From: Candidatus Sulfotelmatobacter sp.
Lineage (GTDB): Bacteria; Acidobacteriota; Terriglobia; Terriglobales; Acidobacteriaceae
NCBI GenBank assembly: GCA_036500765.1
Contig: DASYBM010000016.1
Coordinates: 434,001 to 498,000 of the forward strand
Direction: 5' to 3'
Length of the DNA: 64,000 nucleotides
Made by a program: the position numbers and the translations under genes. Within the stretch, counting starts at the first letter, position 1, and each line of letters opens with the position of its first letter. The notes beneath the pieces are model-generated. The model saw only the letters and a list, made by a program, of their open reading frames with translations, was not told the DNA's origin and ran no database searches. Of the stretch, positions 1 to 64,000 are shown piece by piece.

Positions 1-2
1 CG

Positions 3-383
3 GGCGTGCGCGAGGAGTACAAGGAAAATCCCAACGCCTTCATGCATCAGGAAGCGCGCTTTGACCGCCGCGAAGACGCCATGCGCGGCGACAACGACGT
101 GACCCGCGGCGAACTCTCCAGCTTCCACAGTTTTCTCGCGGACCACAGCAACATCGGCGCGGAACTCAGCAAGAACCCGGGCCTTGCGACCAACCAGGAA
201 TATCTGGCGAATCATCCTGAGTTGCACAGCTACCTGCAAGCGCATCCGCAGGTAAACGAGGAATTGAGCGAAAACTCCGCTTCGTTCGTGAAGTCGGCCC
301 AGCAGTTTGAAACGCCGGCCAAACCCGGACCGCGGCCCATGTCCGATCCAAAGATGTCGAACCCGATGCCGAACCAAAAATGA
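3..383 (+). CDS. Partial hypothetical protein with HP-containing tandem helical repeats
   Basis: The reading frame is open to the left edge of the window, so this is probably the C-terminal part of a longer protein; a GTG at 6 could serve as a start but has no visible ribosome binding site inside the window. About 125 residues are readable. They hold an imperfect repeat of roughly 20 residues in which FLADHSNIGAEL, YLANHPELHSYL and LQAHPQVNEEL recur, followed by a proline-rich tail. The pattern suggests short helical pairs. Function unknown; I associate similar HPEL-type repeats with acidobacterial exported proteins, but that is memory and not a search. Confidence 0.6.
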   Translation, partial: GVREEYKENPNAFMHQEARFDRREDAMRGDNDVTRGELSSFHSFLADHSNIGAELSKNPGLATNQEYLANHPELHSYLQAHPQVNEELSENSASFVKSAQQFETPAKPGPRPMSDPKMSNPMPNQK

Positions 384-537
384 AAGCACAAACAATGATC
401 GAAGATGAACTCAAGTCAGCGTGTCGAAGGGATGGGCCGTTTGCCCTTCCCTTCGCCCTGCGCGATTTCGTACTGCGCGATTCTTAGTGATTTTAAGAAA
501 TTCGAAGTTTGGCAATTCTCAGAAAGCAGAGGCACTC

Positions 538-1074
538 ATGAAAAGACACACGCTGATGATTTCGTTCTGCGCTCTCGTGCTCGCCGTTCCCGCTTTCGCG
601 GGGGACAAGAAGCATAACGACCGCGCCATGATCGAAAAAATGGAGGCCGTGCCCTGCGGCGCGAAAGAGCGCGGACTGACCGGCCTGGGCAGCGTTTTTG
701 GCTCCATTGGAGCCACTCACGTCGATTCCGACGAAAAACTCTGCCCGCAATACATGCTGCGCACCGACGAAATGGAGTACCACATTCGACCGCTCAATCA
801 CAAACATCCCGTCATCCTTCCCGTCGGGAAGGAAGGCGAATTCAGAATTTTCAAGGATGTAATGGAGATGCGCATCCCGGACGGCGATCGAAAAAAGCGC
901 CGCTACCAGGTCATCGCCATGAAACCTGTCGACCACTCTGCTCCGTTGGGCGATACGAACTCGAAGTACGAGCCCCGTAAAGATAATTATGCGGAGAAGC
1001 CGCTCGACGCCAAGGCTGGCACCGCAAGGCCCGCCGTTAAGACTCCGACCGACCCAACTTCGCCTCCGCAATAA
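538..1074 (+). CDS. Hypothetical secreted protein
   Basis: I chose the ATG at 538 because the protein then begins with a typical signal peptide: MKR, a hydrophobic stretch and cleavage near AFA-G at about residue 22. The frame stays open to 421, but that extension precedes the signal peptide and looks non-coding. The mature part of about 155 residues is charged, holds two cysteines (in VPCGAK and KLCPQY) and ends in a proline/threonine-rich tail. No known domain recognised. It is probably exported. A pair of GC-rich palindromes lies just after the stop and may end transcription. Confidence 0.7.
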   Translation: MKRHTLMISFCALVLAVPAFAGDKKHNDRAMIEKMEAVPCGAKERGLTGLGSVFGSIGATHVDSDEKLCPQYMLRTDEMEYHIRPLNHKHPVILPVGKEGEFRIFKDVMEMRIPDGDRKKRRYQVIAMKPVDHSAPLGDTNSKYEPRKDNYAEKPLDAKAGTARPAVKTPTDPTSPPQ

Positions 1075-1083
1075 ATCGCCTAG

Positions 1084-1150
1084 CCCCGGACGGATTCGTC
1101 CGGGGCCTAGCCTTACCAATTTCATGCGGGCGGACGAATGCGTCCGCCGC
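1084..1150. repeat. Two dispersed palindromes after the secreted protein gene
   Basis: The first hairpin has the arms CCCCGGACG and CGTCCGGGG around GATT (1084-1105). The second has the core CGGACGAATGCGTCCG inside longer GC arms (1126-1150) and is followed by CTACGTGGGG. The second core is shared with copies at 30269-30290 and 36389-36410, so this belongs to a repeat family and is not only a local terminator. Confidence 0.75.
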
Positions 1151-1213
1151 TACGTGGGGAAAGGGAAAGGCCGCCCTCGCAGGCGGCCTTTGCTTCCATT
1201 CCGTGTCGCGTTT

Positions 1214-2236
1214 TCATTTCACGAAGTTGATTACCCCGAAGTACCCATCCGTGTCGTTGGGACCAGCCGTAAAGAATAGCTGGTTCGTCTTTCCGTTGAG
1301 AGTCGCGCCACCGCCGAACTCAATTCCCCAAAGTCCGTTGATAAAAAGCGGCTTTCCCAGAGAAGTTTTCATCGTGCCCACGAGCTTTCCGGTCGCCAGG
1401 TTGTATCCGTTGATCGTGCCCATCGCTGCATTGTTCGAAACCAGGAGAGTGCCTGACAGCGTTCCGAAATTCTTGGGGGCGACTGCCAGGCCCCAAGGCT
1501 GGTTCAACGGCTTGCCCTGCGCAAAGCGCTTTACGAAGACCCCGTCTTCCGTGAAGATATCGATGTATCCGCCTGGCCCACCGTTCTGCGCCGCATAGGT
1601 GACATACAATTGTCCCCCAATATCCTGAATCCCGAACGGAGCAAAGCCCGCCGGAATCGTGCTGTCGGTGAATGACTTCACCAGATTGAAGTTGCCATCG
1701 AAAACATCCACCTTGTTATTGGCCGCGTCTGCGGCAAACAGCGAGTTCCCGGAAGGATGGCTCGTGATCGCCAATCCCGTGTACGACGCTCCCGCCTGTC
1801 GCACCGCAATCAGCGTTGTGCTCGGTTCAAAGTCCGACCATCCGCTGATGGTTCCATCCAGTGTGTCGAACAGAAATACCGAAACCCAGGAATCAATCGC
1901 GAATTGCGTGGACCCGTTGTAAACGATCCCTGTCGGCGATCCCGCGCCCGTCCCCGAAGATGACGGCACCACAACTTTCAGACTCTGTAGATTTCCGCTT
2001 CCGTCATAGAGCGTGGACCATCCCGAAGCTTCATCGCTGATCCAGAAAGCGCCACCCGGGGCGTAGGCCAATCCCCAGGGGTTCTGTAGCAAAGAATCCT
2101 GATGCTTGGCTTTTCCCGCCAGGTTCGAATCCAAATAAGTTGCTGAGTAGGCCTGAGCCATGGCCGCCCCCGACAACATCAGGGCAAGCCCGCAACAGGC
2201 GACGAAGGTGATCGCGCGACGAACGGAACTGGACAT
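1214..2236 (-). CDS. TIGR03118 family secreted protein (copy 1)
   Basis: This 340-residue protein starts with a signal peptide (MSSSVRRAITF, then a hydrophobic core ending in AMAQA). It matches what I know of the TIGR03118 family: an early NPWGLAYAPGGAFWISDEASGWSTLY block, then SPTGIVYNGS, DGTISGW, ASYTGLAITS, FAADAANNKVDVFD, FAPFGIQDIGG and the closing LWGIEFGGG-LFFTAGPND. These segments recall NHL-like beta-propeller blades. It is presumably extracytoplasmic; no catalytic residues or substrate are known to me. A close paralogue lies just upstream (2487-3515) on the same strand, so the pair looks like a tandem duplication. Confidence 0.85.
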   Translation of the reverse strand: MSSSVRRAITFVACCGLALMLSGAAMAQAYSATYLDSNLAGKAKHQDSLLQNPWGLAYAPGGAFWISDEASGWSTLYDGSGNLQSLKVVVPSSSGTGAGSPTGIVYNGSTQFAIDSWVSVFLFDTLDGTISGWSDFEPSTTLIAVRQAGASYTGLAITSHPSGNSLFAADAANNKVDVFDGNFNLVKSFTDSTIPAGFAPFGIQDIGGQLYVTYAAQNGGPGGYIDIFTEDGVFVKRFAQGKPLNQPWGLAVAPKNFGTLSGTLLVSNNAAMGTINGYNLATGKLVGTMKTSLGKPLFINGLWGIEFGGGATLNGKTNQLFFTAGPNDTDGYFGVINFVK

Positions 2237-2383
2237 GCAGATTCTCCTTGTTGAAATGGCAAAGTTGAAATGGCAAAGTTGAAATCGAAATTCGAGGCCG
2301 GCGACTAGCCACGAAATCCTAAGTCTGACGGCCTTTCCCGGTTGTCACGGTTTTGTCACCAATTTGCATTTTCTATCGCTAAC

Positions 2384-2433
2384 GGAGGGACGGGCGCCCC
2401 GCGCGTCCCGGCCGAGCAAAGCTCGGCCGGGTG
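2384..2433. repeat. Double-hairpin dispersed repeat (copy 1)
   Basis: A GGAGGGACGGGCGCCCCG segment running into CGTCCC forms one GC-rich hairpin, and GGCCGAGC-AAA-GCTCGGCC forms a second directly after it. A near-identical unit is at 3687-3734. Each unit sits about 150-170 bases upstream of one of the two TIGR03118 genes, so it may have been copied with them. Confidence 0.75.
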
Positions 2434-2486
2434 CTGTGCGACACCCTACGGACGGACTTCGCTCGTTTTCTGCCCGGTTGCCGACG

Positions 2487-3515
2487 TCACTTCACAACCG
2501 CGATTTTTCCGAACGTGCCCGCCAGATTATTGTTCGGTCCCGCCGTAAAGAAGAGTTCGTTCTTGTTGCCGTCGTTCGAGTTCCCACCCCCAAATTCAAT
2601 GCCCCATAACTGATCGATCTGAATCTTGTTTCCGTTCGCATCCGACACCGTCCCGACAAACGCTCCCGTCAGCACATCGAATCCATTGATCGTCGAAGTC
2701 TTGTTGGTGTTGTTCGAGACCAGCAACGTATTGCTGAGCGTCCCGAAATTATCCGGCGCCGCGGCAAAGCCCCAGGGCTGGTTCAAGGGCCAGCCTTGCG
2801 CCACTCGTTTCAGAAACACTCCCGCTTCGCTGAACATGTCCACGTATCCGCCCGACTTGCCGGACGGGCTGGCGAACGACACAAACAGCAGTCCGTTAAT
2901 GTCCTGAATTCCAAACGGGGCAAATCCCGCCGGCACCGTGGCATCTGTGAACGACATCACCAGATTGAAATTGGCGTCGTACATATCAACTTTGTTATTC
3001 CAATTGTCGGCCGCGAACAGATAATTACCCGAGGCCCTGCTCGTAATGGCGAGTCCGGTATACACCGTGCCCGAACTCGACTTATCCACGGCGACGATCG
3101 CCGCGTTCGGATTCGACTGCGGCGCCCATCCGCTGATCGTGCCATCGAGCGTCGCGAAAAGGAAAATCGACGCCCATCCCTGCACCTGGAACTCCTGCGA
3201 TCCGTTAAACACGATACCCGTCGGCGAACCCGGTCCCTGCCCGCTCTCCGAGGGAATCACCACTTGCAATCCTTGCTTGATGCCTCCGCCGGTATAGAGC
3301 GTGGACCACCCTGTGCTCTCATCGCTGATCCAGAAGGGCCCACCCGGACCGTATGCCAGTCCCCATGCATTCACCAGCAGCGGATCGTTGTGGCTGGCCT
3401 GTCCGACTTGATTCGACACCAGATTGGTAAGTTGATACTGCGCTGTGGCCGCACTCGAAACCAACATCAGTGCAAGTCCCGAGACAAGTGCGAAGGTAAC
3501 TCTGCGACGCTGCAT
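2487..3515 (-). CDS. TIGR03118 family secreted protein (copy 2)
   Basis: This 342-residue paralogue of the 1214-2236 protein has the same block order: NAWGLAYGPGGPFWISDEST, SPTGIVFNGS, DGTISGWAPQ, TVYTGLAITSRASG, FAADNWNNKVDMYD, FAPFGIQDING and LWGIEFGGGNS-ELFFTAGPNN. The N-terminus (MQRRRVTFALVSGLALMLVSSAATAQ) is a clear signal peptide. The two copies agree in domain plan but differ at many positions, so the duplication is not recent. Function unknown. The promoter region faces the histidine kinase gene at 3973, making the two divergent. Confidence 0.85.
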   Translation of the reverse strand: MQRRRVTFALVSGLALMLVSSAATAQYQLTNLVSNQVGQASHNDPLLVNAWGLAYGPGGPFWISDESTGWSTLYTGGGIKQGLQVVIPSESGQGPGSPTGIVFNGSQEFQVQGWASIFLFATLDGTISGWAPQSNPNAAIVAVDKSSSGTVYTGLAITSRASGNYLFAADNWNNKVDMYDANFNLVMSFTDATVPAGFAPFGIQDINGLLFVSFASPSGKSGGYVDMFSEAGVFLKRVAQGWPLNQPWGFAAAPDNFGTLSNTLLVSNNTNKTSTINGFDVLTGAFVGTVSDANGNKIQIDQLWGIEFGGGNSNDGNKNELFFTAGPNNNLAGTFGKIAVVK

Positions 3516-3686
3516 ATAGATCTCCTTTGGAGTGCAGGTCAGGGCAGGGGTGTGGGGTGGAGTATTCTCCGCGTCCGTTCACAATTCCTGACGAGCCACC
3601 TGATGCTAGGTCGCACCCGACGGCGGATTGTCAGCCCGATGTCAACGTTTTGCATTCTTATTGTGAAGACGCGCGCCTTTCTTGTG

Positions 3687-3734
3687 GAGGGACGGGCGCC
3701 CCGCCCGTCCCGGCCCGAGCAAAGCTCGGCCGCG
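3687..3734. repeat. Double-hairpin dispersed repeat (copy 2)
   Basis: This has the same plan as 2384-2433: a GGAGGGACGGGCGCC half with its complement CCCGTCCC, followed by a CCGAGC-AAA-GCTCGG hairpin. It lies in the divergent gap between the second TIGR03118 gene and the sensor kinase. I see nothing gene-like in the rest of the gap (3735-3972). Confidence 0.75.
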
Positions 3735-3972
3735 TGGTTTTGTCGCTGTACGATTGTGTACTCTCTAAGCCCGAAGCCGTTGAAATCCAAACTTGCCACG
3801 CCTCGCCCGCACCTCTCTAGCGTGTGTACTTAAAGCACTTCTTGCAACTTTCTCCCCCGATGGTGCATCTTCAATATTGTCTCTACTTATATCCTGCGCA
3901 CTAACTGACAACCGCACCTTCGCGCCCGCCGAGTCGAATGGTGCTTTGCTTCGTAGTATTCAGGGAGGTCGC

Positions 3973-5253
3973 ATGGCAAGCCCGCTTCTCTCACGCTTCC
4001 TCGCACTTCTTAGTCCACTTCCGCGTGAGGCCGCCGCGCGACGTTATCTGATCGCAGTCGCGGCCGCAGTCCTGGCAATCGTATTGCGCTGGGTTCTGGA
4101 CCCACTGCTCGGACATGTCGCTTTCTACGTCACGGTATATATTGCGGTAGCGTTTTGTGCCGTTGTGTGCGGCTTCGCTCCGGCAGTCCTAAGCGGCGCG
4201 CTTGGTTTCTTTGGAATTTTTTACTGGTTTGTCGATCCCCGGCATTCCCTCGGGGGCGTCCGGCTGCCGGAAGTTCATGCCATCGTTGGCTTCATTCTGC
4301 TGTGTGCCGTTCTTACCGCACTCGGCGATGCCGCCCGGAAGAAACAGTTGTTGCTCAACGACACCATCGTCGCCCTTACCACCGAAGCCCGCGAAAGAAG
4401 CCATGCCGAAAACGAATTGCGCAAGGCGCACGATGAGTTGGAACAGCGCGTAGACGATCGCACCCGGGAATTGTCGCAAACGCTGGTCCGGCTGGAATCT
4501 GAGATCAAAGTCCGCGAACAATCGGAGGCGCAGCAACGCCAATTATCCCTTCACCTGATGACCCTTCAGGATGAAGAACGCCGCCGCATCGCTCGCGACC
4601 TGCACGATACCGCCGGCCAGACTCTGGCGGCCATGAAGATGTCGACTGCATTAATCCGGCACATCGCCACCGGGCGCGCGGAGATCCTGCGACTGCTCGA
4701 CGATCTGGACGCGCTGGCGGACGATGCCCTCCAGGAAGTTCGTACGACTTCGTATCTCCTCCATCCTCCTCTGCTCGACGAGGCCGGCTTTGCCTCCGCC
4801 GCGCGCTGGTTTGCCGACGGATTCTCCAGGCGCAGCGGCATTCACGTCGAGTGCGACATCCCCGAGCAGATGGAACGCCCGCCGCGCGATTGCGAACTCG
4901 TCCTCTTTCGCGTTTTGCAGGAAAGCCTGACCAATGTTCATCGCCATTCCGGAGCTTCTGCCGCCAGCATCCGGCTCAGCCGCGATTCCGATCAACTCAA
5001 ATTAGAAGTGGGCGATAACGGCAAAGGAATTTCCGAAGAACGTCTACAGCGATTCAACTCCTCGGTGAGTTCTGCCGGCGTTGGCATCACAGGTATGCGC
5101 GAGCGCGTCCGCGAATTAGGCGGGCGCCTTGAGATTCAGTCTATCCAGACCGGTACCATCGTCCGCGTCGCTCTGCCCGCCTTGCGTCGCCCCAACTCAG
5201 CCGATGCCGGCCGCCCCAAAACCTCCTCCGACCGAAATCCCGCCCTCCCGTAA
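3973..5253 (+). CDS. NarL/DegS-type sensor histidine kinase with DUF4118-like membrane domain
   Basis: The ATG at 3973 follows GGGAGG at a good distance, so I prefer it to the longer open frame from 3793. The 426-residue product has about four membrane segments in residues 20-120 resembling the KdpD-type DUF4118 region, then a coiled-coil linker (ENELRKAHDELEQRVDDRTREL). The HisKA_3 dimerisation box DEERRRIARDLHDTAGQTL contains the phospho-accepting histidine. The HATPase part shows ESLTNVHRHSGA (N box), GDNGKGIS (G1) and GVGITGMRERV (G2). It should phosphorylate a NarL-family response regulator; none is encoded next to it, so the partner and signal are unknown. Confidence 0.88.
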   Translation: MASPLLSRFLALLSPLPREAAARRYLIAVAAAVLAIVLRWVLDPLLGHVAFYVTVYIAVAFCAVVCGFAPAVLSGALGFFGIFYWFVDPRHSLGGVRLPEVHAIVGFILLCAVLTALGDAARKKQLLLNDTIVALTTEARERSHAENELRKAHDELEQRVDDRTRELSQTLVRLESEIKVREQSEAQQRQLSLHLMTLQDEERRRIARDLHDTAGQTLAAMKMSTALIRHIATGRAEILRLLDDLDALADDALQEVRTTSYLLHPPLLDEAGFASAARWFADGFSRRSGIHVECDIPEQMERPPRDCELVLFRVLQESLTNVHRHSGASAASIRLSRDSDQLKLEVGDNGKGISEERLQRFNSSVSSAGVGITGMRERVRELGGRLEIQSIQTGTIVRVALPALRRPNSADAGRPKTSSDRNPALP

Positions 5254-5550
5254 TCAATTCCCCATCGTGTCGTTCCCGACCAAGGGGAGCAACCTGCTTC
5301 TTTTTTGGCCGTTCAATCCCAAGCCGTCTTCGAACTCTGGAACCCATTCCGTTAATACAACCCGTAGGGTCTTCGGACGGCCGACCCCATCCCCTCTGGT
5401 TTCGAGTTTGGGTTACTCCTGCGCCCAACGTGAGAAGCGATTGGTGCATCCAAGCATCGTTGTAGGCTAAACTCTCTGTGCTGTGGTGTTTAGCTACCCG
5501 ATCTTGAAGCTGGCGCTCTGGCCGCTTCGGGATTGCCTGCGAGGGGAACT

Positions 5551-6387
5551 ATGCCATCATCTGTCTGGTCCGGTCATTTAACTTTCGGACTTATTTCTAT
5601 GCCCGTGCGTCTTTTTTCCGGCGCGCGCAGTTCCGGCATTTCTTTCAACATGCTGCATCGCACCGACAAGTCGCGCCTGAAGCAGCAATACATCTGCCAG
5701 GCGGAAGGCGTCGTGGTCGATCGCGCCGACACCGTGAAGGGCTACGAGTTTCGCAAAGATGAATACATCATCATCGAGCCGGATGAGATTAAGAAGATCG
5801 AGCCTCAAACGGCGAAAACGATGGAGATCCTCGAATTCGTGAAATCCAGCGAAGTCGATCCGGTGTACTTCGAGTCGTCGTATTACATGATGCCGGAGGA
5901 AGCCGGACGCCGCCCTTACGCCCTGCTTACCAGGGCGCTCGAAGAGAGCGAATACGTCGCCATTGCGAAAATCACCATGCACAATCGCGAATACACCGTT
6001 TTCCTGCGTCCGCACGAAGGGGGCATGATGCTGCATACGATGTACTACGCCGAAGAAGTGAAAAAAGTGGAAGGCTTCGGCGCCCCCGATGTTGAGTTGA
6101 AAGAAGCCGAGGTGAAAGTCGCTCACCAGTTGATCGAAGCACTCGCGGATGAGTGGGATCCGGAGAAATATAAAGACACCTTCCAGGAAAATCTGAAGAA
6201 GTTGATCGAGACCAAACTCGAGGGCGGGGAAGTGGCCGAAGTCGAGAAGCCGAAGAAACTGGCTCCGGTCGTAGACCTGATGGCCGCACTGAAACAAAGC
6301 CTGGCGCAAATGGAAGGCAAGAAGAAGCCCGCCGCAGCCATCAAGAGCGAGGAACCGGCAGCGGCCGCAAAGTCGCGGCGGCGGTAG
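5551..6387 (+). CDS. ku: Ku protein, non-homologous end joining
   Basis: Bacterial Ku binds double-strand DNA ends as a ring-shaped dimer and recruits ligase LigD. The ATG at 5551 directly follows GAGGGGAAC and gives the family-typical opening MPSSVWSGHLTFGLISMPVRLF. The 278-residue length is normal. Recognisable blocks are QQYICQAEG, VVDRADTVKGYEF, YYMMPEEAGRRPYALL and TVFLRPHEGGMMLHTMYY. The C-terminus is lysine/alanine-rich (EGKKKPAAAIKSEEPAAAAKSRRR), as in many bacterial Ku proteins. No ligD gene lies in this window, so the partner ligase must be elsewhere. Confidence 0.95.
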   Translation: MPSSVWSGHLTFGLISMPVRLFSGARSSGISFNMLHRTDKSRLKQQYICQAEGVVVDRADTVKGYEFRKDEYIIIEPDEIKKIEPQTAKTMEILEFVKSSEVDPVYFESSYYMMPEEAGRRPYALLTRALEESEYVAIAKITMHNREYTVFLRPHEGGMMLHTMYYAEEVKKVEGFGAPDVELKEAEVKVAHQLIEALADEWDPEKYKDTFQENLKKLIETKLEGGEVAEVEKPKKLAPVVDLMAALKQSLAQMEGKKKPAAAIKSEEPAAAAKSRRR

Positions 6388-6657
6388 TGGAACTCTGGAT
6401 GCCCTCCTCCGGATTGCGCGCGAAGTGAGCAAACTGAATGCCGGCCACTCTTCGGCGGCCGCAATGGGGAGCTTCGCTCCGCAGGGCGGACGAGGCGTCC
6501 ATCCCCTCCGAAAACCGCTTCAGGCATCCCTCGCGACTGGCGCAGCATCCAGAACTGAGAACCGGAAGCCGGACGCTAGCGCGTACGCTCGACAATCGTT
6601 ACAATAACCAATTCTGTCCCACTGCATGCGAAACAGAAATTCTCCTTCGGGGTGCCG
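6388..6657. other. Intergenic gap with degenerate palindrome
   Basis: No gene seen. The stretch CGGACGAGGCGTCC near 6487-6500 looks like a decayed copy of the GGACGAATGCGTCC repeat family. Otherwise I see nothing structured. Confidence 0.4.
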
Positions 6658-8790
6658 ATGAGTTTCCGACGTGTGGGCTGGGTGGCCGCGATTGCGCTGG
6701 CAACCTGGCTCGAACTTTCCTGTGGCCAGGTCTATCGCCCCGTAGTGATTCCCACTGGCACTACTCCACCGAACCCGGCGAACTTTCACGCCGTGTTCGG
6801 CTTGACCACGAATGTGCCCTATAATCCCGGCACCGCGTTCCAGATCGATGTCTCGGGGGACACCAACATTGGCGAAGCGGACATGGGCGTCAATCCTACG
6901 CATGCCGCCACGGTGTCCAACGGTTCGCGGATTTTTGTGGCCAGCGCCGGCAGCCTCTACACCGGCGACGCGGATGTGGTCACTTCGTTCTTCCCGGCGG
7001 TGAACAGCCGAACTGCAACTGGTTTTGGCACCGTCAACACCTTTACCCTGCCCAACGTCGGCCCTACCCAGCTTGCCGGCATCCTGAGCATCAGCGAATC
7101 CGGAACGACGGTCACCATGACGCTGAGCGCTCCTCTCATCAATGCCCAGGTGGGCGGCTTGATCGTGGTTTCGGGAGTGGTCGAAGGCGGAGTGAACCCT
7201 CTCAACCCGACCGGGTACGATGGCAGTTTCCCCATTACATCCGTCAGCGGAACCACCGTCCAGTATGCGAATACCATCACGAATCTGACCCCGACTTCCG
7301 GTGGAACCGCGACGGTTCCGATTCCGCTATTTTGCCGTTACCTGCCTGATTTCGTCGCGACAACCGAGGCCAGCACCGTGTTTGTGGCTAACTTCGGAGA
7401 TGAAAACGGGGCGAACTGCAACCTGCCCAGCACGGACTCCGTGGCCGCGCTCGACACCGCCGCCAATACCATCTCCAACATCATGTACCTCGCCCCGGCG
7501 GCACATCCGATCGCGATGGTGGAGACTCCGGACTCGCAGAATCTGTATGTGCTCAATGAGGGAAAAGACACGTTTGGCAACAACGACGTGCTCAATCTTT
7601 CGCCCATCGACCTGTCGACTGCCGCGACGATTCCAGTCGGAAACACTGCCGGCAGCATTCCGGTTTGGGCCGTGGCCCGCGTCGACAGCCGGCGAGTTTA
7701 CGTGCTCACTCAGGGAGACATTGCGTCGAACGAATCAGGGAACTTGATTCCGATCGATCCCGCGACCAACACCGTGCTTCCCAGCCAGACCAATTTGTCG
7801 GTGGGCGCAGGCGCCAATTTCGTTTTGTATGATGCGCATCTCAACCGGATTTACGTCACCAATCCCAACACCGGCACGTTCTATGTGTTTTCTGCCACCG
7901 GCGGTGTTGACCTGAGCGGCAACGCCAATGACACGCCGACCTTGATGGCGACGATCAACATGGCCGCCGGTACGAACCCCCCGTGCCCAACGGGATGCTC
8001 CCCGGTTTCCATCGCTGCGCTGCCCGATGGCTCGCGCTTCTACGTCGCCAGTTTTCAGACGCAGACCAATTGCTCGGATCCGAATGTAGGCCCCGCGGGC
8101 AGTTGCATTGTTCCGATGCTCACTGTGTTTGACGCTCTTGCGATGACGGTCAAGCCGGCGGCTTCCACTTTGCTGGCGCCGAATCCATCGCTGTCGTTGC
8201 TGATGACGCCTCAGTTCGCGGCCACTCAATATGCCGTGCCTCCGGTCGCGAGCTGCGTGTCCGCCACCGCCTACGCTCCCGGAGCGACTCGCTTTCGGAT
8301 GTTCGCCACCGCCGCAGCCGATAGCAGCCACGTCTATGTGAGCATTTGCGACGCCGGTTCCGTCGCCGACATCAGCACCACCAGCACTTCGGTCTCTTCG
8401 CAAAGCAATAACACTCCCGACCAACTGGTGACCAACATTGCTCCGCAATTCAGCGCCTGCGGGTCTCCCAGTTGCAGCGCGGTCGCCGCTGTCACTTCCT
8501 TCTCGATTACGAACAATGTCGTGACCTTCACGGCGCTAAACAGCTTTATTGCAGGACAGAAGCTCTCCATTACGGGGATGACTTCAAGCGCGGGCACGGC
8601 GCTGAACGGATTGACGCTTACCGTTCTCAATACCGGATTGTCGGCGACACAGTTTCAAGCTGCTTTTACCTGTACTACTGCCAACGTATCGCCATGCACC
8701 ATCGCCAATGTATCCCCCACAAGCGATACCGGGACAGCCGTTCCTTTACCCCCGCCGCAGAATCCCATCTTCCTGCTGACCGGGCAGTAG
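6658..8790 (+). CDS. Secreted YVTN/YncE-like beta-propeller protein with two repeat modules
   Basis: Start uncertain: ATG at 6658 follows CGGGG, with a GTG two codons earlier. The 710-residue product begins with a membrane-export signal; a cysteine in LELSCGQ near residue 23 could be lipidated, though the lipobox is not canonical. The central part (about residues 240-480) has propeller-like segments such as TVFVANFGDENG, QNLYVLNEGKD, RRVYVLTQGD and NRIYVTNPNTGTFYVF. Two related modules of about 75 residues flank it, one starting near ILSISESGTTVTMTL and one near SFSITNNVVTFTAL; each has a G-xx-L-I-V/I-x-G core and ends in GTA. Function unknown, probably cell-surface or periplasmic. Confidence 0.75.
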   Translation: MSFRRVGWVAAIALATWLELSCGQVYRPVVIPTGTTPPNPANFHAVFGLTTNVPYNPGTAFQIDVSGDTNIGEADMGVNPTHAATVSNGSRIFVASAGSLYTGDADVVTSFFPAVNSRTATGFGTVNTFTLPNVGPTQLAGILSISESGTTVTMTLSAPLINAQVGGLIVVSGVVEGGVNPLNPTGYDGSFPITSVSGTTVQYANTITNLTPTSGGTATVPIPLFCRYLPDFVATTEASTVFVANFGDENGANCNLPSTDSVAALDTAANTISNIMYLAPAAHPIAMVETPDSQNLYVLNEGKDTFGNNDVLNLSPIDLSTAATIPVGNTAGSIPVWAVARVDSRRVYVLTQGDIASNESGNLIPIDPATNTVLPSQTNLSVGAGANFVLYDAHLNRIYVTNPNTGTFYVFSATGGVDLSGNANDTPTLMATINMAAGTNPPCPTGCSPVSIAALPDGSRFYVASFQTQTNCSDPNVGPAGSCIVPMLTVFDALAMTVKPAASTLLAPNPSLSLLMTPQFAATQYAVPPVASCVSATAYAPGATRFRMFATAAADSSHVYVSICDAGSVADISTTSTSVSSQSNNTPDQLVTNIAPQFSACGSPSCSAVAAVTSFSITNNVVTFTALNSFIAGQKLSITGMTSSAGTALNGLTLTVLNTGLSATQFQAAFTCTTANVSPCTIANVSPTSDTGTAVPLPPPQNPIFLLTGQ

Positions 8791-8971
8791 CGGCCTCCAG
8801 TCGGCCCGCAAGTCGCCGGGATGCTTTCTAATGATCCGTCGCATGCACGGACGGCCGGGTAGTGGGTCAGTTTTAAAATTTGGAAGGATGTTCGGCTTTC
8901 GTAACAAGGTTCCGAGGTAGTTAACGGGAGGGGAAGAAACGGCGGGACACTACGCATGGAGGAATACAGCC

Positions 8972-9085
8972 ATGCAGTCAGAAGTTGCTCGCCGTAAGTT
9001 GCTCTGGGACGCGCTGTTCTTCCTGTTTCTAGCTTTAATCGGTGTTTGTAGTTTTCTCTACCTCTGGGCGGGCTGGGTCGCTTGA
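8972..9085 (+). CDS. 37-residue single-pass membrane protein
   Basis: The start is supported by GGAGGA at 8958-8963, eight bases before the ATG. The product MQSEVARRKLLWDALFFLFL continues to ALIGVCSFLYLWAGWVA and stops at TGA 9083-9085. A short charged N-terminus (RRK) precedes one hydrophobic helix of about 22 residues, so it should sit in the inner membrane with its N-terminus inside. No family recognised. I call it real because of the strong ribosome binding site and the clean transmembrane composition; expression is unproven. Confidence 0.5.
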   Translation: MQSEVARRKLLWDALFFLFLALIGVCSFLYLWAGWVA

Positions 9086-9158
9086 GCGACCTCCCTATTC
9101 TTTTTCTTTTATGGGCCACGCAGCCCAAACTGACCCAACTACCGGCGGCCACTTTTCA

Positions 9159-9187
9159 TTGACTCTTCCGTTTCGCCCGCGTACTAT
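9159..9187 (+). promoter_or_regulatory. Putative sigma-70 promoter for the small peptide gene
   Basis: TTGACT (9159-9164) and TACTAT (9182-9187) are separated by 17 bases. It points towards the small gene at 9400 and would give a leader of about 200 bases. Confidence 0.4.
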
Positions 9188-9262
9188 TCCGGCAACGGTA
9201 GTCCAACCCCAGCCAGTGCGGATCTAAACAATCTAATTTTTTGGATAGAGTCGTTGCGGAAT

Positions 9263-9317
9263 CGAACTCGTGCGTCGAAATCTGCACGATCGAACTTTGC
9301 CGTCGAATGCGCACGAT
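9263..9317. repeat. Imperfect 28-base tandem repeat in the leader
   Basis: Two adjacent units begin CGAACT, share CGTCGAA and end GCACGAT (9263-9290 and 9291-9317, the second one base shorter). They lie between the putative promoter and the small peptide gene. Confidence 0.55.
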
Positions 9318-9399
9318 TTGAAATGCATGAAACAGGGTGACCGGTTTTTCGTAGCCATGAGTTTTCACGATGGCAGGGCCCTGCAACACTGGAGGGGAT

Positions 9400-9543
9400 A
9401 TGAGTACAGAGAAAGAGGCGCCGCCGAAGAAGCCTTACGTCAAGCCCGAGTTCCGCTTCGAGAAGGTGTTCGAGACCTCTGCGCTGACTTGCGGAAAAAC
9501 GGTTACGGAAGGGCAGTGCCACAGCGCGAGAAAAGTTTCGTAG
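9400..9543 (+). CDS. Small cysteine-containing peptide with YxxP leader-like motif
   Basis: GGAGGGG (9391-9397) lies just before this ATG, the best ribosome binding site in the region. The 47-residue product starts MSTEKEAPPKKPYVKPEFRF and continues EKVFETSALTCGKTVTEGQC to HSARKVS. It is hydrophilic with no signal peptide and two cysteines. The PYVKPEF segment is like the YxxP motif of RRE-binding leader peptides (lasso type), and a short distal part with cysteines could be a core. No maturation enzyme is encoded nearby, so the precursor idea is inference. I associate similar KPE-VFE-ALxCGK peptides with acidobacteria from memory only. It overlaps, in another frame, an upstream extension of the next gene. 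Confidence 0.6.
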   Translation: MSTEKEAPPKKPYVKPEFRFEKVFETSALTCGKTVTEGQCHSARKVS

Positions 9544-9563
9544 CGCGAGTTTCGGAGAAAACA

Positions 9564-11648
9564 GTGCGAATATTCTTTGACAGGCTGTTTATCGTGGCTT
9601 TGATTTTCTGCTGCGGGCTGATGGCATCGGTTCCGACGGCAGGGCAGACGGCGTCGCCCAGCGTTCCTCTGGGGATTGTCTCCGATTGGACTCAACATCA
9701 TATTCTCTTTCCGGATGCCAGTGATGCAGCCGAGCAGGCTGAAATCCAAAGAGAACCGCGCTGGCTGCAAAATTGGTATCTCCGTCATCCCGAGGCCTGG
9801 TGGCCCCAGAGTCATCCGGTAAATCAGAAGGCGCGCACGAAAAGAGACTGGAGCGTGGCTTTAGGACTCGCATATTTTGAGCCGCTGTTCGACTCTACCT
9901 ATACATTTGGCATTACCGCCCAGACGGGGAATGGAACCCTGACTTCCACGAACTTAGGTGGTGGCGAACTGCTCGTCACCGCGGGCACCCTCAACGTGAC
10001 CGGTGGCAGCGACATTGGCTCTTACACCCTGCATCCCGGTGGGCCAGGCGTGACGGTCAGCCCCGCTGGTGCTTTCGATTACGATGACCTCTTCTTTCCT
10101 GCCGCCAACCCGACGCTCGATGGGTATGGTCTTCTCTTCACCGGCGGCGGTACGGAGGTCAACATCTGGGGCAATAGCGCGAGTAACTATTCTTTCTATA
10201 GCTTCGCCGGAGGCGTCTACACCGTTGAAATTACCTCGGCAGGTTTCTTCACGCCGGGCGTGAGTTCTGGTCCCGACCCGGGCGGCGGCCAGATGTTCCC
10301 CGCGAAATATGTGTTTAACGTGAAGTCGGCGCCCAGTTGCGCCAACGACTTCGTGGTTATCGGCATACCCACCAGCGGATCGAGCACTCAAGCCAACATC
10401 CTGGGACTCAATAATCTCTACAGCAATTCCAGTGGAACCGGTTTCTGCCCCACCACCGGCCCGACGGTCAAGTTCGCCTACGCTTCAGGTACGGGACAGG
10501 TTCCGGCTTCGCTGGTCATCTCTCAAAGCGGAAAGCAGATTGCCTACGTGGAGAATCTCTCCGGCAGTTCGTACTTCCACTGCCTCACGCTTGGCAGCAC
10601 CGGGACCAACGGGACCGGCGCGACGGCCCCGGTCGTGCCTGGAGCTGGCGGCGGAAATAATGCCGTCGACAATCGCGTGCTGCTTTCTCCCGACGGCGGC
10701 GTCACCAACCAAGGCTCCACGAATGCTCCTTTTATTCTTTACACCGGGGCCGACTTCCGCGACGTAGCCTATGTCACTAGTTACAGTACGGCTGGCGTGG
10801 GCTCGGGCTACCTCTACAAGATCAGCAACGTATTCAACGGCAGCGTCCCAACGATCGTTTGGAGCGCTCCCATCACTGCCATTCCATCCACTCCCGTCTA
10901 CGATCAGGTGTCGAACAAAGTTTTTTTCACGGATAGCAGCGGCCGCATCGATTATGTAGTCGACAGCGGCGCGGCGCCCTCTGTGGTGTACGGCCCAGTC
11001 GTGGCCAGCGGCACCACGTCGGAGAATCCCGTGGTAATCGACAGCACTCACCAGATGGTCTACGCCAGCTTCAACTCCAACGGCACCCATGCCATCGTCG
11101 TGCAGACGCCCACGAGTATGGCGAGCAGCGTTTCCGTAGCCGTGGGCACGAAGACCACCACCTATACCGGACCATACCTGCCCGACTTCAACAACTCTTT
11201 TTACACAGGTGGAACAACTCCACCGCCGATGATGTTTGTCGCAGGAACCGGCACCGGTACGCTTCCCACGCTCTACGGCGTCGGATTCACGGGCGGCGTG
11301 ATGAACTCGACCGTCTCGAACTCGGCCGCTCTGGCCACTGGCACCGCCGATTCGTCGCCGGTATCGGAGTTTTATAACTCTACGCTGGCAAAAGATTTTC
11401 TTTTTGTCGGAGTCACCAATAACTGCGTCGCAACTAAATTGGGCGGAACCGGTGGCTGCATCATGAGCCTGGACATTACGAGTGGGTTCCCGACGATCAA
11501 CGCCAATACGACCGCGCTCGCCGCCACTGGCGGCACCAGCGGCATTATCCCCGACAACAACAGCAATCTGTCGCAAGCTTCGAGCGTCTATTACACGACC
11601 AAAACCGGGGCGACACTGGTCAAAGCCACGCAGTCCGCGCTGCAATGA
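9564..11648 (+). CDS. Large secreted protein with a PEP-CTERM-style beta domain
   Basis: An open frame extends back to 9270, but the GTG at 9564 follows GGAG by six bases and gives a good signal peptide (VRIFFDRLFIVALIFCCGLM to AGQ), so I start here; the small gene at 9400 then lies just upstream. The product is 694 residues. Residues of about 95-220 (TGNGTLTSTNLGGGELLVTAG through NYSFYSFAGGVYTVEI) resemble the secreted domain often seen in PEP-CTERM proteins, though no C-terminal sorting anchor is present. After MFPAKYVFNVKSAPSCANDFVV comes a repetitive region of Ser/Thr/Gly-rich strands. It is presumably extracellular. Function unknown. Confidence 0.7.
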   Translation: MRIFFDRLFIVALIFCCGLMASVPTAGQTASPSVPLGIVSDWTQHHILFPDASDAAEQAEIQREPRWLQNWYLRHPEAWWPQSHPVNQKARTKRDWSVALGLAYFEPLFDSTYTFGITAQTGNGTLTSTNLGGGELLVTAGTLNVTGGSDIGSYTLHPGGPGVTVSPAGAFDYDDLFFPAANPTLDGYGLLFTGGGTEVNIWGNSASNYSFYSFAGGVYTVEITSAGFFTPGVSSGPDPGGGQMFPAKYVFNVKSAPSCANDFVVIGIPTSGSSTQANILGLNNLYSNSSGTGFCPTTGPTVKFAYASGTGQVPASLVISQSGKQIAYVENLSGSSYFHCLTLGSTGTNGTGATAPVVPGAGGGNNAVDNRVLLSPDGGVTNQGSTNAPFILYTGADFRDVAYVTSYSTAGVGSGYLYKISNVFNGSVPTIVWSAPITAIPSTPVYDQVSNKVFFTDSSGRIDYVVDSGAAPSVVYGPVVASGTTSENPVVIDSTHQMVYASFNSNGTHAIVVQTPTSMASSVSVAVGTKTTTYTGPYLPDFNNSFYTGGTTPPPMMFVAGTGTGTLPTLYGVGFTGGVMNSTVSNSAALATGTADSSPVSEFYNSTLAKDFLFVGVTNNCVATKLGGTGGCIMSLDITSGFPTINANTTALAATGGTSGIIPDNNSNLSQASSVYYTTKTGATLVKATQSALQ

Positions 11649-11670
11649 TCGCCACTACGTCCATACGCGC

Positions 11671-14600
11671 CTAGTCGACGTGCTCGCCTTCGGCAAAGGT
11701 CGAGTTGGCGGGCAGGACGTCGCGTTCGCCGGCGATCCAAACGTAGAGCGTGGGTAACAGAAAAATACTCATGATCAGTGCGGCCATGAGACCGCCCACG
11801 ATCACGATGGCAAAAGGTCGCTGCGAGTCCGAACCAATCGCGTGAGACATCGCGGCGGGCAGCAGGCCAAGGGTTGCCACCAGCATCGTCATCATGATGG
11901 GACGGAGACGCAATACCGCTCCCTCCACTGCCGCATCTTCGATGGTGTAGCGCTTCACGCGCAACTGATTGATGTATTCCAGCATGATGACGCCGGTTTG
12001 CACCGATACGCCAAACAGCGCAAGAAATCCTACCCCGGAAGAGACGCTGAAATTCGTACCCGTGAACAAAAGAGCCAGCAGGCCGCCGACGGGCGCGATC
12101 GCAATATTGGCCATGATCAGCATCGCCCACTTAAATGACTTGAACATTGTATAAAGAATGATGAAGATGATGAGGATGGTGATGGGTAGCACGATCAGCA
12201 GGCGAGCGTTGGCGCGCTTCTGGCTGGCATATTCGCCCTCCCACTTGAGGTGATAGCCGATAGGCAGCTTTACCTGATGCGTCACCTTTTCGATGGCCTC
12301 TTCGACGGCGCTGCCCAGGTCGCGTCCACGGACGCTGTATTTAATTGCGATGTAGCGCTCATTGCCCTCGCGATATATTTCAGAGCCGCCATCCTGTACC
12401 TGAATGTTGCAGAGTTGCGCAAGTGAGACGCGTTCTCCAGTGGACGACAGGAGCCGAATCTTCTCGATGCCTTCCTTGGTATCGCGATATTGGGGAAGAT
12501 AACGCAACACCAGATCGTAGCGGGCTTCGTCTTGCAGCACCTGGGTGAGCGCGTTGCCGCCGACGGCGGTTTGGATCGCGTCCTGAACGTCGGCCACGTT
12601 GATCTGGTGGCGAGCGGCGGCATTGCGATCTACCGCTACATTCAGGTTCGGCTGGCCGAGTACACGAAAGACTCCCAGATCTTCAATTCCGCGAATTTGG
12701 CGCATGATTCCGACAATCTCATCGGCCTTGGCTTCCAGCGTCCTCAAATCCTGGCCGTAGACTTTGGTGGCGAGTTCACCTTTGACCCCGCTGACCGCTT
12801 CTTCCATGTTGTCTTCGATGGGCTGCGAAAAGCCCCAGAGGGCCCCTGGAATTTTGTCGAGTTCGCGCTGCATGGCGGCGATCAGTTCATCTTTGTCTTC
12901 GTGGAAAATCGGGCGCCACTCTTCCTTGGGTTTCAGATCGACGAAGAACTCGGTATTAAAAAAACCGGTGGTATCGGTGCCGTCATCGGGACGCCCGACC
13001 TGGCTGGTGCATTGGGGGACTTCCGGAAAGGAGCAGAGGACGATGCGAGCCTGATTGGCGACGCGGATGCCTTCGTCCGGCCCGGTGCTGGGTGCGAGCG
13101 TGCCTCGGACCCAAAGCGCACCCTCGTCGAGATGGGGCAGGAATTCGGAGCCGATCGCGCCGCTAAAGGCAAGATAGCTTGCCGCCGCGACAGCTAAGAG
13201 GCAACCACCGACTGTAACTGCGCGATGGCGAATTGCCCATCGCACGGCTACGCGATAGCGCCCGGTCAGGAAATGCATGACCGGGTTGTGCCACTCTTTC
13301 GCTCCCTTGGCAAAAGCGAAACTGGCCAGTACAGGCGCGATCAGGATGGAAAACAGCAAAGCGCCGGCCAGGGCGAAGGCGACGGTCCATGCCATGGGAC
13401 GGAACAGGCGGCCTTCCACGCGTTGCAGGGTGAAAATTGGCAGGTATGCCGTGATGATGATCGCGATGGCGTAGAACACCGGGCGCTGGACTTCATGCGA
13501 GGCTTCGCCAATCCGCTCGGTAGGAGTTTGCGTTCCATTGGTGAGACCCATGTGGCGGACAATGTTTTCGATCATCACCACTGCGCCATCCACCACCATG
13601 CCAAAGTCCAGGGCCCCGAGAGACAGCAGGTTCGCGGGGATGCCTTTCAAGTCGAGGCAGATGGATGCGAAGAGCAAAGAAAACGGAATCGTGGCCGCAA
13701 CGATCAGGCCTCCGCGGACGTTGCCCAGGAAGATGAAAAGAATGATCGATACCAGGATCATTCCTTCCGTCAGATTGTGCAAAACCGTGTGGCTGGTGAA
13801 GTGGACAAGATCGCTGCGATCGATGAAGGGAACGATCTTTACTCCCGGCGGCAGGATGTGATCGTTCATCTCCTGGATTTTTTCGTGGAGGGCTTTCAGC
13901 GCCGGGTCGGCGGGAGCGCCCTTGCGCAGTAGCACAATACCCGAGACCACGTCGTCATTGTCGATGATTCTTCCATCTTCGCGATGAAGGGCGCGGGCAA
14001 ACTGGCCCAGCCTGATTTTCGGACCTTGCGAAACTACCCCAATGTTTCGCATACGAAGAGGCGTGCCGTTCTTCGTGAAGATCACGGTCTCTTCAATGTC
14101 GTGGGTATTGCCAACCAGTCCGACCTCGCGCACGTTGATCTGCTGCAAGCCCGCCTGAATGAAGCTGCCGCCAGCATTGGCATTGTTGTTGGCGAGTTGC
14201 TGCTCGACCTGGGCCAGACTCAGCCCGTAGGAAACCATCTGGTTGGGATCGATCCGCACCTGGTATTCCCGGGTGGGTCCGCCAAAACTGGCCACGTCCA
14301 CAATGTCAGGCACAGACTTGAGATTTTTTTCAACGACCCAGTCTTCAATCGACTTCAGTTCCATCGCGTCATACTTGGGATTGGTGCTGTGCAGGGTGAA
14401 GAAGTAGATTTGACCGACCGGACTCCAGTCGGTGCCCATCTGCGGCGACACTCCAGGCGGCAACGTGACCTGGCTCAGGCGCTCCAGCACGCGTTCGCGG
14501 TTCCAGGCGTTGTCGGTTCCATCTTCGAACACCAGTTTCAGGTCGGACAAGCCGAATAGCGAGAAGGAACGCAGATGGACCACGCCCGGGATGCCGTTCA

Positions 14601-14817
14601 TTACCGTCTCAAGCGGGATGGTGACCTGCTGTTCGATCTGCTCAGCGGAAATCCCCGGCCACTGGGTGATGACTTCCACGTAGTTGTCGGCCACGTCAGG
14701 ATAGGCCTCAATGGGCAGGTTGTGGAACGAAATGATGCCCCAGGCGAAGAGCACCAGAGCCAGTCCCAGAACCAGAAGGCGATTGCTGAGCGCGAAATCG
14801 ACGACGCGCCGGATCAT
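11671..14817 (-). CDS. czcA: CzcA/CusA-type heavy-metal efflux RND transporter
   Basis: Inner-membrane proton-driven pump of the HME-RND family, 1048 residues, normal length. The N-terminal helix (RLLVLGLALVLFAWGIISF) is followed by the periplasmic opening NLPIEAYPDVADNYVEV and the family block ERVLERLSQVTLPPGVSPQMG. The membrane motif DFGMVVDGAVVMIEN carries the acidic D-D-E proton-relay residues of CzcA-type pumps, favouring divalent cations such as zinc, cobalt or cadmium over copper/silver. It normally works with a periplasmic adaptor (CzcB) and an outer-membrane channel (CzcC); neither is next to it. It converges with the upstream secreted-protein gene, leaving 22 bases. Confidence 0.9.
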   Translation of the reverse strand: MIRRVVDFALSNRLLVLGLALVLFAWGIISFHNLPIEAYPDVADNYVEVITQWPGISAEQIEQQVTIPLETVMNGIPGVVHLRSFSLFGLSDLKLVFEDGTDNAWNRERVLERLSQVTLPPGVSPQMGTDWSPVGQIYFFTLHSTNPKYDAMELKSIEDWVVEKNLKSVPDIVDVASFGGPTREYQVRIDPNQMVSYGLSLAQVEQQLANNNANAGGSFIQAGLQQINVREVGLVGNTHDIEETVIFTKNGTPLRMRNIGVVSQGPKIRLGQFARALHREDGRIIDNDDVVSGIVLLRKGAPADPALKALHEKIQEMNDHILPPGVKIVPFIDRSDLVHFTSHTVLHNLTEGMILVSIILFIFLGNVRGGLIVAATIPFSLLFASICLDLKGIPANLLSLGALDFGMVVDGAVVMIENIVRHMGLTNGTQTPTERIGEASHEVQRPVFYAIAIIITAYLPIFTLQRVEGRLFRPMAWTVAFALAGALLFSILIAPVLASFAFAKGAKEWHNPVMHFLTGRYRVAVRWAIRHRAVTVGGCLLAVAAASYLAFSGAIGSEFLPHLDEGALWVRGTLAPSTGPDEGIRVANQARIVLCSFPEVPQCTSQVGRPDDGTDTTGFFNTEFFVDLKPKEEWRPIFHEDKDELIAAMQRELDKIPGALWGFSQPIEDNMEEAVSGVKGELATKVYGQDLRTLEAKADEIVGIMRQIRGIEDLGVFRVLGQPNLNVAVDRNAAARHQINVADVQDAIQTAVGGNALTQVLQDEARYDLVLRYLPQYRDTKEGIEKIRLLSSTGERVSLAQLCNIQVQDGGSEIYREGNERYIAIKYSVRGRDLGSAVEEAIEKVTHQVKLPIGYHLKWEGEYASQKRANARLLIVLPITILIIFIILYTMFKSFKWAMLIMANIAIAPVGGLLALLFTGTNFSVSSGVGFLALFGVSVQTGVIMLEYINQLRVKRYTIEDAAVEGAVLRLRPIMMTMLVATLGLLPAAMSHAIGSDSQRPFAIVIVGGLMAALIMSIFLLPTLYVWIAGERDVLPANSTFAEGEHVD

Positions 14818-15039
14818 TGTTGCTCCCCTTTTATGCCGAAGCTGTTATGCCGATGTTGCAACGTGATGTCTTCGCCTGGCCGACACCACTCACCGCCCTC
14901 GTCCGGTCGCGAGGGTCAGCCTTATTTATCTTCTAAAGGGAACTTGGGCGGGAGGCACTCAATCGGCCTGAGAGTTAATCTTCCGGACGACGTTACAATC
15001 TTCCGGATAAATCGTTCGATTGGATTATGAAAACGGCCG

Positions 15040-15990
15040 ATGGCGTGGGATAATTTGGCGGATTATTCCAAATGCATGCCTCACTTGGACTGGATCTGGG
15101 AACGGCGCAACCGGGTCCCTGTTCTGCTCGCCAGCAGTGCCATTCTTCTGGCAATCGCGGTTGTGGATTGGTGGACCAAACCTTACTTTTCTCTGGGCTT
15201 TCTGTACTTGTTCCCCATCATGCTCGCCGCCGGATTCCTGCCGCGTTGGGCGATCGCCCTGTTGGGGATCGCTTGCGCGTTGTTAAGCGAGCGTTTCAGC
15301 AACCTTGACCCCTCCGATGCCAACATCCGCCTGGGATTCGAAGCCCTAGCCCTGTGCGGCTGCGGACTTCTGACCTCAGAAGTTCTTCGCAATCGCCGCT
15401 TAAGCCTGGAGTCCCAGGAACGCATTCGCGTGCTGGTCGAAACCAGCCCCGCGGCCATCGTCACCGTCGATCAGCGTGGCTTCATCGAATTGGCCAACCG
15501 CGCTGCGGTGGATCTCATGGCTCCCCAGCATGGAGAATTGATCGGGCAGCCGATCGCCGCCTTCCTCCCCGAACTGCATCACGCGCTGCGCTGGGAAGAG
15601 GGCCCGCAGTTTCGCACTTCGATGCAGTGCCGCGGCCATCGGGGCACCGGAGAATCGTTCCTTGCCGAAGTCTGGTTCTCGACTTATAAGGAAGGCACGA
15701 AACCCAAGCTGGCGGCCATCGTCGCCGACGTGAGCGAAGAACAATCTGCCCTGGCCGGCCCGGGTTCGGCCACGTTGGATCAAACAGAACGCCCCTCCCT
15801 GAGCAGCCGCGAACTGGATGCCCTGCGCCTGGTGGTTCAGGGCTTAGCGAACAAGGAAATCGCCTCGCGCTTGGGAATCTCGGAGAGCGCCGTCAAGAAT
15901 ACCCTCCAGCAGCTTTTTGGCAAGACGGAAGTGCGTACCAGAAGCCAGTTGGTTCGCGTCGCGCTGGAACGCTATCGAGACCTGCTTTAG
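15040..15990 (+). CDS. Membrane-anchored PAS-LuxR transcriptional regulator
   Basis: The 316-residue protein (start uncertain; an ATG eleven codons later is possible) has three or four hydrophobic segments in residues 25-120, then a PAS-like domain (IRVLVETSPAAIVTVDQRGFIELANRAA through AAIVADVSEEQ). It ends with a LuxR/GerE helix-turn-helix: LSSRELDALRLVVQGLANKEIASRLGISESAVKNTLQQLF. The combination suggests a one-component sensor that binds DNA while attached to the membrane. It has no receiver or kinase domain. Ligand and targets are unknown. It is divergent from the czcA gene, so metal-pump regulation is possible but unsupported by any operator I can see. Confidence 0.82.
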   Translation: MAWDNLADYSKCMPHLDWIWERRNRVPVLLASSAILLAIAVVDWWTKPYFSLGFLYLFPIMLAAGFLPRWAIALLGIACALLSERFSNLDPSDANIRLGFEALALCGCGLLTSEVLRNRRLSLESQERIRVLVETSPAAIVTVDQRGFIELANRAAVDLMAPQHGELIGQPIAAFLPELHHALRWEEGPQFRTSMQCRGHRGTGESFLAEVWFSTYKEGTKPKLAAIVADVSEEQSALAGPGSATLDQTERPSLSSRELDALRLVVQGLANKEIASRLGISESAVKNTLQQLFGKTEVRTRSQLVRVALERYRDLL

Positions 15991-16004
15991 GCCCGCTCTG
16001 GCGC

Positions 16005-17564
16005 GTGCCGAAATTGACAAGCCGTCTGGCCTCGGGGATAATCCTTGCCACGAGCCGTGCCGTCCATCCCCCGTCGATTTCTGCTTTCGAACTAAGATCT
16101 CTCGGTCGGGCTCTCGCGTCTGCGAGGGCGAAAAAAGGGGGCTTTCTGAAGAGACTTCATTTCCCAAAAGTAGCGGCTGTCGTCTTCCTACTTTGTATCG
16201 CCGGCGCGACCCGGTTGCCCGCCCAATCCTTCACCACACTGCTGGACTTCGATCTCACTAACGGCGGCTGTGCGGATTACATGGGTCTCGTCCAGGCTAC
16301 AGACGGGAACTTTTATGGGACAACGGCTTGTGGCGGCGTCGACGGCGATGGCACCGTTTTCAAAATCACCCCCAAAGGTGCGCTCACGACTCTGTACTCG
16401 TTCAGCGGTTCCGACGGTAAGTTTCCTACCGGCGGACTTATACAAGCGAGCGATGGGAACTTTTACGGAACCTGTTCCCAGGGAGGCGCTTTTGAGACCG
16501 GGACCGTCTTCAAAATCACTGCAGCCGGCGCATTGACTACGCTCAACTCTTTTGAGAATGCAGGTTCTGAACCCATAGCGGGGGTGGTGCAAGGCACCGA
16601 CGGCAACTTCTACGGCGCGACCGTTTATGAGGGGACGTTTGGCTACGGTACGATCTTCAGAATGACTCCGGGCGGCACGCTGACCACTCTCCACAACTTC
16701 GACAATACCGATGGATGGCAGCCATACGGACGTTTGCTACAAGCGGCTGACGGGAACTTTTACGGCACCACACTCATGGGCGGTGGCAACGGAGGTGGAA
16801 CCATCTTCAAGATCACTCCCAAGGGGGCCTTCACCGCACTTTACAACTTCTGCGCACAAAGCGGTTGTCCAGATGGCGAAAACCCCAATGCCGGTCTCAT
16901 TCAGGCCGCTGACGGAAACCTCTACGGGACCACCTTCGGAGGCGGAAGCAATAGTGCCGATTGCGGCGGCGGTTGCGGCACGGTTTTCAAAATTAATTCC
17001 AGCGGCGTATTCACCAGCCTGCTCAGCTTCGACGGCACCCACGGCTCTCTGCCCTTTGCCGCACTTGTGCAAGCCACTGACGGAAACTTCTACGAGCCAA
17101 CGCCTTCCGGCGGGACTACCGCCAACGGCACGATTGTAAAAATCACTCCCGACGGCGCTCTGAGCACCGTGCACAACTTTGACGGCAACGACGGCAACTG
17201 GGCTCAGGGACAACTCCTGCAAGCCACCGACGGTACGTTGTACGGGACCGCCACCTTAGGGGGAAACTTTACTGACGTTTGTCCGGCAGGGTGCGGCACG
17301 GTCTTCAGCTTGGGCGTGGGCCTCGGGCCGTTCGTCGAAACCCAGACCAGCTCTGGCAAGGTAGGAGCTAAGGTGATAATTCTGGGAAATAATCTGACCG
17401 GTTCGACCGGCGTTACCTTTAACGGCACTGCCGCAAAATTCACCGTCATCCGGAGTACCGAAATCAGCACCACCGTGCCAACCGGTGCGACCACCGGCAG
17501 AGTGGAAGTTACCACACCGAAGAGGACGCTCGGAAGCAACGCGATCTTTCGTGTAACGAAGTGA
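16005..17564 (+). CDS. GloVer (TIGR03803) repeat secreted protein with IPT/TIG-like C-terminus
   Basis: The longest frame begins at GTG 16005. The signal peptide actually starts at about FLKRLHFPKVAAVVFLL, so the real start may be later (a CTG at 16146 follows AAAAAAGGGGG). The body is eight or so repeats of the pattern Q-x-T/A-D-G-N-F-Y-G-T-T ... G-T-V/I-F-K-I-T-P ... A-L-T-T-L-Y-x-F, diagnostic of the GloVer repeat family and probably a propeller. The last 85 residues (PFVETQTSSGKVGAKVIILG onward) look like an IPT/TIG immunoglobulin fold. Exported; function unknown. A strong hairpin terminator follows. Confidence 0.85.
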   Translation: MPKLTSRLASGIILATSRAVHPPSISAFELRSLGRALASARAKKGGFLKRLHFPKVAAVVFLLCIAGATRLPAQSFTTLLDFDLTNGGCADYMGLVQATDGNFYGTTACGGVDGDGTVFKITPKGALTTLYSFSGSDGKFPTGGLIQASDGNFYGTCSQGGAFETGTVFKITAAGALTTLNSFENAGSEPIAGVVQGTDGNFYGATVYEGTFGYGTIFRMTPGGTLTTLHNFDNTDGWQPYGRLLQAADGNFYGTTLMGGGNGGGTIFKITPKGAFTALYNFCAQSGCPDGENPNAGLIQAADGNLYGTTFGGGSNSADCGGGCGTVFKINSSGVFTSLLSFDGTHGSLPFAALVQATDGNFYEPTPSGGTTANGTIVKITPDGALSTVHNFDGNDGNWAQGQLLQATDGTLYGTATLGGNFTDVCPAGCGTVFSLGVGLGPFVETQTSSGKVGAKVIILGNNLTGSTGVTFNGTAAKFTVIRSTEISTTVPTGATTGRVEVTTPKRTLGSNAIFRVTK

Positions 17565-17583
17565 TCCGCTAATTTCCGCATAA

Positions 17584-17618
17584 AAACAAGCCGCCCGATT
17601 TGCCCGGGCGGCTTGTTT
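17584..17618. terminator. Bidirectional rho-independent terminator
   Basis: The arms AAACAAGCCGCCCG and CGGGCGGCTTGTTT form a 14-bp stem around a 7-base loop. It lies between the convergent GloVer gene and ispG; A and T runs at the two stem bases suit both directions. Confidence 0.85.
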
Positions 17619-17637
17619 CTTGGGCACGTGAGAAAGT

Positions 17638-18891
17638 CTAGACCTTCGCGGAAACTTCTTCCTTCACGGCATCGCGCGCCGCGTAATGCGAGTCGACGTA
17701 CTCGTCGAGAATCTCAATGAATTCGGGCACGATGCGATCGCCCTTGAGCGTGGTGAATAGCCGCCCGTCGACATAGACGGGCGCTTTCGGCTCTTCGAAC
17801 GTTCCCGGCAGCGAAATCCCGATGTTGGCGTGCTTCGATTCCCCTGGGCCGTTAACCACGCAGCCCATCACCGCCAGCTTCATCTCTTCCACGCCAACGT
17901 AGCGGCCTTTCCACGATGGCATCTGCTCGCGCAGATAACTCTGAATCTGCTCCGCCATTTCCTGGAAGAATGTGCTGGTGGTGCGTCCGCAACCCGGGCA
18001 CGCCGTGACCTGCGGCGTAAAGCTGCGGATACCCATCGACTGCAAAATCTGCTGCGCCACGCGGACTTCTTCCGTGCGATCGCCATTCGGCGCAGGGGTC
18101 AGCGAAACGCGAATTGTGTCGCCGATCCCTTCCTGCAACACGACACCCATTGCGGCAGCCGACGCGACCACACCCTTCGCGCCCATGCCGGCTTCGGTCA
18201 GTCCCAAATGCAGCGGATATTCGCACCGTGCCGCCAGCGCGCGATAGACGTCAATCAGATCCTGGACTCCGCTGACCTTTGCGCTGAGAATAATCTGATC
18301 CGCGCGCAAGCCAAACTGCTGCGCCAGTTGCGCTGACGTCAGTGCGCTCACGACCATTGCTTCCATGGTCACTTCGCGTGCATCCTTCGGTTCGGCCAAC
18401 CGCGAGTTCTCGTCCATCATGCGCGTCAGCAGCGCCTGGTCGAGCGAGCCCCAGTTCACGCCGATGCGCACCGGCTTCTGATACTTCACCGCGACTTCGA
18501 TCATGGTGCGAAAATTCGAGTCGCCGGTTTTGCCGATGCTGGCGTTGCCGGGATTAATGCGATACTTGGCCAGATCGCGCGCGCACTCGGGGTACTTCGT
18601 CAGCAGCACGTGCCCGTTGTAGTGAAAGTCGCCAATGATGGGCACCCGGACGCCCTGCTGATCGAGTTGCTCAACGATGTGGGGCACCGCCGCGGCTGCC
18701 TCGTCGTTATTCACCGTGACTCGCACCAGCTCCGACCCGGCTCGCGCGAGAGCCGCAACCTGCTGAACCGTGCCGGGAATATCGGCGGTGTCCGTATTGG
18801 TCATGGACTGCACTACAATGGGTGCATCCGAGCCAACGCGCACGCCTCCGACCAGCGCCGTAACGGTCTTTCTCCGTTGAATATTTGCCAT
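17638..18891 (-). CDS. ispG: 4-hydroxy-3-methylbut-2-enyl diphosphate synthase
   Basis: IspG (GcpE) makes HMBPP from cyclic MEcPP in the MEP isoprenoid pathway, using a 4Fe-4S cluster and reduced flavodoxin or ferredoxin. At 417 residues it has the family opening [30 protein letters not shown]. The cluster ligands are visible as CPGCGR near residues 297-300 and the cysteine of [10 protein letters not shown] near 342, whose glutamate is the conserved catalytic-site residue. This is the two-domain bacterial form without the plant insert. It is the last of a minus-strand set running uppS-cdsA-dxr-rseP, which includes dxr from the same pathway. Confidence 0.97.
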
Positions 18892-19054
18892 ATGGGAACT
18901 TCTATTTTAACCGATTTTTCCGGTTGCGGTGTGCATCCGGGGGCTTCGCCGGGTCAGCCGAAGAGTTCGCTATGGGAACCCCGCGGTCAAGGCGCGGAGC
19001 ATCGGCCGGCTGAACCAGCGAGAATGGAGAATTCCCTAAACTTGCGCCGATGCC

Positions 19055-19219
19055 CTAAACTCGCGTCGACGGCGACGAAGGCGCGTTCTTTATGCGATCG
19101 GATTTAAGATCCAGCAAGGCGTTGAGCTGGACCACGTATTTCGAAAATTCCCGTAAGTCTTCCTCGACCGCGAGCCTCTGACAGAGGATGAACATCTGTT
19201 CTCTTTCGTCAGGCGTCAT
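19055..19219 (-). CDS. Small hypothetical protein (54 residues)
   Basis: Read on the minus strand, a GGGGGG run lies just before the ATG at 19219 and the frame runs 54 codons to TAG. The product starts MTPDEREQMFILCQRLAVEE and continues DLREFSKYVVQLNALLDLKS, ending in a short Ser/Pro tail. It is predicted to be two amphipathic helices with one cysteine. Short proteins of the form EREKMxxLCxxI...F...LVxxLNxLLxxK are familiar to me from acidobacteria, which is memory and not a search. It sits between rseP and ispG in the same direction, so it may be cotranscribed with them. Function unknown. Confidence 0.55.
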   Translation of the reverse strand: MTPDEREQMFILCQRLAVEEDLREFSKYVVQLNALLDLKSDRIKNAPSSPSTRV

Positions 19220-19329
19220 CTGCCCCCCGAATCCGCATGAACAGACTGCTTAGAGTTGTGATGTTTGTACCACAAAAGCTCGCGGGGAACTAGAGCCTGA
19301 TTTTGCACAGAGATGGGCGTTGGCGGCCG

Positions 19330-20658
19330 CTAAGGCAGTCGATCGGCCAAGCCTGGAATCGTCTTTAGCAGGTCGTTATAGATGACCATGGCCGCGAACA
19401 CTAACAGGAAGACGAAAGCAGCCTGGTACACGCGCTCCTTGATGTGCATGCTGATGTCGCGCCGCATCAGGCCTTCGATCAGCAGGAACAGGATCACGCC
19501 GCCATCCAGGATGGGAATGGGCAACAGATTGAAGATGCCGAGATTCAGGCTGATGGCCGCGGTCAAGCCCATGAGCGGGGTCCAGCCCTTGCTGCGGGCG
19601 GCTTCGCCGGCGGCCTGGCCAATCCGGATCGGGCCTTCGATGGAGCGCAGCATCTTGCCGTGCACCATCTTTTTGACCAGTTCCAGAATCAGCAACGCGT
19701 TCTCGCCATTCTTGTGGAAGGATAAGCTCAGAGCCGCCGCGAAGGGGAGCGTCTTCACCTTCATCTGCTCGGTGCCAATGCCGATGCGATAACGTTTTTC
19801 CAACAGCACAGGTTGCAGCGTAAAAGATTTTTGCTCGCCTTTGCGCAGCACGGTCAGCGTAATCGGCTTGTCTTTGGTGATGGCGAGGCTCTCGATCATC
19901 TCCGCCAAGGCGGAGACGGGCTTGCCGTCGAGCGCGATGATCTTGTCGCCTTCCTTCAGGCCAGCCTTCTGTGCCGGCATGTCGTCTTGCAGGTCGGTGA
20001 TGGTGACGGTGTCTTCCTTCGGCGCCCAACCCGCGTATCCAATCTCGTCAAGGCCCATCGGCTCCGGGACCACGGTTTTTTCGAGAGACTTGCCATTGCG
20101 TTCCACGTCCACCACGAGTGGCTGTCCGGGGTTCATCGCCTGTTTCAGATCTACCTGCTCCCAGGTGGGATTCTGCACATCGTCAATGCGCGTGATGCGG
20201 TCGCCGACCTGGAATCCGGCCTTGGCGGCGGGCGTATCTTTGGCTACCCAGCCGATCACCGGCGCGTCGTCGTACACGGCGGGATATTCATAGTGCACCA
20301 TGTAGACGGTGGTGAGCAGGACAATCGCCAGCAGAATGTTCATGGTCGGCCCGGCAATCGCGATCAGAAAGCGATGCCAGCGCGAGTGATTCATGAACTC
20401 GCGGGGATCGTCGGAACGCTGGTCCATGGGGTTTTCGCCGCTCATCTTGACGTAGCCGCCCAGTGGAATGGCGTTGATGCGATAGTCGGTCTCGCCCCTG
20501 CGAAAGCCGATCAGCCGCGTGCCAAATCCGATGGCAAACTGCTCCACCCGTACTCCCAGCCACTTGGCCACGGCATAATGGCCAAACTCGTGAATCAGGA
20601 TCATGAAGCCCAAAACCGGGATGATGTACAGGTAGTAGAGATTCGAGAGTTCAAACAT
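19330..20658 (-). CDS. rseP: RIP zinc metalloprotease RseP (site-2 protease)
   Basis: Intramembrane protease that cleaves anti-sigma factors after a first cut in the periplasm, triggering envelope stress responses. The 442-residue protein has the zinc motif HEFGH at residues 23-27 in the first membrane helix and the third ligand region NLLPIPILDGG in the C-terminal membrane part. Two PDZ domains lie between them (near AKDTPAAKAGFQVGDRI and LQDDMPAQKAGLKEGDKI). Four membrane segments are visible. It lies downstream of dxr with 39 bases between, as in many uppS-cdsA-dxr-rseP operons. The substrate anti-sigma factor is not in this window. Confidence 0.95.
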   Translation of the reverse strand: MFELSNLYYLYIIPVLGFMILIHEFGHYAVAKWLGVRVEQFAIGFGTRLIGFRRGETDYRINAIPLGGYVKMSGENPMDQRSDDPREFMNHSRWHRFLIAIAGPTMNILLAIVLLTTVYMVHYEYPAVYDDAPVIGWVAKDTPAAKAGFQVGDRITRIDDVQNPTWEQVDLKQAMNPGQPLVVDVERNGKSLEKTVVPEPMGLDEIGYAGWAPKEDTVTITDLQDDMPAQKAGLKEGDKIIALDGKPVSALAEMIESLAITKDKPITLTVLRKGEQKSFTLQPVLLEKRYRIGIGTEQMKVKTLPFAAALSLSFHKNGENALLILELVKKMVHGKMLRSIEGPIRIGQAAGEAARSKGWTPLMGLTAAISLNLGIFNLLPIPILDGGVILFLLIEGLMRRDISMHIKERVYQAAFVFLLVFAAMVIYNDLLKTIPGLADRLP

Positions 20659-20697
20659 ATAAAGGAAATTTCCTCACCGACTGGTTAGATTCCGAAA

Positions 20698-21894
20698 TCA
20701 CGCAAAAGATGTTGCTCGGGGCCGTTGACTTTTCTTTACATCTGCGATCCGCTGATTGGCACATCGGCGGGCTTCGGCATCGGCTTCAAGAACGTTCACA
20801 ACCGATGCCAGTTTTACTGAAATTGTCGCCGTCAGAACATCTTCGATGATCCTGGGAATGTCGTTAAAGCCAATGGCGCCTTCCAGAAATGCCGCGACCG
20901 CCACTTCGTCGGCTGCGTTCAGGGCTACGGTTTTTGCGCCCCCCGCCTCCGCCGCTTCATAGGCTAAACGCAAACAAGGGAATTTTTTCAGGTCCGGAGG
21001 GCAAAAGTCCAGATGACGCAAGTCACCCAGATTAAAGCGCATATCCGATTGAATCCGTTCGGGATATGTTAAGGCGTAGAGGATCGGCAGCCGCATGTCT
21101 GTTACTGAAACTTGAGCAAGTATGCTGCCATCCACGAACTCTACCAGGGAATGAATTGTCGACTGCGGGTGGACAATGACGTCCACTTTGGCCGGCGGCA
21201 TGTGAAACAATCTGCACGCCTCGATCACCTCGAAGCCCTTGTTCATCAATGTCGCCGAATCGACGGTGATGCGCCGCCCCATCTTCCAGGTGGGATGGTT
21301 CAGCGCCTGCTCTACGGTGATCGATGCGAACTCGGAATGCGGCGTGTTTAGGAATGGTCCGCCGGAAGCGGTGAGCCAGATCCTGTCGACCTCGTCCATG
21401 CGTCCGCCGCGCAGGCATTGATGCACGGCGTTATGCTCACTGTCGATGGGCAGCAGCGGCTTGCCTTGTTTGCGGGCCTCAGCGGTGATGAGCTCTCCGG
21501 CGGCGACGAGGCATTCTTTATTCGCTAAACCAACAGCTTTTCCGGCGCGCACCGCTTCGAAAGTCGCTTCGAGTCCTGCCACACCGACGATGGCGCTGAC
21601 TACGAAATCGACATTCGCGTGCGTCGCGACTCGGACCGCGCCGGCTGCGCCGTGTGCGACCTCGATCTCGCTGAGGCCTTCTTTTTTTAGGCGAGTGCGT
21701 AGAGCATCTGCATCTTTTTCAGCGGCGAGCGAGATTACTCGCGGTCGCCATCGCCGCGCCTGCTCGAATGCCGCTTCGAGATTGGATCCGGCGGCCAGCG
21801 TTACGATCTGAAAGCGGTCGGGATAAGACTCGGCGACACTCAGCGTGCTGCGGCCGATGGAGCCGGTGGAACCCAGGATGGCGATGCGTTTCAT
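20698..21894 (-). CDS. dxr: 1-deoxy-D-xylulose 5-phosphate reductoisomerase
   Basis: Dxr converts DXP to MEP with NADPH and a divalent metal, the first committed step of the MEP pathway. The 398-residue protein has the NADPH motif ILGSTGSIGRSTL near the start, ANKECLVAAGE, the metal/substrate residues in LPIDSEHNAVHQCL, ASGGPF, the flexible loop HPTWKMGRRITVDSATLMNKGFEVIEA and the VIVHPQSTIHSLVEF segment. All are standard for the family. It sits between cdsA and rseP in the same direction. Confidence 0.97.
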   Translation of the reverse strand: MKRIAILGSTGSIGRSTLSVAESYPDRFQIVTLAAGSNLEAAFEQARRWRPRVISLAAEKDADALRTRLKKEGLSEIEVAHGAAGAVRVATHANVDFVVSAIVGVAGLEATFEAVRAGKAVGLANKECLVAAGELITAEARKQGKPLLPIDSEHNAVHQCLRGGRMDEVDRIWLTASGGPFLNTPHSEFASITVEQALNHPTWKMGRRITVDSATLMNKGFEVIEACRLFHMPPAKVDVIVHPQSTIHSLVEFVDGSILAQVSVTDMRLPILYALTYPERIQSDMRFNLGDLRHLDFCPPDLKKFPCLRLAYEAAEAGGAKTVALNAADEVAVAAFLEGAIGFNDIPRIIEDVLTATISVKLASVVNVLEADAEARRCANQRIADVKKSQRPRATSFA

Positions 21895-21979
21895 GAATAT
21901 TTCAGGCGGTTAGGGAAGAGCGACACAGCCTTCTTATTTTACGCGTTTTCGGGCGTGTGCTGTTGAAGAGGGTGGCAGC

Positions 21980-22876
21980 TTACTGCATCACGCGCCAGGC
22001 CGTATAAAACCACAGCACTGGGGCGGCGAAGAGCAGGGCGTCGATGCGGTCGAACATGCCGCCGTGGCCGGGCAGAATCGCTCCGGAATCTTTCACGCCT
22101 GCGCCGCGCTTGATGAGCGACTCGACCAGATCGCCGAGTTGTGCGGCGATGTTTAGTACGATCGTCAGCAGAATGATTGGCGCCATCGCTGGCTGCTCCA
22201 GGCCGAACAGGCCGTCGCGGCGCTCGATCAGGCCGATGCGCAGCAGTGCTGAACTCAGTGGGAGCGCATAGTGAAAGAGCAACCATCCCACGGCGAGGCT
22301 GCCAGCGAGCGACCCAGCGGCGCCTTCCCACGTTTTCTTGGGACTGACGCGCGGCGACATCAAATGGCGGCCAATCGATTTGCCGACGAAATAAGCGGTG
22401 ATGTCTCCCGCCCAAACCACCAGCAACAAATACAGCAGAAAAAACGCGCCTGCCCACTGCTGGCGCAGTTGCACCAGCATCGCCATTGGTAGGGCGATAT
22501 AGACGAAGGCGAACGCCGAGGCTGCGGCTGCTGGATATCCGCTGCTCAAGTCTTCGCGTTGCATCGCGATCGTCAGAAAAATAAAGGGCACGATGGCCGC
22601 TCCGAATCCCACGCAGTAAACAAAGATTGCCGTGGACAGCAGCGGCTTTTCATTCCCCACGGGAAAGCCGAGCAGAAGAAAAAACATCGCGACGAAAATA
22701 TAAGTGGGCAGCCGCAGCGGCTTCACGCCGTAGGATTCCGTGAGCTTCAGAAATTCATGAATCGTGAGCATCGCCACAACGGCTGCGACGATTGCCAGAA
22801 TGGGCACCGGCGCTCGCAAAATGAGCACCAGCACAATCGGAATGAGGACGAGCGCAGTCGCAATGCGTGTTAGCAA
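21980..22876 (-). CDS. cdsA: Phosphatidate cytidylyltransferase
   Basis: CdsA makes CDP-diacylglycerol from phosphatidic acid and CTP at the inner membrane, the branch point of phospholipid synthesis. I start at a TTG (22876), giving MLTRIATALVLIPIVLVLIL, the usual opening; the longer frame to 22930 runs into a dispersed inverted repeat and is unlikely to be coding. The 298-residue protein has about eight membrane helices. The signature is present: SPRVSPKKTWEGAAGSLAGS near the middle, then LGDLVESLIKRGAGVKDSGAILPGHGGMFDRIDALL at the C-terminus with the conserved metal-binding aspartates. Confidence 0.93.
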   Translation of the reverse strand: MLTRIATALVLIPIVLVLILRAPVPILAIVAAVVAMLTIHEFLKLTESYGVKPLRLPTYIFVAMFFLLLGFPVGNEKPLLSTAIFVYCVGFGAAIVPFIFLTIAMQREDLSSGYPAAAASAFAFVYIALPMAMLVQLRQQWAGAFFLLYLLLVVWAGDITAYFVGKSIGRHLMSPRVSPKKTWEGAAGSLAGSLAVGWLLFHYALPLSSALLRIGLIERRDGLFGLEQPAMAPIILLTIVLNIAAQLGDLVESLIKRGAGVKDSGAILPGHGGMFDRIDALLFAAPVLWFYTAWRVMQ

Positions 22877-22905
22877 GGGAAGTATCTTTGCACGAAACTG
22901 AGAAT

Positions 22906-22980
22906 TTAACCACAGAGGGCGCAGAGGCACAGAAAGGACGTCATTTTTCCTCTGTGCCTCTCTGTGTTCTCTGTGGTTAA
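22906..22980. repeat. 75-base inverted repeat between uppS and cdsA
   Basis: The left arm begins TTAACCACAGAGGGCGCAGA (22906-22938) and the right arm ends CTCTGTGTTCTCTGTGGTTAA (22949-22980); the 10-base loop is T-rich. The stem has a few mismatches. It overlaps the uppS stop codon and ends about 30 bases before cdsA, so it could act as an attenuator inside the operon. A related ACCACGGAGGCACAGAG string lies near 60840, so it is a dispersed element. Confidence 0.8.
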
Positions 22981-23822
22981 GATTTTGTACTGGACTCGAT
23001 CAGCGCGTGCCCGTCGGCATGATTCGAATCATGGTGATTCAGCCCGCCGTAGCGGCGTTCGCGCTTTTGGTATTCGGCGATGCCTTCGAGCAGGTGCGTG
23101 CCGCGGAAGTCAGGCCAGAGCGTGGGCGTCACGTAAATCTCGGCATAAGCGAGTTGCCATAGCAGGAAATTACTCAAACGCATCTCGCCCGAAGTGCGCA
23201 CGACCAGGTCGGGATCGGGCAGATCGCGCGTGTACAGATGGCGCGCGACCATGTCTTCATCAATATTAGTGTGCAGATGCTCGATGCCGCCATTTTTCGA
23301 GGCGGCGTGCAGCATGGAGCGGAAGGCGTCGACCAGTTCGCTGCGCGCGCTGTAGTTGAGAGCCAGCGTGAGCACCATGCCGCAGTTCCGCGACGTGGCT
23401 TCGCGGGCCCATTCCATGCGCGCTTGCACGTCGGCGGGAAGTTCCTGCTGGCGGCCAATGTATTCGAGACGGATGTTGTTCTCGTTCAGCGTGGGGACTT
23501 CCGCCTTCAGATAGCGGCTGAGCAGTCCCATGAGAAATCCGACTTCGCTTTTGGGACGCTTCTTCCAGTTCTCTTCGGAGAAGGCGTAGAGCGTGAGTGC
23601 AGAGATGTGAATGCGCGCCGCGGTCTCAACCGTGGAGCGGACGGCGGCGACTCCAGCGCGGTGTCCGGCAACGCGCGGCATATGGCGGCGCTTGGCCCAG
23701 CGGCCGTTGCCGTCCATGATGATGGCGATATGTTTCGGGAGCCGTGCGGGATCGAGTCGCCGGTAAACTTCGATTTCTTTGCGGTCCAGGCCCGTGGGTA
23801 CTTTGTCGTGCAAAGTGGTCAC
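22977..23822 (-). CDS. uppS: Undecaprenyl (di-trans,poly-cis) diphosphate synthase
   Basis: UppS condenses isopentenyl diphosphate units onto farnesyl diphosphate in cis to make the undecaprenyl carrier for peptidoglycan. The 281-residue protein (GTG start) has the catalytic block HIAIIMDGNGRWAKRR with the magnesium aspartate at residue 37, then ALTLYAFSEENWKKRP, LTLALNYSARSELVDA and the closing signature DLPDPDLVVRTSGEMRLSNFLLWQLAYAEIYVTPTLWPDF. Its C-terminal tail is histidine-rich and its stop codon is embedded in the inverted repeat that separates it from cdsA. Confidence 0.97.
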   Translation of the reverse strand: MTTLHDKVPTGLDRKEIEVYRRLDPARLPKHIAIIMDGNGRWAKRRHMPRVAGHRAGVAAVRSTVETAARIHISALTLYAFSEENWKKRPKSEVGFLMGLLSRYLKAEVPTLNENNIRLEYIGRQQELPADVQARMEWAREATSRNCGMVLTLALNYSARSELVDAFRSMLHAASKNGGIEHLHTNIDEDMVARHLYTRDLPDPDLVVRTSGEMRLSNFLLWQLAYAEIYVTPTLWPDFRGTHLLEGIAEYQKRERRYGGLNHHDSNHADGHALIESSTKS

Positions 23823-23890
23823 GATATGAGGCTACCACAGGGAGGAAGGGGATGCAATAACGTCCGCGCCACATAAGCCTGCACAACTAC

Positions 23891-24964
23891 CTACTTTGCC
23901 TCTTCCGGCACTACCTTCAACTCCAGCTTCTCCGTCCAGCGCAGAACCGTCAGCGAGCAGCTTACGCCGACGTGCACATCCGTCAGCATGCGGTGCAGGT
24001 CGTCCACGCCAGCCACTGGCTGGCCTTCCAACGCCACGATGATATCGCCTTCGCGCAGGCCGGCGCGCTTGGCGGGGCTGTTGTCTTCGACGCCGACGAC
24101 CACCGCTCCCATTTCTTTCGGCAGATCGTAGAAGCGCACCACGCGGCGATGCACGGGCACGGTCTGCGCCGAGACGCCGATGTAGCTGCGGCGGATGCGG
24201 CCGTCTCGCAGCAGACGGCTGGCGACGAACTTCGCGGTGTTGATGCCGATGGCAAAACAGATTCCCTGCGCAGGCAGAATGGTCGCGGTGTTTACGCCGA
24301 CGACTCGTCCGGCGGAATCGACCAGCGGGCCGCCGGAGTTGCCGGGGTTGAGCGAGGCGTCAGTCTGGATCACATCATCGATCAGGCGTCCCGAGTACGA
24401 GCGCAGCGAGCGTCCGAGGGCGCTCACTACGCCTGCCGTTACGGTGGACTGAAATCCGTAGGGCGCGCCGATCGCAATCACGATCTGGCCGACGCGGAGG
24501 CGCTGTGAATCGCCAAGCGCGGCCGCGATCACGCCGGGCTCGCCGGAGTGTGGCTGGTCGAGGCGGATTACTGCCAGGTCGCTGGCGGGGTCGTCGCCGA
24601 TTACCGTGGCTGGCATGCGGCGACCATCTGAAAGCGTTACGGCGATGCGTACCGCATCGTGCACGACGTGGCTGTTGGTGAGGATCAGGCCGTCGGGAGT
24701 GAAGACGAATCCGGAGCCTCCGCCGCGGCGTTCGCGGGGCTCGCCGGAGCGGGTGTGAGCGGGGGCCTGGTGGACTTCGATGTTTACGACTGACGGAGCC
24801 ATGCGGTCTACGGCGCTGGTTACGGCTGTCGAGTAGGCGTCGAGCAGGGTAGCGTCGGAGGCGGCGACTGTTGCGATGGTGCTGGATTTTTCCCACGCTG
24901 GCTGCGAGATCTGGCTCACGGGAGTCAGCGCCGAGAATTCATTGCTTACTTCTTCCGGGGACAT
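23891..24964 (-). CDS. HtrA/DegP-like S1C serine protease with one PDZ domain
   Basis: Trypsin-fold protease of 357 residues. The catalytic triad is visible: His99 in LTNSHVVHD, Asp129 in PASDLAVIRLD and Ser210 in NPGNSGGPLVD. A single PDZ domain follows at about 262-345 (GAVVVGVEDNSPAKRAGLREGDIIVALEGQPV). HtrA proteins normally carry an export signal; here the first 55 residues are polar with no hydrophobic stretch, so the start may be wrong or the protein cytoplasmic. It lies upstream of uppS in the same direction, 68 bases apart, and may be part of the envelope cluster. Confidence 0.88.
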   Translation of the reverse strand: MSPEEVSNEFSALTPVSQISQPAWEKSSTIATVAASDATLLDAYSTAVTSAVDRMAPSVVNIEVHQAPAHTRSGEPRERRGGGSGFVFTPDGLILTNSHVVHDAVRIAVTLSDGRRMPATVIGDDPASDLAVIRLDQPHSGEPGVIAAALGDSQRLRVGQIVIAIGAPYGFQSTVTAGVVSALGRSLRSYSGRLIDDVIQTDASLNPGNSGGPLVDSAGRVVGVNTATILPAQGICFAIGINTAKFVASRLLRDGRIRRSYIGVSAQTVPVHRRVVRFYDLPKEMGAVVVGVEDNSPAKRAGLREGDIIVALEGQPVAGVDDLHRMLTDVHVGVSCSLTVLRWTEKLELKVVPEEAK

Positions 24965-25022
24965 GATGGATAGATGTCGGTCGATTTGGGTTGGATTCAG
25001 GCGGCGGAGCTTCGCTCACGCC

Positions 25023-25050
25023 GGACTGCCGAGGCGGCTGTCCCCACATG
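25023..25050. repeat. Dispersed palindrome, CGGCTGTCCCCACA type
   Basis: Arms GGACTGCCG and CGGCTGTCC around AGG, followed by CCACATG. It matches copies at 34644-34671 (in the dehydratase gene) and 42772-42796. Confidence 0.7.
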
Positions 25051-25071
25051 AGCGTCGAAACCTCGAGCCAC

Positions 25072-25103
25072 AAAAAAGCCGGGACCAAGAAATCGGTCCC
25101 GGC
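25072..25103 (-). terminator. Rho-independent terminator of the zinc-ribbon HTH gene
   Basis: The arms GCCGGGACC and GGTCCCGGC (9 bp, 8-base loop) are followed on the minus strand by TTTTTT. It is placed about 140 bases after the stop of the regulator at 25244; the intervening bases repeat a CCGCTCTTCCACAG-like string. Confidence 0.75.
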
Positions 25104-25243
25104 GTTCGTGTTGGCTGGTTGCCCGGATAAAATTTGTTGGATTGCTCAGGGGCCGAAGCCCGTTCCTTCATTGGCCGCCTGACGCGGCCCTAAAGGGCCG
25201 CTCTTCCACAGCGGCCTCTCTTCCACAGGGCCGCTCATCCACC

Positions 25244-25786
25244 TTACGCGGTGCGTCTTGGCCGTATCGTCAAATCTCGCACCTGCGTTAGGATGCTCGA
25301 CATCTGCATGCCGTTCAGTTGCGCGACGAAGGGCAGCAACTCTGCGATGAACTGATCTTTCATCAGTTCGTTGACTTCTTCCTGACGGCTGCGTTCGCCG
25401 CCGCTGAGCAGTTCGGGCACGGTGACCTCCAGGGCGCGCGCCAGCCGTTCCAGGGACGACAGCGTCGGCGTGGCTTTCTCATTTTCAATTTTAGATACGT
25501 AGGTGCGCGGCACCGACATTCGTCCCGCAAGTTGGCGCTGGCTGAGCCCGTTGCGCAGGCGCAGGGAGCGGATGGAGGTCGCCAGGTTGAGATGTCCGCG
25601 GCCGTTATTGCCGGGCACGGGCATCATGATCGGCGGCACTACCATGATGGGTTCAGGTTCCGGTTCCTCGTCCAGTGACGCGTGGCAGCGTCGGCAATTA
25701 TTATTGGTTGTGCGGAACTGGACCAGCAGGCAATGATCGCATCGGACGACTTCCCTAGAATCTACCGGGGCAAGAGTCGTAGCCAT
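25244..25786 (-). CDS. XRE-family regulator with N-terminal zinc ribbon
   Basis: A 180-residue protein. Cysteines 16, 19, 31 and 34 (CDHC and CRRC) form a probable zinc ribbon. After a proline-rich linker comes a Cro/C1-type helix-turn-helix at about 70-125: IRSLRLRNGLSQRQLAGRMSVPRTYVSKIENEKATPTLSSLERLARAL. A C-terminal helical region of about 50 residues is probably for dimerisation. Likely a DNA-binding regulator; targets unknown. It is transcribed alone and ends in its own terminator. Confidence 0.85.
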   Translation of the reverse strand: MATTLAPVDSREVVRCDHCLLVQFRTTNNNCRRCHASLDEEPEPEPIMVVPPIMMPVPGNNGRGHLNLATSIRSLRLRNGLSQRQLAGRMSVPRTYVSKIENEKATPTLSSLERLARALEVTVPELLSGGERSRQEEVNELMKDQFIAELLPFVAQLNGMQMSSILTQVRDLTIRPRRTA

Positions 25787-26151
25787 CGGGTTGTGGGAGT
25801 GCCAGAGCTAGCAACTCCTTACAGCCTAACTGCAAGATCAGGAATGACTTGGGGGAGCCTTCCTTAACTCGCAGGCTCAATCTGCGGCATTCGGCCTGTG
25901 GATGTCAAGGGTAAAATGCACAAAAACTGTAGCAGTCAAGCACGCGAAGCGAAATGCAGTCGGCAAAACCCGGAAGGAACAAGGGAACTCATAAGTGAAC
26001 AGTGAGTCTGCGCGATGTTTACTAGTCTGATTCCTATTGCAAATTGGCCCGTTTTTGAGGTGTCTCTTCATCGCGCTTGCTCTCCCCGCCTTCGGTTCGC
26101 GGACGCGGTCTATCTCGATTCAGTGGACACCCGCCGAGCGGGAGATGACGG
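25787..26151. other. Gene-free stretch
   Basis: About 365 bases between the regulator and the first toxin-antitoxin module. I see no convincing gene; a 29-codon frame near 25916 lacks a good ribosome binding site. Confidence 0.4.
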
Positions 26152-26163
26152 TATAATCCCGCC
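26152..26163 (+). promoter_or_regulatory. -10 box implying a leaderless antitoxin transcript
   Basis: A perfect TATAAT (26152-26157) lies six bases before the antitoxin ATG, so transcription would start at about the A of the start codon. No ribosome binding site is present, consistent with a leaderless message. Confidence 0.55.
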
Positions 26164-26448
26164 ATGGCTGACTATGTGATCCATATCTCGGAAGAGGAGG
26201 CGGCCCGCAACTTCGCGGATGTGCTGGCGCGCGTTCGCGCTGGCGCCGAGATTGTGATTGATGGCCACGAACCGGTCGTGGTATCGGTGCGTCCCGCCAA
26301 ACCGGAACCGGGCCGGCTGCTCACTGAGTCTATTGCTCTGGCCGAAGCGCATGGTTCAACCGTCACGCTCGACGGCGACTTTGCCAGCGATCTGGAAGCC
26401 ATCATCGACAGCCATCGTGAGCCGCTGAACCCGCCCACATGGGACTGA
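26164..26448 (+). CDS. Phd/YefM-type antitoxin
   Basis: A 94-residue protein with the Phd/YefM fold signature: HISEEEAARNFADVLARVRAGAEIVIDGHEPVVVSVRPAKPE. The N-terminal part should dimerise and bind operator DNA, while the flexible C-terminal part (LEAIIDSHREPLNPPTWD) should wrap around the toxin. It overlaps the PIN toxin gene by ten bases, as expected for a translationally coupled pair. It probably represses its own promoter. Confidence 0.85.
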   Translation: MADYVIHISEEEAARNFADVLARVRAGAEIVIDGHEPVVVSVRPAKPEPGRLLTESIALAEAHGSTVTLDGDFASDLEAIIDSHREPLNPPTWD

Positions 26449-26852
26449 TCCTCGATTCCAGCGTCGTCATCGCCGCCGAACGGCGCGGCGACACTGTAAC
26501 CGCGATGCTTAAACAAATCGTTGCCGCCACAGGCGACCAGCGGGCCGTTTTGTCAGCGGTAGGTTTGACGGAACTTGTACACGGTATCTACCGCGCTCAG
26601 ACAGCGGAAGCACGCAACCGCCGTGATGCCTTCATCCGCGAACTGGTGAACGATGTCGCCGTCTATCCCTACACTCGAGAGACGGCGTTGCTGGCAGGGA
26701 AACTCGACGGAGAGCAGCAGAGCCGAGGCGTCATCGTTCCATTCATCGATCTGCTGATCGGCGCTACCGCACTAGAAGTGGGCTACTCTCTCCTGACCGT
26801 CAATACGCGGCACTTCCGTATAATACCGGGCCTGTCAGTCGTCCAGCTATAG
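26439..26852 (+). CDS. vapC: VapC-type PIN-domain toxin
   Basis: A 137-residue PIN-domain ribonuclease, partner of the preceding antitoxin. Probable metal-binding acidic residues are Asp6 in GLILDSSVVIAAE, the glutamate in VGLTELVHGIYR and the aspartate in VPFIDLLIGATAL; the closing LLTVNTRHFRIIPGLSV is typical. VapC toxins generally cut tRNA or rRNA; the target here is unknown. The start overlaps the end of the antitoxin frame. Confidence 0.88.
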   Translation: MGLILDSSVVIAAERRGDTVTAMLKQIVAATGDQRAVLSAVGLTELVHGIYRAQTAEARNRRDAFIRELVNDVAVYPYTRETALLAGKLDGEQQSRGVIVPFIDLLIGATALEVGYSLLTVNTRHFRIIPGLSVVQL

Positions 26853-26907
26853 ATACAAGAAACGTGATATCGCTCATTGAGCCATTCCGCCCAAAAGGAG
26901 AAATCAA

Positions 26908-27504
26908 ATTAAAACGAGAGAAGAAGCTTGGGAACTACTGACTGAGTTCACCCAGTCGGAAAGTTTGCGCAAACATGCGCTGGCCGTGGAGGCTTGCATG
27001 CGCGCGTGTGCGCGCAAGCTGGGAAATGGCACGCCTGACGATGAAAATCTGTGGGGGATCGTCGGACTGATTCACGATTTCGATTACGAGCGCTGGCCCA
27101 GCCTTGAACATCATCCATATAAGGGTAACGAAATTCTGAAAGAGCGCGGATACTCCGACGAGATCCGCCGCGCCATCATGTCGCATGCCGAATATACCGG
27201 CGTGACGCGCGACACGCCGATGGAGAAGGCGCTGTTCGCCTGCGACGAACTCGCGGGATTCATCACGGCCGTCGCGTTGATCAAGCCCGGCAAGTCGCTG
27301 GCCGAGGTCGACACGAAGTCGGTGCGGAAGCGGATGAAAGATAAAGCATTCGCCCGCAAGGTGAACCGGGATGACATTATTCAGGGCGCGGCCGCGCTGG
27401 GCGTGGATCTGGATGAGCACATTGCTTTCTGCATCGAGGCGCTGAAGCCGATCGCGGACAAACTCGGGCTCGATGGCAGCGCGGCCAAGCCGCAGAACAG
27501 TTGA
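26908..27504 (+). CDS. HD-domain phosphohydrolase, probable ATT start
   Basis: An HD-superfamily metal-dependent hydrolase, with the HD motif in GLIHDFDYERWPS and a further histidine in MSHAEYTGVTRDTP. The usual N-terminus TREEAWELLTEFTQSESLRKHALAVE is intact in frame before the first standard start codon (TTG 26965). The upstream context AAGGAG (26895-26900), seven bases before ATT at 26908, strongly suggests ATT initiation, giving 198 residues. Substrate unknown. Its opening and length agree with the family as I know it. Standing alone between a toxin-antitoxin pair and a zinc-ribbon protein, it shows no informative context. Confidence 0.8.
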   Translation: MKTREEAWELLTEFTQSESLRKHALAVEACMRACARKLGNGTPDDENLWGIVGLIHDFDYERWPSLEHHPYKGNEILKERGYSDEIRRAIMSHAEYTGVTRDTPMEKALFACDELAGFITAVALIKPGKSLAEVDTKSVRKRMKDKAFARKVNRDDIIQGAAALGVDLDEHIAFCIEALKPIADKLGLDGSAAKPQNS

Positions 27505-27752
27505 TCTTCGTGCTCGTCTGATTCTTGCCAGCGTGGTTACTGGCGATACTCCAAGCATGATCGGGGTCCTGCTTTGCCGCCCGCAGCCCAGACATTCAAT
27601 TCCCTGAAACCTGTGCTAATATCTGCTGACGTTCTGCATTCGAACGACACACTCTCCCGTTGCAGAACGTACGTCGCAAAGTCTGCGTGATGGTCGCACC
27701 TCTGTCCCAGGGCTTGTGAGATAGCCTGAGAGAGTGCGGAAGGCCGGTGAGT

Positions 27753-28538
27753 ATGCCGACAAATAGCACCACTCCCCCGTCCATTGCGGTGCTCGTGGGA
27801 TGCAGCCAATGTGGGGCGACCCTGCCCGATGGGGCGCAGTTCTGTCTTAAATGCGGAAAGCCTGTCGCGTCAGCGGCGGCTTCTTCGGCCAGTCCAGCCG
27901 ATTTTTCAGAAACCAGTGCCACCGTCCTGGAAGTGCCGCCACCAGCGGCAGGTGCGAAGCCGAAGAACAAAAGGCGCCTGCTGGTTTCGATCTTGCTGGT
28001 GCTGCTGATCGGAGTCGTTTTGTGGGCCGTGACCAGCGACAGTTCGGGCGCGCAACAGTTCCAGGAATTGGTGGGATTGAAGCAGGACCGTATTATTCTC
28101 GATTCTGCTTTTTCTGTGGGAGCCCATACCTTTCGCTACTACAAATTCGCGTTGCCCGAAGGCTCGATGAATGTAGCCGTCGTCGGGCAGTTCACCAGCG
28201 CTGCCGATAGCCAGGATGCAAGTCATCGCAGGAATCAAGCTAAAGACGCCAACGTCGATAGCAACATCGAAGTCTATATTCTGACCGACTCTGCCTTCAC
28301 CGTCTGGCAGAACGGGTACGCTACGGGTTCCCTCTATGAAAGCGGAAAAGTCATAGCGGGCAGCGTGCAGGCGGAGGTTCCGGCGGGAGCCGGAATTTAC
28401 TATCTCGTTTTCAGCAACAAGGCCGCGCCGAAAACCGCCAAAGCCGTTCATGCTACCGTGCTGCTGCGCTACAAGAGCTGGCTGCCCGAGTCGGTGCTGC
28501 GCTGGAAAGCTCGCTTTGTGGATTGGGTGGGCTGGTGA
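27753..28538 (+). CDS. Zinc-ribbon, single-pass membrane protein
   Basis: ATG at 27753 follows GGAAGG. The 261-residue product starts with a zinc ribbon (CSQCGATL ... FCLKCGKPV), then a Pro/Ala-rich linker, a basic KPKNKRR stop and a membrane helix (LLVSILLVLLIGVVLWAV, about residues 75-93). The remaining 165 residues are extracytoplasmic with beta-like segments (RYYKFALPEGSMNVAVVGQF, GAGIYYLVFSNKA). The ribbon faces the cytoplasm. No known enzyme domain recognised; function unknown. Confidence 0.75.
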   Translation: MPTNSTTPPSIAVLVGCSQCGATLPDGAQFCLKCGKPVASAAASSASPADFSETSATVLEVPPPAAGAKPKNKRRLLVSILLVLLIGVVLWAVTSDSSGAQQFQELVGLKQDRIILDSAFSVGAHTFRYYKFALPEGSMNVAVVGQFTSAADSQDASHRRNQAKDANVDSNIEVYILTDSAFTVWQNGYATGSLYESGKVIAGSVQAEVPAGAGIYYLVFSNKAAPKTAKAVHATVLLRYKSWLPESVLRWKARFVDWVGW

Positions 28539-28623
28539 GAGGCAATAATTGGGGATGTCATTCCGAACGTCCGAAGGCCGTGAGGAACCTGTTGTCGCCA
28601 GCGCTGCCTGAAAATCCGCAGTT

Positions 28624-31059
28624 CTAACGCGTGGTCTCTTCGATCTCTGAAATCCAGTCGGGACGCTTGAGCACTTCGCGGGGCTTGGGACCGTCGGCGG
28701 CGCCCACGATTCCGTCCTGCTCCATGAGATCGATGAGGTGCGCGGCGCGGCCGTAGCCGATGCGCAGGCGCCGCTGGAGCAGGGAAGTGGAGGCCTTGCC
28801 GAATTCCACGACCAGCTTCACGGCATCACCGTACATGGGATCGTCTTCGGGCTCGCCGTCGGCGGTGGGACCGCCATCATTCGTGCCGATCGCTGGTTCG
28901 CGGCTGTCTTTGGGCGCTTCCAGGAACTGCTGCTGATATTCGGCGAGGCCTTGCGCTTTCCAGAACTCGACGACGGCGGCAATTTCTTTCTCCGTAACAA
29001 ACGGTGCGTGCAGGCGATGCACGCGCGCCGAACCGGAGGGCAAATACAGCATATCGCCTTTGCCCAGCAAAGCTTCGGCGCCATTGGCGTCGAGAATGGT
29101 GCGCGAGTCAACTTTCGTTGCTACGCGGAACGAAACGCGGGCAGGGAAGTTTGCTTTGATCAATCCCGTAATGACGTCGACGCTCGGCCGTTGCGTCGCC
29201 AGAACCAGGTGAATGCCGACGGCGCGCGCCATCTGCGCCAGGCGCGTGATCGACTCTTCCACGTTGCTGGAGTCGAGCATCATCAGGTCGGCCAACTCAT
29301 CGATGATGATGACGATGAATGGCAGAGGCTTCTCATCCGATTCTTCGGCGAACAGGCTGGGCGTGCCATTCGAATCGAAAAGCCGGTTGTACTGGTCGAT
29401 GTTGCGGACGCCTTTGGCCGCGAGCAGTTTCAGGCGGCGCTCCATTTCGCGCACCGCGTTGCGCAGCGCATTGGCCGCGAGTTTCGGCTCGGTGATGATG
29501 GGCGTATAGAGATGCGGAACGCCTTCGTAGTTGCCAAGTTCGAGGCGCTTCGGATCGACCAGGATCAGGCGCACTTGGTCGGGCGTCGCCTTGTAAAGGA
29601 TCGACATGATCATGGCGTTGATGGCCACGCTCTTGCCCGCGCCCGTCGATCCGGCGATCAGTAAGTGCGGCATGCCGGCGAGATCGGCGGTGACGATGCG
29701 GCCATTGATGTCTTTGCCCATGGCGATCGTCATCTTCGACTTCGAGCCCATGAACTCCTGCGACTCGATGTTCTCGCGCAGCCAGATGATTTCGCGCTGG
29801 CGATTCGGCACCTGAATGCCGACCGTGCTTTTTCCGGCCATGCGCTCGATCAAAATGCTCTCGGCTTTCAACGCGAGGCAGAGATCGTCGCAAAGATTAG
29901 TGATGCGGCTGTATTTGATGCCGGCTTCCGGTTTGAATTCGAACGTGGTGACGACCGGGCCTGGATTGATCTGTGTGATCTGGCCGTGAATCTCGAACTC
30001 GGCGTATTTTTCCGTGAGCACTTGCGCCAGCAGTTTGAGTTCGTCGGCGTCGACTTGCTGCTGCTCGTCGGGCCGCTGCAACAGGCTGCTCGAGGGCAAC
30101 TTGTATCCGCCGGCGATGCGCGGCATGGTAGTTTTGGCTTTGTTGCCGCTGTCGCCGCGCTCGGTTACTTCGGGATCGACTTCGGGATCGACTGCGGATT
30201 CAGCCGAAGGACTAGTGGCCAGAGATTCGGCGAGAATTCCGCCCACCGCGGTCGAGCTGCGCTCGACTGGACGGACGAATGCGTCCGTCCCTACACGTTC
30301 TTCTTCGATCATGCGCTCGATTCCCGTGCGCCGCGGTTCCGGCGCGGACGCCTGCGTGATGGGACGCGTCTGGATCAGTTGTGTCTTGACCACGGGCTTC
30401 GAGATGCGGCGCTGCTCCAATTCTTTCTGCTGGCGTTTCTTGGCGCGCTCGCCCTGCCAATCTTTGTAGCGATTCCACAACGCGGTGACGAAGGCGAAGC
30501 GCGTCGGAGCCCAGAGCTGGATCGCGGAAAACGAGAACGCGGTCGAAAGATATAGCGACACCGCCAGCAATGTCGCGCACACAATATATGCGCCGACGAG
30601 ATTCAAGTAGTGAATCAGAACGTCGCCGATCACGCGGCCGAGCAGGCCTTCGATTGGGATCACGTGCAGCCAGCGCAGTTGACCAGGCAGCAAGGCCAGC
30701 ATCGCCGGGACGAACATCACCAGCCAGATTCCGCCGAGGCTTTTCGCCAGCGGCGACTGCACTTGCAAGGAGCGGAACCAGCGCGTGCCCAACATCGCCG
30801 GGAAAATTACCAGCAGGAATGCGCCCACGCCGAAAAATTGCAGCAGCATGTCGGCGGTGAAAGCGCCGACCACGCCGATCCAGTTGCGCGCCGCATGGGA
30901 ACCGGTCAGGACCGAGGCGCTGTTCCACGAGGGATCGAGCGGAGAATAGGAAACGAGCGCGAGAAAGAGGAGGAGCGCGGAGACGCACATCAGGAATCCG
31001 ATCAGCTCATTGAGCCGCCGGTTCCTGGTGGGAACAAAGATGCCTGCCAAGTAATCCAT
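28624..31059 (-). CDS. ftsK: FtsK/SpoIIIE DNA translocase
   Basis: FtsK pumps chromosomal DNA through the division septum. With the start at ATG 31059 the protein has 811 residues. The N-terminal third holds four or five membrane helices. A linker follows, with a dispersed repeat (GTDAFVRPVERS) in frame near residues 255-266. The motor has Walker A in IAGSTGAGKSVAINAM and Walker B in VIIIDELADLMM. The C-terminal gamma winged-helix (GKASTSLLQRRLRIGYGRAAHLIDLMEQDGIVG) recognises KOPS/SRS sequences. Overall this is a complete FtsK of ordinary size apart from the linker repeat. Confidence 0.95.
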   Translation of the reverse strand: MDYLAGIFVPTRNRRLNELIGFLMCVSALLLFLALVSYSPLDPSWNSASVLTGSHAARNWIGVVGAFTADMLLQFFGVGAFLLVIFPAMLGTRWFRSLQVQSPLAKSLGGIWLVMFVPAMLALLPGQLRWLHVIPIEGLLGRVIGDVLIHYLNLVGAYIVCATLLAVSLYLSTAFSFSAIQLWAPTRFAFVTALWNRYKDWQGERAKKRQQKELEQRRISKPVVKTQLIQTRPITQASAPEPRRTGIERMIEEERVGTDAFVRPVERSSTAVGGILAESLATSPSAESAVDPEVDPEVTERGDSGNKAKTTMPRIAGGYKLPSSSLLQRPDEQQQVDADELKLLAQVLTEKYAEFEIHGQITQINPGPVVTTFEFKPEAGIKYSRITNLCDDLCLALKAESILIERMAGKSTVGIQVPNRQREIIWLRENIESQEFMGSKSKMTIAMGKDINGRIVTADLAGMPHLLIAGSTGAGKSVAINAMIMSILYKATPDQVRLILVDPKRLELGNYEGVPHLYTPIITEPKLAANALRNAVREMERRLKLLAAKGVRNIDQYNRLFDSNGTPSLFAEESDEKPLPFIVIIIDELADLMMLDSSNVEESITRLAQMARAVGIHLVLATQRPSVDVITGLIKANFPARVSFRVATKVDSRTILDANGAEALLGKGDMLYLPSGSARVHRLHAPFVTEKEIAAVVEFWKAQGLAEYQQQFLEAPKDSREPAIGTNDGGPTADGEPEDDPMYGDAVKLVVEFGKASTSLLQRRLRIGYGRAAHLIDLMEQDGIVGAADGPKPREVLKRPDWISEIEETTR
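30269..30290. repeat. Dispersed palindrome lying inside ftsK
   Basis: Arms GGACGGACG and CGTCCGTCC around AATG. The 22-base unit is identical to the intergenic copy at 36389-36410 and related to 1126-1150. It adds codons without disturbing the ftsK frame. Confidence 0.85.
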
Positions 31060-31423
31060 GTGGGCAGATTCCACACCGAAGACACGTTGGTCGTCGATGG
31101 CGCAATCGGCCAGAGCCCTTACATTATGCCAAGAAGCCGGGGTTCCGACAATCAGGGAAATAGATGGGAGTGTTGAGTGAGTTTCCCTCGGCCCGCGGTG
31201 AAGCACTTGGCGTCTTTCTCAGATAGTTCAGATAACGATGTCACCCTGACGAGAGCGATAGCTCTCGGAGGGGCCTTATGAGTGCTGTGAGCGGAAATGC
31301 CGTGCACGGGTTCGCTACACTGCATGCGGTGTTTTGGTTCCCGTTCTGCATGGATGGGATTCGCTGACGTACGGTCCTTCGGCCCGGCTTCGCCGCGCCT
31401 CAGGATGACATCAGGGGCGGGGT
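31060..31423. other. Gap between ftsK and uppP
   Basis: No convincing gene. The downstream part contains a TCCTTCGGCCC...CTCAGGATGACA string that recurs in degenerate form near 59100 and 60930. I see no terminator with a clear T run. Confidence 0.35.
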
Positions 31424-32317
31424 TCATGCAGCAAGCCTCGCGGCGAACACCAGTACCAACACTCCGACAATAATCCGATAGATGGCGAAAGGCGCGAAGC
31501 CGCGCTTGCGGACGTAGGCCATAAACCATGCGACCGAAGCATAGGCGACGATGAATGAGACCACGAAGCCGATGGCGAGGACGATCCAGCCGTGGGCGTC
31601 GATCTGCGATACGCCGATGGGATTTTCGCCTTTGCCGCTGAGCGATTTGAGCAGCGTGTAGAGCGTGGCGGCGGCCATCGTCGGGATAGAAACGAAGAAC
31701 GAAAACTCGAGGGCCGAGGCGCGCGACATGCCCGCGACCTGCCCGGCTGCGATGGTCGACATGGAGCGCGACGTTCCGGGAAAGACGGCAGAGAAGATCT
31801 GGCAGAAGCCGATCCAGATGGCCTGCGGCAGGCTCATGTCTTCCATCTTCCAGGTATGGATGCGGCTTCCGGCCGCGCCGGGACCGGCGGCTTCGGACTT
31901 GGCGTTCAAGGCGTCGATCAGCCACATCACGATCCCGCCGATCAGAAGCGACCAGCCGATGATGGCAATGTTTTCGAGATGCTTGCCGATCACCTTGGTC
32001 AGTAAGAAAGATGGAATTGCCGTGACAACGAATGCGACGGTGGTGAGACCGAGAGGGTGAGTCAGGGCGGTCTTGTTTCCGTTTTCACCGCGCGGGAAGG
32101 TCGACAGAAACTTGGTGATGCGGCTCCAGAAATAAACGGGCAGACAGAGGATCGCGCCCAGTTGAATGACGATGGAATACATCTTCCAGTAGCCATCCGA
32201 CAAGCTGATATGAAGCAGAAGTTCGGAGAGACGCAGATGCGCAGTCGAACTGACGGGAAGAAATTCGGTGAGGCCTTCGACAATGCCGAGGATCAGGGAG
32301 AGCAGGTAGTCGTTCAA
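31424..32317 (-). CDS. uppP: Undecaprenyl-diphosphatase
   Basis: UppP (BacA) removes the terminal phosphate from undecaprenyl diphosphate, recycling the lipid carrier; it can confer bacitracin tolerance. The 297-residue integral membrane protein has the two signatures: GIVEGLTEFLPVSSTAHL near the N-terminus, with the catalytic glutamates, and GFCQIFSAVFPGTSRSMSTIAAG in the second half with the conserved arginine. About eight membrane helices are visible. Functionally it complements uppS found earlier in the window, though the two are not in one operon. Confidence 0.96.
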   Translation of the reverse strand: MNDYLLSLILGIVEGLTEFLPVSSTAHLRLSELLLHISLSDGYWKMYSIVIQLGAILCLPVYFWSRITKFLSTFPRGENGNKTALTHPLGLTTVAFVVTAIPSFLLTKVIGKHLENIAIIGWSLLIGGIVMWLIDALNAKSEAAGPGAAGSRIHTWKMEDMSLPQAIWIGFCQIFSAVFPGTSRSMSTIAAGQVAGMSRASALEFSFFVSIPTMAAATLYTLLKSLSGKGENPIGVSQIDAHGWIVLAIGFVVSFIVAYASVAWFMAYVRKRGFAPFAIYRIIVGVLVLVFAARLAA

Positions 32318-32383
32318 TCGTCCTCCGAAAAAAGTAAGGGAACAGTATCGCAGAAAAAGTTTGTGGCGGCGTTAACGGTTGCT

Positions 32384-32418
32384 GCGCTTGCGTTCGCTCG
32401 CTTCGGTCGGATGACAAA
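32384..32418. repeat. Dispersed CGTTCGCTCGCTTCGGTCGG string
   Basis: This non-coding string ending in GATGACAAA has a close copy at 41447-41482 (with one base more in the GGTCGGGATGACAAA part). Origin unclear; it is common intergenic debris of the same type as other repeats in the window. Confidence 0.55.
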
Positions 32419-32441
32419 TTGTTAGTTAGTCGCCTTGTTAG

Positions 32442-33431
32442 TTAATCGCCGGCATTGCCGTAGGTTGGGATGCCTTGCTGGACGTAGAAGATCAGCGTCT
32501 GGGCGCGCGGGGACCAGTCGCTTTGAGCGTATTGGCTCGCGATCTTCTGCGCCATCTCCAGCGCGCGGGCCTTGGCCGCTTCCGATTTCTTCTGGTTAGC
32601 TTCGGTTTTGTAGATTTCGATCAGAGCGGATTGGCGCCAAGCCGCGTCGTACAGCGCTTCCGGCGTGGAGGGCGACTGCTCGTGCTCTTTGGCGTATTTC
32701 TCATACATCTCGGCTTCTTTTTCGGGACACTTTGAGGCTCCCTGCCAATCGCCGCAGAGTTTGTTTTCGAGGAGATGGAAGGCGGCCTGGTCGGCCCACT
32801 TGGTGCCGGAGTATTTCTTCATGACCAGCTTCATCCACTGTTCGTCGATCTGGCCGCGCATGTAGGCGTCGCGCTCGCGGGCCGAGGGACGCGTGAGCAC
32901 GTCGGAGCGCTCGATCTGCCAGCGGATATCGGCGGCCCGGTAGAGGGCTTCGGCGGCGAGTGGAGAATTGGGAAACAGGTCGTAGACGCGATAGTAGAGC
33001 CGCATGGCGTCCTGGGCGGCATCGCGACGGCCGCGGCGGCGGCTGGCCTGATCTTCGGAATCTGTGGCTTCGCCGAAGATAATCTTGTCGCCGTTCGGCG
33101 TGCTCAAGTTTACGAGAGCCTTGCTTTGCACCCACCCGGTGATGGTTTTGCCTTCGGATTCGGGGTCGTCTTCGTCGGCATCTTTCCTGGGCTCGCGGAG
33201 GATGGCTTCGACGTGAGTCCAGTCGCGGCTGGTGTCGATGATGATGAGTTCGTGTCCGCGGGCGGCCTGGCCCAGTTTGGCGGCGTCGGCGGCGGGCGAG
33301 ACGCGGATGGTTTCCTCATGAACAAGGGTGCCTCGTTGTGCCTGGGAGAAAGCGAGGCCAGTGGAAAGCAGCACACAGGCGCTGAGTGATAACAATGCCC
33401 GAAAACGGAATCGCAGCGCGACGTAGGGCAC
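32442..33431 (-). CDS. Secreted SH3-like and TPR-like protein
   Basis: I take the GTG at 33431, which gives a good signal peptide (MPYVALRFRFRALLSLSACVLLSTGLAFSQA); an ATG seven codons earlier is also possible and the frame stays open further. The 329-residue product then has an SH3-like segment (GTLVHEETIRVSPAADAAKLGQAARGHELIIID through GWVQSKALV) and a helical repeat region like YbgF/BamD (MRLYYRVYDLFPNSPLAAEALYRAADIRWQ, MKKYSGTKWADQAAFHLLENKLCGDW). It is probably a periplasmic scaffold. The start region contains a run of Gs that could affect expression. Confidence 0.72.
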   Translation of the reverse strand: MPYVALRFRFRALLSLSACVLLSTGLAFSQAQRGTLVHEETIRVSPAADAAKLGQAARGHELIIIDTSRDWTHVEAILREPRKDADEDDPESEGKTITGWVQSKALVNLSTPNGDKIIFGEATDSEDQASRRRGRRDAAQDAMRLYYRVYDLFPNSPLAAEALYRAADIRWQIERSDVLTRPSARERDAYMRGQIDEQWMKLVMKKYSGTKWADQAAFHLLENKLCGDWQGASKCPEKEAEMYEKYAKEHEQSPSTPEALYDAAWRQSALIEIYKTEANQKKSEAAKARALEMAQKIASQYAQSDWSPRAQTLIFYVQQGIPTYGNAGD

Positions 33432-33445
33432 CCCCCCTCCCCCCC
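33431..33445. repeat. C7-T-C7 homopolymer tract
   Basis: Seven Cs, one T and seven Cs; on the coding strand it reads G7-A-G7 and overlaps the ribosome binding site and GTG start of the SH3/TPR protein. Such tracts are slip-prone. Confidence 0.8.
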
Positions 33446-33741
33446 TATGCATTGGAATCAGTGAGTTAGAGGAAAATTGAGAAAAAATCTTAGAGCTGCA
33501 ATGAGATGCGGGGAAAATCTTAGAAACAAAAGAGTTATCGCCGGTGGCGCGACGTGTGGTCATGGCATTGTGGAGTTGCGACCTCAGGATCATCATTCGG
33601 TCGGTTGAAGTCAAGGTCATTTGAACAATGTGTTGGGTTTATTTCTCTTTGGATTTTCCCGGGCGGCACTGGAGCCGCTTGCCCGCCGCCTGCGGGGGTG
33701 AGGAGCATTCCTTCGCCGCTTTCGCCGAAGGCATTAATTTC

Positions 33742-34749
33742 TTAGATGCGGATTGCATTCTCAGATGCGGCTTGTTCGCGGCGAATTTCTTCGAGCATGG
33801 TTGGTTCGATGTTGCCGCCGGAGATGATCGCCACGTTTATCTTGGTCGTTGGCAACTGACTGGAGTGGAAGAGGAATCCGGCCGTGGCGACTGCGCCGCT
33901 GGGTTCGGCGATGGTTGCGGGATTTTGGGCGAGGAGCATCATCGCTGCGCGGATCTCGTCCTCGGTGACCGTGACGATGCCGTCGACGAAACATTGCATG
34001 TGATCGAAGTTGATGGGGCCGACGCTTTGGGTACGGAGTCCATCGGCAATGGTGCGCGAAACCTGCTCGGCGGGGAATTGGACGATTTTTCCGGAGCGCA
34101 GGCTGGCTTGGGCGTCGGCGGCAAGTTCGGGTTCGACGCCGAAAACATTCACCGAGGGCTTAGTCAGTTTGATGGCGGCGGCGACGCCGCTGATCAGGCC
34201 TCCGCCGCCGACGGGGGCGAGGACGGTTTCGACGTCGGGCATGTCTTCGAGAATTTCGAGCCCGATGGCGCCTTGACCGGCGATGATCTTCTCGTCGTTG
34301 TAGGGAGGCACGATGACATAGCCATATTCGGCGGCGAGTTCTTCGGCTTTGAGTTGGCGTTCGCTGCTGCCGGGCCCGACCAGCACGATCTTTGCGCCGA
34401 GGGCGGCAGTGGCCTCGCGCTTGATGGCGGGGGCGTTGTTAGGCATGACAATGACGGACTTCACGCCTAGTGCGCGTGCGGCGTAGGCGACACCCTGCGC
34501 GTGATTGCCGCTTGAGTAAGTGATGACGCCGCGCTCTCTTTCTTCGTCGGTCAGAGACGCAATCTTGTTGTAGGCTCCGCGCAGTTTGAAAGCGCCGATG
34601 GGCTGTTGATTTTCGGGCTTGAGGAAGAGGCGGCGGCCGGATTGGACAGCCGAGGGCGGCTGTCCCCACACGAGTTCGACGAGGCGCGTGCGGGTGGTGA
34701 TGCCTTCGAGGCGGGATCGGGCGGAATGGAGATCGGCGAGGGTGATCAT
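33742..34749 (-). CDS. ilvA: Threonine/serine dehydratase (short form)
   Basis: A fold-type II PLP enzyme that deaminates threonine to 2-oxobutanoate or serine to pyruvate. With ATG 34749 it has 335 residues and no C-terminal ACT domain, so it is the unregulated or catabolic short form. The PLP lysine is Lys55 in PIGAFKLRGAYNKI; SSGNHAQGVAYAA and the phosphate-binding PVGGGGLISG loop are present. Residues 27-38 (VWGQPPSAVQSG) come from an in-frame dispersed repeat and precede the strand RLFLKPENQQP, where family members have a shorter loop. Neighbouring genes give no pathway context. Confidence 0.88.
   Translation of the reverse strand: MITLADLHSARSRLEGITTRTRLVELVWGQPPSAVQSGRRLFLKPENQQPIGAFKLRGAYNKIASLTDEERERGVITYSSGNHAQGVAYAARALGVKSVIVMPNNAPAIKREATAALGAKIVLVGPGSSERQLKAEELAAEYGYVIVPPYNDEKIIAGQGAIGLEILEDMPDVETVLAPVGGGGLISGVAAAIKLTKPSVNVFGVEPELAADAQASLRSGKIVQFPAEQVSRTIADGLRTQSVGPINFDHMQCFVDGIVTVTEDEIRAAMMLLAQNPATIAEPSGAVATAGFLFHSSQLPTTKINVAIISGGNIEPTMLEEIRREQAASENAIRI
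34644..34671. repeat. Dispersed palindrome lying inside the dehydratase gene
   Basis: Arms GGACAGCCG (34644-34652) and CGGCTGTCC (34657-34665) around AGGG, then CCACAC. It is the best-preserved copy of the family also seen at 25023 and 42772, and it is coding here. Confidence 0.85.
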
Positions 34750-34803
34750 GTGTGAGTTAGATTCTAATCGAGGCATGGTGAAGGTTCGATGCATTGGGCT
34801 TGA

Positions 34804-34836
34804 CATCATGATGCCTTACTCGATAGCATCATGATG
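34804..34836 (+). promoter_or_regulatory. Probable operator: two CATCATGATG palindromes
   Basis: Perfect 10-base palindromes at 34804-34813 and 34827-34836, 23 bases apart (about two helical turns), directly at the start of the antitoxin gene. A ribbon-helix-helix antitoxin could bind both and repress its own operon. Confidence 0.6.
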
Positions 34837-35072
34837 TGCGCACCACTCTTACGCTCGATGACGACGTGGCGGCCTTGCTGAAGAAGGAAGCGCGGCGATC
34901 TGGCGAGCCGTTTAAGCAAGTGGTAAACCAAACGTTGCGCCTGGGGCTCACAGCCACGAAACAGGCCCCTCGTAAACCCTTCAAGGTGACGCCGATCAAT
35001 CTTGGATTGCCCAGGGATTTCGATAAGGTCGAAGACCTGCTCGAATATCTCGAAGGCCCAGAACACCGATGA
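34836..35072 (+). CDS. vapB: VapB-like ribbon-helix-helix antitoxin
   Basis: A 78-residue protein starting with GTG: VRTTLTLDDDVAALLKKEAR, then GEPFKQVVNQTLRLGL. The N-terminal strand (RTTLTLDDD) and helices match small ribbon-helix-helix antitoxins; the C-terminal part should bind the toxin. It overlaps the PIN toxin gene by four bases (ATGA), indicating translational coupling. The start codon lies at the edge of a palindrome, fitting autorepression. Confidence 0.82.
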   Translation: MRTTLTLDDDVAALLKKEARRSGEPFKQVVNQTLRLGLTATKQAPRKPFKVTPINLGLPRDFDKVEDLLEYLEGPEHR

Positions 35073-35497
35073 TCGTAGTCGATGCGAATCTTCTTATCTA
35101 TTCCTACGACAGCGGCTCTAGTAATCACGCGAAGGCCCGCAACTGGCTGGAGCGGACACTGGCGGGGGCTGAGATGGTTGGGCTTCCGTGGCAGTCGATC
35201 TCTGCATTTGTCCGCATCATGACCGACTCGCGTTTGCCTGGAGAGCGGTTCACCGCAGCAAAAGCAGTCGAGGTCGTAAGCATGTGGCTGGACCAGTCGA
35301 TCGTGCGGGTGTTAGTACCTGGCGATGGTCACTGGTTACTGTTTCGTGGGATGGTGGTAGAAGGGCAGGCTTCCGGTCCCCTTGTGACGGATGCGCAGAT
35401 CGCAGCTCTGGCGGTTGAGTATGGGGGAGTGCTGCACACAACCGACCGGGATTTTGCGCGGTTTCCGGGGCTGCGGTGGGTGAATCCTCTGACGTAG
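35069..35497 (+). CDS. vapC: VapC-type PIN-domain toxin
   Basis: A 142-residue PIN-domain protein paired with the preceding antitoxin. Visible motifs are MIVVDANLLIYSYD with Asp5, GLPWQSISAFVRIMTD, GPLVTDAQIAALAVEYGGVLHTTDRDFARFPGLRW with the later aspartates. This matches the TA-associated VapC subfamily whose second acidic position is not the usual glutamate. It probably acts as an RNase; the target is unknown. Confidence 0.88.
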   Translation: MIVVDANLLIYSYDSGSSNHAKARNWLERTLAGAEMVGLPWQSISAFVRIMTDSRLPGERFTAAKAVEVVSMWLDQSIVRVLVPGDGHWLLFRGMVVEGQASGPLVTDAQIAALAVEYGGVLHTTDRDFARFPGLRWVNPLT

Positions 35498-35525
35498 GAC
35501 CCTCTCCGTAAATGCTACTCGCGCC

Positions 35526-36299
35526 TTATTCCTCGGCCGCATTCGTTGGCGAGTTTCCACCTTTCGATCTCCGCAGGTCGATGACTGCGAAATTGGCGGG
35601 AATTTGGAACAAGCTCGGATCGGGTTCGGAGCGCGATAGGTCGACGACGTGCACCACTCTCTCGGTTCCATCCTTGTAGCTGCGAACCACGGATAAATCG
35701 ATCTTGAGTTCAGTGGAGTGCCAGAAATCCAGCTTCTCGACGGGCGCCTCATTATTCACAAACACGCCAGCATCAAGAGAGCTGCTGATGCGCGTACCCT
35801 CAACGGCAATGCCTTCGATGATGTCGCTTCCCAAACCCACACTGTGAAGGTAATACGGCGCAGTATCGAACGGGCCGTCCAGCCAAGGCCTGGCCTCAGG
35901 GGACTGGTCGAGGCTAGCGATTGTGCAGGACCGTGCCTCCATCTTGCATTCGGTCCGCGTCTGAGCTGCGGGATCCAGAAGAATGATGTAATCCAATCGC
36001 GACCGTGGGGTGGGAGTGGCGGGAAACCAAACGCGGATTTCTCGATAGACGCGGCCGCGGCGGTCTCTGGCCACCAGGGCACCGTCAAGATGGGCCTTTT
36101 GGACGCTACCGCTCGCAGCGTGGGTCGTAATGTCGACGCAGTCTCGTCCTGAAAACGGCGTTGCGGGAGTCGGAAAGACATCGATGCCAAGCACATGCCT
36201 GGGCGCGGCTAAATTTTGTGGGCCCGACGAAGTTGTGTCCTGCGCGGCGAGACCAATGACGAGAAGCAGAGAAGTAGCTAGTAGGGCGAACGGTTTCAC
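35526..36299 (-). CDS. Hypothetical secreted protein
   Basis: GTG at 36299 gives a signal peptide (VKPFALLATSLLLVIGLAAQ) with GAGG at a good distance upstream; another GTG is four codons earlier. The mature part of about 235 residues has two cysteine-containing patches (GRDCVDI and RTECKMEARSCTI) and recurring beta-like segments, ending in VIDLRRSKGGNSPTNAAEE. No known domain. Exported protein of unknown function. Confidence 0.65.
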   Translation of the reverse strand: MKPFALLATSLLLVIGLAAQDTTSSGPQNLAAPRHVLGIDVFPTPATPFSGRDCVDITTHAASGSVQKAHLDGALVARDRRGRVYREIRVWFPATPTPRSRLDYIILLDPAAQTRTECKMEARSCTIASLDQSPEARPWLDGPFDTAPYYLHSVGLGSDIIEGIAVEGTRISSSLDAGVFVNNEAPVEKLDFWHSTELKIDLSVVRSYKDGTERVVHVVDLSRSEPDPSLFQIPANFAVIDLRRSKGGNSPTNAAEE

Positions 36300-36388
36300 A
36301 ATGCACCTCACCGTCCAACGCTTGCAATATATACCATCTCGGTGCGGCTAATCCAATGTGCCTCATCAAGCCTCGGGCTTCGCTCCCA

Positions 36389-36410
36389 GGACGGACGAAT
36401 GCGTCCGTCC
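36389..36410. repeat. Dispersed palindrome, intergenic twin of the ftsK copy
   Basis: Identical in all 22 bases to 30269-30290 (arms GGACGGACG and CGTCCGTCC, loop AATG), followed by CCACGCG. Sits 14 bases after the stop of the RNase J gene on the minus strand. Confidence 0.85.
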
Positions 36411-36423
36411 CCACGCGAGGCGA

Positions 36424-38088
36424 TCAAATCTCCAAAATTACGGGCATAATCAGCGGGCGTTTCTGGGTTTGCTTGGAGATGTAGCGTTTCAGGTCGGCGC
36501 GGATTTTTTCTTTGATCACGCCGTAGTCGCCTTTTTCTTCTTCGCTGGAGTGGGCGAGCGTGTCTTCGACGATGCGCTTGGCGCCGTCCATCAGGCCGTC
36601 GTCGCCGGGGTTGAAGCCGCGGGTAACGATTTCGGGGGCGGCTTCGGCTTCGCCCGACAATTTATTAATCGCAATGATGGGCAGGACAATGCCGTCTTCG
36701 CTGAGGTGCAGGCGGTCTTTAATAATTAGATCTTCAACCACGTCAGTGCGCGAACCGGAATCGATGCAGACGCGGCCGACTTTGATGCGGGCGGTTTTGC
36801 GGGCGCCGAGTTCGTCGAACTCGAGAACGTCTCCGCTCTCGATCAGCATGACCTTGCCCACGGAACCGTGCATGGCGGCGGCCATTTCTGCGTGCAACTT
36901 TAATTGTCGATATTCGCCGTGCACGGGAATGAAATAGCGCGGCTTGACCAGGTTGATGATGAGCTTGAGTTCTTCCTGGCTGGCGTGGCCGCTGACATGA
37001 ATGGGCGGCGAGGTCCCGTCTTCGTAGATGACGTGGGCTTCCCGGCGGAAGAGGTGGTCGATCATCCGATAGATGGTTTTTTCGTTGCCCGGGATGATGC
37101 GGCTCGAGAGTACGACGGTGTCGCCCTTTTCGATTTTGGCGTGCTTGTGATTATCGACGGCGGCGCGGGAGAGCGCCGACATGGGTTCGCCCTGGGTACC
37201 GCTGATGAGCACGCAAACTTTTTCCGGCGGAAAATTCTTCATCTCGCCGGGATTGATTACGAGGCCATCGGGAACTTCAATGTAGCCGAGGTCTTCGGCA
37301 ATCTCGGCGGAGTTGTTCATGGACCGCCCGAGGAAGGCCACTTTGCGGCCATGTTCGTAGGCGAGTTGCACCGCCAGATTGATGCGGTGAATCGAAGATG
37401 AAAAACACGAAATGAAAAGGCGGCGCTTGGTGTGGGCGAAAACTTCGTCGAACTTGCGACGGACTGCTCGCTCACTGGGCGTGTAGCCTTTACGCTCGAC
37501 GTTGGTGGAATCCTGAAATAGAGCGAGTACGCCTTGTTTGCCGTAGTCGGCGAAGGTGTGCAGATCGAAAAGTTTGTTGTCGGTGGGGGTGGGATCGACT
37601 TTGAAATCGCCGGTGTGAATGATGACGCCGAGAGGAGTATGGATGGCGAGCGCGACGCATTCGACCAGGCTGTGCGTGACCTGAATGGGATGAATCGTGA
37701 AGATTCCGGCCTTGAAGCGCTCGTTGGGACGCATTTCGCGCAGGTCGGCATCGTCGAGCAGTCCATGCTCGTCGAGTTTGTCTTCCACGTAGGCGAGTGT
37801 GAACTCGGTGCCGTAGACGGGGACTTTGAGTTCGGAGAGCATCCAGGGGAGGGCGCCGATGTGATCTTCGTGCCCGTGAGTGAGCACGATGCCGCGAATG
37901 CGACTGCGGTTCTCGATGAGATAGGTGATGTCGGGGACTACGATGTCGACGCCGAGAAGTTCGGCTTCGGGGAACATGAGTCCGGCGTCGATGACGAGGA
38001 TATCGTCGCCCCAACGGACGGCCATGCAGTTCATGCCGAACTCGCCGAGGCCTCCAAGGGGGATAATCTGCAGTTTTCCAGTGGGCAT
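36424..38088 (-). CDS. rnj: Ribonuclease J
   Basis: RNase J is a beta-CASP metallo-beta-lactamase nuclease with 5'-to-3' exonuclease and endonuclease activity, used in mRNA decay and rRNA maturation. The 554-residue protein has the full N-terminal zinc motif HGHEDHIG at residues 71-78 and the family blocks LGGLGEFGMNC, VIHTGDFKVDPTP, FISCFSSSIHRINLA, LISGTQGEPMSALSR, HVSGHASQEELKLIINLVKPRYFIPVHGEYRQL and the C-terminal domain through AKRIVEDTLA. It is monocistronic here, flanked by a small secreted gene and an EcsC-type gene. Confidence 0.97.
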   Translation of the reverse strand: MPTGKLQIIPLGGLGEFGMNCMAVRWGDDILVIDAGLMFPEAELLGVDIVVPDITYLIENRSRIRGIVLTHGHEDHIGALPWMLSELKVPVYGTEFTLAYVEDKLDEHGLLDDADLREMRPNERFKAGIFTIHPIQVTHSLVECVALAIHTPLGVIIHTGDFKVDPTPTDNKLFDLHTFADYGKQGVLALFQDSTNVERKGYTPSERAVRRKFDEVFAHTKRRLFISCFSSSIHRINLAVQLAYEHGRKVAFLGRSMNNSAEIAEDLGYIEVPDGLVINPGEMKNFPPEKVCVLISGTQGEPMSALSRAAVDNHKHAKIEKGDTVVLSSRIIPGNEKTIYRMIDHLFRREAHVIYEDGTSPPIHVSGHASQEELKLIINLVKPRYFIPVHGEYRQLKLHAEMAAAMHGSVGKVMLIESGDVLEFDELGARKTARIKVGRVCIDSGSRTDVVEDLIIKDRLHLSEDGIVLPIIAINKLSGEAEAAPEIVTRGFNPGDDGLMDGAKRIVEDTLAHSSEEEKGDYGVIKEKIRADLKRYISKQTQKRPLIMPVILEI

Positions 38089-38289
38089 TGAGTAAAGACG
38101 ATGCTAGCACATGTGTCGCGAAGGGTACCGACGCGGCCGGGAACGAAGGTAGGCGATGAGGCCGCATCTGAGACTCGTCGTCGGTCGTCATTCGTCGTTC
38201 GTCATTCGTCGCTCGTCGGTAGCTGAGAACTGAGAACTAGAGCTTTCTCCCAATGGCTTTCTCGGTCTCGCTGGGATAAGGTTGAAGCA

Positions 38290-38988
38290 ATGGCTGAGCA
38301 GAACAAATCGTGGCTGCGGCGGCGGGTGGAAACGGCGCTGGTGAAGGGGCTGAGCCGCGCCTATTCGACGGTGCGCGTAGATCCTGAAAAGTTTCTGCTG
38401 CAGTTGCGGGCGGCATATCGAGTACCGATCAGCGGATATCACGGGCTGTACGCGCTGGAAATGGGCGAGATCGACGCCGTGGCGGATTCGATCATCCGGG
38501 CGGGAATGAAAGTCGCGGCGCTTGAAGGCGCCGGATTCGGGCTGGGCGGCCTGATTACGATCGTGCCAGATCTTGGAATTCTATCGGCGATCACGATGCG
38601 GACAATTCAGAAGTTGAGTTTGCTCTATGGCTTCGAGTTCAATACCGATGACGAGATTGCCGAACTGTGGATTGCGGCGGCCAGCGCGGCCGGAGTCGAC
38701 ATCAGCCGCGAGTTGATCGAGAAGGAAGTGGTCAACAAATTTGTGCCGCGCGTCATCCAAGCCATAGCGGCGAAGGCCAGTGCGGAGGTGGTGGAGAAGT
38801 GGGCTGGGCGCGTGATTCCGCTGGCCAGTTCGGCGATCGGCGCCGGGCTGAATTATTGGTTCGTGAAAGCGTGGGGAGAGCGCGCCAAAGCGCATTTTCG
38901 GCAGCGGCATTTGATCACCCGACAGCGGGCGCGAGAGATGGCGTTGGCGAATCCGAGTCCGGCGATTCTTCCCGCGATTACGAGCTAG
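38290..38988 (+). CDS. EcsC-family protein
   Basis: A 232-residue protein. The start MAEQNKSWLRRRVETALVKGLSRAYSTVRVDP is followed by GLYALEMGEIDAVADSIIRAGMKVAALEGAGFGLGGLITIVPDLGILSAITMRTIQKLSLLYGFE, the EcsC signature, with alternating small and hydrophobic residues suggesting membrane association. The C-terminus repeats a second amphipathic stretch (IPLASSAIGAGLNYWFVKAWG). The family's biochemical role is not established; in Bacillus ecsC lies next to an ABC transporter. Confidence 0.8.
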   Translation: MAEQNKSWLRRRVETALVKGLSRAYSTVRVDPEKFLLQLRAAYRVPISGYHGLYALEMGEIDAVADSIIRAGMKVAALEGAGFGLGGLITIVPDLGILSAITMRTIQKLSLLYGFEFNTDDEIAELWIAAASAAGVDISRELIEKEVVNKFVPRVIQAIAAKASAEVVEKWAGRVIPLASSAIGAGLNYWFVKAWGERAKAHFRQRHLITRQRAREMALANPSPAILPAITS

Positions 38989-39012
38989 CGTGGCCGTGAT
39001 ACAAAAATAGTG

Positions 39013-39666
39013 ATGCCAACCTTTTCGTTTTCCTGTGCAGCTATTCTTTTTGACCTGGATGGAGTGCTCGTGGACTCCACGCGGGCAGTGGACCGCGAGT
39101 GGCGCGATTGGGGGCGGCGCAAGGGTGTGGATGGCGACGCGATCATGGCCATCGCGCATGGGGTACGTACGATCGAGGTGATCCGGCGGGTGGCGCCACA
39201 TCTGGATGCGGAGAAGGAAGCGCGAAAAATCGAGAGCCATGAAGCGCACACACATGAAGGAGTCGTCGTGATGCCGGGGGCGCTCGAACTTTTGCATTCG
39301 ATTCCCGACGGCAGGTGGGGCGTGGTGACATCCGGCTCGCGGCTGCTGGCGCGGGCACGGTTGCGCTTTTGCGGCTTGCCGGTGCCGAAAGTTCTTGTTA
39401 CTGCCGATGACGTGACCCATGGGAAGCCGCATCCCGAGCCATATTTAAAGGGAGCGGAGGGATTGGAGCTTGCGCCCGCGGAGTGCCTGGTGATTGAGGA
39501 CGCGCCGGCCGGAATCGACGCGGCGCGCGCCGGCGGGATGAAGGTAATCGGCATTACCAGCACCTATGCCGCGGATAGAGTGGCGCATGCGGATGCAGTG
39601 ATCGGAAGGTTGGCGGAGGTTCAGATTTCGTCGAATGGGGCGGGGAAGTTGCTGGTCGAGGTTTAG
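39013..39666 (+). CDS. HAD-superfamily phosphatase
   Basis: A 217-residue haloacid-dehalogenase-type hydrolase. The nucleophile motif DLDGVLVDSTRA is near residue 15, the Thr/Ser motif is VVTSGSRLL, the lysine is in HGKPHPEPYLKG and the last acidic motif is VIEDAPAGIDAARAGGM. The order and spacing fit the beta-phosphoglucomutase/DOG1 (phosphatase) group. Substrate not predictable. I start at ATG 39013; a GTG one codon earlier is possible. Confidence 0.9.
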   Translation: MPTFSFSCAAILFDLDGVLVDSTRAVDREWRDWGRRKGVDGDAIMAIAHGVRTIEVIRRVAPHLDAEKEARKIESHEAHTHEGVVVMPGALELLHSIPDGRWGVVTSGSRLLARARLRFCGLPVPKVLVTADDVTHGKPHPEPYLKGAEGLELAPAECLVIEDAPAGIDAARAGGMKVIGITSTYAADRVAHADAVIGRLAEVQISSNGAGKLLVEV

Positions 39667-39711
39667 TTGCCTCAAGAATTCTCGTGCGGTCATGTATCAC
39701 TTGGAATCGAT

Positions 39712-40155
39712 TCAGACATAGTCGTCCAGAATCAGTGCGTCGAACTCCGCAACGCGCCTGAAGACAGGATCGTTGGTGATGAAAGCGGACGCCTGGCAAG
39801 AGATGGCAGTTGCCGCAATCAGCGCGTCGGGAGTTCGCAGCCGATAACTGGCGCGCAGTGAGGCTGCTGAGTTAGCAATCTGGAGTGAAGGTGCAACCCA
39901 ATCCAGATTCGGCATGGATGTGAGCAGGGCATAGAAATCCTCGGCTTGATGCAAGTTCGCAGTTCTGTATGGTTGGACTAAGATCTCGGTCAGAGCCACT
40001 GTCGATGTGATCGCAGAGGAGCCGGGACGCTCCATCCACTCGAAGACCTTGTTGGCTACCTCAAAATACCTTGGATTGCGCTCCATCTGATAGATGAAGA
40101 CGCAGGTGTCGAGGGCGACGCGGGAGTGCCGGGCGAGCAGCCTCGCTATCTCCAA
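39712..40155 (-). CDS. PIN-domain toxin
   Basis: A 147-residue PIN-domain protein. Asp16 in HSRVALDTCVFIYQME, the glutamate in STVALTEILVQPYRT and the C-terminal TPDALIAATAISCQASAFITNDPVFRRVAE are the probable metal-binding positions. It overlaps the preceding antitoxin gene by ten bases on the minus strand. The family name VapC applies loosely; substrate unknown. Confidence 0.87.
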   Translation of the reverse strand: MEIARLLARHSRVALDTCVFIYQMERNPRYFEVANKVFEWMERPGSSAITSTVALTEILVQPYRTANLHQAEDFYALLTSMPNLDWVAPSLQIANSAASLRASYRLRTPDALIAATAISCQASAFITNDPVFRRVAEFDALILDDYV

Positions 40156-40367
40156 CTGTTGCGTTCCTTTTTCAAATAATCCTTTGGATAAAGTCCGCGC
40201 GCGATGCCCGCCAGCGCTGAACGATAGGACTTAGGCCTCTCCATGACGATGATTTTTCCGCCGACGGCGCTAACGAGGAGCTTGTCTCCGGGCTTGAGCT
40301 GCAACGCCTCGCGGGCCTCGCGGGGAATGACGATCTGGTTCTTTGAAGAAAGAGTGGCCTCTGCCAT
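40146..40367 (-). CDS. AbrB/MazE-type antitoxin
   Basis: A 73-residue protein with the swapped-hairpin AbrB fold: AEATLSSKNQIVIPREAREALQLKPGDKLLVSAVGGKIIVMERPK. The C-terminal tail (YPKDYLKKERNSWR) should bind the PIN toxin. A perfect inverted repeat lies at its start, suggesting autorepression. Confidence 0.88.
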   Translation of the reverse strand: MAEATLSSKNQIVIPREAREALQLKPGDKLLVSAVGGKIIVMERPKSYRSALAGIARGLYPKDYLKKERNSWR

Positions 40368-40394
40368 GCTTTACATTTTAGCATAAAGTAAAGC
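40368..40394 (-). promoter_or_regulatory. Probable operator of the AbrB-type antitoxin
   Basis: GCTTTAC (40368-40374) and GTAAAGC (40388-40394) are perfect inverted arms around 13 bases, immediately before the start codon. The AT-rich centre reads TAAAAT on the coding strand and may be the -10 box. Confidence 0.6.
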
Positions 40395-40432
40395 GAAATC
40401 TAAAGGCCTAGAGTCATTGTCTGCACCGGTCT

Positions 40433-41296
40433 TCACCTAAGCCAGTCTTCCAACTCGATTCCTCTGTCGGTTTTTTCGTCGCGATACTTCACGATGACGG
40501 GTGTGTAGAGGGAAAGATTCCAGTCTTTCGCTTCGCCGGCGGCCGCCTTTCTCACGGCGCGCGAGCCGGGAACGACGACCGCATTCTCCGGAACTTCCAG
40601 TGGCGCATCGGCGGTCGCGCGGTAGACTTCGCCGCGGACTAAATCATAAAGCGGCGTCGAACGGGTCAGGATGGTTCCGGCGCCGAGCACGGCGCGAGCG
40701 CGCACCAGCGTGCCTTCGTAGATGCCGCAATTTCCGCCGACCAGAACGTCGTCTTCGATGATGACGGGGGCGGCGTTGATGGGTTCGAGGACTCCGCCGA
40801 CTTGCGCGGCGGCGCTCAGGTGGACTCGCTTGCCGATCTGCGCGCAGGAGCCGACCAGAGCATGCGAGTCGACCATGGTGCCTTCGTCGACGTATGCGCC
40901 GACGTTGATGAACATAGGCGGCATGCAGATGACCGAGGGCGCCACGTAGGCGCCGGTGCGGACCGACGAGCCCCCGGGAACGACGCGGACTTTGTCCGCA
41001 ATGGTGAATTGACGGACGGGGAAGGTGTCTTTATCGACGAAGGGCAGGCCCGCGGTCGAACTGGCGCCGCTCATGTCGGTCAGTTCGCCGAGACGAAAGC
41101 CGAGCAGAATGCCTTGCTTGACCCAGAGATTGACCGTCCAGCGGCCGTTCTTGTCGGCGGCGGATTTTTCGGCCGCGCGGATTTTGCCTTGCGTGAGCTG
41201 GTCGCGAAATTCGAGGAATACTCGTCGCGCTTCAGGATCGTGTTCGATTTCGCCCTGAGCGGCGAGCCGCTCGATGGAGGATTTCAGGGATGACAT
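40433..41296 (-). CDS. dapD: Tetrahydrodipicolinate N-succinyltransferase
   Basis: DapD transfers succinyl from succinyl-CoA to tetrahydrodipicolinate, step three of the succinylase branch of DAP/lysine synthesis. The 287-residue protein has the left-handed beta-helix hexapeptide repeats ([52 protein letters not shown]). The conserved blocks [20 protein letters not shown] and [32 protein letters not shown] are present. Its presence means this organism uses the succinylase route, not the dehydrogenase route. It is last in the asd-lysC-dapB-dapA-dapD set. Confidence 0.96.
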
Positions 41297-41564
41297 GTGC
41301 TGGAGAGTATAGAGGATTTGAGATTGGAGATTTCGGATTTCAGATCGAAAAACCGTGGAGCTGGTTGTCGACGCGGCTCGCGCGACGGGACTCGATCTGC
41401 AATCTGAAATCGAAATTGCTTTCGACGAAAAACAGGTCCCTCCACTGTGCTCGCGTTCGCTCGCTTCGGTCGGGATGACAAAACTTTATGGGCGCTCAAA
41501 GTCGTAGGTGAGGTGCGGCTCTTGAGGTGCGACGCCCGAGTCCCGAGGCCTGACGCCCGCTCTT
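41297..41564. other. Gap between dapA and dapD with repeat debris
   Basis: No gene seen. It contains a GAGATTGGAGATTTCGGATT-type stretch with a partly inverted partner (ATCTGCAATCTGAAATCG) and the copy of the CGTTCGCTCGCTTCGGTCGG string at 41447-41482. Three or four such pieces suggest a graveyard of small repeats within an otherwise tight operon. Confidence 0.5.
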
Positions 41565-42695
41565 CTACACGCACTTGCACTCGCTGCGGATCAGGACGCC
41601 GGTCATGGCGTGGGCGGTTTCGCGGGCCTGGGGCAACGTAGGGTAGGGGCCGTGCCAGCGCGCATGATTGGCATCGTGGCCGGCGGGGCGTCCTTTGCCT
41701 TGGCTGCACTGGCCGCAGGATCCGCGGTGCAGGACGATCTTGCGCGGTCCGGCGGCCCAGTTCTCGTAAATGAAAAAATCGGCGGCATCGGCGGCGTGAG
41801 CAGCGGGCCTGGCAATCAGGCCGAGGTCCGTGGCGACTTTTTGCAGACGCGAACGAGTGTCGCGGCGCATGGGCAAAAGGGGCAAGCGGTAGACCTCTTC
41901 GAGTTTGCCCATCATCGCGAGAACCGCCTTCACCGGAAGCGGACTCGATTCGATGAAGTTGGCTTGCATCAGTGGCAGATACTTGCGATGCAGACTGCGC
42001 GCGGTGTTCCAGTCGTTGGCGAGTGCGGCGCGGGTGAGCGTGGCCATTTCGCGCGGAATTTCGTTGCTGGCGACGGAAATGATGCCGACACCGCCGAGAG
42101 CGATTACCGGCAGCGTGACCGAATCGTCGCCGGAAAAAACGAGAAATGTTTCGGGGACGGCGTTGATGGCCTCGGCAATCTGCGTCATGTTGCCGCTGGC
42201 TTCTTTCACCGCGACAATGTTGGGAATCTCGGCGAGGCGCGCGAGCGTTGCGGGTTCCAGATTGGCGGCGGTGCGGCCGGGCACGTTGTAGAGGATTATG
42301 GGCTTGTCGCCTACCGCTTCGGCGATGGCCTTGAAATGGCGGTACTGGCCCTCCTGCGTGGGCTTGTTGTAATACGGATTGGCGGTGAGGATGTAGTCGA
42401 CGCCGGGGCGAGCGGCGAGTTCTTTCGCTTTCTCAACGGCATCGTGCGTGGCGTTGGAGGTTGCGCCGGCGACGATGGGGACGCGTCCGGCGACGACTTC
42501 GATCGTCGTGTCGATCACGTAGAGCCACTCATCGTGGGTGAGCGTGGGCGTCTCGCCGGTGGTGCCGCAGGGAACCAGAAAGTCAATTCCGGATTCGATT
42601 TGCCATGCGACCAGATTGCGCAGGGCAGTGTCGTCGATGGAACCGTCCTGATGGAAGGGAGTGACGAGGGCGGTGCCGCAGCCACGAAGTTGCAT
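41565..42695 (-). CDS. dapA: Dihydrodipicolinate synthase with extra C-terminal cysteine domain
   Basis: DapA condenses pyruvate and aspartate semialdehyde. The Schiff-base lysine is in NIVAVKEASGN, the tyrosine in IILYNVPGRTA and the threonines in CGTTGETPT (residues 43-49). Normal DapA ends near residue 300, but this one runs to 376. The extra ~70 residues (IYENWAAGPRKIVLHRGSCGQCSQGKGR ... HARWHGPYPTLPQARETA ... SECKCV) contain four cysteines and a RWHGPY motif. Small free-standing proteins with a GRWHGPF core and cysteine pairs exist in other bacteria as I recall them. A metal-binding function is an inference. Confidence 0.9.
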   Translation of the reverse strand: MQLRGCGTALVTPFHQDGSIDDTALRNLVAWQIESGIDFLVPCGTTGETPTLTHDEWLYVIDTTIEVVAGRVPIVAGATSNATHDAVEKAKELAARPGVDYILTANPYYNKPTQEGQYRHFKAIAEAVGDKPIILYNVPGRTAANLEPATLARLAEIPNIVAVKEASGNMTQIAEAINAVPETFLVFSGDDSVTLPVIALGGVGIISVASNEIPREMATLTRAALANDWNTARSLHRKYLPLMQANFIESSPLPVKAVLAMMGKLEEVYRLPLLPMRRDTRSRLQKVATDLGLIARPAAHAADAADFFIYENWAAGPRKIVLHRGSCGQCSQGKGRPAGHDANHARWHGPYPTLPQARETAHAMTGVLIRSECKCV

Positions 42696-42771
42696 AGGAA
42701 TAAGATAGCGCGAATACCGGGTGAAGGAAAATGTCGAGGAGCTTTTGGAAGGTCGAGCCTTGCGCGACGGG

Positions 42772-42796
42772 ATAGCCGAGGGCGGCTGTCCTCACA
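42772..42796. repeat. Dispersed palindrome between dapB and dapA
   Basis: GATAGCCG-AGGG-CGGCTGTC followed by CTCACA; the third copy of the CGGCTGTCC family, with a decayed left arm. Confidence 0.65.
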
Positions 42797-42826
42797 TTTT
42801 TCATTTCGGTCTTCGAGGGTACGTTC

Positions 42827-43513
42827 CTACACTTCCCGCCAGATGTTTTTGAACTCGTAGAAGCCTTTTTTCCCGGTTAGCCACTCAGCGGCGCGGACGG
42901 CGCCTTCGGCGAAGCCGCGGCGGGATTTGGCGTCGTGGCAGAGATAGATGCGGTCGGCTTCGGACTCGAGGACAACCTCGTGCAGGCCGACGACGTCGCC
43001 TTCGCGAAAAGAAGTTATTTCCAAGTCTTCATCCTGGCCGCTGGCTTCGCGGATAACGTGTTGGAGCGCAATGGCGGTGCCGGAGGGAGCGTCTTGCTTG
43101 TGTACGTGATGGCGTTCAAAAATCTGTCCGGAATAATCGCGGCGGAGGGCGGCGGCGGCGGCGCGGGCGACGTCAAAGAAGAGATTGACGCCGATAGAAA
43201 AATTTGGGGAGTAAACGAATCCCGCGTTGTGCTGCTCGACTTGAGCGCGGACGCGATCGATCTTGTGGTACCACCCGGTCGTGCCGACGACCATGTTTTT
43301 GCCAGTCAGCACGCAGGCTTCGATGTTGGCGAGGACGCAGTGCGGGGTGGTGAAGTCGATGACGGCGTCGATATCGCGGAGCTCTTCGGGAGAAACCGCT
43401 GCGTCGCCCGCATTTTCCTTGGAACCGGCTACGCGAATATGATGTCGGCGCTCGGCGGCGACTTCGGCTACCAGCGATCCCGTCTTGCCGCGGCCTAGGA
43501 TTAGGAAGTTCAT
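42827..43513 (-). CDS. dapB: Dihydrodipicolinate reductase
   Basis: DapB reduces dihydrodipicolinate with NAD(P)H. ATG 43513 gives 228 residues, short for the family (about 240-270). The cofactor loop is unusual, MNFLILGRGKTGSLVAEVAAE, in place of the more common GxxGRMG. The dehydrogenase hallmarks are otherwise there: VIDFTTPHCVLANIEACV, GTTGWYHK, FSPN-like VYSPNFSIGVNLFFDVA and the ERHHVHKQDAPSGTAIAL signature with the substrate-binding residues. Lies between lysC and dapA. Confidence 0.92.
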   Translation of the reverse strand: MNFLILGRGKTGSLVAEVAAERRHHIRVAGSKENAGDAAVSPEELRDIDAVIDFTTPHCVLANIEACVLTGKNMVVGTTGWYHKIDRVRAQVEQHNAGFVYSPNFSIGVNLFFDVARAAAAALRRDYSGQIFERHHVHKQDAPSGTAIALQHVIREASGQDEDLEITSFREGDVVGLHEVVLESEADRIYLCHDAKSRRGFAEGAVRAAEWLTGKKGFYEFKNIWREV

Positions 43514-43528
43514 GATTTGGGGAAAGCA

Positions 43529-43634
43529 TCTAAAACGCAAAGTTCGTTAAGAAGAGCCGCAAAGTGCGCGAAGAAAGGGCAGCGGAGAATTTCCTTGCCT
43601 CCTTTGCGATATCTTAGCGTTCTTTGCGATCAAG
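43529..43634. repeat. Degenerate GCAAAG/GCGAAGAA repeat between lysC and dapB
   Basis: AACGCAAAGTTCGTTAAGAA, then CCGCAAAGTGCGCGAAGAAA, and an inverted part CTTAGCGTTCTTTGCGATC. Related single copies are at 57667-57707 and 62222-62263. It contributes nothing coding. Confidence 0.55.
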
Positions 43635-43663
43635 CGCTTCGGTTTTTCTTAGGCGAGGACTTC

Positions 43664-45037
43664 TTAGGCGAAAACCTGCGGGTCCAGTTCCGAGAAAAAC
43701 GTTTTGTGCAGGCGCTGGATTACGTCGGGGACTTCGTCTTCTTCGATCACGAAGGTCAGGTTGATTTCGGAGGCGCCTTGCGAGATCATGCGAATTTTTT
43801 TATCGGCCAGTTCGCGGAATACCAGCGCCGCGATTCCGGGCGTATCGCGCAGATTTTCGCCGACCAGGCATACGATGGCTTTGCGGCCTTCATATTTTAC
43901 GTCGGCGAGTTTGGCGAGATCGGCGGCCAGCGCGGGGATCGCCTGATTGGAATCGACGGTAAGCGATACGCTGACTTCGGAAGTGGAGACTACGTCGACG
44001 GCGACCTTGTGGCGGTCGAAGGCTTCGAAGATGGACCGAAGGAATCCGTGAGCCAGCAGCATGCGGGCGGCGGCGACATTGACGATGGTGATGCGCTTCT
44101 TGGCGGCGATCGCCTTGAAGATATTTTTTCCCTGCGGGGCGCGCGTGGTGATGCGCGTGCCCTCGCACGACGGATTGCGCGAATTCAGTACGTAGACGGG
44201 AATATTTTTCTGGATCGCGGGCAGGACGGTTGCAGGGTGCAGGACTTTCGCGCCGAAGTAGGCGAGTTCGGCCGCCTCGTCGAAGCTGATGACCTTGATG
44301 CGGCGGGCGTCGGGACAAATTCTCGGGTCGGTGGTGAGAATGCCGTCGACGTCGGTCCAGATCTCGATGCGATCGGCGCCCAGGCCGGCGCCGAAAATCG
44401 CCGCCGAGAAATCGGAACCGCCGCGGCCGATCGTGGTTGTGATGCCGGCGCGATTGGCGCCGATGAAGCCGCCCATCACCGGCACCTGGCCCGATTGCAG
44501 CAGGGGCTGAACCCGTTCGAGAAGTTTGGCGTTGGTTTCTTCGTATTGCGGAACCGCCTGCATATAGGCGTTGTCGGTAACCAAGACGTCGCGGGAGTCG
44601 ACATGGATTCCCTTCAGTCCGCGGGCGGCGAAGGCGGCGGCGACGATCCGGCTGGAAAGCATTTCGCCGAAGGCGGCGACGTGGTCGGTGGTGCGGGGCG
44701 TGATTTCGCCCACCGCGGAGATGCCCCGTAGTAGTTCGTCGAGCGCTTCGAAGTCGGAGCCGAGTTCGGAATGGAATTCGGTGAAGCGGGCCGTGCCCAG
44801 CAATTCGCTGGCGGTGTTGTAGTGGCGCTCCTGGAGCGAGCGGCAGAGTTTGAGCGCCGCTTTGCGCTCGCCTTCTCCGGCGGCTCGGGCCATGGTGAGC
44901 AGCGTGTCGGTGACTTTGGCCATGGCGCTGACTACAACGACGGGTTTTTGGGCGAGGCGTCCCTCGACGATGGAGGCGGCACGGTCGATGGCTTTCGCGT
45001 CCTCGACGGATGTTCCGCCGAACTTCATGACGATCAT
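43664..45037 (-). CDS. lysC: Aspartate kinase
   Basis: LysC phosphorylates aspartate, the entry step for lysine, methionine and threonine. The 457-residue monofunctional protein has KFGGTSVEDAKAIDRAA at its N-terminus, GRGGSDFSAAIFGAGLGADRIEIWTDVDGI for ATP binding and DEAAELAYFGAKVLHP. The C-terminal half holds two ACT domains (near ITIVNVAAARMLLAHGF and KAIVCLVGENLRDTPGIAALVF), which should sense lysine as a feedback inhibitor. Located between asd and dapB. Confidence 0.96.
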   Translation of the reverse strand: MIVMKFGGTSVEDAKAIDRAASIVEGRLAQKPVVVVSAMAKVTDTLLTMARAAGEGERKAALKLCRSLQERHYNTASELLGTARFTEFHSELGSDFEALDELLRGISAVGEITPRTTDHVAAFGEMLSSRIVAAAFAARGLKGIHVDSRDVLVTDNAYMQAVPQYEETNAKLLERVQPLLQSGQVPVMGGFIGANRAGITTTIGRGGSDFSAAIFGAGLGADRIEIWTDVDGILTTDPRICPDARRIKVISFDEAAELAYFGAKVLHPATVLPAIQKNIPVYVLNSRNPSCEGTRITTRAPQGKNIFKAIAAKKRITIVNVAAARMLLAHGFLRSIFEAFDRHKVAVDVVSTSEVSVSLTVDSNQAIPALAADLAKLADVKYEGRKAIVCLVGENLRDTPGIAALVFRELADKKIRMISQGASEINLTFVIEEDEVPDVIQRLHKTFFSELDPQVFA

Positions 45038-45085
45038 TGGCGTCGGTCCCGGGAGGAGCTTTCGATTCCGTGGCGATGCATCCGT

Positions 45086-45132
45086 GCGCGGGCGAGACGC
45101 CCCCGCGACAGCCGCCGGGACGGCGGCGCTAC
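45086..45132. repeat. Two-hairpin repeat, GGCGAGACGCCC + GCCGCCGGGACGGCGGC type
   Basis: CGCGGGCG-AGA-CGCCCCCGCG forms the first hairpin and GCCGCCG-GGA-CGGCGGC the second, ending GCTACA. Copies at 60082-60128 and 63591-63637. Confidence 0.8.
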
Positions 45133-45170
45133 ATCAATGTCAGCGTCGCGGTTAGTGCTTGCCGCGCAGA

Positions 45171-46223
45171 TCATGCGATGTAGCCCTTGGCTTTTAGGAG
45201 TTCGGCATTGAGAACGGCGGCTCCGGCGGCTCCACGGATGGTGTTGTGCGAAAGCACGGTGAATTTCCAGTCGAGGACGCTGCAAGGGCGCAGGCGACCG
45301 ATGGCGGTGGTCATGCCTGCGCCGAGATCGACGTCGAAACGCGGCTGCGGCCGATCGACGGCTTCGAGATAGATGATGGGGCGTTCGGGAGCGCTGGGCA
45401 ATTTCAGTTCTTGCGGCTCGGCGCGATAGCCGTTCCAGGCGGAGATGATTTCCTGCGCCGTTGCCTTTTTCTTGAGGCGGATGGAAACGGATTCGGTGTG
45501 GCCATCTTCGACGGCGACGCGGTTGCATTGCGCGCTCATGGCGAAGGCGCCGGGAATTATTTTGGTGGCGTTCATCTGGCCGAGAAGCTTTTTAGTTTCC
45601 TCCTCCATTTTTTCTTCTTCGTTTTTGATGAAGGGAATGACATTGCCGAGAATGTCGAGGGAGGCGACGCCGGGATATCCCGCGCCGCTGACGGCTTGCA
45701 TGGTTACGGCCATGACGGTCTCAAGCCCGAACTGCCGATGCAGAGGCGCGAGCGCGATCACGAGGCCGATGGCCGAGCAGTTGGGATTGGTGACGACGTA
45801 GCCGCCGGATTTCTTGCGCCAGGCTTGGGCGTCGATGAGCTTGATGTGGTTCGCGTTGACTTCGGGAATCACGAGAGGAACGTCTTGCTGCATACGCAGG
45901 GCGCTTGAATTAGAGATTACGGCGCAGCCGGCATCGGCGAAGCGAGGTTCCATTTCCGCCGCGATGGCGGAGTCGAGAGCGGCCACCACGATTTTCGGTG
46001 CGTCCTGGGGTGTGGCCGGTGAAACCTTCATGGCAGCGACGGCCGCAGGGATTGGGGTTTTCAAGCGCCAGCGCGCGGCCTCGGCGTAGACCTTCCCTTC
46101 CGAACGGTCGGACGCGGCCAGCCATGCCACCTCGAACCAGGGGTGATGTTCCAGGATCTGGATGAATCTTTGTCCGACGACGCCGGTGGCGCCGAGGATG
46201 CCAACAGGAATTTTGGGGGTCAT
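45171..46223 (-). CDS. asd: Aspartate-semialdehyde dehydrogenase
   Basis: Asd reduces aspartyl phosphate with NADPH. The start at ATG 46223 (MTPKIPVGILGATGVVGQRFIQILEHHPWFEVAWL) gives the correct nucleotide-binding opening; the longer frame lacks a site. The active cysteine lies in VVTNPNCSAIGLVIALAPLHRQ; the substrate-binding MQAVSGAGYPGVASLD and NRVAVEDGHTESVSIRL blocks are present. The protein has 350 residues and resembles the archaeal/gram-positive-like group. First gene of the lysine cluster. Confidence 0.95.
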   Translation of the reverse strand: MTPKIPVGILGATGVVGQRFIQILEHHPWFEVAWLAASDRSEGKVYAEAARWRLKTPIPAAVAAMKVSPATPQDAPKIVVAALDSAIAAEMEPRFADAGCAVISNSSALRMQQDVPLVIPEVNANHIKLIDAQAWRKKSGGYVVTNPNCSAIGLVIALAPLHRQFGLETVMAVTMQAVSGAGYPGVASLDILGNVIPFIKNEEEKMEEETKKLLGQMNATKIIPGAFAMSAQCNRVAVEDGHTESVSIRLKKKATAQEIISAWNGYRAEPQELKLPSAPERPIIYLEAVDRPQPRFDVDLGAGMTTAIGRLRPCSVLDWKFTVLSHNTIRGAAGAAVLNAELLKAKGYIA

Positions 46224-46456
46224 AAGAATATGTGGAATTCTATAACAGCCGAGGGGGGCGGGGAGCGCGAATGCGGCTTTCATTGGTTACGAAAGAGGAA
46301 TCGTCCGCGGAACGAACTAAACTGCGACGGAAAAAACTACGTCTGCCGCTAACGCCGTTACGAAGCGTGGCTTATGCGGCGCGGCCACGAGCCGTGCATT
46401 TTCTAAAACTCCAGAGATCGCTGCAATTGCCGATGAAGGATCTGGAGGGATTTCGC

Positions 46457-47482
46457 ATGCCTGAGCTGCGGCAGAACTTTTTCACCAAGGAATGGGTCAT
46501 CATCGCTACCGAACGGGCTAAGCGGCCTGAAGAGCTGGCCACTCATCGCAAAGTTGAGCCCGTGTCCGCGTTTGTGGAGAGCTGTCCATTTTGTCCGGGG
46601 AATGAGAGCAAGACACCGGTGGAAGTAACGCGGTCGCCGAATAACGGCGAGCCCTGGGCGGTGCGGGTGATCCCCAACAAGTTCGCGGCGCTGTCGAGCG
46701 AAGTGCAGCCCATGCGCAGTCTCCAGCATTTGCGGCGCCGGATCGAAGGTTTCGGCTTTCACGAAGTCATCATCGACAGTCCCGATCACTCGCGTTATAT
46801 GGGACTGTTGCCCGACGCGCAGGTGGCGAACATACTGCGAGTCTACAAAGAGCGCTACAACGCGCTGAGCTTCGACCATCGCGTGAATCACATTACGATT
46901 TTCAAGAACCACGGGGCGGATGCGGGAGCGAGCATGCAGCATCCGCACTCACAGTTGATTGCAACGCCGGTGATTCCGAGTCAGGTGCGGCATCGGTTGC
47001 ACGAAGCGCTGCGACACTACGACGACGTCGGAGAATGTATGTTCTGCCACATGGTGGAGCGCGAGATCGAAGACGCGACGCGCATCGTGATCAAGAGCGA
47101 GCGCTTTGTAGCGATGGAAGTGTTCGCGTCGGCTACACCCTTTGCCACACATATTTTTCCGCTGCGCCACATGGCCAGCTTTGGAGATATTTCCGAGATG
47201 GAGATTAACGATCTGGCGCGCGTTCTGCGGACGCTGCTGGCCAAGCTTTATGTGGGACTGGAGAATCCTGACCTGAATTTTACGGTGCGCAGCGGGCCGG
47301 CGGAATATTCCGGAGCTCGACATTTTCATTGGTATGTCAGCGTGATTCCGCGGCTGACCCGGGTGGCCGGATTCGAGCTGGGATCGGGCATGTTCATCAA
47401 CACAGTTCTGCCGGAAGCGGCAGCGGAGTTCTTGCGGAAAGTCGCGGTGGAGAAAGTGGCGGCAGCGGGTGCGGCAGAGTAG
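46457..47482 (+). CDS. galT: Galactose-1-phosphate uridylyltransferase
   Basis: GalT of the Leloir pathway swaps UMP between UDP-glucose and galactose-1-phosphate. GGAGGG precedes ATG 46457, giving 341 residues that start MPELRQNFFTKEWVIIATERAKRP. Cysteines 43 and 46 (CPFCPGNE) bind zinc; the catalytic histidine is in the HPHSQ motif at 162-166. Another zinc cysteine pair is in CMFCHMVE. The C-terminal histidine motif is in SGARHFHWYVSVIPRL. No galK or galE lies nearby. It is divergent from asd. Confidence 0.94.
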   Translation: MPELRQNFFTKEWVIIATERAKRPEELATHRKVEPVSAFVESCPFCPGNESKTPVEVTRSPNNGEPWAVRVIPNKFAALSSEVQPMRSLQHLRRRIEGFGFHEVIIDSPDHSRYMGLLPDAQVANILRVYKERYNALSFDHRVNHITIFKNHGADAGASMQHPHSQLIATPVIPSQVRHRLHEALRHYDDVGECMFCHMVEREIEDATRIVIKSERFVAMEVFASATPFATHIFPLRHMASFGDISEMEINDLARVLRTLLAKLYVGLENPDLNFTVRSGPAEYSGARHFHWYVSVIPRLTRVAGFELGSGMFINTVLPEAAAEFLRKVAVEKVAAAGAAE

Positions 47483-47522
47483 AGGCGCGGCTTTCTCCGC
47501 TACTCCGAGCGATAACTCTTGA

Positions 47523-48362
47523 TTAGTAGCGCGCGAATCCGTGGGCCCGGTTCGTCGAGTCGGTGAATGTGCCTACTATAACTCCCCCCTGGTTGATTGC
47601 ATTTGGCAATGTCGAGGCCGCTCCCGGATAGGAAAAGCTTTCGAACTTCCCGCCGTTCAGAACAAATCCGACATCGCCCGAACTGGTTAGGTAATAACCG
47701 GTCATCCAGTCGAGATCGTTAATGCCGGCAACTTCCGTCTCCGTGTTCGGCCGGTAATCGACGGTGCGAAGCTGGCCTCCTGCACTCTTTGCGAAGCCGT
47801 TGATGAAGAACGAGGGAGAAACGTAATAACCGACTACAGTGTTCGAATTGTTAATTCCGAGCACGCCGGTGCGAATCGCGCCCGGGCCATTGATGCTCGA
47901 GAATCGGCCATCCGCCAGAGTGAATCCGTGAGAGTTGCCGGCGGCGTCCCAATAAAAACCGACGACAACGCCCGCGTTATTGATCGACATGGCTAGCGTG
48001 CTCGTCGCCCCAGGATAGTCGATCTGCGTGAATGTGCCCGAGGTATACACAAATCCGTGGTCGACATTGCTGGCGTCGACGAAATATCCGGAGATCGTGC
48101 CGGAGTCGTTGATTCCGGTTGCAATATTGAAAGTCGAGCCTGGATGAACGATATCGGTAAAGGTTCCGTTGGCGAGAAGAAATCCGCGGAGTTCTCCACT
48201 GCTGGTGGAATAATCGCCGACGAGATAACCAGCAGTGTTGACGCCGTACACCTCGGTGCTGGCGGAGTTCGGGACGGAGATCTCCTTGTAGGTTACGGCG
48301 AAGGCAGAGAGAGAATAACAAGCAATGAGGCACACGATTAGCGACAGGATACAGCGAGACAT
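47523..48362 (-). CDS. Secreted HAF-repeat protein
   Basis: 279 residues with a signal peptide (MSRCILSLIVCLIACYSLSAFA) and five or six HAF repeats: each has a GINDSGTISGYF-like stretch, then HGFVYTSGTFTQIDYPGA and a similar next unit (SINNAGVVVGFYWDAAGNSHGFTLADGRF). The HAF family is a beta-propeller type found in secreted proteins; function unknown. It is convergent with galT. Confidence 0.85.
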   Translation of the reverse strand: MSRCILSLIVCLIACYSLSAFAVTYKEISVPNSASTEVYGVNTAGYLVGDYSTSSGELRGFLLANGTFTDIVHPGSTFNIATGINDSGTISGYFVDASNVDHGFVYTSGTFTQIDYPGATSTLAMSINNAGVVVGFYWDAAGNSHGFTLADGRFSSINGPGAIRTGVLGINNSNTVVGYYVSPSFFINGFAKSAGGQLRTVDYRPNTETEVAGINDLDWMTGYYLTSSGDVGFVLNGGKFESFSYPGAASTLPNAINQGGVIVGTFTDSTNRAHGFARY

Positions 48363-48446
48363 GCGGGATACTCCAGAATGAACGCTTTGGTCGCCTTTCC
48401 GATGCGGAAGGGATGGAATGTGGTTGTCGAGGAGCAGGCCGCACCC

Positions 48447-48860
48447 CTAGGCATTCCGCGCATTGCCTGCCGGTGTTCCGATAGCCTGCGTGCCCGGTAT
48501 GTGCTTCCTGCCCCACCTCACTAGCGCCAGCAAAACGTCACCCAGGGCATATCCTTTTTTCGTGAGTTCATAGGAATAGCGCACAGGACGCTCCTGATAC
48601 GCGGACTTCGCAACAATGCCTGCCGTTTCCAATTTCTTCAGCCGGTCCGCAAGAATATTCGTGGGAATACCCTCAAACGAGTTCTGCAGCTTTCCGTAGG
48701 TCGCTTTGCCGCCGAGCAGATCTCGGACCACAAGCAAAGACCACTTGTCGCCAACCAGGTCGAGCGTACAGGCGACCGCGCAGCGTGACCGCTCAAAACC
48801 TGGCGGTTCTGTTTTGTCTTCTATTCGGTGCAATTTTTTGTTAGGCCGAGTGACTTGCAT
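48447..48860 (-). CDS. HxlR-family transcriptional regulator
   Basis: With ATG 48860 the protein has 137 residues. Winged helix: RCAVACTLDLVGDKWSLLVVRDLLGGKATYGKLQNSFEGIPTNILADRLKKLETAGIVAKSAYQERPVRYSYELTKKGYALGDVLLALVRWG. The cysteine at 27 is the family's usual redox-active position. The start lies within a palindromic operator shared with the divergent gene, so it probably represses both. The upstream frame to 48956 also contains the operators and is probably not coding. Confidence 0.9.
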   Translation of the reverse strand: MQVTRPNKKLHRIEDKTEPPGFERSRCAVACTLDLVGDKWSLLVVRDLLGGKATYGKLQNSFEGIPTNILADRLKKLETAGIVAKSAYQERPVRYSYELTKKGYALGDVLLALVRWGRKHIPGTQAIGTPAGNARNA

Positions 48861-48908
48861 ACTGCAAGTCAGTATGCTACATTCCGAAGTAACTTGCAAA
48901 GTGCAAGT
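48853..48908. promoter_or_regulatory. Twin HxlR operators ACTTGCA-N3-TGCAAGT
   Basis: Two perfect inverted repeats: ACTTGCA-TAC-TGCAAGT (48853-48869) and ACTTGCA-AAG-TGCAAGT (48892-48908), centres 39 bases apart in the 72-base divergent region. They are the obvious binding sites for the adjacent HxlR regulator. Confidence 0.85.
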
Positions 48909-48932
48909 CACCACCAAAGAATCGAGGTTACT

Positions 48933-49586
48933 ATGGCAAACGCCGTCGTTTCGCAAGTCAATCAGCCAACTATCCCGGCGGTCTCGGGTATAGGCACTCT
49001 CGTCGCTGTCGTTAGTTCAATCTGGTTCGGACTGGTCTTAATCCTGGGCGCATATGGCGCGTTCGTTACCCCAGCAGGGGCGCCGCCGCTTGCATTGCTG
49101 ATCGGTCTAGTGGCTCCCCTGGCGCTCTTTCTCGTCGGGTATTGGACCATCCGATCCTTTCGCGAATTTGTTTTGTCTGCGGATCTTCGCCTCATTGTCG
49201 GAATGCAGGCATGGAGATGGGCGGGCTTCGGATTTCTCACGTTGTACACCTATAAAGTCTTGCCCGGAATCTTCGCCTGGCCGGCGGGGCTCGGCGATAT
49301 GGCGATCGGCGCGACTGCCCCTTTGGTATTGGGAGCTCTTCTGCGCCGGCCTGAGTTTGCAGCAGGCAACAGATTCTTGGCCTGGAATATCTCTGGCATT
49401 TTGGACCTCACTGTCGCCGTAAGTATCGCGGCGATTGTCCCGTTGTTCGCTCCCCAGTTGTTAGGATCGGTCTCAACGGCTCCCATGACACAGCTTCCGT
49501 TGGTGCTGATTCCAACATTCTTAGTGCCGGTGTTTTTGATGCTGCACCTGACTGCGCTCTTCAAGGCGCAGAGTCTCGGCAGATAA
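48933..49586 (+). CDS. Multi-pass membrane protein under HxlR control
   Basis: ATG 48933 follows GAGG; the longer frame runs over the operators and is unlikely. The 217-residue protein has six hydrophobic helices (starting IGTLVAVVSSIWFGLVLILGAYGAFV) with short loops and few charges; LLRRPEFAAGNRFLAWNISGILDLTVAV is in the last third. I do not recognise the family. It is divergent from, and probably regulated by, the HxlR protein, so it may be induced by a toxic or redox-active compound. Confidence 0.75.
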   Translation: MANAVVSQVNQPTIPAVSGIGTLVAVVSSIWFGLVLILGAYGAFVTPAGAPPLALLIGLVAPLALFLVGYWTIRSFREFVLSADLRLIVGMQAWRWAGFGFLTLYTYKVLPGIFAWPAGLGDMAIGATAPLVLGALLRRPEFAAGNRFLAWNISGILDLTVAVSIAAIVPLFAPQLLGSVSTAPMTQLPLVLIPTFLVPVFLMLHLTALFKAQSLGR

Positions 49587-49636
49587 GCGGTTAAAGCCAA
49601 TTTTCAAATGGCGCGGCCCTTCGGGGCTGCCCACCC

Positions 49637-49705
49637 TTTTCGGATTCGGGAATCAGAGGTTGCCCCACCCTTGTCTCCGCGCACTTTGCGGAGACAGGGT
49701 GGGAT
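49637..49705. repeat. About 70-base dispersed repeat with GTCTCCGC stem (copy 1)
   Basis: Starts TTTTCGGATTCGGGAATCAG, followed by GGTTGCCCCACCC and a hairpin GTCTCCGC-loop-GCGGAGAC, ending GGGTGGGA. The same unit lies inverted at 56159-56228. Confidence 0.8.
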
Positions 49706-49770
49706 TGCCGAGTGAGCCTACGAGGCCGAAGCAGCTCACCCTCCCGCAAGTTCCAATTCGGGAATGAAAA

Positions 49771-50409
49771 GCGTCCGAAGGTACGCCTGATAGTAGCCCG
49801 GCGTTTCAACGCCGGGTAAGCTGGACGGGATGAAGCTGCGTCCCGTAGGGACGCCTGAAATGGGGTCCGCGTGGCGCACACTTATATCTCCGATCTCGTG
49901 CATTGTGTTTTTTCGACCAAGCTCCGGCGTAATTTAATTACAGCGGAAGTGCAATCCGATCTGTGGGCCTTCGTCGGCGGCATCGCTCGGAAGAATGGAT
50001 TCAAGGCGTTGATTGTCGGCGGGACGGAAAATCATTGTCATGCATTGTTGTCGTTACCTGCGACCATGCCGCTGGCAAAAGCCATACAACTCGTGAAAGG
50101 GGCTTCATCGCACTGGATGAACGTGAAGCACACCCGAGAGTTCGCGTGGCAGGAAGGGTACGGGGCGTTCACGGTGGGAATTTCGCAGAAGGACGATACG
50201 ATTGCATACATCCGGTCTCAGGTGGAGCATCATCGCAAACGCACATTTGAAGAAGAATTTGTGGCGTTTTTGAAGAAGCACGGCGTGGAATACGATCCGC
50301 AGCACGTATGGGGATGATTCAGGCGTCCCTACGGGACGCGGTTCCGCGGCGTCGCCGTCTACCCGGCGTTGGAAACGCCGGGCTATTGTCAGACGGTCCC
50401 TCCGGGACC
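49771..50409. mobile_element. Y1 transposase flanked by mirrored REP-like hairpins
   Basis: Left arm 49771-49859 holds a hairpin (GCGTCCGAAGGTACGC then CTGATAG), a second one beginning TAGCCCGGCGTTTCAACGCC (49794-49818), a 19-base spacer and a third at 49838-49859 that begins GCGTCCCGTAGGGACGCC. Right arm 50318-50409 has the same three in reverse order and orientation. The inner pair is a perfect 22-base inverted repeat. The element looks like an IS200-type or RAYT unit carrying its own REP hairpins. Confidence 0.8.
49871..50317 (+). CDS. tnpA: IS200/REP-associated (Y1) transposase
   Basis: A 148-residue HUH Y1 transposase. The start MAHTYISDLVHCVFSTKLRR (GTG codon) is the canonical opening. 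The histidine-hydrophobic-histidine motif is in ENHCHALLSL, and the catalytic tyrosine is in the C-terminal helix (DDTIAYIRSQVEHHRKRTFEEEF). The frame is intact, so it may be active. It sits between perfect 22-base inverted hairpins, 11 bases from its start codon and directly after its stop. Y1 enzymes nick and join single-stranded DNA at hairpins. Confidence 0.93.
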   Translation: MAHTYISDLVHCVFSTKLRRNLITAEVQSDLWAFVGGIARKNGFKALIVGGTENHCHALLSLPATMPLAKAIQLVKGASSHWMNVKHTREFAWQEGYGAFTVGISQKDDTIAYIRSQVEHHRKRTFEEEFVAFLKKHGVEYDPQHVWG

Positions 50410-50469
50410 TGCGCCCGTGATAGCCAACGATATTTTCGAGCGAGAAGAGCGGAGCGCAGCGACGCGAAG

Positions 50470-50562
50470 GGTCCCAGAGGGACCACTGAAAATAGCCCAC
50501 CAGTTCACTGGCGGCCCTGCGTCACCCCAGCACAAGAACCGTGTCCCGTAGGGACGCCTGAG
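50470..50562. repeat. Further REP-like hairpins downstream of the transposase
   Basis: GGTCCCAGAGGGACC, then ACTGAAAATAGCCCACC (50470-50497) and a near copy of the inner hairpin beginning GTGTCCCGTAGGGACGCC (50541-50562). Both have the palindrome + CTGA + TAGCCC layout of the arms around the transposase. Confidence 0.75.
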
Positions 50563-50842
50563 CCGCACCCTTGGCTGTCAGCAGCATCGTTCGCACACAA
50601 CGAAGACCGCGTTGTGTGTGAGCCACCTGCCAGTCCCACTGGCGGGGACGCCTGGTGCTATGCCGGGCGAACTGGTATTCTATGTTTCCGAAAGCCCACG
50701 CGGGCAACGTTTGCGTGAGACGCATTTCTAGGTAAATCCCTTCCTCCTTTCGCGTCTCCTCTCGATCCCACCAGCAGCAATTCACCGGGAGAGAGCGCAG
50801 AAAAAACCAAATACAAACATGCGGTCTTTAAGGAGGAAGACC

Positions 50843-51283
50843 ATGATGATAATTTTAGTGTATTGGCAGATAAAGGAAGACAGGGTGGAAGAGTTCGAGA
50901 AGTACTGGAAGACGCTCATGAACGTGGAACTCAAGAAAGGTTTCTATCGGGAGATTCTCACGAAGCCCGTAGCTATGTCGGACCCGAAATTCAACACATT
51001 CAGCATTACCGACCGCAATTACCGTACGTATGTGAATATCGGCTTCTGGAGCACCGTCGAGGACTTTGAAAGAGCAGTTCAAGAAACGCTGCCCAAAGCA
51101 TCTCAAACAACTGATCCCGCAAGCGGACGAACAAGGCAGGCTATCGAACTCGAACCCTTCGAGTTTAAGCTGCGTGAACGTATCGTTTTAACACCCATTT
51201 GGGAGCGTGGTGGTTCTCTGCCAAATGTTTCTGGTCTGGAAGATGGAGCGGTGGAGTCACTTTTGCCCGAAATGGCGGGATGA
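50843..51283 (+). CDS. Hypothetical protein, possible alpha/beta-barrel dimer
   Basis: ATG 50843 follows AGGAGG by six bases. The 146-residue protein starts MMIILVYWQIKEDRVEEFEKYWKTLM, resembling an antibiotic-biosynthesis-monooxygenase-like fold with FNTFSITDRNYRTYVNIGFWSTVEDFERAVQ as a second beta-alpha unit. No catalytic motif is visible. It is cytoplasmic, with no signal. It converges with groEL, a terminator between. Function unknown. Confidence 0.65.
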   Translation: MMIILVYWQIKEDRVEEFEKYWKTLMNVELKKGFYREILTKPVAMSDPKFNTFSITDRNYRTYVNIGFWSTVEDFERAVQETLPKASQTTDPASGRTRQAIELEPFEFKLRERIVLTPIWERGGSLPNVSGLEDGAVESLLPEMAG

Positions 51284-51304
51284 GTGAACGCTAGAGAATT
51301 CGTT

Positions 51305-51334
51305 GAAAAAAAGCCCCGCCTTTCGGCGGGGCTT
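51305..51334 (-). terminator. Rho-independent terminator of groES-groEL
   Basis: Stem AAGCCCCGCC-TTTC-GGCGGGGCTT; read on the minus strand it is followed by TTTTTTT. Located 56 bases after the groEL stop. Confidence 0.85.
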
Positions 51335-51389
51335 CTCGGTTGCGTCTAGGTTTTTAGCGCCGAAGGCGCGTCTGCCTGGACGGCTAGTC

Positions 51390-53108
<1,719 letters not shown>

Positions 53109-53211
53109 CTATCAGCTTTCGGCTTTGAGCTTCTAGCTGCTAGCTTCTAGCTAAATCGGGTCGTGGGTGTTAGGTTTTGGCTAACGACCGACGACTAACG
53201 ACCAACGACAT

Positions 53212-53547
53212 TTACTTGCGGCTGCCAGCAAGTTCCTTCTTAGCCGGGGTACTGGCGCCGGTCAGAATGCCGAGAACTTCTTCTTCTTTCATGATGATGT
53301 AGTCTTCGCCATCAATCTTGATCTCGGTGCCGGAGTATTTGCCGAACAGGATGCGGTCGCCTTCGTGGACGGCCAAGGGAAAAGTCTTGCCCTCGTCGTT
53401 GGTGCGGCCTTTGCCGGTGGAGATGACTTCGCCTTCCTGCGGTTTGTCCTTGGCCGAGTCGGGGATGATGATGCCGCCACGGGTGGTGGAAGCCTCTTCC
53501 ACGCGACGGACCAGAATGCGGTCATGAAGCGGTGAAAATTTCGCCAT
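53212..53547 (-). CDS. groES: Co-chaperonin GroES
   Basis: A 111-residue, 10-kDa cap of GroEL, slightly longer than the ordinary 95-100 because of an added [12 protein letters not shown] tail. [44 protein letters not shown] is the classic opening, with the mobile loop. It is first of the operon, under a CIRCE operator and a sigma-70 promoter. Confidence 0.97.
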
Positions 53548-53634
53548 GGTGTGCTACTCCTTTCAAGTAGTAGGCAGATTCGTCTGCCTGAGATATGCGT
53601 AAACGTATGATTTGGTTGGGTTAGGCAGCCGCTG

Positions 53635-53690
53635 TTAGCAGTTAAGCCTCACGAGTGCTAATTGTAGAGACGTAGGTGGAAGTTTGTCAA
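53635..53690 (-). promoter_or_regulatory. CIRCE operator with sigma-70 promoter of groES-groEL
   Basis: CIRCE: TTAGCAGTT (53635-53643), nine bases, GAGTGCTAA (53653-53661); the right arm is perfect and the left differs at three places. On the minus strand TTGACA (53685-53690) and TACAAT (53661-53666) are spaced 18 bases apart, and the -10 box overlaps CIRCE by one base. HrcA should repress here until heat shock. Confidence 0.92.
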
Positions 53691-53805
53691 GAGGGACGGC
53701 TGAGTCAATGCTGGCATGCTTTCCTCAAAAGCGGTGGTGGCCCACACAAGCCCAAACCGGGAGTGATTGGAACACTGCCCTTGCAATTTCTTCTATCTAA
53801 CTCAG

Positions 53806-55269
53806 CTAACGAATCGAACTGCCGCCCGCCTTCTTTAGCATCGATGATTCCGGAGAGAAAACCCATGTGATGGTATTGGTTTTCACCTTCGGCAACTCTT
53901 CCATTCTCTGCTCAGGAGCCTTGTCTGGATAATCAAATCGAATAACTTGAATTGAATATTTGCCTGGTTTGCTAATATCCCAACTCGTATCATTCGCACC
54001 AAATCCATCCAGGGTAATAACCCCACACAGGTTCCCGCCGGGAGCCAGGTCCCACAGGTGGCTGGCGTCAACGCCGCGGTCACCTCGATGGAAATTCTCG
54101 TCTCCTTCTTTTATTGTCCTCTTGCCCTTTTCATTCCATGGCACCGGTAATCCTTGGCTGTCACGAAGCGAAATTTCCTGTTCGAACGTGTAATTGTCGA
54201 GCTTGATCCTATGGTTCGAAATGTTGGTTTGGCATAGCCTCAATCCAAATCGACGATCCGTCGTGAGAGCTTCGTCCTGGCTGATAGTGATTACGAACGC
54301 TGGGTGCACCGGTGCCGACTCATTTACTTCGACGCGAATCGCATTTGACCTCACAGGAAGGTTCGTTGTCGGATCGTTCAACACTACCTGGATTGAATAC
54401 AGTCCTGGGCTGCGAATGTCGCAAATTCCTCCGAGCACCCTCGTTTCTTCCACCATTTCGCCAGGTGGAAGAGGAACAAACGCAAAGTAGCCAGTAGGCA
54501 ACTCCTCATGCTTGAAGATGGCTTGTCCTTCCTTTGTAAGCGCCACGGGATTGCCGTGCCCGTCTCGCACCTCCAATCCGAAGCCAAACTCATCCGGCTC
54601 CTTTGAAGTTGCGTCTTGGTTTTGGCCGTTCCAGACGGCAAGGTTGGCGCCCCGGCGCGAGAGGTTCTTCACCGAGATTTCAATCGGTATTTGCCAACCT
54701 GCACTGACCGACTCGAATGGTGAGGTGATCGCAATCGAAATCGTTGGGTTGCCTGGGCGCGAAGGTGGCGCGGATAGAGGAATCCGGAACGTCAGGATAT
54801 TCGATTTCACTTCCATGCCGCTCGATTGGTCCATCCTGCGTGCTTGAACGGTGTAGTCGCCGGGTCGGCCGAGGTCGTAGATCCAGTTCAGCATTACGAT
54901 CGGTCGTAATGCTTTGCCTGGCGCTAGCGGAGCGGAAAACACACTCGCTGTCAAGGGACCGTCATGAATTCTTTTTCCTAGTGGCGTTTCTGGAATCAGA
55001 TTGCCGGCAGAGTCATGAAGGTCGATTTGAAACATCGACCACGCCGGCCATCCCGCGATAACGCCATAGGGGACGTCCTTATCGGATGTATTGGTCATGG
55101 CAATTTCCAACAACATTTCAGATTCCGCCCTGACGACGGGCGGCATACTGATAGCGATTGAAAACGCTGGCTGCTTGGGCGTAGCCGGCCCGGGCGAATG
55201 GGCAAAGCCTAGAGCGGATGTTGCGAGCGCCAATACGACTAGGTAGCAGTTCCGCATACGCTTCATCAT
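53806..55269 (-). CDS. Secreted protein with Ig-like repeats
   Basis: ATG 55269 gives 487 residues with a signal peptide (MKRMRNCYLVVLALATSALGFA). Three related domains of about 140 residues follow: each has an opening FSIAISMPPVVRAESEMLLEIAMTN-like strand and a closing PGDYTVQARRMD or PGLYSIQVVLND or PGKYSIQVIRFD strand. The pattern suggests Ig-like extracellular modules. Function unknown. The upstream region is filled with GACACC repeats. Confidence 0.75.
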   Translation of the reverse strand: MMKRMRNCYLVVLALATSALGFAHSPGPATPKQPAFSIAISMPPVVRAESEMLLEIAMTNTSDKDVPYGVIAGWPAWSMFQIDLHDSAGNLIPETPLGKRIHDGPLTASVFSAPLAPGKALRPIVMLNWIYDLGRPGDYTVQARRMDQSSGMEVKSNILTFRIPLSAPPSRPGNPTISIAITSPFESVSAGWQIPIEISVKNLSRRGANLAVWNGQNQDATSKEPDEFGFGLEVRDGHGNPVALTKEGQAIFKHEELPTGYFAFVPLPPGEMVEETRVLGGICDIRSPGLYSIQVVLNDPTTNLPVRSNAIRVEVNESAPVHPAFVITISQDEALTTDRRFGLRLCQTNISNHRIKLDNYTFEQEISLRDSQGLPVPWNEKGKRTIKEGDENFHRGDRGVDASHLWDLAPGGNLCGVITLDGFGANDTSWDISKPGKYSIQVIRFDYPDKAPEQRMEELPKVKTNTITWVFSPESSMLKKAGGSSIR

Positions 55270-55363
55270 CGACACCCTAAATTATCGACACCCAAATTGC
55301 GAGCAGCCGATACAACCTAGAGACACCGTGACACCCCTGATGAGACACCGTGACACCCCCGAC
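55269..55363. repeat. Array of GACACC-containing direct repeats
   Basis: Two 22-base tandem units (55320-55341 and 55342-55363, GAGACACCGTGACACCCC core) and two shorter ATCGACACCC units (55268-55298). They lie immediately upstream of the Ig-like protein gene. Confidence 0.75.
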
Positions 55364-55555
55364 CGTTCCCGATTCTCCGAGATAGCGAAGCTCGGGCCGC
55401 TCTTTTCGTGGTGGTTCTCATGAACAAAGCCCGGCCCCGATTTCCCGCTGAAATGTATGTGCGAAACCGTACTGATCTGTAGCCACAACCGCGCAGACGG
55501 AAAGTCCAGGCGGACGTATGATCAAAACATACGCAAGCTGAAAGGCGTTTTCCCA

Positions 55556-56086
55556 ATGGCACAATCCATCGAAAGGAAAAAAGTCGACAGAGAAAAAGAG
55601 GAGCTGGTCGAATCCATCGGAGCATTTCTCTCCGCCATGTCTTCGGAACCAAAGCAACAACGCCGGTGCAAACGTTGCGGTGCGGTGATGCGATCGTTTG
55701 ATGCAACAGTCCGGCTCGATGGCACCGATTCGGAATGGAACCTATGCCTACCTGTATGCCCTTGCGAACTGGCTCTACACCGACCGTTGGAGCAACTGAA
55801 AAAGGAGTGCACTGTGAATACTGAAGGAACCGCTTCTCCGATTCATAAGAGCTGGAGAGAACTCTATACGGCTGCGGTGTTTGAGACGGATAAAAGTAAG
55901 CTGTCGGAGCGCATTGCCCAGGCTGAGTGGGCCCTAACCCTGCGTTCTCGAGAGCTATTTCACGCCGGCAGCGAAAATCTGCGAGAACGTCAAGCGGTTG
56001 ACGCAGCGATCTTCGCCCTGCACATCTTGCATACCACCACGGGGAATAAAGGAAGAAAAGCAGCTCTCGCAATGCGAGCGGCTTGA
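55556..56086 (+). CDS. Zinc-ribbon and helical two-part small protein (possibly two nested genes)
   Basis: ATG 55556 gives 176 residues. Residues of about 30-75 form a zinc ribbon (CKRCGAVMRSFDATVRLDGTDSEWNLCLPVCPC); residues 87-176 form a separate helical segment (WRELYTAAVFETDKSKLSERIAQAEWALTLRSRELF). An AAGGAG at 55802-55807 precedes a GTG at 55814 that would start exactly the second part (90 residues). Small proteins matching each half separately are familiar to me from acidobacteria (memory only), so this may be a fusion or two overlapping products. Function unknown. Confidence 0.65.
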   Translation: MAQSIERKKVDREKEELVESIGAFLSAMSSEPKQQRRCKRCGAVMRSFDATVRLDGTDSEWNLCLPVCPCELALHRPLEQLKKECTVNTEGTASPIHKSWRELYTAAVFETDKSKLSERIAQAEWALTLRSRELFHAGSENLRERQAVDAAIFALHILHTTTGNKGRKAALAMRAA

Positions 56087-56158
56087 GCGATAGGTTGAAG
56101 AGACTCTTCTGTTATTTGTATGAGTTCGGAAAGAAGTGAAGACGGCTCACATTTTTTA

Positions 56159-56228
56159 GTCCCCACCCTGTCTCCGCAAAATTCGCGGAGACAAGGGGGT
56201 GGGGCAACCTCGATTCACGAATCCGAAA
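56159..56228. repeat. About 70-base dispersed repeat with GTCTCCGC stem (copy 2)
   Basis: Inverted copy of 49637-49705: GTCTCCGC-AAAATTC-GCGGAGAC, then GGGTGGGGCAACC and, at the end, ATCCGAAA. It lies just after the stop of the secreted-protein gene at 56236 on the minus strand. Confidence 0.8.
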
Positions 56229-56235
56229 GCCTGGA

Positions 56236-57324
56236 CTACCAGACCCAAAGGTTGTAGTTGTCGTAATAGACGTGGTTAGCGACGTTTGCGGCGTCGAAGT
56301 TATCGATCTCCTGTTGGACATTCACTGTCGTGGTGTACGACGACAGTTTGTCGGCGTTATAAGACCAGCCCAGATTGCTGAAGACCGTTGTTCCGTCGAA
56401 GACCAGGGTTTTGTAGGTGTAGCAGGGGACGCTGTTGGGACATCCGCTGCCGCTGGTGTTGAAAGCGACGTTCCACGAAAGGTGATGCCACTGTTGCGGC
56501 GTGATGGTGCAGGAACGCGAGGCTGATACCCAGCTATTCGTGTTCATGTCCCACACATACCAGGTTCCGGCGTCGGTCCCGTTCATCCGGCAGGCAACGC
56601 TTCCCTGGTATTCGTAGCCATACGAATCATAAAGATCAGGATCGAATTCAAGCTGCTGGAAGCCGTTGGACGGAGACGGCGCCGTGTAGAACCAGAAATC
56701 GTCGATCATATTTCCCACCGCTTCGCAGCCGCCGCTGGGGCATCCCAGATATTGGTAATACAGGATGTCGTAATAATAGTTGTTGGAAGCCGCATACTCC
56801 GCCATCGACGCGCCCGAAAGCGAAGGCGACGCTACGTCCTGAGTCAGACTGCTTGATCCGTTGCTGCAACCGGTGGGACAGTATGAGTCCCAGTGTCCAG
56901 GATCGTGAGCGGGATTCTGGAGATTCGGATAGGTTGGACTGGTCCAGCCTGATGGAGGGGTGGGTAGCGGGTTGGAGATGACCTTAACGTTCTGTGCCAC
57001 ATAGGAAGCATAAACGTTCCCGTTGCCGCTCTCGTAGGCCGTCACCGTCACCTGGTAAGTTCCAGTCGGAACATTGTTGAGGTTTACATCGAGGTATCCT
57101 CCCAGGCCCGTACTGCTTGAATAATATGAGGTGTTGCCGAAATACACTTGCCAACCGCCGACATTCCCCGTCGCGTGCGCGGAAACGGTGATCGGCAGGG
57201 TATAAGTCCCTCCGCTCGATGCCGGCAAATTGCCGGAAATGGTTATCTGGGCGATCGCGGGCATGGCCGCAAACACGAGGGACAGCAACGCTGTCCCGAT
57301 GGAGAACTTACTAAGCGACGTCAT
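56236..57324 (-). CDS. Hypothetical secreted Ser/Tyr/Asn-rich protein
   Basis: A 362-residue protein with a signal peptide (KFSIGTALLSLVFAAMPAIAQ). The N-terminal part (ITISGNLPASSGGTYTLPITVSAHATG...PTGTYQVTVTAYESGNGNVYASY) resembles an Ig-like adhesin strand repeat; the rest has many tyrosines, cysteines (in DSYCPTGCSNG, GCPSGGCEA, SCTI, SGCPNSVPCYT) and tryptophans, in the manner of a secreted carbohydrate-binding or lectin-like domain. I do not recognise a family. Probably surface-exposed. Confidence 0.7.
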   Translation of the reverse strand: MTSLSKFSIGTALLSLVFAAMPAIAQITISGNLPASSGGTYTLPITVSAHATGNVGGWQVYFGNTSYYSSSTGLGGYLDVNLNNVPTGTYQVTVTAYESGNGNVYASYVAQNVKVISNPLPTPPSGWTSPTYPNLQNPAHDPGHWDSYCPTGCSNGSSSLTQDVASPSLSGASMAEYAASNNYYYDILYYQYLGCPSGGCEAVGNMIDDFWFYTAPSPSNGFQQLEFDPDLYDSYGYEYQGSVACRMNGTDAGTWYVWDMNTNSWVSASRSCTITPQQWHHLSWNVAFNTSGSGCPNSVPCYTYKTLVFDGTTVFSNLGWSYNADKLSSYTTTVNVQQEIDNFDAANVANHVYYDNYNLWVW

Positions 57325-57740
57325 CTTAACCTCCGAAACGGTATCAAAATTAGGATGGAGCGGCTTCGGCGAACTGCATGATTCCCAGAGGCCGGTCTTA
57401 TGGCAGGTCTCACTGGCCGCGGGATTAGTTGGAATATCCTTCGGCGCGATGCCTAGGATCTAATTCGCGTAGACGAATAGCGGCGTTGCTTTCGATGCAT
57501 TTCGTCGGGAAACCGTTCACCAAAGATTTCGTTTCATCCTTGGGTAAGAGCGTTTGTTCGGCCCGACGGGACATTGGGACATGACGAGGTGGCAGACAGG
57601 AGGACGGGGAGGTATAGCTTTGTTCGGCAAGTCGGTTGGTTGACGGGCGCAATCAGAAAGCCTGAATCGCAAAGGGCGCGAAGAAATTCCGCGAAGGGCG
57701 GGAAGAAGGGCTACTTTAATGAGACTTTGGCGAAAGCTTC
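57325..57740. other. Gene-free stretch with repeat debris
   Basis: About 416 bases between the secreted protein and the PilZ gene. It includes GCAAAGGGCGCGAAGAAATT (57667 onward), a member of the GCAAAG repeat group. I see no gene or riboswitch fold. Confidence 0.4.
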
Positions 57741-58280
57741 CTAATGGATGAACTTATAGTCGACAATCGATGCGGCCAGCCCGCTATTTTCCTGCTCTGC
57801 TGCTGGCTCAGCGGTTGATGCATCTTTGGCGCGCATCACGCGGCCCTGGCAGACGACGTTGCTGTTCTTCTGTCCGGAAATTTCTTCCGGCATTTCAAAG
57901 ACCATCTCGATGAGCGCGTTCACGGGAAGCTGCTGCGGGCCGTTGAAGAGCACACCGCTCTGACTGATGTTTTCGATGATTCCTTCGAACCAGGTGCTGG
58001 TCTTGTTGACGCGATAGCGCAGCGGAATGTCGAGTTTCAAGCGACGTGCCCGCGGCACCCACGACGGCCTTTTCTCGCGCGCATGGCTGCGCCGTGGGCC
58101 GGTTTCAGGCTTGGCGTGCTCCACGCGCTCGGTGCGGCGCATGGTGGTCCAGTCATACTTGTATTCCGCGGCGCAGAGCAGGCAGACCTGGTAGTAGTCG
58201 CCATCGTTGCCACGGCGCGGCCATGAAAATTCGTGCGAGCAGCGCCCAAGCATAAGCACATCCATGAATTTTTGAGCCAT
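57741..58280 (-). CDS. PilZ-domain protein
   Basis: A 179-residue protein. The PilZ core is RRLKLDIPLRYRVNKTSTWFEGIIENISQSGVLFNGPQQLPVNALIEMVFEMP (about 78-130), where the RxxxR-like and (D/N)xSxxG elements point to cyclic-di-GMP binding; the first arginine pair is compressed. The N-terminal 75 residues contain cysteines (RCSHEF, VCLLCAAEY) and could be a zinc site. Probably a c-di-GMP effector; the output is unknown. Confidence 0.82.
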   Translation of the reverse strand: MAQKFMDVLMLGRCSHEFSWPRRGNDGDYYQVCLLCAAEYKYDWTTMRRTERVEHAKPETGPRRSHAREKRPSWVPRARRLKLDIPLRYRVNKTSTWFEGIIENISQSGVLFNGPQQLPVNALIEMVFEMPEEISGQKNSNVVCQGRVMRAKDASTAEPAAEQENSGLAASIVDYKFIH

Positions 58281-58466
58281 GTTGGATTCTTCTAATTCTT
58301 CCGGGCTGGGACCCGGAATGCATGCCCATCATCTCGCGAAGGACTGACTTTGGGTAGGTTACTTTCGTGCAACGTGTTCGTGCGGGAGCGTACATAAGTT
58401 GAATCGATGCAGACAGTTAGGTTGTGGAAGGTTTTAGCCTGCCGGTACCGCATGTATCATCGCTCC

Positions 58467-59129
58467 ATGGACAGCGATTCCTCCTCGGATGTGGCCGCAT
58501 TCATCCTTGCCGGAGGCAAAAGCACGCGCATGGGTACCGATAAGGCATTCGTTCCGCTCGACGGACGCACGCTGCTGACGCGGTCGCTGGAGTTGGCGCA
58601 GTCCGTCACTTCGAATGTGCGCATCGTGGGCGATCCCGCGAAGTTTGCGGCTTTCGCGCCGGTTGTCGATGACATTTTTCCTGGATGCGGGCCGCTGGGA
58701 GGAATTCACGCGGCGCTGCGGGCGTCGTCGGCGGAACTGAATTTGATGCTCGCCGTGGATGTGCCGTTTTTGTCGGCGGCGCTGTTAGAGTATTTGATCG
58801 GGCGGGCGCGGAATTCGCCGTCGGCGATTGTGACCGTTGCGCAGACAGAGCGGGGCTGGCAGCCCTTGTGCGCGGTTTATCGCCGAGAGTTTGCAGATGC
58901 GGCGGAGCAAGCTCTGCATGCAGGTCGCTATAAGATAGACGCATTGTTTGACGATTCGCGAACCCAGGTGGTTAGCGAAGACGAGTTGATAGCAGCAGGC
59001 TTTACGCCGACGATGTTTCGTAACTTGAATACGGCGGCGGATGTGGAGGAGGCTGGTGGAGAATTTGCCATGCATCCGTCAGGGGAAAATGCAGAGATCC
59101 TTCGCGGCAAACAACGCCGCTCAGGATGA
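58467..59129 (+). CDS. mobA: Molybdenum cofactor guanylyltransferase
   Basis: MobA attaches GMP to molybdopterin cofactor to give MGD. From ATG 58467 the protein has 220 residues with the nucleotide-binding signature LAGGKSTRMGTDKAFVPLDG at 14-33, then DIFPGCGPLGGIHAAL and AVDVPFLSAALL, the magnesium-binding aspartate. ADVEEAGGE closes the conserved part. It is the only molybdopterin gene here. A 23-base tandem repeat overlaps its stop codon. Confidence 0.93.
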   Translation: MDSDSSSDVAAFILAGGKSTRMGTDKAFVPLDGRTLLTRSLELAQSVTSNVRIVGDPAKFAAFAPVVDDIFPGCGPLGGIHAALRASSAELNLMLAVDVPFLSAALLEYLIGRARNSPSAIVTVAQTERGWQPLCAVYRREFADAAEQALHAGRYKIDALFDDSRTQVVSEDELIAAGFTPTMFRNLNTAADVEEAGGEFAMHPSGENAEILRGKQRRSG

Positions 59130-59183
59130 CAACGCTCCTGGAATCAGCGTGACAATGCTCTTGGAATCAGGATGACAACGCTG
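59125..59183. repeat. 23-base tandem repeat between mobA and ABC ATPase
   Basis: Units 59125-59147 and 59148-59170 plus a partial third: GATGACAACGCTCCTGGAATC and CGTGACAATGCTCTTGGAATC, then GATGACAACGCT. It overlaps the mobA stop and fills the gap before the ATPase. Confidence 0.8.
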
Positions 59184-59196
59184 TAAGAAGTTGAGC

Positions 59197-59964
59197 ATGC
59201 CCGAAGATCCCCAACCCGCGCCGTACATCGAATTCCGCGAGGTCTCCAAGGCCTTTGGGGACAATGTTGTGCTCGATCATGTCAGCTTCGACGTTCTCCC
59301 GGCGGAGACCGTGTGCATCCTGGGTCGCAGCGGTGTGGGGAAATCGGTGTCGCTGCATCACATCATGGGATTTCTTAAGCCGGACTCGGGACGCGTCATC
59401 GTTGCCGGCGAGGACATCACCGATTACAACGAGGATCAGCTTGAACTCATCCGCAAGAAAGTCACGATGGTGTTTCAGAATGGCGCGCTGTTCGACTCCC
59501 TGTCGGTGGGTGAGAATGTTGCGTTTCCGCTGCGCGAACACCAGGAACTGAGCGAAGAGCAGATTTATCAGATCGTCGATGGCCTGCTGCAAATGGTGGG
59601 CGTGCAGGAGATGCGCGACTTACTGCCCTCCGATCTTTCCACGGGCATGAAGCGCTCGGTGGCGATCGCGCGGGCGCTGGCGGCGCGGCCGGAATGCGTG
59701 CTCTATGATGAGCCGACCACGATGGTCGATCCCCTCATGGCGCAGTTGCTCGGCGACCTCATCAAGCGACTCAAAATTCAGCTGAACCTGACCAGCATCG
59801 TCGTGACCCATGATATGCGGCTTGCCAAGAAACTGGCCGAACGCGTTGTGTTTCTTCATGAGGGGCGCGCGATTTTCTTCGGACCGTACGCCGAGATGGA
59901 GAAATCGCCGCATCTCATCATTCAGGAATTTCTGGAACTCGACGAAATGAAACTGGAAGCGTGA
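59197..59964 (+). CDS. ABC transporter ATPase, MlaF-like
   Basis: A 255-residue ATPase. Walker A is GRSGVGKS (43-50), the signature LSTGMKRSVAIARAL, and Walker B ECVLYDEPTTMVDPLMAQLL. The STGM signature and the following DEPTTMVDP belong to the Mla/Ttg2A phospholipid or lipid-transport group rather than to import systems. Its permease (MlaE) and substrate-binding (MlaD) partners are not in the window. It follows mobA at 67 bases, but no functional link is obvious. Confidence 0.9.
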   Translation: MPEDPQPAPYIEFREVSKAFGDNVVLDHVSFDVLPAETVCILGRSGVGKSVSLHHIMGFLKPDSGRVIVAGEDITDYNEDQLELIRKKVTMVFQNGALFDSLSVGENVAFPLREHQELSEEQIYQIVDGLLQMVGVQEMRDLLPSDLSTGMKRSVAIARALAARPECVLYDEPTTMVDPLMAQLLGDLIKRLKIQLNLTSIVVTHDMRLAKKLAERVVFLHEGRAIFFGPYAEMEKSPHLIIQEFLELDEMKLEA

Positions 59965-60081
59965 ATTTCTCGCCTTAAGCAGCGCGGCGTTTCGCCGGCT
60001 GTCGCGAGCGCGACTCGCGCTCGCAGCCGGAAGCTCGGTCTGATGCTGAGATGTTTTGTAATTTTCGCTCGCTGCCGGCGC

Positions 60082-60128
60082 GGTGGGCGAGACGCCCACC
60101 GGACAGCCGCCGGGACGGCGGCGCTACC
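60082..60128. repeat. Two-hairpin repeat (copy 2)
   Basis: GGTGGGCG-AGA-CGCCCACC, then GCCGCCG-GGA-CGGCGGC and GCTACCA. Same plan as 45086-45132 and 63591-63637; it lies just after the ribE stop on the minus strand. Confidence 0.8.
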
Positions 60129-60149
60129 AAACGGCGCCACATCTTTCGT

Positions 60150-60794
60150 TTAGAAGCCTTGCTGCACTAAGTCTTCGATCGTCAGCGAACTCTCTCGCGC
60201 TTCGCTTCGCATCATCTTGTCGACGTATTTTGCGATCAGGTCGGCTTCGAGATTCACGGGGTCGCCGGGTTTCAGCGAATGCAGATTCGTCATCTCGACG
60301 GTGTGCGGAATGATGGCGATGGTGCAGCGATTTCTTTCTAACTTCGCGACCGTCAAGCTGATGCCTTCGATCGAAATCGAGCCTTTGTAGGCGGTATATT
60401 TCTCGATCTCATCGGGCAGTTCGATCTGCAGCCACCAGTTGTCCGATTCGGCGATGCGATCGAGAGCGATGAGCTTGCCGACTCCGTCTATGTGGCCCTG
60501 CACGATGTGGCCTCCGAAACGGCCGCCGGCTTTCATGGGCAGTTCGAGATTCACCAGCGCGCCTTCGTGGATGCGGGAGAACGATGTGCGCACCCAGGTT
60601 TCGGGCGCGAGGTCGGCGCAGAAGGTTCCTTCCTTGATGTCGAGTGCGGTCAGGCAGACTCCGCTGACGGCTACGCTGTCGCCACTCTTCAGTTCTTTCG
60701 GTATATTCTTGGCGGCTACGGTGATGCGGCGGTTTTCGCCCCGCTGCTCGATGCGGGTGATGTACCCAACTTCTTCGACGATGCCGGTAAACAT
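60150..60794 (-). CDS. ribE: Riboflavin synthase alpha chain
   Basis: RibE dismutates two lumazines to riboflavin. The start at ATG 60794 gives 214 residues opening MFTGIVEEVGYITRIEQRGENRRITV, and two repeated barrels (VSGVCLTALDIKEGTFCADLAPETWVRTSF and SIEGISLTVAKLERNRCTIAIIPHTVEMTN). The paired MFTGIVE and GHIVQGHIDGVG landmarks are standard. It lies downstream of ribD in the same direction; no riboswitch was identified. Confidence 0.96.
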   Translation of the reverse strand: MFTGIVEEVGYITRIEQRGENRRITVAAKNIPKELKSGDSVAVSGVCLTALDIKEGTFCADLAPETWVRTSFSRIHEGALVNLELPMKAGGRFGGHIVQGHIDGVGKLIALDRIAESDNWWLQIELPDEIEKYTAYKGSISIEGISLTVAKLERNRCTIAIIPHTVEMTNLHSLKPGDPVNLEADLIAKYVDKMMRSEARESSLTIEDLVQQGF

Positions 60795-61004
60795 GAGGGC
60801 CTCCGAGATGAAACTAACATCATAAACCCGCAATGAAGTCACCACGGAGGCACAGAGTCACAGAGTAGCAATGTAGTTTGCCGTGGCGACGCAATTTGGC
60901 TTACGCTCAGAGGCTGGTTAAGCGGGAGATCCTTCGCTGCGCCTGAAAAACGGCTCCGCTCAGGATGGCAAGCGTCGTCTTGCGCCTCGGTTTTGAAAAC
61001 GCCT

Positions 61005-62171
61005 TTATTCGCCGTAGGGATCGCGCAAGTATCCTTCTACTGCGAAATCTTCGCCGAAGCGATGGAGGTGGACGTTCTTGACCTGCGCGGCCTGGCTCAT
61101 GTGGTGGAATCCGGCTCCGGAGGCGAAGGGAATCGAGCCTGTCCCGGCAAGAATCCTGGGAGCGTAATACAGGAAGACCTTGTCGACGGCGTTGGCTGCG
61201 AGGGCGGTCCAGTTGACGATTGCTCCGCCTTCGATCATGACCGAGTTCATTTCTAACTGGCCGAGGCGCCGAAGAATAGCGGTGAGATCCGGGCGTCCGT
61301 CGGGACTAGCGGCGGGAACGGTCTCCACACGAATTCCAAGTTGCTCAAGTTCGACTTTTTTCTGCGGGTCGGCGGAGGAGCAGAAGACCAGCACATCATC
61401 TTTTCGTTCGGCAGCGGCGTTGCGAACGATTCTGGAATCGAGCGGCAGGCGGAGGCGCGAATCGAGAATCACGCGGAGCAGAGAGCGTCGGCGCGGCCTC
61501 CCGCTGCGATCGGTGAGCAGGGGATTGTCGGAAAGAATTGTGCCTGCGCCAACCATGAGCGCGTCGTTCTCGTGCCGCAATTCCTGCACGTGGGCGCGGG
61601 CGACTTCGCTGGTCACCCATCCGCCGGGGGGAACTCCTTCGGCTCGGTTTAATTCTTCGGCTGGCGGCGGCGCGATTTTGCCGTCGAGCGTCATGGCGGC
61701 TTTCAGAGTTACCAGTGGCGTGCCGTGGCGGATGTAGCGGGCGAAGGCTTCATTCAGGCGACGAGCTTCTTCTTCCAAGGCTCCGACTTCGACTTGCACG
61801 CCAGCGGTGCGCAGTTTCTCGAATCCGAGTCCGCTTACTTTTGGATTGGGATCGGGCATGGACGCGACTACGCGGTGAATTCCTGCCGCGATCAGCGCGT
61901 CGGTACATGGTGGGGTGCGGCCTTGATGCGCATGCGGTTCGAGGTTGATGTAGAGCGTTCCGCCGCGGGCTTTCGCGCCGGCCGCTTCCAGGGCGAGGAT
62001 TTCGGCGTGCTTTACGCCTGCGTATGTATAAATTCCGGTGCCGGCTACGTTGCCATTGGCGTCGGCAATCAGCGCTCCTACATAGGGATTCGGCGAGGCA
62101 AGGCCGATGCCTTGGCGGGCGAGTTCGAGCGCTTGCTTAAGATGGCGATCGTCGGCTGGGCGTGCGGGCAT
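61005..62171 (-). CDS. ribD: Bifunctional riboflavin deaminase/reductase RibD
   Basis: RibD carries out the deaminase (N-terminal) and reductase (C-terminal) steps of riboflavin synthesis. The 388-residue protein has KHAEILALEAAG with His55 and the catalytic glutamate, and TPPCTDAL with Cys89. The zinc-ligand segment reads LEPHAHQG where the family has LEPCxHxG, so residue 80 is a histidine in place of cysteine. The reductase half (TLKAAMTLDGKIA, GAGTILSDNPLLTDR, GGAIVNWTALAANAVDKVFLYYAPRI) is normal. Function is probably kept but not certain. Confidence 0.93.
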   Translation of the reverse strand: MPARPADDRHLKQALELARQGIGLASPNPYVGALIADANGNVAGTGIYTYAGVKHAEILALEAAGAKARGGTLYINLEPHAHQGRTPPCTDALIAAGIHRVVASMPDPNPKVSGLGFEKLRTAGVQVEVGALEEEARRLNEAFARYIRHGTPLVTLKAAMTLDGKIAPPPAEELNRAEGVPPGGWVTSEVARAHVQELRHENDALMVGAGTILSDNPLLTDRSGRPRRRSLLRVILDSRLRLPLDSRIVRNAAAERKDDVLVFCSSADPQKKVELEQLGIRVETVPAASPDGRPDLTAILRRLGQLEMNSVMIEGGAIVNWTALAANAVDKVFLYYAPRILAGTGSIPFASGAGFHHMSQAAQVKNVHLHRFGEDFAVEGYLRDPYGE

Positions 62172-62221
62172 TCAGGGAGAGGCTATCACGTGTTCCAACT
62201 GTGCTTGTAGAGCAAAAGCCT

Positions 62222-62263
62222 CGCCGCAAAGGACGCTAAGAAAATCCGCAAAGGACGCGAAGA
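62222..62263. repeat. GCAAAGGACGC repeat
   Basis: CGCAAAGGACGCTAAGAAAA then CGCAAAGGACGCGAAGAAAA: two near-identical 20-base units in tandem. Degenerate relatives are at 43529-43634 and 57667-57707. Confidence 0.6.
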
Positions 62264-62277
62264 AAAACCACGAACTA

Positions 62278-62484
62278 CTAACTTCGCCGCGGAGGAAAGC
62301 TCCGATACGAGTCTTCTTCGATCTCGGCTACTGCGGCACCGCTGCGTCCTTTCGGGCCGCGGCGCAACGGCGCCATCGCATAGGCGTAGGGATCGCCCGG
62401 CGGGGTAGAGGGTTTCACGCCGAGAAGGCGCTTTAGAAAATCCAATGCAATTCGCAGTCGCGAACGTTTCTGTTCATCCCGCAT
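62278..62484 (-). CDS. Small hypothetical protein
   Basis: ATG 62484 has AGGAGT just upstream (minus strand), giving 68 residues that begin MRDEQKRSRLRIALDFLKRL and end in arginine/proline-rich SFPPRRS. It is basic and unusually charged, with a possible amphipathic helix at the N-terminus. It sits between ftsY and ribD in the same direction. No family recognised. Confidence 0.55.
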   Translation of the reverse strand: MRDEQKRSRLRIALDFLKRLLGVKPSTPPGDPYAYAMAPLRRGPKGRSGAAVAEIEEDSYRSFPPRRS

Positions 62485-62578
62485 AGATACTCCTAAAAAG
62501 CGGTCAGTGGTCAGTGTCGAATGGTCAGCGGCAGACTTTACTGAGCCGATCACGGGCCACTAATCATTCTATGCCTGC

Positions 62579-63538
62579 TTACTCAAATAACGAGTCTACA
62601 AATTCTTTGGGATCGAAGGGCAGAAGATCGCCGGCTTTTTCACCAACGCCGACATAGCGGACGGGTAATCCAAGCTCACGCGAAATGGCAACGACAACTC
62701 CGCCCTTGGCGGTGCCGTCAAGTTTGGTGAGTACGATTCCCGTGACTCCCGCCGACTCGGTGAACATGCGGGCCTGCTGCAAGCCATTTTGACCGGTCGT
62801 GGCGTCCATTACCAGCAGCGTTTCGTGGGGCGCGCCGGGGATGATGCGTTGCGCGGTGCGCCGCATTTTATCGAGCTCCGACATCAGGCTGGTCTTTGTG
62901 TGCAAGCGGCCGGCAGTATCGACGACAACGTAGTCGGACTTGCGGGCAACCGCCGACTGCAGGGCGTCAAATAAGACGGCTGACGGATCGCCTCCGGGTT
63001 TGGTCTTGATCACTTCGGTGCCGGTGCGCGAGCCCCAGATTTCGAGTTGATCGATGGCAGCGGCGCGGAAGGTGTCGGCGGCGCAGAGCAACACGTTTTT
63101 TCCCTGCGAGCGAAAGACTTGTGAGAGTTTACCGATCGTCGTCGTTTTGCCGGTGCCGTTTACGCCGACTACCAGAATTACCTCCGGCCCATCGACTTTG
63201 CTGACTGGGCGAGTGTTCGCAGTGGTCAGAATCGCCAGCAGTTCTTCTTTCAGCAGGCGTTTGAGTTCCTGAACGTCCTTGATCTGCTTGCGGCTGGCCT
63301 TGTCGCGCAGCTTGCCGAGAACTTCTTGCGTCGTGGTGTTGCCTAAATCGGCGCCGATGAGCGTGGCCTCGAGGTCATCGAGGGTGCTCGCGTCGATCTC
63401 TTTGCCGAAAGAAGCGACCTCGTCGATGCGCTCGGCGAGATTTTCGCGGGTGCGCGTGACCGCCTGCTTCATGCGGTCAAAGAAGCCGGTTTTCTTTTCT
63501 TTTTCTTGCTCGAGGCTGCCGAACAGGGTCTGAATCAT
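62579..63538 (-). CDS. ftsY: Signal recognition particle receptor FtsY
   Basis: FtsY docks ribosome-SRP complexes at the membrane. ATG 63538 gives 319 residues. The NG domain has GTPase motifs: [10 protein letters not shown] (125-134), [32 protein letters not shown] and the closing [18 protein letters not shown]. The acidic A-domain of E. coli is absent, as in many bacteria. A longer open frame to 63676 exists but lacks support and enters a dispersed repeat. Confidence 0.96.
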
Positions 63539-63590
63539 ATAAGACTGCCAAAGTTCGATTATACGGGCAGCTCTTTGCACGTGGCGGGGT

Positions 63591-63637
63591 GCGCGGGCGG
63601 GACGCCCCCGCGACTGCCGGCGGGTCGCCGGCGCTAC
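63591..63637. repeat. Two-hairpin repeat (copy 3)
   Basis: GCGCGGGCGGGACGCCCCCG, then TGCCGGCGGGTCGCCGGCGC and TAC. Third copy of the family at 45086 and 60082, 50 bases upstream of the ftsY start. Confidence 0.75.
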
Positions 63638-63835
63638 TTTTTTCCGAACCTTCAATGTGCAGGATTCTGCATACAATTCACGCCGCGTAAATTCAGATTC
63701 ACGAGCGCATTTACTGGGCGCAGAATCGAAAATATTATGGTATGCTGCTGGCCTGCTGGTTGTCGCGGCAGACGCAGGATCCCCCAGGCTTCTTACTCCC
63801 CCCCGGGAATCGCAAAAATCGTTGTGGAGGTTTCG

Positions 63836-64000
63836 ATGAACCGTACGCAGACCCTTGCTCTCCTCGCTCTGACCACTCTGATCGTCATAATTGCGACGCC
63901 TGCACTGATTCCGGTGGCCAACGCCGCCATCGAAACCGAGAGTACGCTTTTCACCTTCAGCGAGACCACGAGTTTCTGGCCGCAGGGAGCTCTGATCGAA
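63836..64000 (+). CDS. Start of a probable GloVer-type secreted protein (truncated by window)
   Basis: GGAGG (63826-63830) precedes this ATG by five bases. The readable 55 residues are MNRTQTLALLALTTLIVIIA through TPALIPVANAAIETES, a signal peptide, and STLFTFSETTSFWPQGALIE, which looks like a first GloVer repeat. It continues beyond the right edge. The earlier GloVer gene (16005-17564) is a probable paralogue. Confidence 0.65.
   Translation, partial: MNRTQTLALLALTTLIVIIATPALIPVANAAIETESTLFTFSETTSFWPQGALIE

Follow-up and report, generated by a model that had tools for sequence, protein, structure and literature searches.

Mirrored three-hairpin units around a subclass-1.2-like Y1 transposase gene: the Acido-Lenti-1 'RNA' as the probable DNA substrate of a REPtron-like system

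Introduction

Among the closest described relatives of the locus reported here are the REPtrons, which consist of a transposase of the RAYT/TnpA-REP class 2 together with its REPs and REPINs. They share with this locus a small Y1 HUH transposase whose genes have diverged within the genome, inverted palindromic units beside the gene that also occur dispersed in the genome, mirrored doublets of these units, and nTAG bases beside the hairpin. The locus differs from them in that its protein lies on the IS200 side, with Y-x3-Q-x2-HH and no NP, in that its unit has three hairpins (here called B1, A and B2) while a REP has one, and in that its hairpin family is a different one, present in several phyla. 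With its asymmetric linker and its nTAG/CT bases, such a compound B1-A-B2 site would set the locus apart from REPs and IS200/IS605, which have a single hairpin. The insertion sequences of the IS200/IS605 group (IS608, ISDra2) share the fold and the catalytic residues with our protein, but no near-identical multicopy transposase was found in the source genome and the ends are mirrored triplets. The mirrored doublet is the plan of the REPIN in the part of Bertels and Rainey 2011 (PMC3116915) used here. According to the available part of another study (PMC8266576), REP transposases cut at CT beside the hairpin, and GTAG is important and guides the choice of site in one system.

Among the TnpA-Y1 proteins, subclass 1.2 is given with WQ, Y-x3-Q-x2-HH, an HUH motif DH[IV]H, a length of 148 aa, hosts that are mostly Cyanobacteria/Bacteroidetes, and no REP in the portion of Quentin et al. 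2018 (PMC6006769) considered here. The same portion describes TnpA-Y1 class 3, which has Y-x4-Q, W[TA], a median length of 178 aa and high-copy hairpins with a CnGA foot in Acidobacteria and Planctomycetes; the hairpins described here likewise occur in these phyla and in high copy, and a CTGA lies in their linker. The TIRYT of Acidobacteria, as far as presented in the consulted part of Di Nocera et al. 2013 (PMC3733652), are also Y1 transposases flanked by inverted repeats, and the 26 described TIRYT are placed in class 2 by Quentin et al. (PMC6006769, same portion), whereas the three class-2 genes examined in the source genome have no units. The Rfam family RF01687 (Acido-Lenti-1) is typed as sRNA in Rfam and was rated a probable RNA in the part of Weinberg et al. 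2010 (PMC2864571) available to us. In the portions covered of the mostly open-access literature, which excluded preprints, no link of Acido-Lenti-1/RF01687 to a transposase was found, and Acido-Lenti-1 was not named in work on Acidobacteria REPs and transposases.

Here we describe a locus that is very likely a REPtron-like selfish unit, in which a Y1 transposase gene with the subclass-1.2 signature carries mirrored B1-A-B2 blocks, probably its recognition sites, at both ends. The A+B2 part of the block matches what Rfam calls Acido-Lenti-1 RNA, which would here be read as a DNA recognition element with B1 as a third hairpin.

Results and Discussion

The locus and its hairpin units

The window, that is the whole stretch of DNA analysed, comprises 64,000 nucleotides from Candidatus Sulfotelmatobacter sp. 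(contig DASYBM010000016.1). The original prediction had described in it an intact transposase gene at 49871-50317 with three mirrored hairpins on each side and a perfect 22-base inner inverted repeat, and all these features were confirmed at their places. The ORF of tnpA (49871-50317, plus strand; supported by Pfam PF01797, NCBIfam IS200, an AlphaFold2 model and motif alignment) has a GTG start and encodes 148 aa. The inverted repeat lies at 49838-49859 and 50318-50339 and is 100% complementary; the first base of its right copy is immediately 3' of the tnpA stop codon, and its left copy ends 11 bases upstream of the start. Outward from tnpA the order of the hairpins is B1-A-B2 on either side, and the left and right triplets are mirror images. 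Hairpin B1 (TCAG-GCGTCCC-TAC-GGGACGC) is followed by about 20 bases and then by hairpin A (CCCGGCGTT...AACGCCGGG), after which come a linker that starts with CTA and contains TCAG, and hairpin B2.

In the left triplet, on the minus strand, the inner hairpin B1 occupies 49838-49859 together with its CTGA, which is TCAG when read outward; this hairpin is half of the inverted repeat and has copies in the genome. The middle hairpin A with its GTAG (49793-49816; hairpin 49797-49816) was recognised by sequence and DNA fold, and the outer hairpin B2 with the adjoining CTGA (49771-49790; imperfect stem 49771-49786) by sequence and RF01687 search. In the right triplet, on the plus strand and placed by sequence, B1 with TCAG lies at 50318-50339 directly 3' of the stop codon, A followed by CTAT at 50362-50386 (hairpin 50362-50382, with exact genome copies), and B2 at 50395-50409. 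The bases 5' of hairpin A are GTAG on the left (49793-49796, directly 5' of the hairpin on the plus strand) and ATAG at the right and third units, so that the GTAG directly 5' of the hairpin known from RAYT-associated REPs has its counterpart in the window at the left A only. As for the 'two more units' predicted at 50470-50562, the hairpins are present, but they are really B2 and B1 of a third triplet (50470-50561, minus strand), partly decayed and in the opposite orientation. By sequence its parts are B2 (50470-50484), a degenerate A (50496-50515) and B1 with CTGA (50541-50557), the last with 1 mismatch to the inner unit; the degenerate middle hairpin has a DNA-fold z of only -1.3 and an RF01687 score of 24 bits.

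Matches to GTCCCGNAGGGAC in the window, counted at up to 2 mismatches with palindromes scored on both strands, number 18, compared with 6.2 +/- 2.75 in shuffles, none of 100 of which reached 18. The middle-hairpin half-pattern TAGCCCGGCGTTT occurs 18 times in the window when up to 3 mismatches are allowed, against 20.8 expected, and thus shows no enrichment; only its two exact copies stand out. Folding of the triplets as single-stranded DNA gave z = -4.4 for the left and z = -3.7 for the right one; in the minimum-energy fold of the left triplet A and B1 form, and the imperfect outer hairpin B2 is absent. Chance hairpins were ruled out by the GTCCCGNAGGGAC shuffles, the DNA-fold z values and the near- versus far-flank hairpin counts given below.

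The transposase

The Y1 HUH fold and catalytic residues are present in the tnpA product, as seen in profiles, alignment and model. It matches Pfam PF01797 (Y1_Tnp) with 82.6 bits and NCBIfam IS200 with 57.8 bits (cut-off 55), and its AlphaFold2 model (pLDDT 90) has the ISDra2 and IS608 transposases as best PDB matches, with the REP transposase 4er8 at rank 30. Its motifs are NHCH as HUH, WQ (AWQEG) and Y113-x3-Q117-x2-H120-H121 (YIRSQVEHH); in the alignment of 25 homologues Y113, Q117 and H121 are invariant and H120 nearly so, while the HUH consensus is DHVH. The protein carries the TnpA-Y1 subclass 1.2 signature, an assignment made by motif and length against the published description. It shares with the subclass, as set out in the portion of PMC6006769 considered, the 148 aa, WQ, Y-x3-Q-x2-HH, the conserved C-terminal part and the low copy number, and differs from it in the HUH motif (NHCH instead of DH[IV]H). 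The likening of the protein to RAYTs in the original prediction does not hold in the strict sense and was rejected, because the class-2 Y-x-x-x-N-P motif is absent in the motif alignment and Y-x-x-x-Q-x-x-H-H, of the IS200 side, is present. TnpA-Y1 class 3 was also rejected, since motif spacing and length differ (Y-x3-Q, WQ and 148 aa here). The class-2 Y-x3-NP motif was found in three other Y1 genes of the source genome (G000:C16:533502, G000:C16:511014 and G000:C17:250361; loci L271-L273), which have no Acido-Lenti-1 units.

Match to Acido-Lenti-1 and copies in the source genome

When the region 49500-50900 was searched against 4227 RNA families, RF01687 matched over the left A+B2, the right A+B2 and the third triplet. 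Acido-Lenti-1, as this family is called, is associated with group II introns. The left match (49772-49816, minus strand) scores 37.8 bits, above the family cut-off of 37, and the right one (50362-50409, plus strand; 25.5 bits) and the third (24 bits) are below it; with R1, a covariance model of our own, the three score 51, 37.7 and 18.1 bits (E 0.019 for the third). The left and right matches point away from tnpA, and hairpin B1 falls outside the 46-position Rfam model. The hairpins are no private set but match a known family present in several phyla.

RF01687 has 25 matches at E <= 1 in the source genome (5.04 Mb), of which 18 reach E <= 0.01 and 7 lie above the cut-off. Of the 18, five are at two flanked transposase genes and 13 elsewhere in the genome. 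These two subclass-1.2 genes are 56% identical and both are flanked by units. With up to 3 mismatches allowed, the source genome holds 6 copies of the 21-base inner unit (3 outside the locus) and none of the reversed pattern, and exact middle hairpins occur three times, one of them outside the locus. By eye, the scattered copies form families that share stem and B1 with one resident transposase or the other, and some match neither. In control genomes RF01687 was found in 0/14 at E <= 0.001, 1/14 at E <= 0.01 and 4/14 at E <= 1, with none above the cut-off. The copies elsewhere that the original prediction had asked for thus exist in the source genome (the 18 matches) and in 66 of 247 genomes of the phylum, the adverse outcome of hairpins without other copies in the genome or its relatives did not occur, and the view of the locus as a complete transposase-plus-substrate unit is supported.

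Units at other transposase loci

The model R1 was built of 34 units from strong RF01687 matches, and its rows include the left window unit and at least two (L018 and L091) that flank transposase genes. Unit rows with E > 0.01 were dropped before counting in the two locus sets that follow. Among 31 transposase loci from the source genome and the phylum, a unit lies within 300 bp in 25 and a mirrored pair in 19 (R1, E <= 0.01). A second set consists of 80 homologous loci, the best 80 of 583 relatives from a scan of GTDB genomes; at least five of them are also in the 31-locus set, and the set leans towards the query because it was found via one peptide pattern and is the best of 583. In this set units are mirrored on both sides at 49 loci, present on one side at 14 and in the other orientation only at 10, and there is none within 200 bp at 7. 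In other words, units occur within 200 bp at 73/80 and read outward at 63/80 of these best loci. The nearest units read outward in 110 of 130 cases (p = 3e-16, with the two sides of one locus not being independent), and at the 80 loci the unit density falls from 4.64 per kb in the first 200 bp beside the gene to 0.11 per kb at distances above 600 bp. Counting perfect hairpins (stem of at least 7) without the model yielded 176 over the 27 kb of near flanks (at 67/80 loci) and 1 over the 25 kb of far flanks. At the 13 loci that have no good model match, a GC-containing hairpin was seen on at least one side in 12 and on both sides in 8, by a looser rule and with no far-flank control. Hairpin units are thus regular at these loci, which contradicts the description 'no REP' in the portion of PMC6006769 considered and not the subclass membership.

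By record label, the hosts of mirrored loci are Acidobacteria, Planctomycetes, Verrucomicrobia, Calditrichaceae, Bacteroidetes and Ignavibacteria, and mirrored loci also occur in MAGs labelled Lentisphaera and Deltaproteobacteria. Those of Terriglobus albidus DSM 26559 and Algoriphagus ratkowskyi DSM 22686 (L213 and L216) are among the mirrored ones. The link is weaker in Bacteroidetes, where of 14 loci 4 are mirrored on both sides, 1 has units on one side, 3 in the other orientation and 6 none. While the hosts given for subclass 1.2 in the considered portion of PMC6006769 are those named in the Introduction, the 80 best loci come by record label from Acidobacteria, Planctomycetes, Verrucomicrobia, Bacteroidetes and others, and no cyanobacterial locus is among these best 80 of 583. 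The MAG that holds one subclass-1.2-like transposase locus (L181) carries the title Klebsiella pneumoniae and may be a mislabelled or contaminated bin.

Specificity for the subclass

Control loci were searched by Pfam family and not by the query protein. The 30 loci found in this way divide into 15 with the subclass-1.2 motif, 9 with NP, and six (L241, L242, L245, L248, L262 and L268) that were left out because of a truncated or unclear motif or one of another class; of these six, L242 and L245 do carry units, and the match at L241 is only weak (17.7 bits, E 0.005). Because only 4 of the first 12 class-2 loci lay in RF01687-positive genomes, eight control loci were added, of which L390, L391, L392 and L394 have NP, L387-L389 have Y-x3-NA, and L393 is a fragment with no clear motif; all eight lack units at E <= 0.05. 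Units anywhere in the locus (E <= 0.01) were found at 12/15 subclass-1.2 loci, and at 0/16 class-2 (NP) loci, namely the 9 found by Pfam, L271-L273, and L390, L391, L392 and L394. When only RF01687-positive genomes are considered, which hold all of the 15 subclass-1.2 loci except L254 and seven of the NP loci (L259, L271, L272, L273, L390, L391 and L392), the counts are 12/14 versus 0/7 (p about 3e-4, calculated by hand). The loci L387-L389 are three Y1 genes of one RF01687-positive genome (G029), with Y-x3-NA replacing Y-x3-NP, and have no units.

Co-occurrence across genomes

In the phylum Acidobacteria, the transposase (E <= 1e-5) was found in 58 of 247 genomes and RF01687 (E <= 0.001) in 66. 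RF01687 is present in 52/58 transposase-positive versus 14/189 transposase-negative genomes (odds ratio 108, p = 2e-33); 52 genomes thus have both, 6 the transposase without RF01687, 14 RF01687 without the transposase, and 175 lack the two. A hand count of genera gave 35 with both, 2 with the transposase only, 10 with RF01687 only and 93 with neither, that is 35/37 transposase-positive versus 10/103 negative genera, on which a Fisher test was also run. The p-values of these comparisons are too small since genomes share ancestry, and the 2x2 table scores presence only, not copy number, because the RF01687 search of the phylum scored about 23 candidates per genome. The RF01687-positive genomes in which no subclass-1.2 transposase was detected are G036, G062, G140, G156 and ten others; in these 14 the gene may have been lost, may have diverged or may fall into an assembly gap. 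Furthermore, among 20 genomes picked from transposase loci outside Acidobacteria, RF01687 is present in 18 (E <= 0.01; absent in the other 2) and above the cut-off in 15, and the matches reach 125 per genome, with 84 in Planctomycetes bacterium Pan216.

Matched ends and the signature of the stems

The two ends were compared at 35 loci with both units in an alignment of the best 150 matches. Within a locus, the A stems of the two sides agree to 94%, compared with 60% between loci, and 27/35 pairs are identical; for the B2 stems the values are 87%, 65% and 21/35. The similarity within loci was reached in 0/2000 permutations for either stem. The unpaired bases best conserved beside hairpin A are CTA (98, 100 and 89%), the complement of nTAG, and the fourth base varies. 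These features bear on the reading of the hairpins as terminators working in both directions, or as insulators, that would protect the transposase gene against transcription from outside and have spread otherwise, for example in miniature elements with terminal inverted repeats. It would account for GC-rich hairpins directly before the start and after the stop, for the TTTT after the left outer hairpin on the outward strand, for the A hairpin of the third triplet, which fits a terminator pattern, and for the triplets within terminal inverted repeats in some genomes. But a terminator does not need the conserved CTA, the stems on left and right match within loci, class-2 Y1 genes are without units, and terminator-like sites are not enriched (49600-50700 holds 2, just one of which is in a triplet, against 1.3 expected). 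By this last count terminators were rejected, and we regard the reading as extremely improbable.

Both stems covary strongly, with 95 double-change cells and 0/500 shuffles reaching this. RNA helices commonly accept G-U pairs, not A-C. In the stems G-U pairs make up 1/441 cells in one count and 7/1904 in a larger one, and in the latter, which covers Acido-Lenti-1 units only, A-C mismatches number 17 versus the 7 G-U (p = 0.06). These pair cells were taken from model matches only, which leaves a residual bias, and the RNA priors should favour G-U. G-U being rarer than A-C fits the prediction for a DNA hairpin, and on the same count a plain sRNA was rejected. Acido-Lenti-1 might still be a real small RNA, for instance an antisense RNA or attenuator of the transposase gene that is carried along, with the transposase neighbourhood as a by-product. 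The strong covariation, the persistence of the hairpins while their spacers vary, the sRNA type in Rfam and the rating as probable RNA in the available part of Weinberg et al. 2010 (PMC2864571) speak for it. On the other hand, DNA hairpins should covary just as much, wobble pairs hardly occur, the units that mirror each other across the gene would have to be transcribed from opposite strands, and copies are scattered as mirrored doublets. We therefore consider a small RNA improbable.

Gene-less doublets

Among the 150 RF01687 matches listed for the 20-genome set, 39 neighbouring pairs are up to 250 bp apart. Of these pairs, 34, from five genomes, are in -/+ orientation, and 32 of the 34 are spaced 141-157, in four genomes of three phyla by record label. 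With this spacing the doublets are too short to hold tnpA, a gene of 444 bases. In two of these genomes and in G140, a genome of the same phylum as the window, the doublet sequences read B2-A-B1, a short centre, and B1-A-B2, which is the plan of the transposase unit minus the gene. In the source genome no -/+ doublet is among the 25 RF01687 matches apart from the transposase units. The spacers between hairpins vary widely among the doublets of one genome, which suggests that many copies are old or that only the hairpins are maintained.

An ordinary IS200-type insertion sequence, in which the hairpins are subterminal ends and the scattered copies are dead remnants of whole insertions, has in its favour the ISDra2 and IS608 transposases as best structural relatives and the common layout of hairpin, gene and hairpin. 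This explanation is nevertheless very unlikely, since the source genome has two diverged genes (56% identical) versus 18 RF01687 matches (E <= 0.01), and since doublets fixed near a spacing of 150 in several genomes are not random internal deletions. In addition, the ends here are mirrored triplets, unlike those of IS200/IS605, which are non-mirrored.

Proposed mechanism and implications

We think it likely that the Rfam 'RNA' throughout bacteria is the three-hairpin DNA substrate of a multi-phylum REPtron system run by subclass-1.2 transposases. In such a system, the hairpins would fold when the DNA is single-stranded, for example on the lagging strand during replication, and a transposase dimer would bind the folded hairpins. 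The nTAG bases beside hairpin A could serve as a guide, with the cut made at the nearby CT, and cutting might move or copy the block, or the mirrored pair of blocks, to new places, leaving solitary blocks as remnants. Hairpin A with nTAG would presumably be the core site, and B1 and B2 accessory sites or sites of a partner subunit.

What appears to be new is a REPtron-like system in a Y1 subclass described without REPs and with a probable substrate that Rfam classes as an RNA. This reading would give a role to two orphans, namely a little-understood Rfam RNA family and a subclass described without REPs. In the consulted part of a 2026 study of Tannerella (PMC13298647), mobile elements were sought beside protease genes with no evidence found, and Acido-Lenti-1 'ncRNAs' downstream of two protease genes were suggested as possible regulators; if our reading is true, hits such as these would be traces of mobile DNA. 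It would also add a further lineage with REP-like systems, beside class 2 and class 3, and the compound three-hairpin site permits a clear biochemical test.

Mobility and carrier elements

The tnpA gene is beside groEL in the sister species too, at the same place, which suggests that it was inherited there and not recently moved. In the groEL neighbourhood tnpA was found in 2/30 loci only (source genome and sister), and units without tnpA are in at least two other loci, L301 and L309. The gene between tnpA and groEL (50840-51280) has no Pfam match at E <= 0.001 and is present in only 2/60 genomes of the family, the source genome included, which makes it a poor synteny anchor. As for the empty sites that the original prediction had proposed to look for, an approximate unit-less site exists in the sister species, and no exact empty site was found: the scattered triplet L028 of the source genome is missing at the matching intergenic place in the sister, where poor alignment of the flanks leaves the ends imprecise. 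In an orthologous comparison of G036 and G195 the unit is in both. Two genomes that are about 95% identical, G165 (L277-L278) and G123 (L285-L286), have near-transposase unit arrays in both orientations that differ in copy number and can be likened to BIME arrays; as far as the coordinates show, these are the same unit arrays over about 160 kb.

Triplets inside outer inverted repeats of at least 15 bases were seen in 9/20 cases in G121 (L098-L110), 3/16 in G084 (L129-L131) and 2/7 in G140 (L135-L136), compared with 0, 1 and 0 in far-window controls, and two other genomes gave 0/14 and 0/14. Since these triplets lie within terminal inverted repeats, some of the copies may owe their spread to a different transposase, and the amplification in G121, which comes partly from such elements, is not counted as evidence of TnpA movement. 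At L102 the element seems to split a B-type hairpin, and 5 bases may be duplicated there. Together with the outer inverted repeats this suggests that other miniature elements carry triplets along. Furthermore, some doublets in G316 and G140 share flanking sequence beyond the hairpins, as seen by eye (the automatic outer-repeat test gave 0/14 and 2/7), and may sit in larger repeats.
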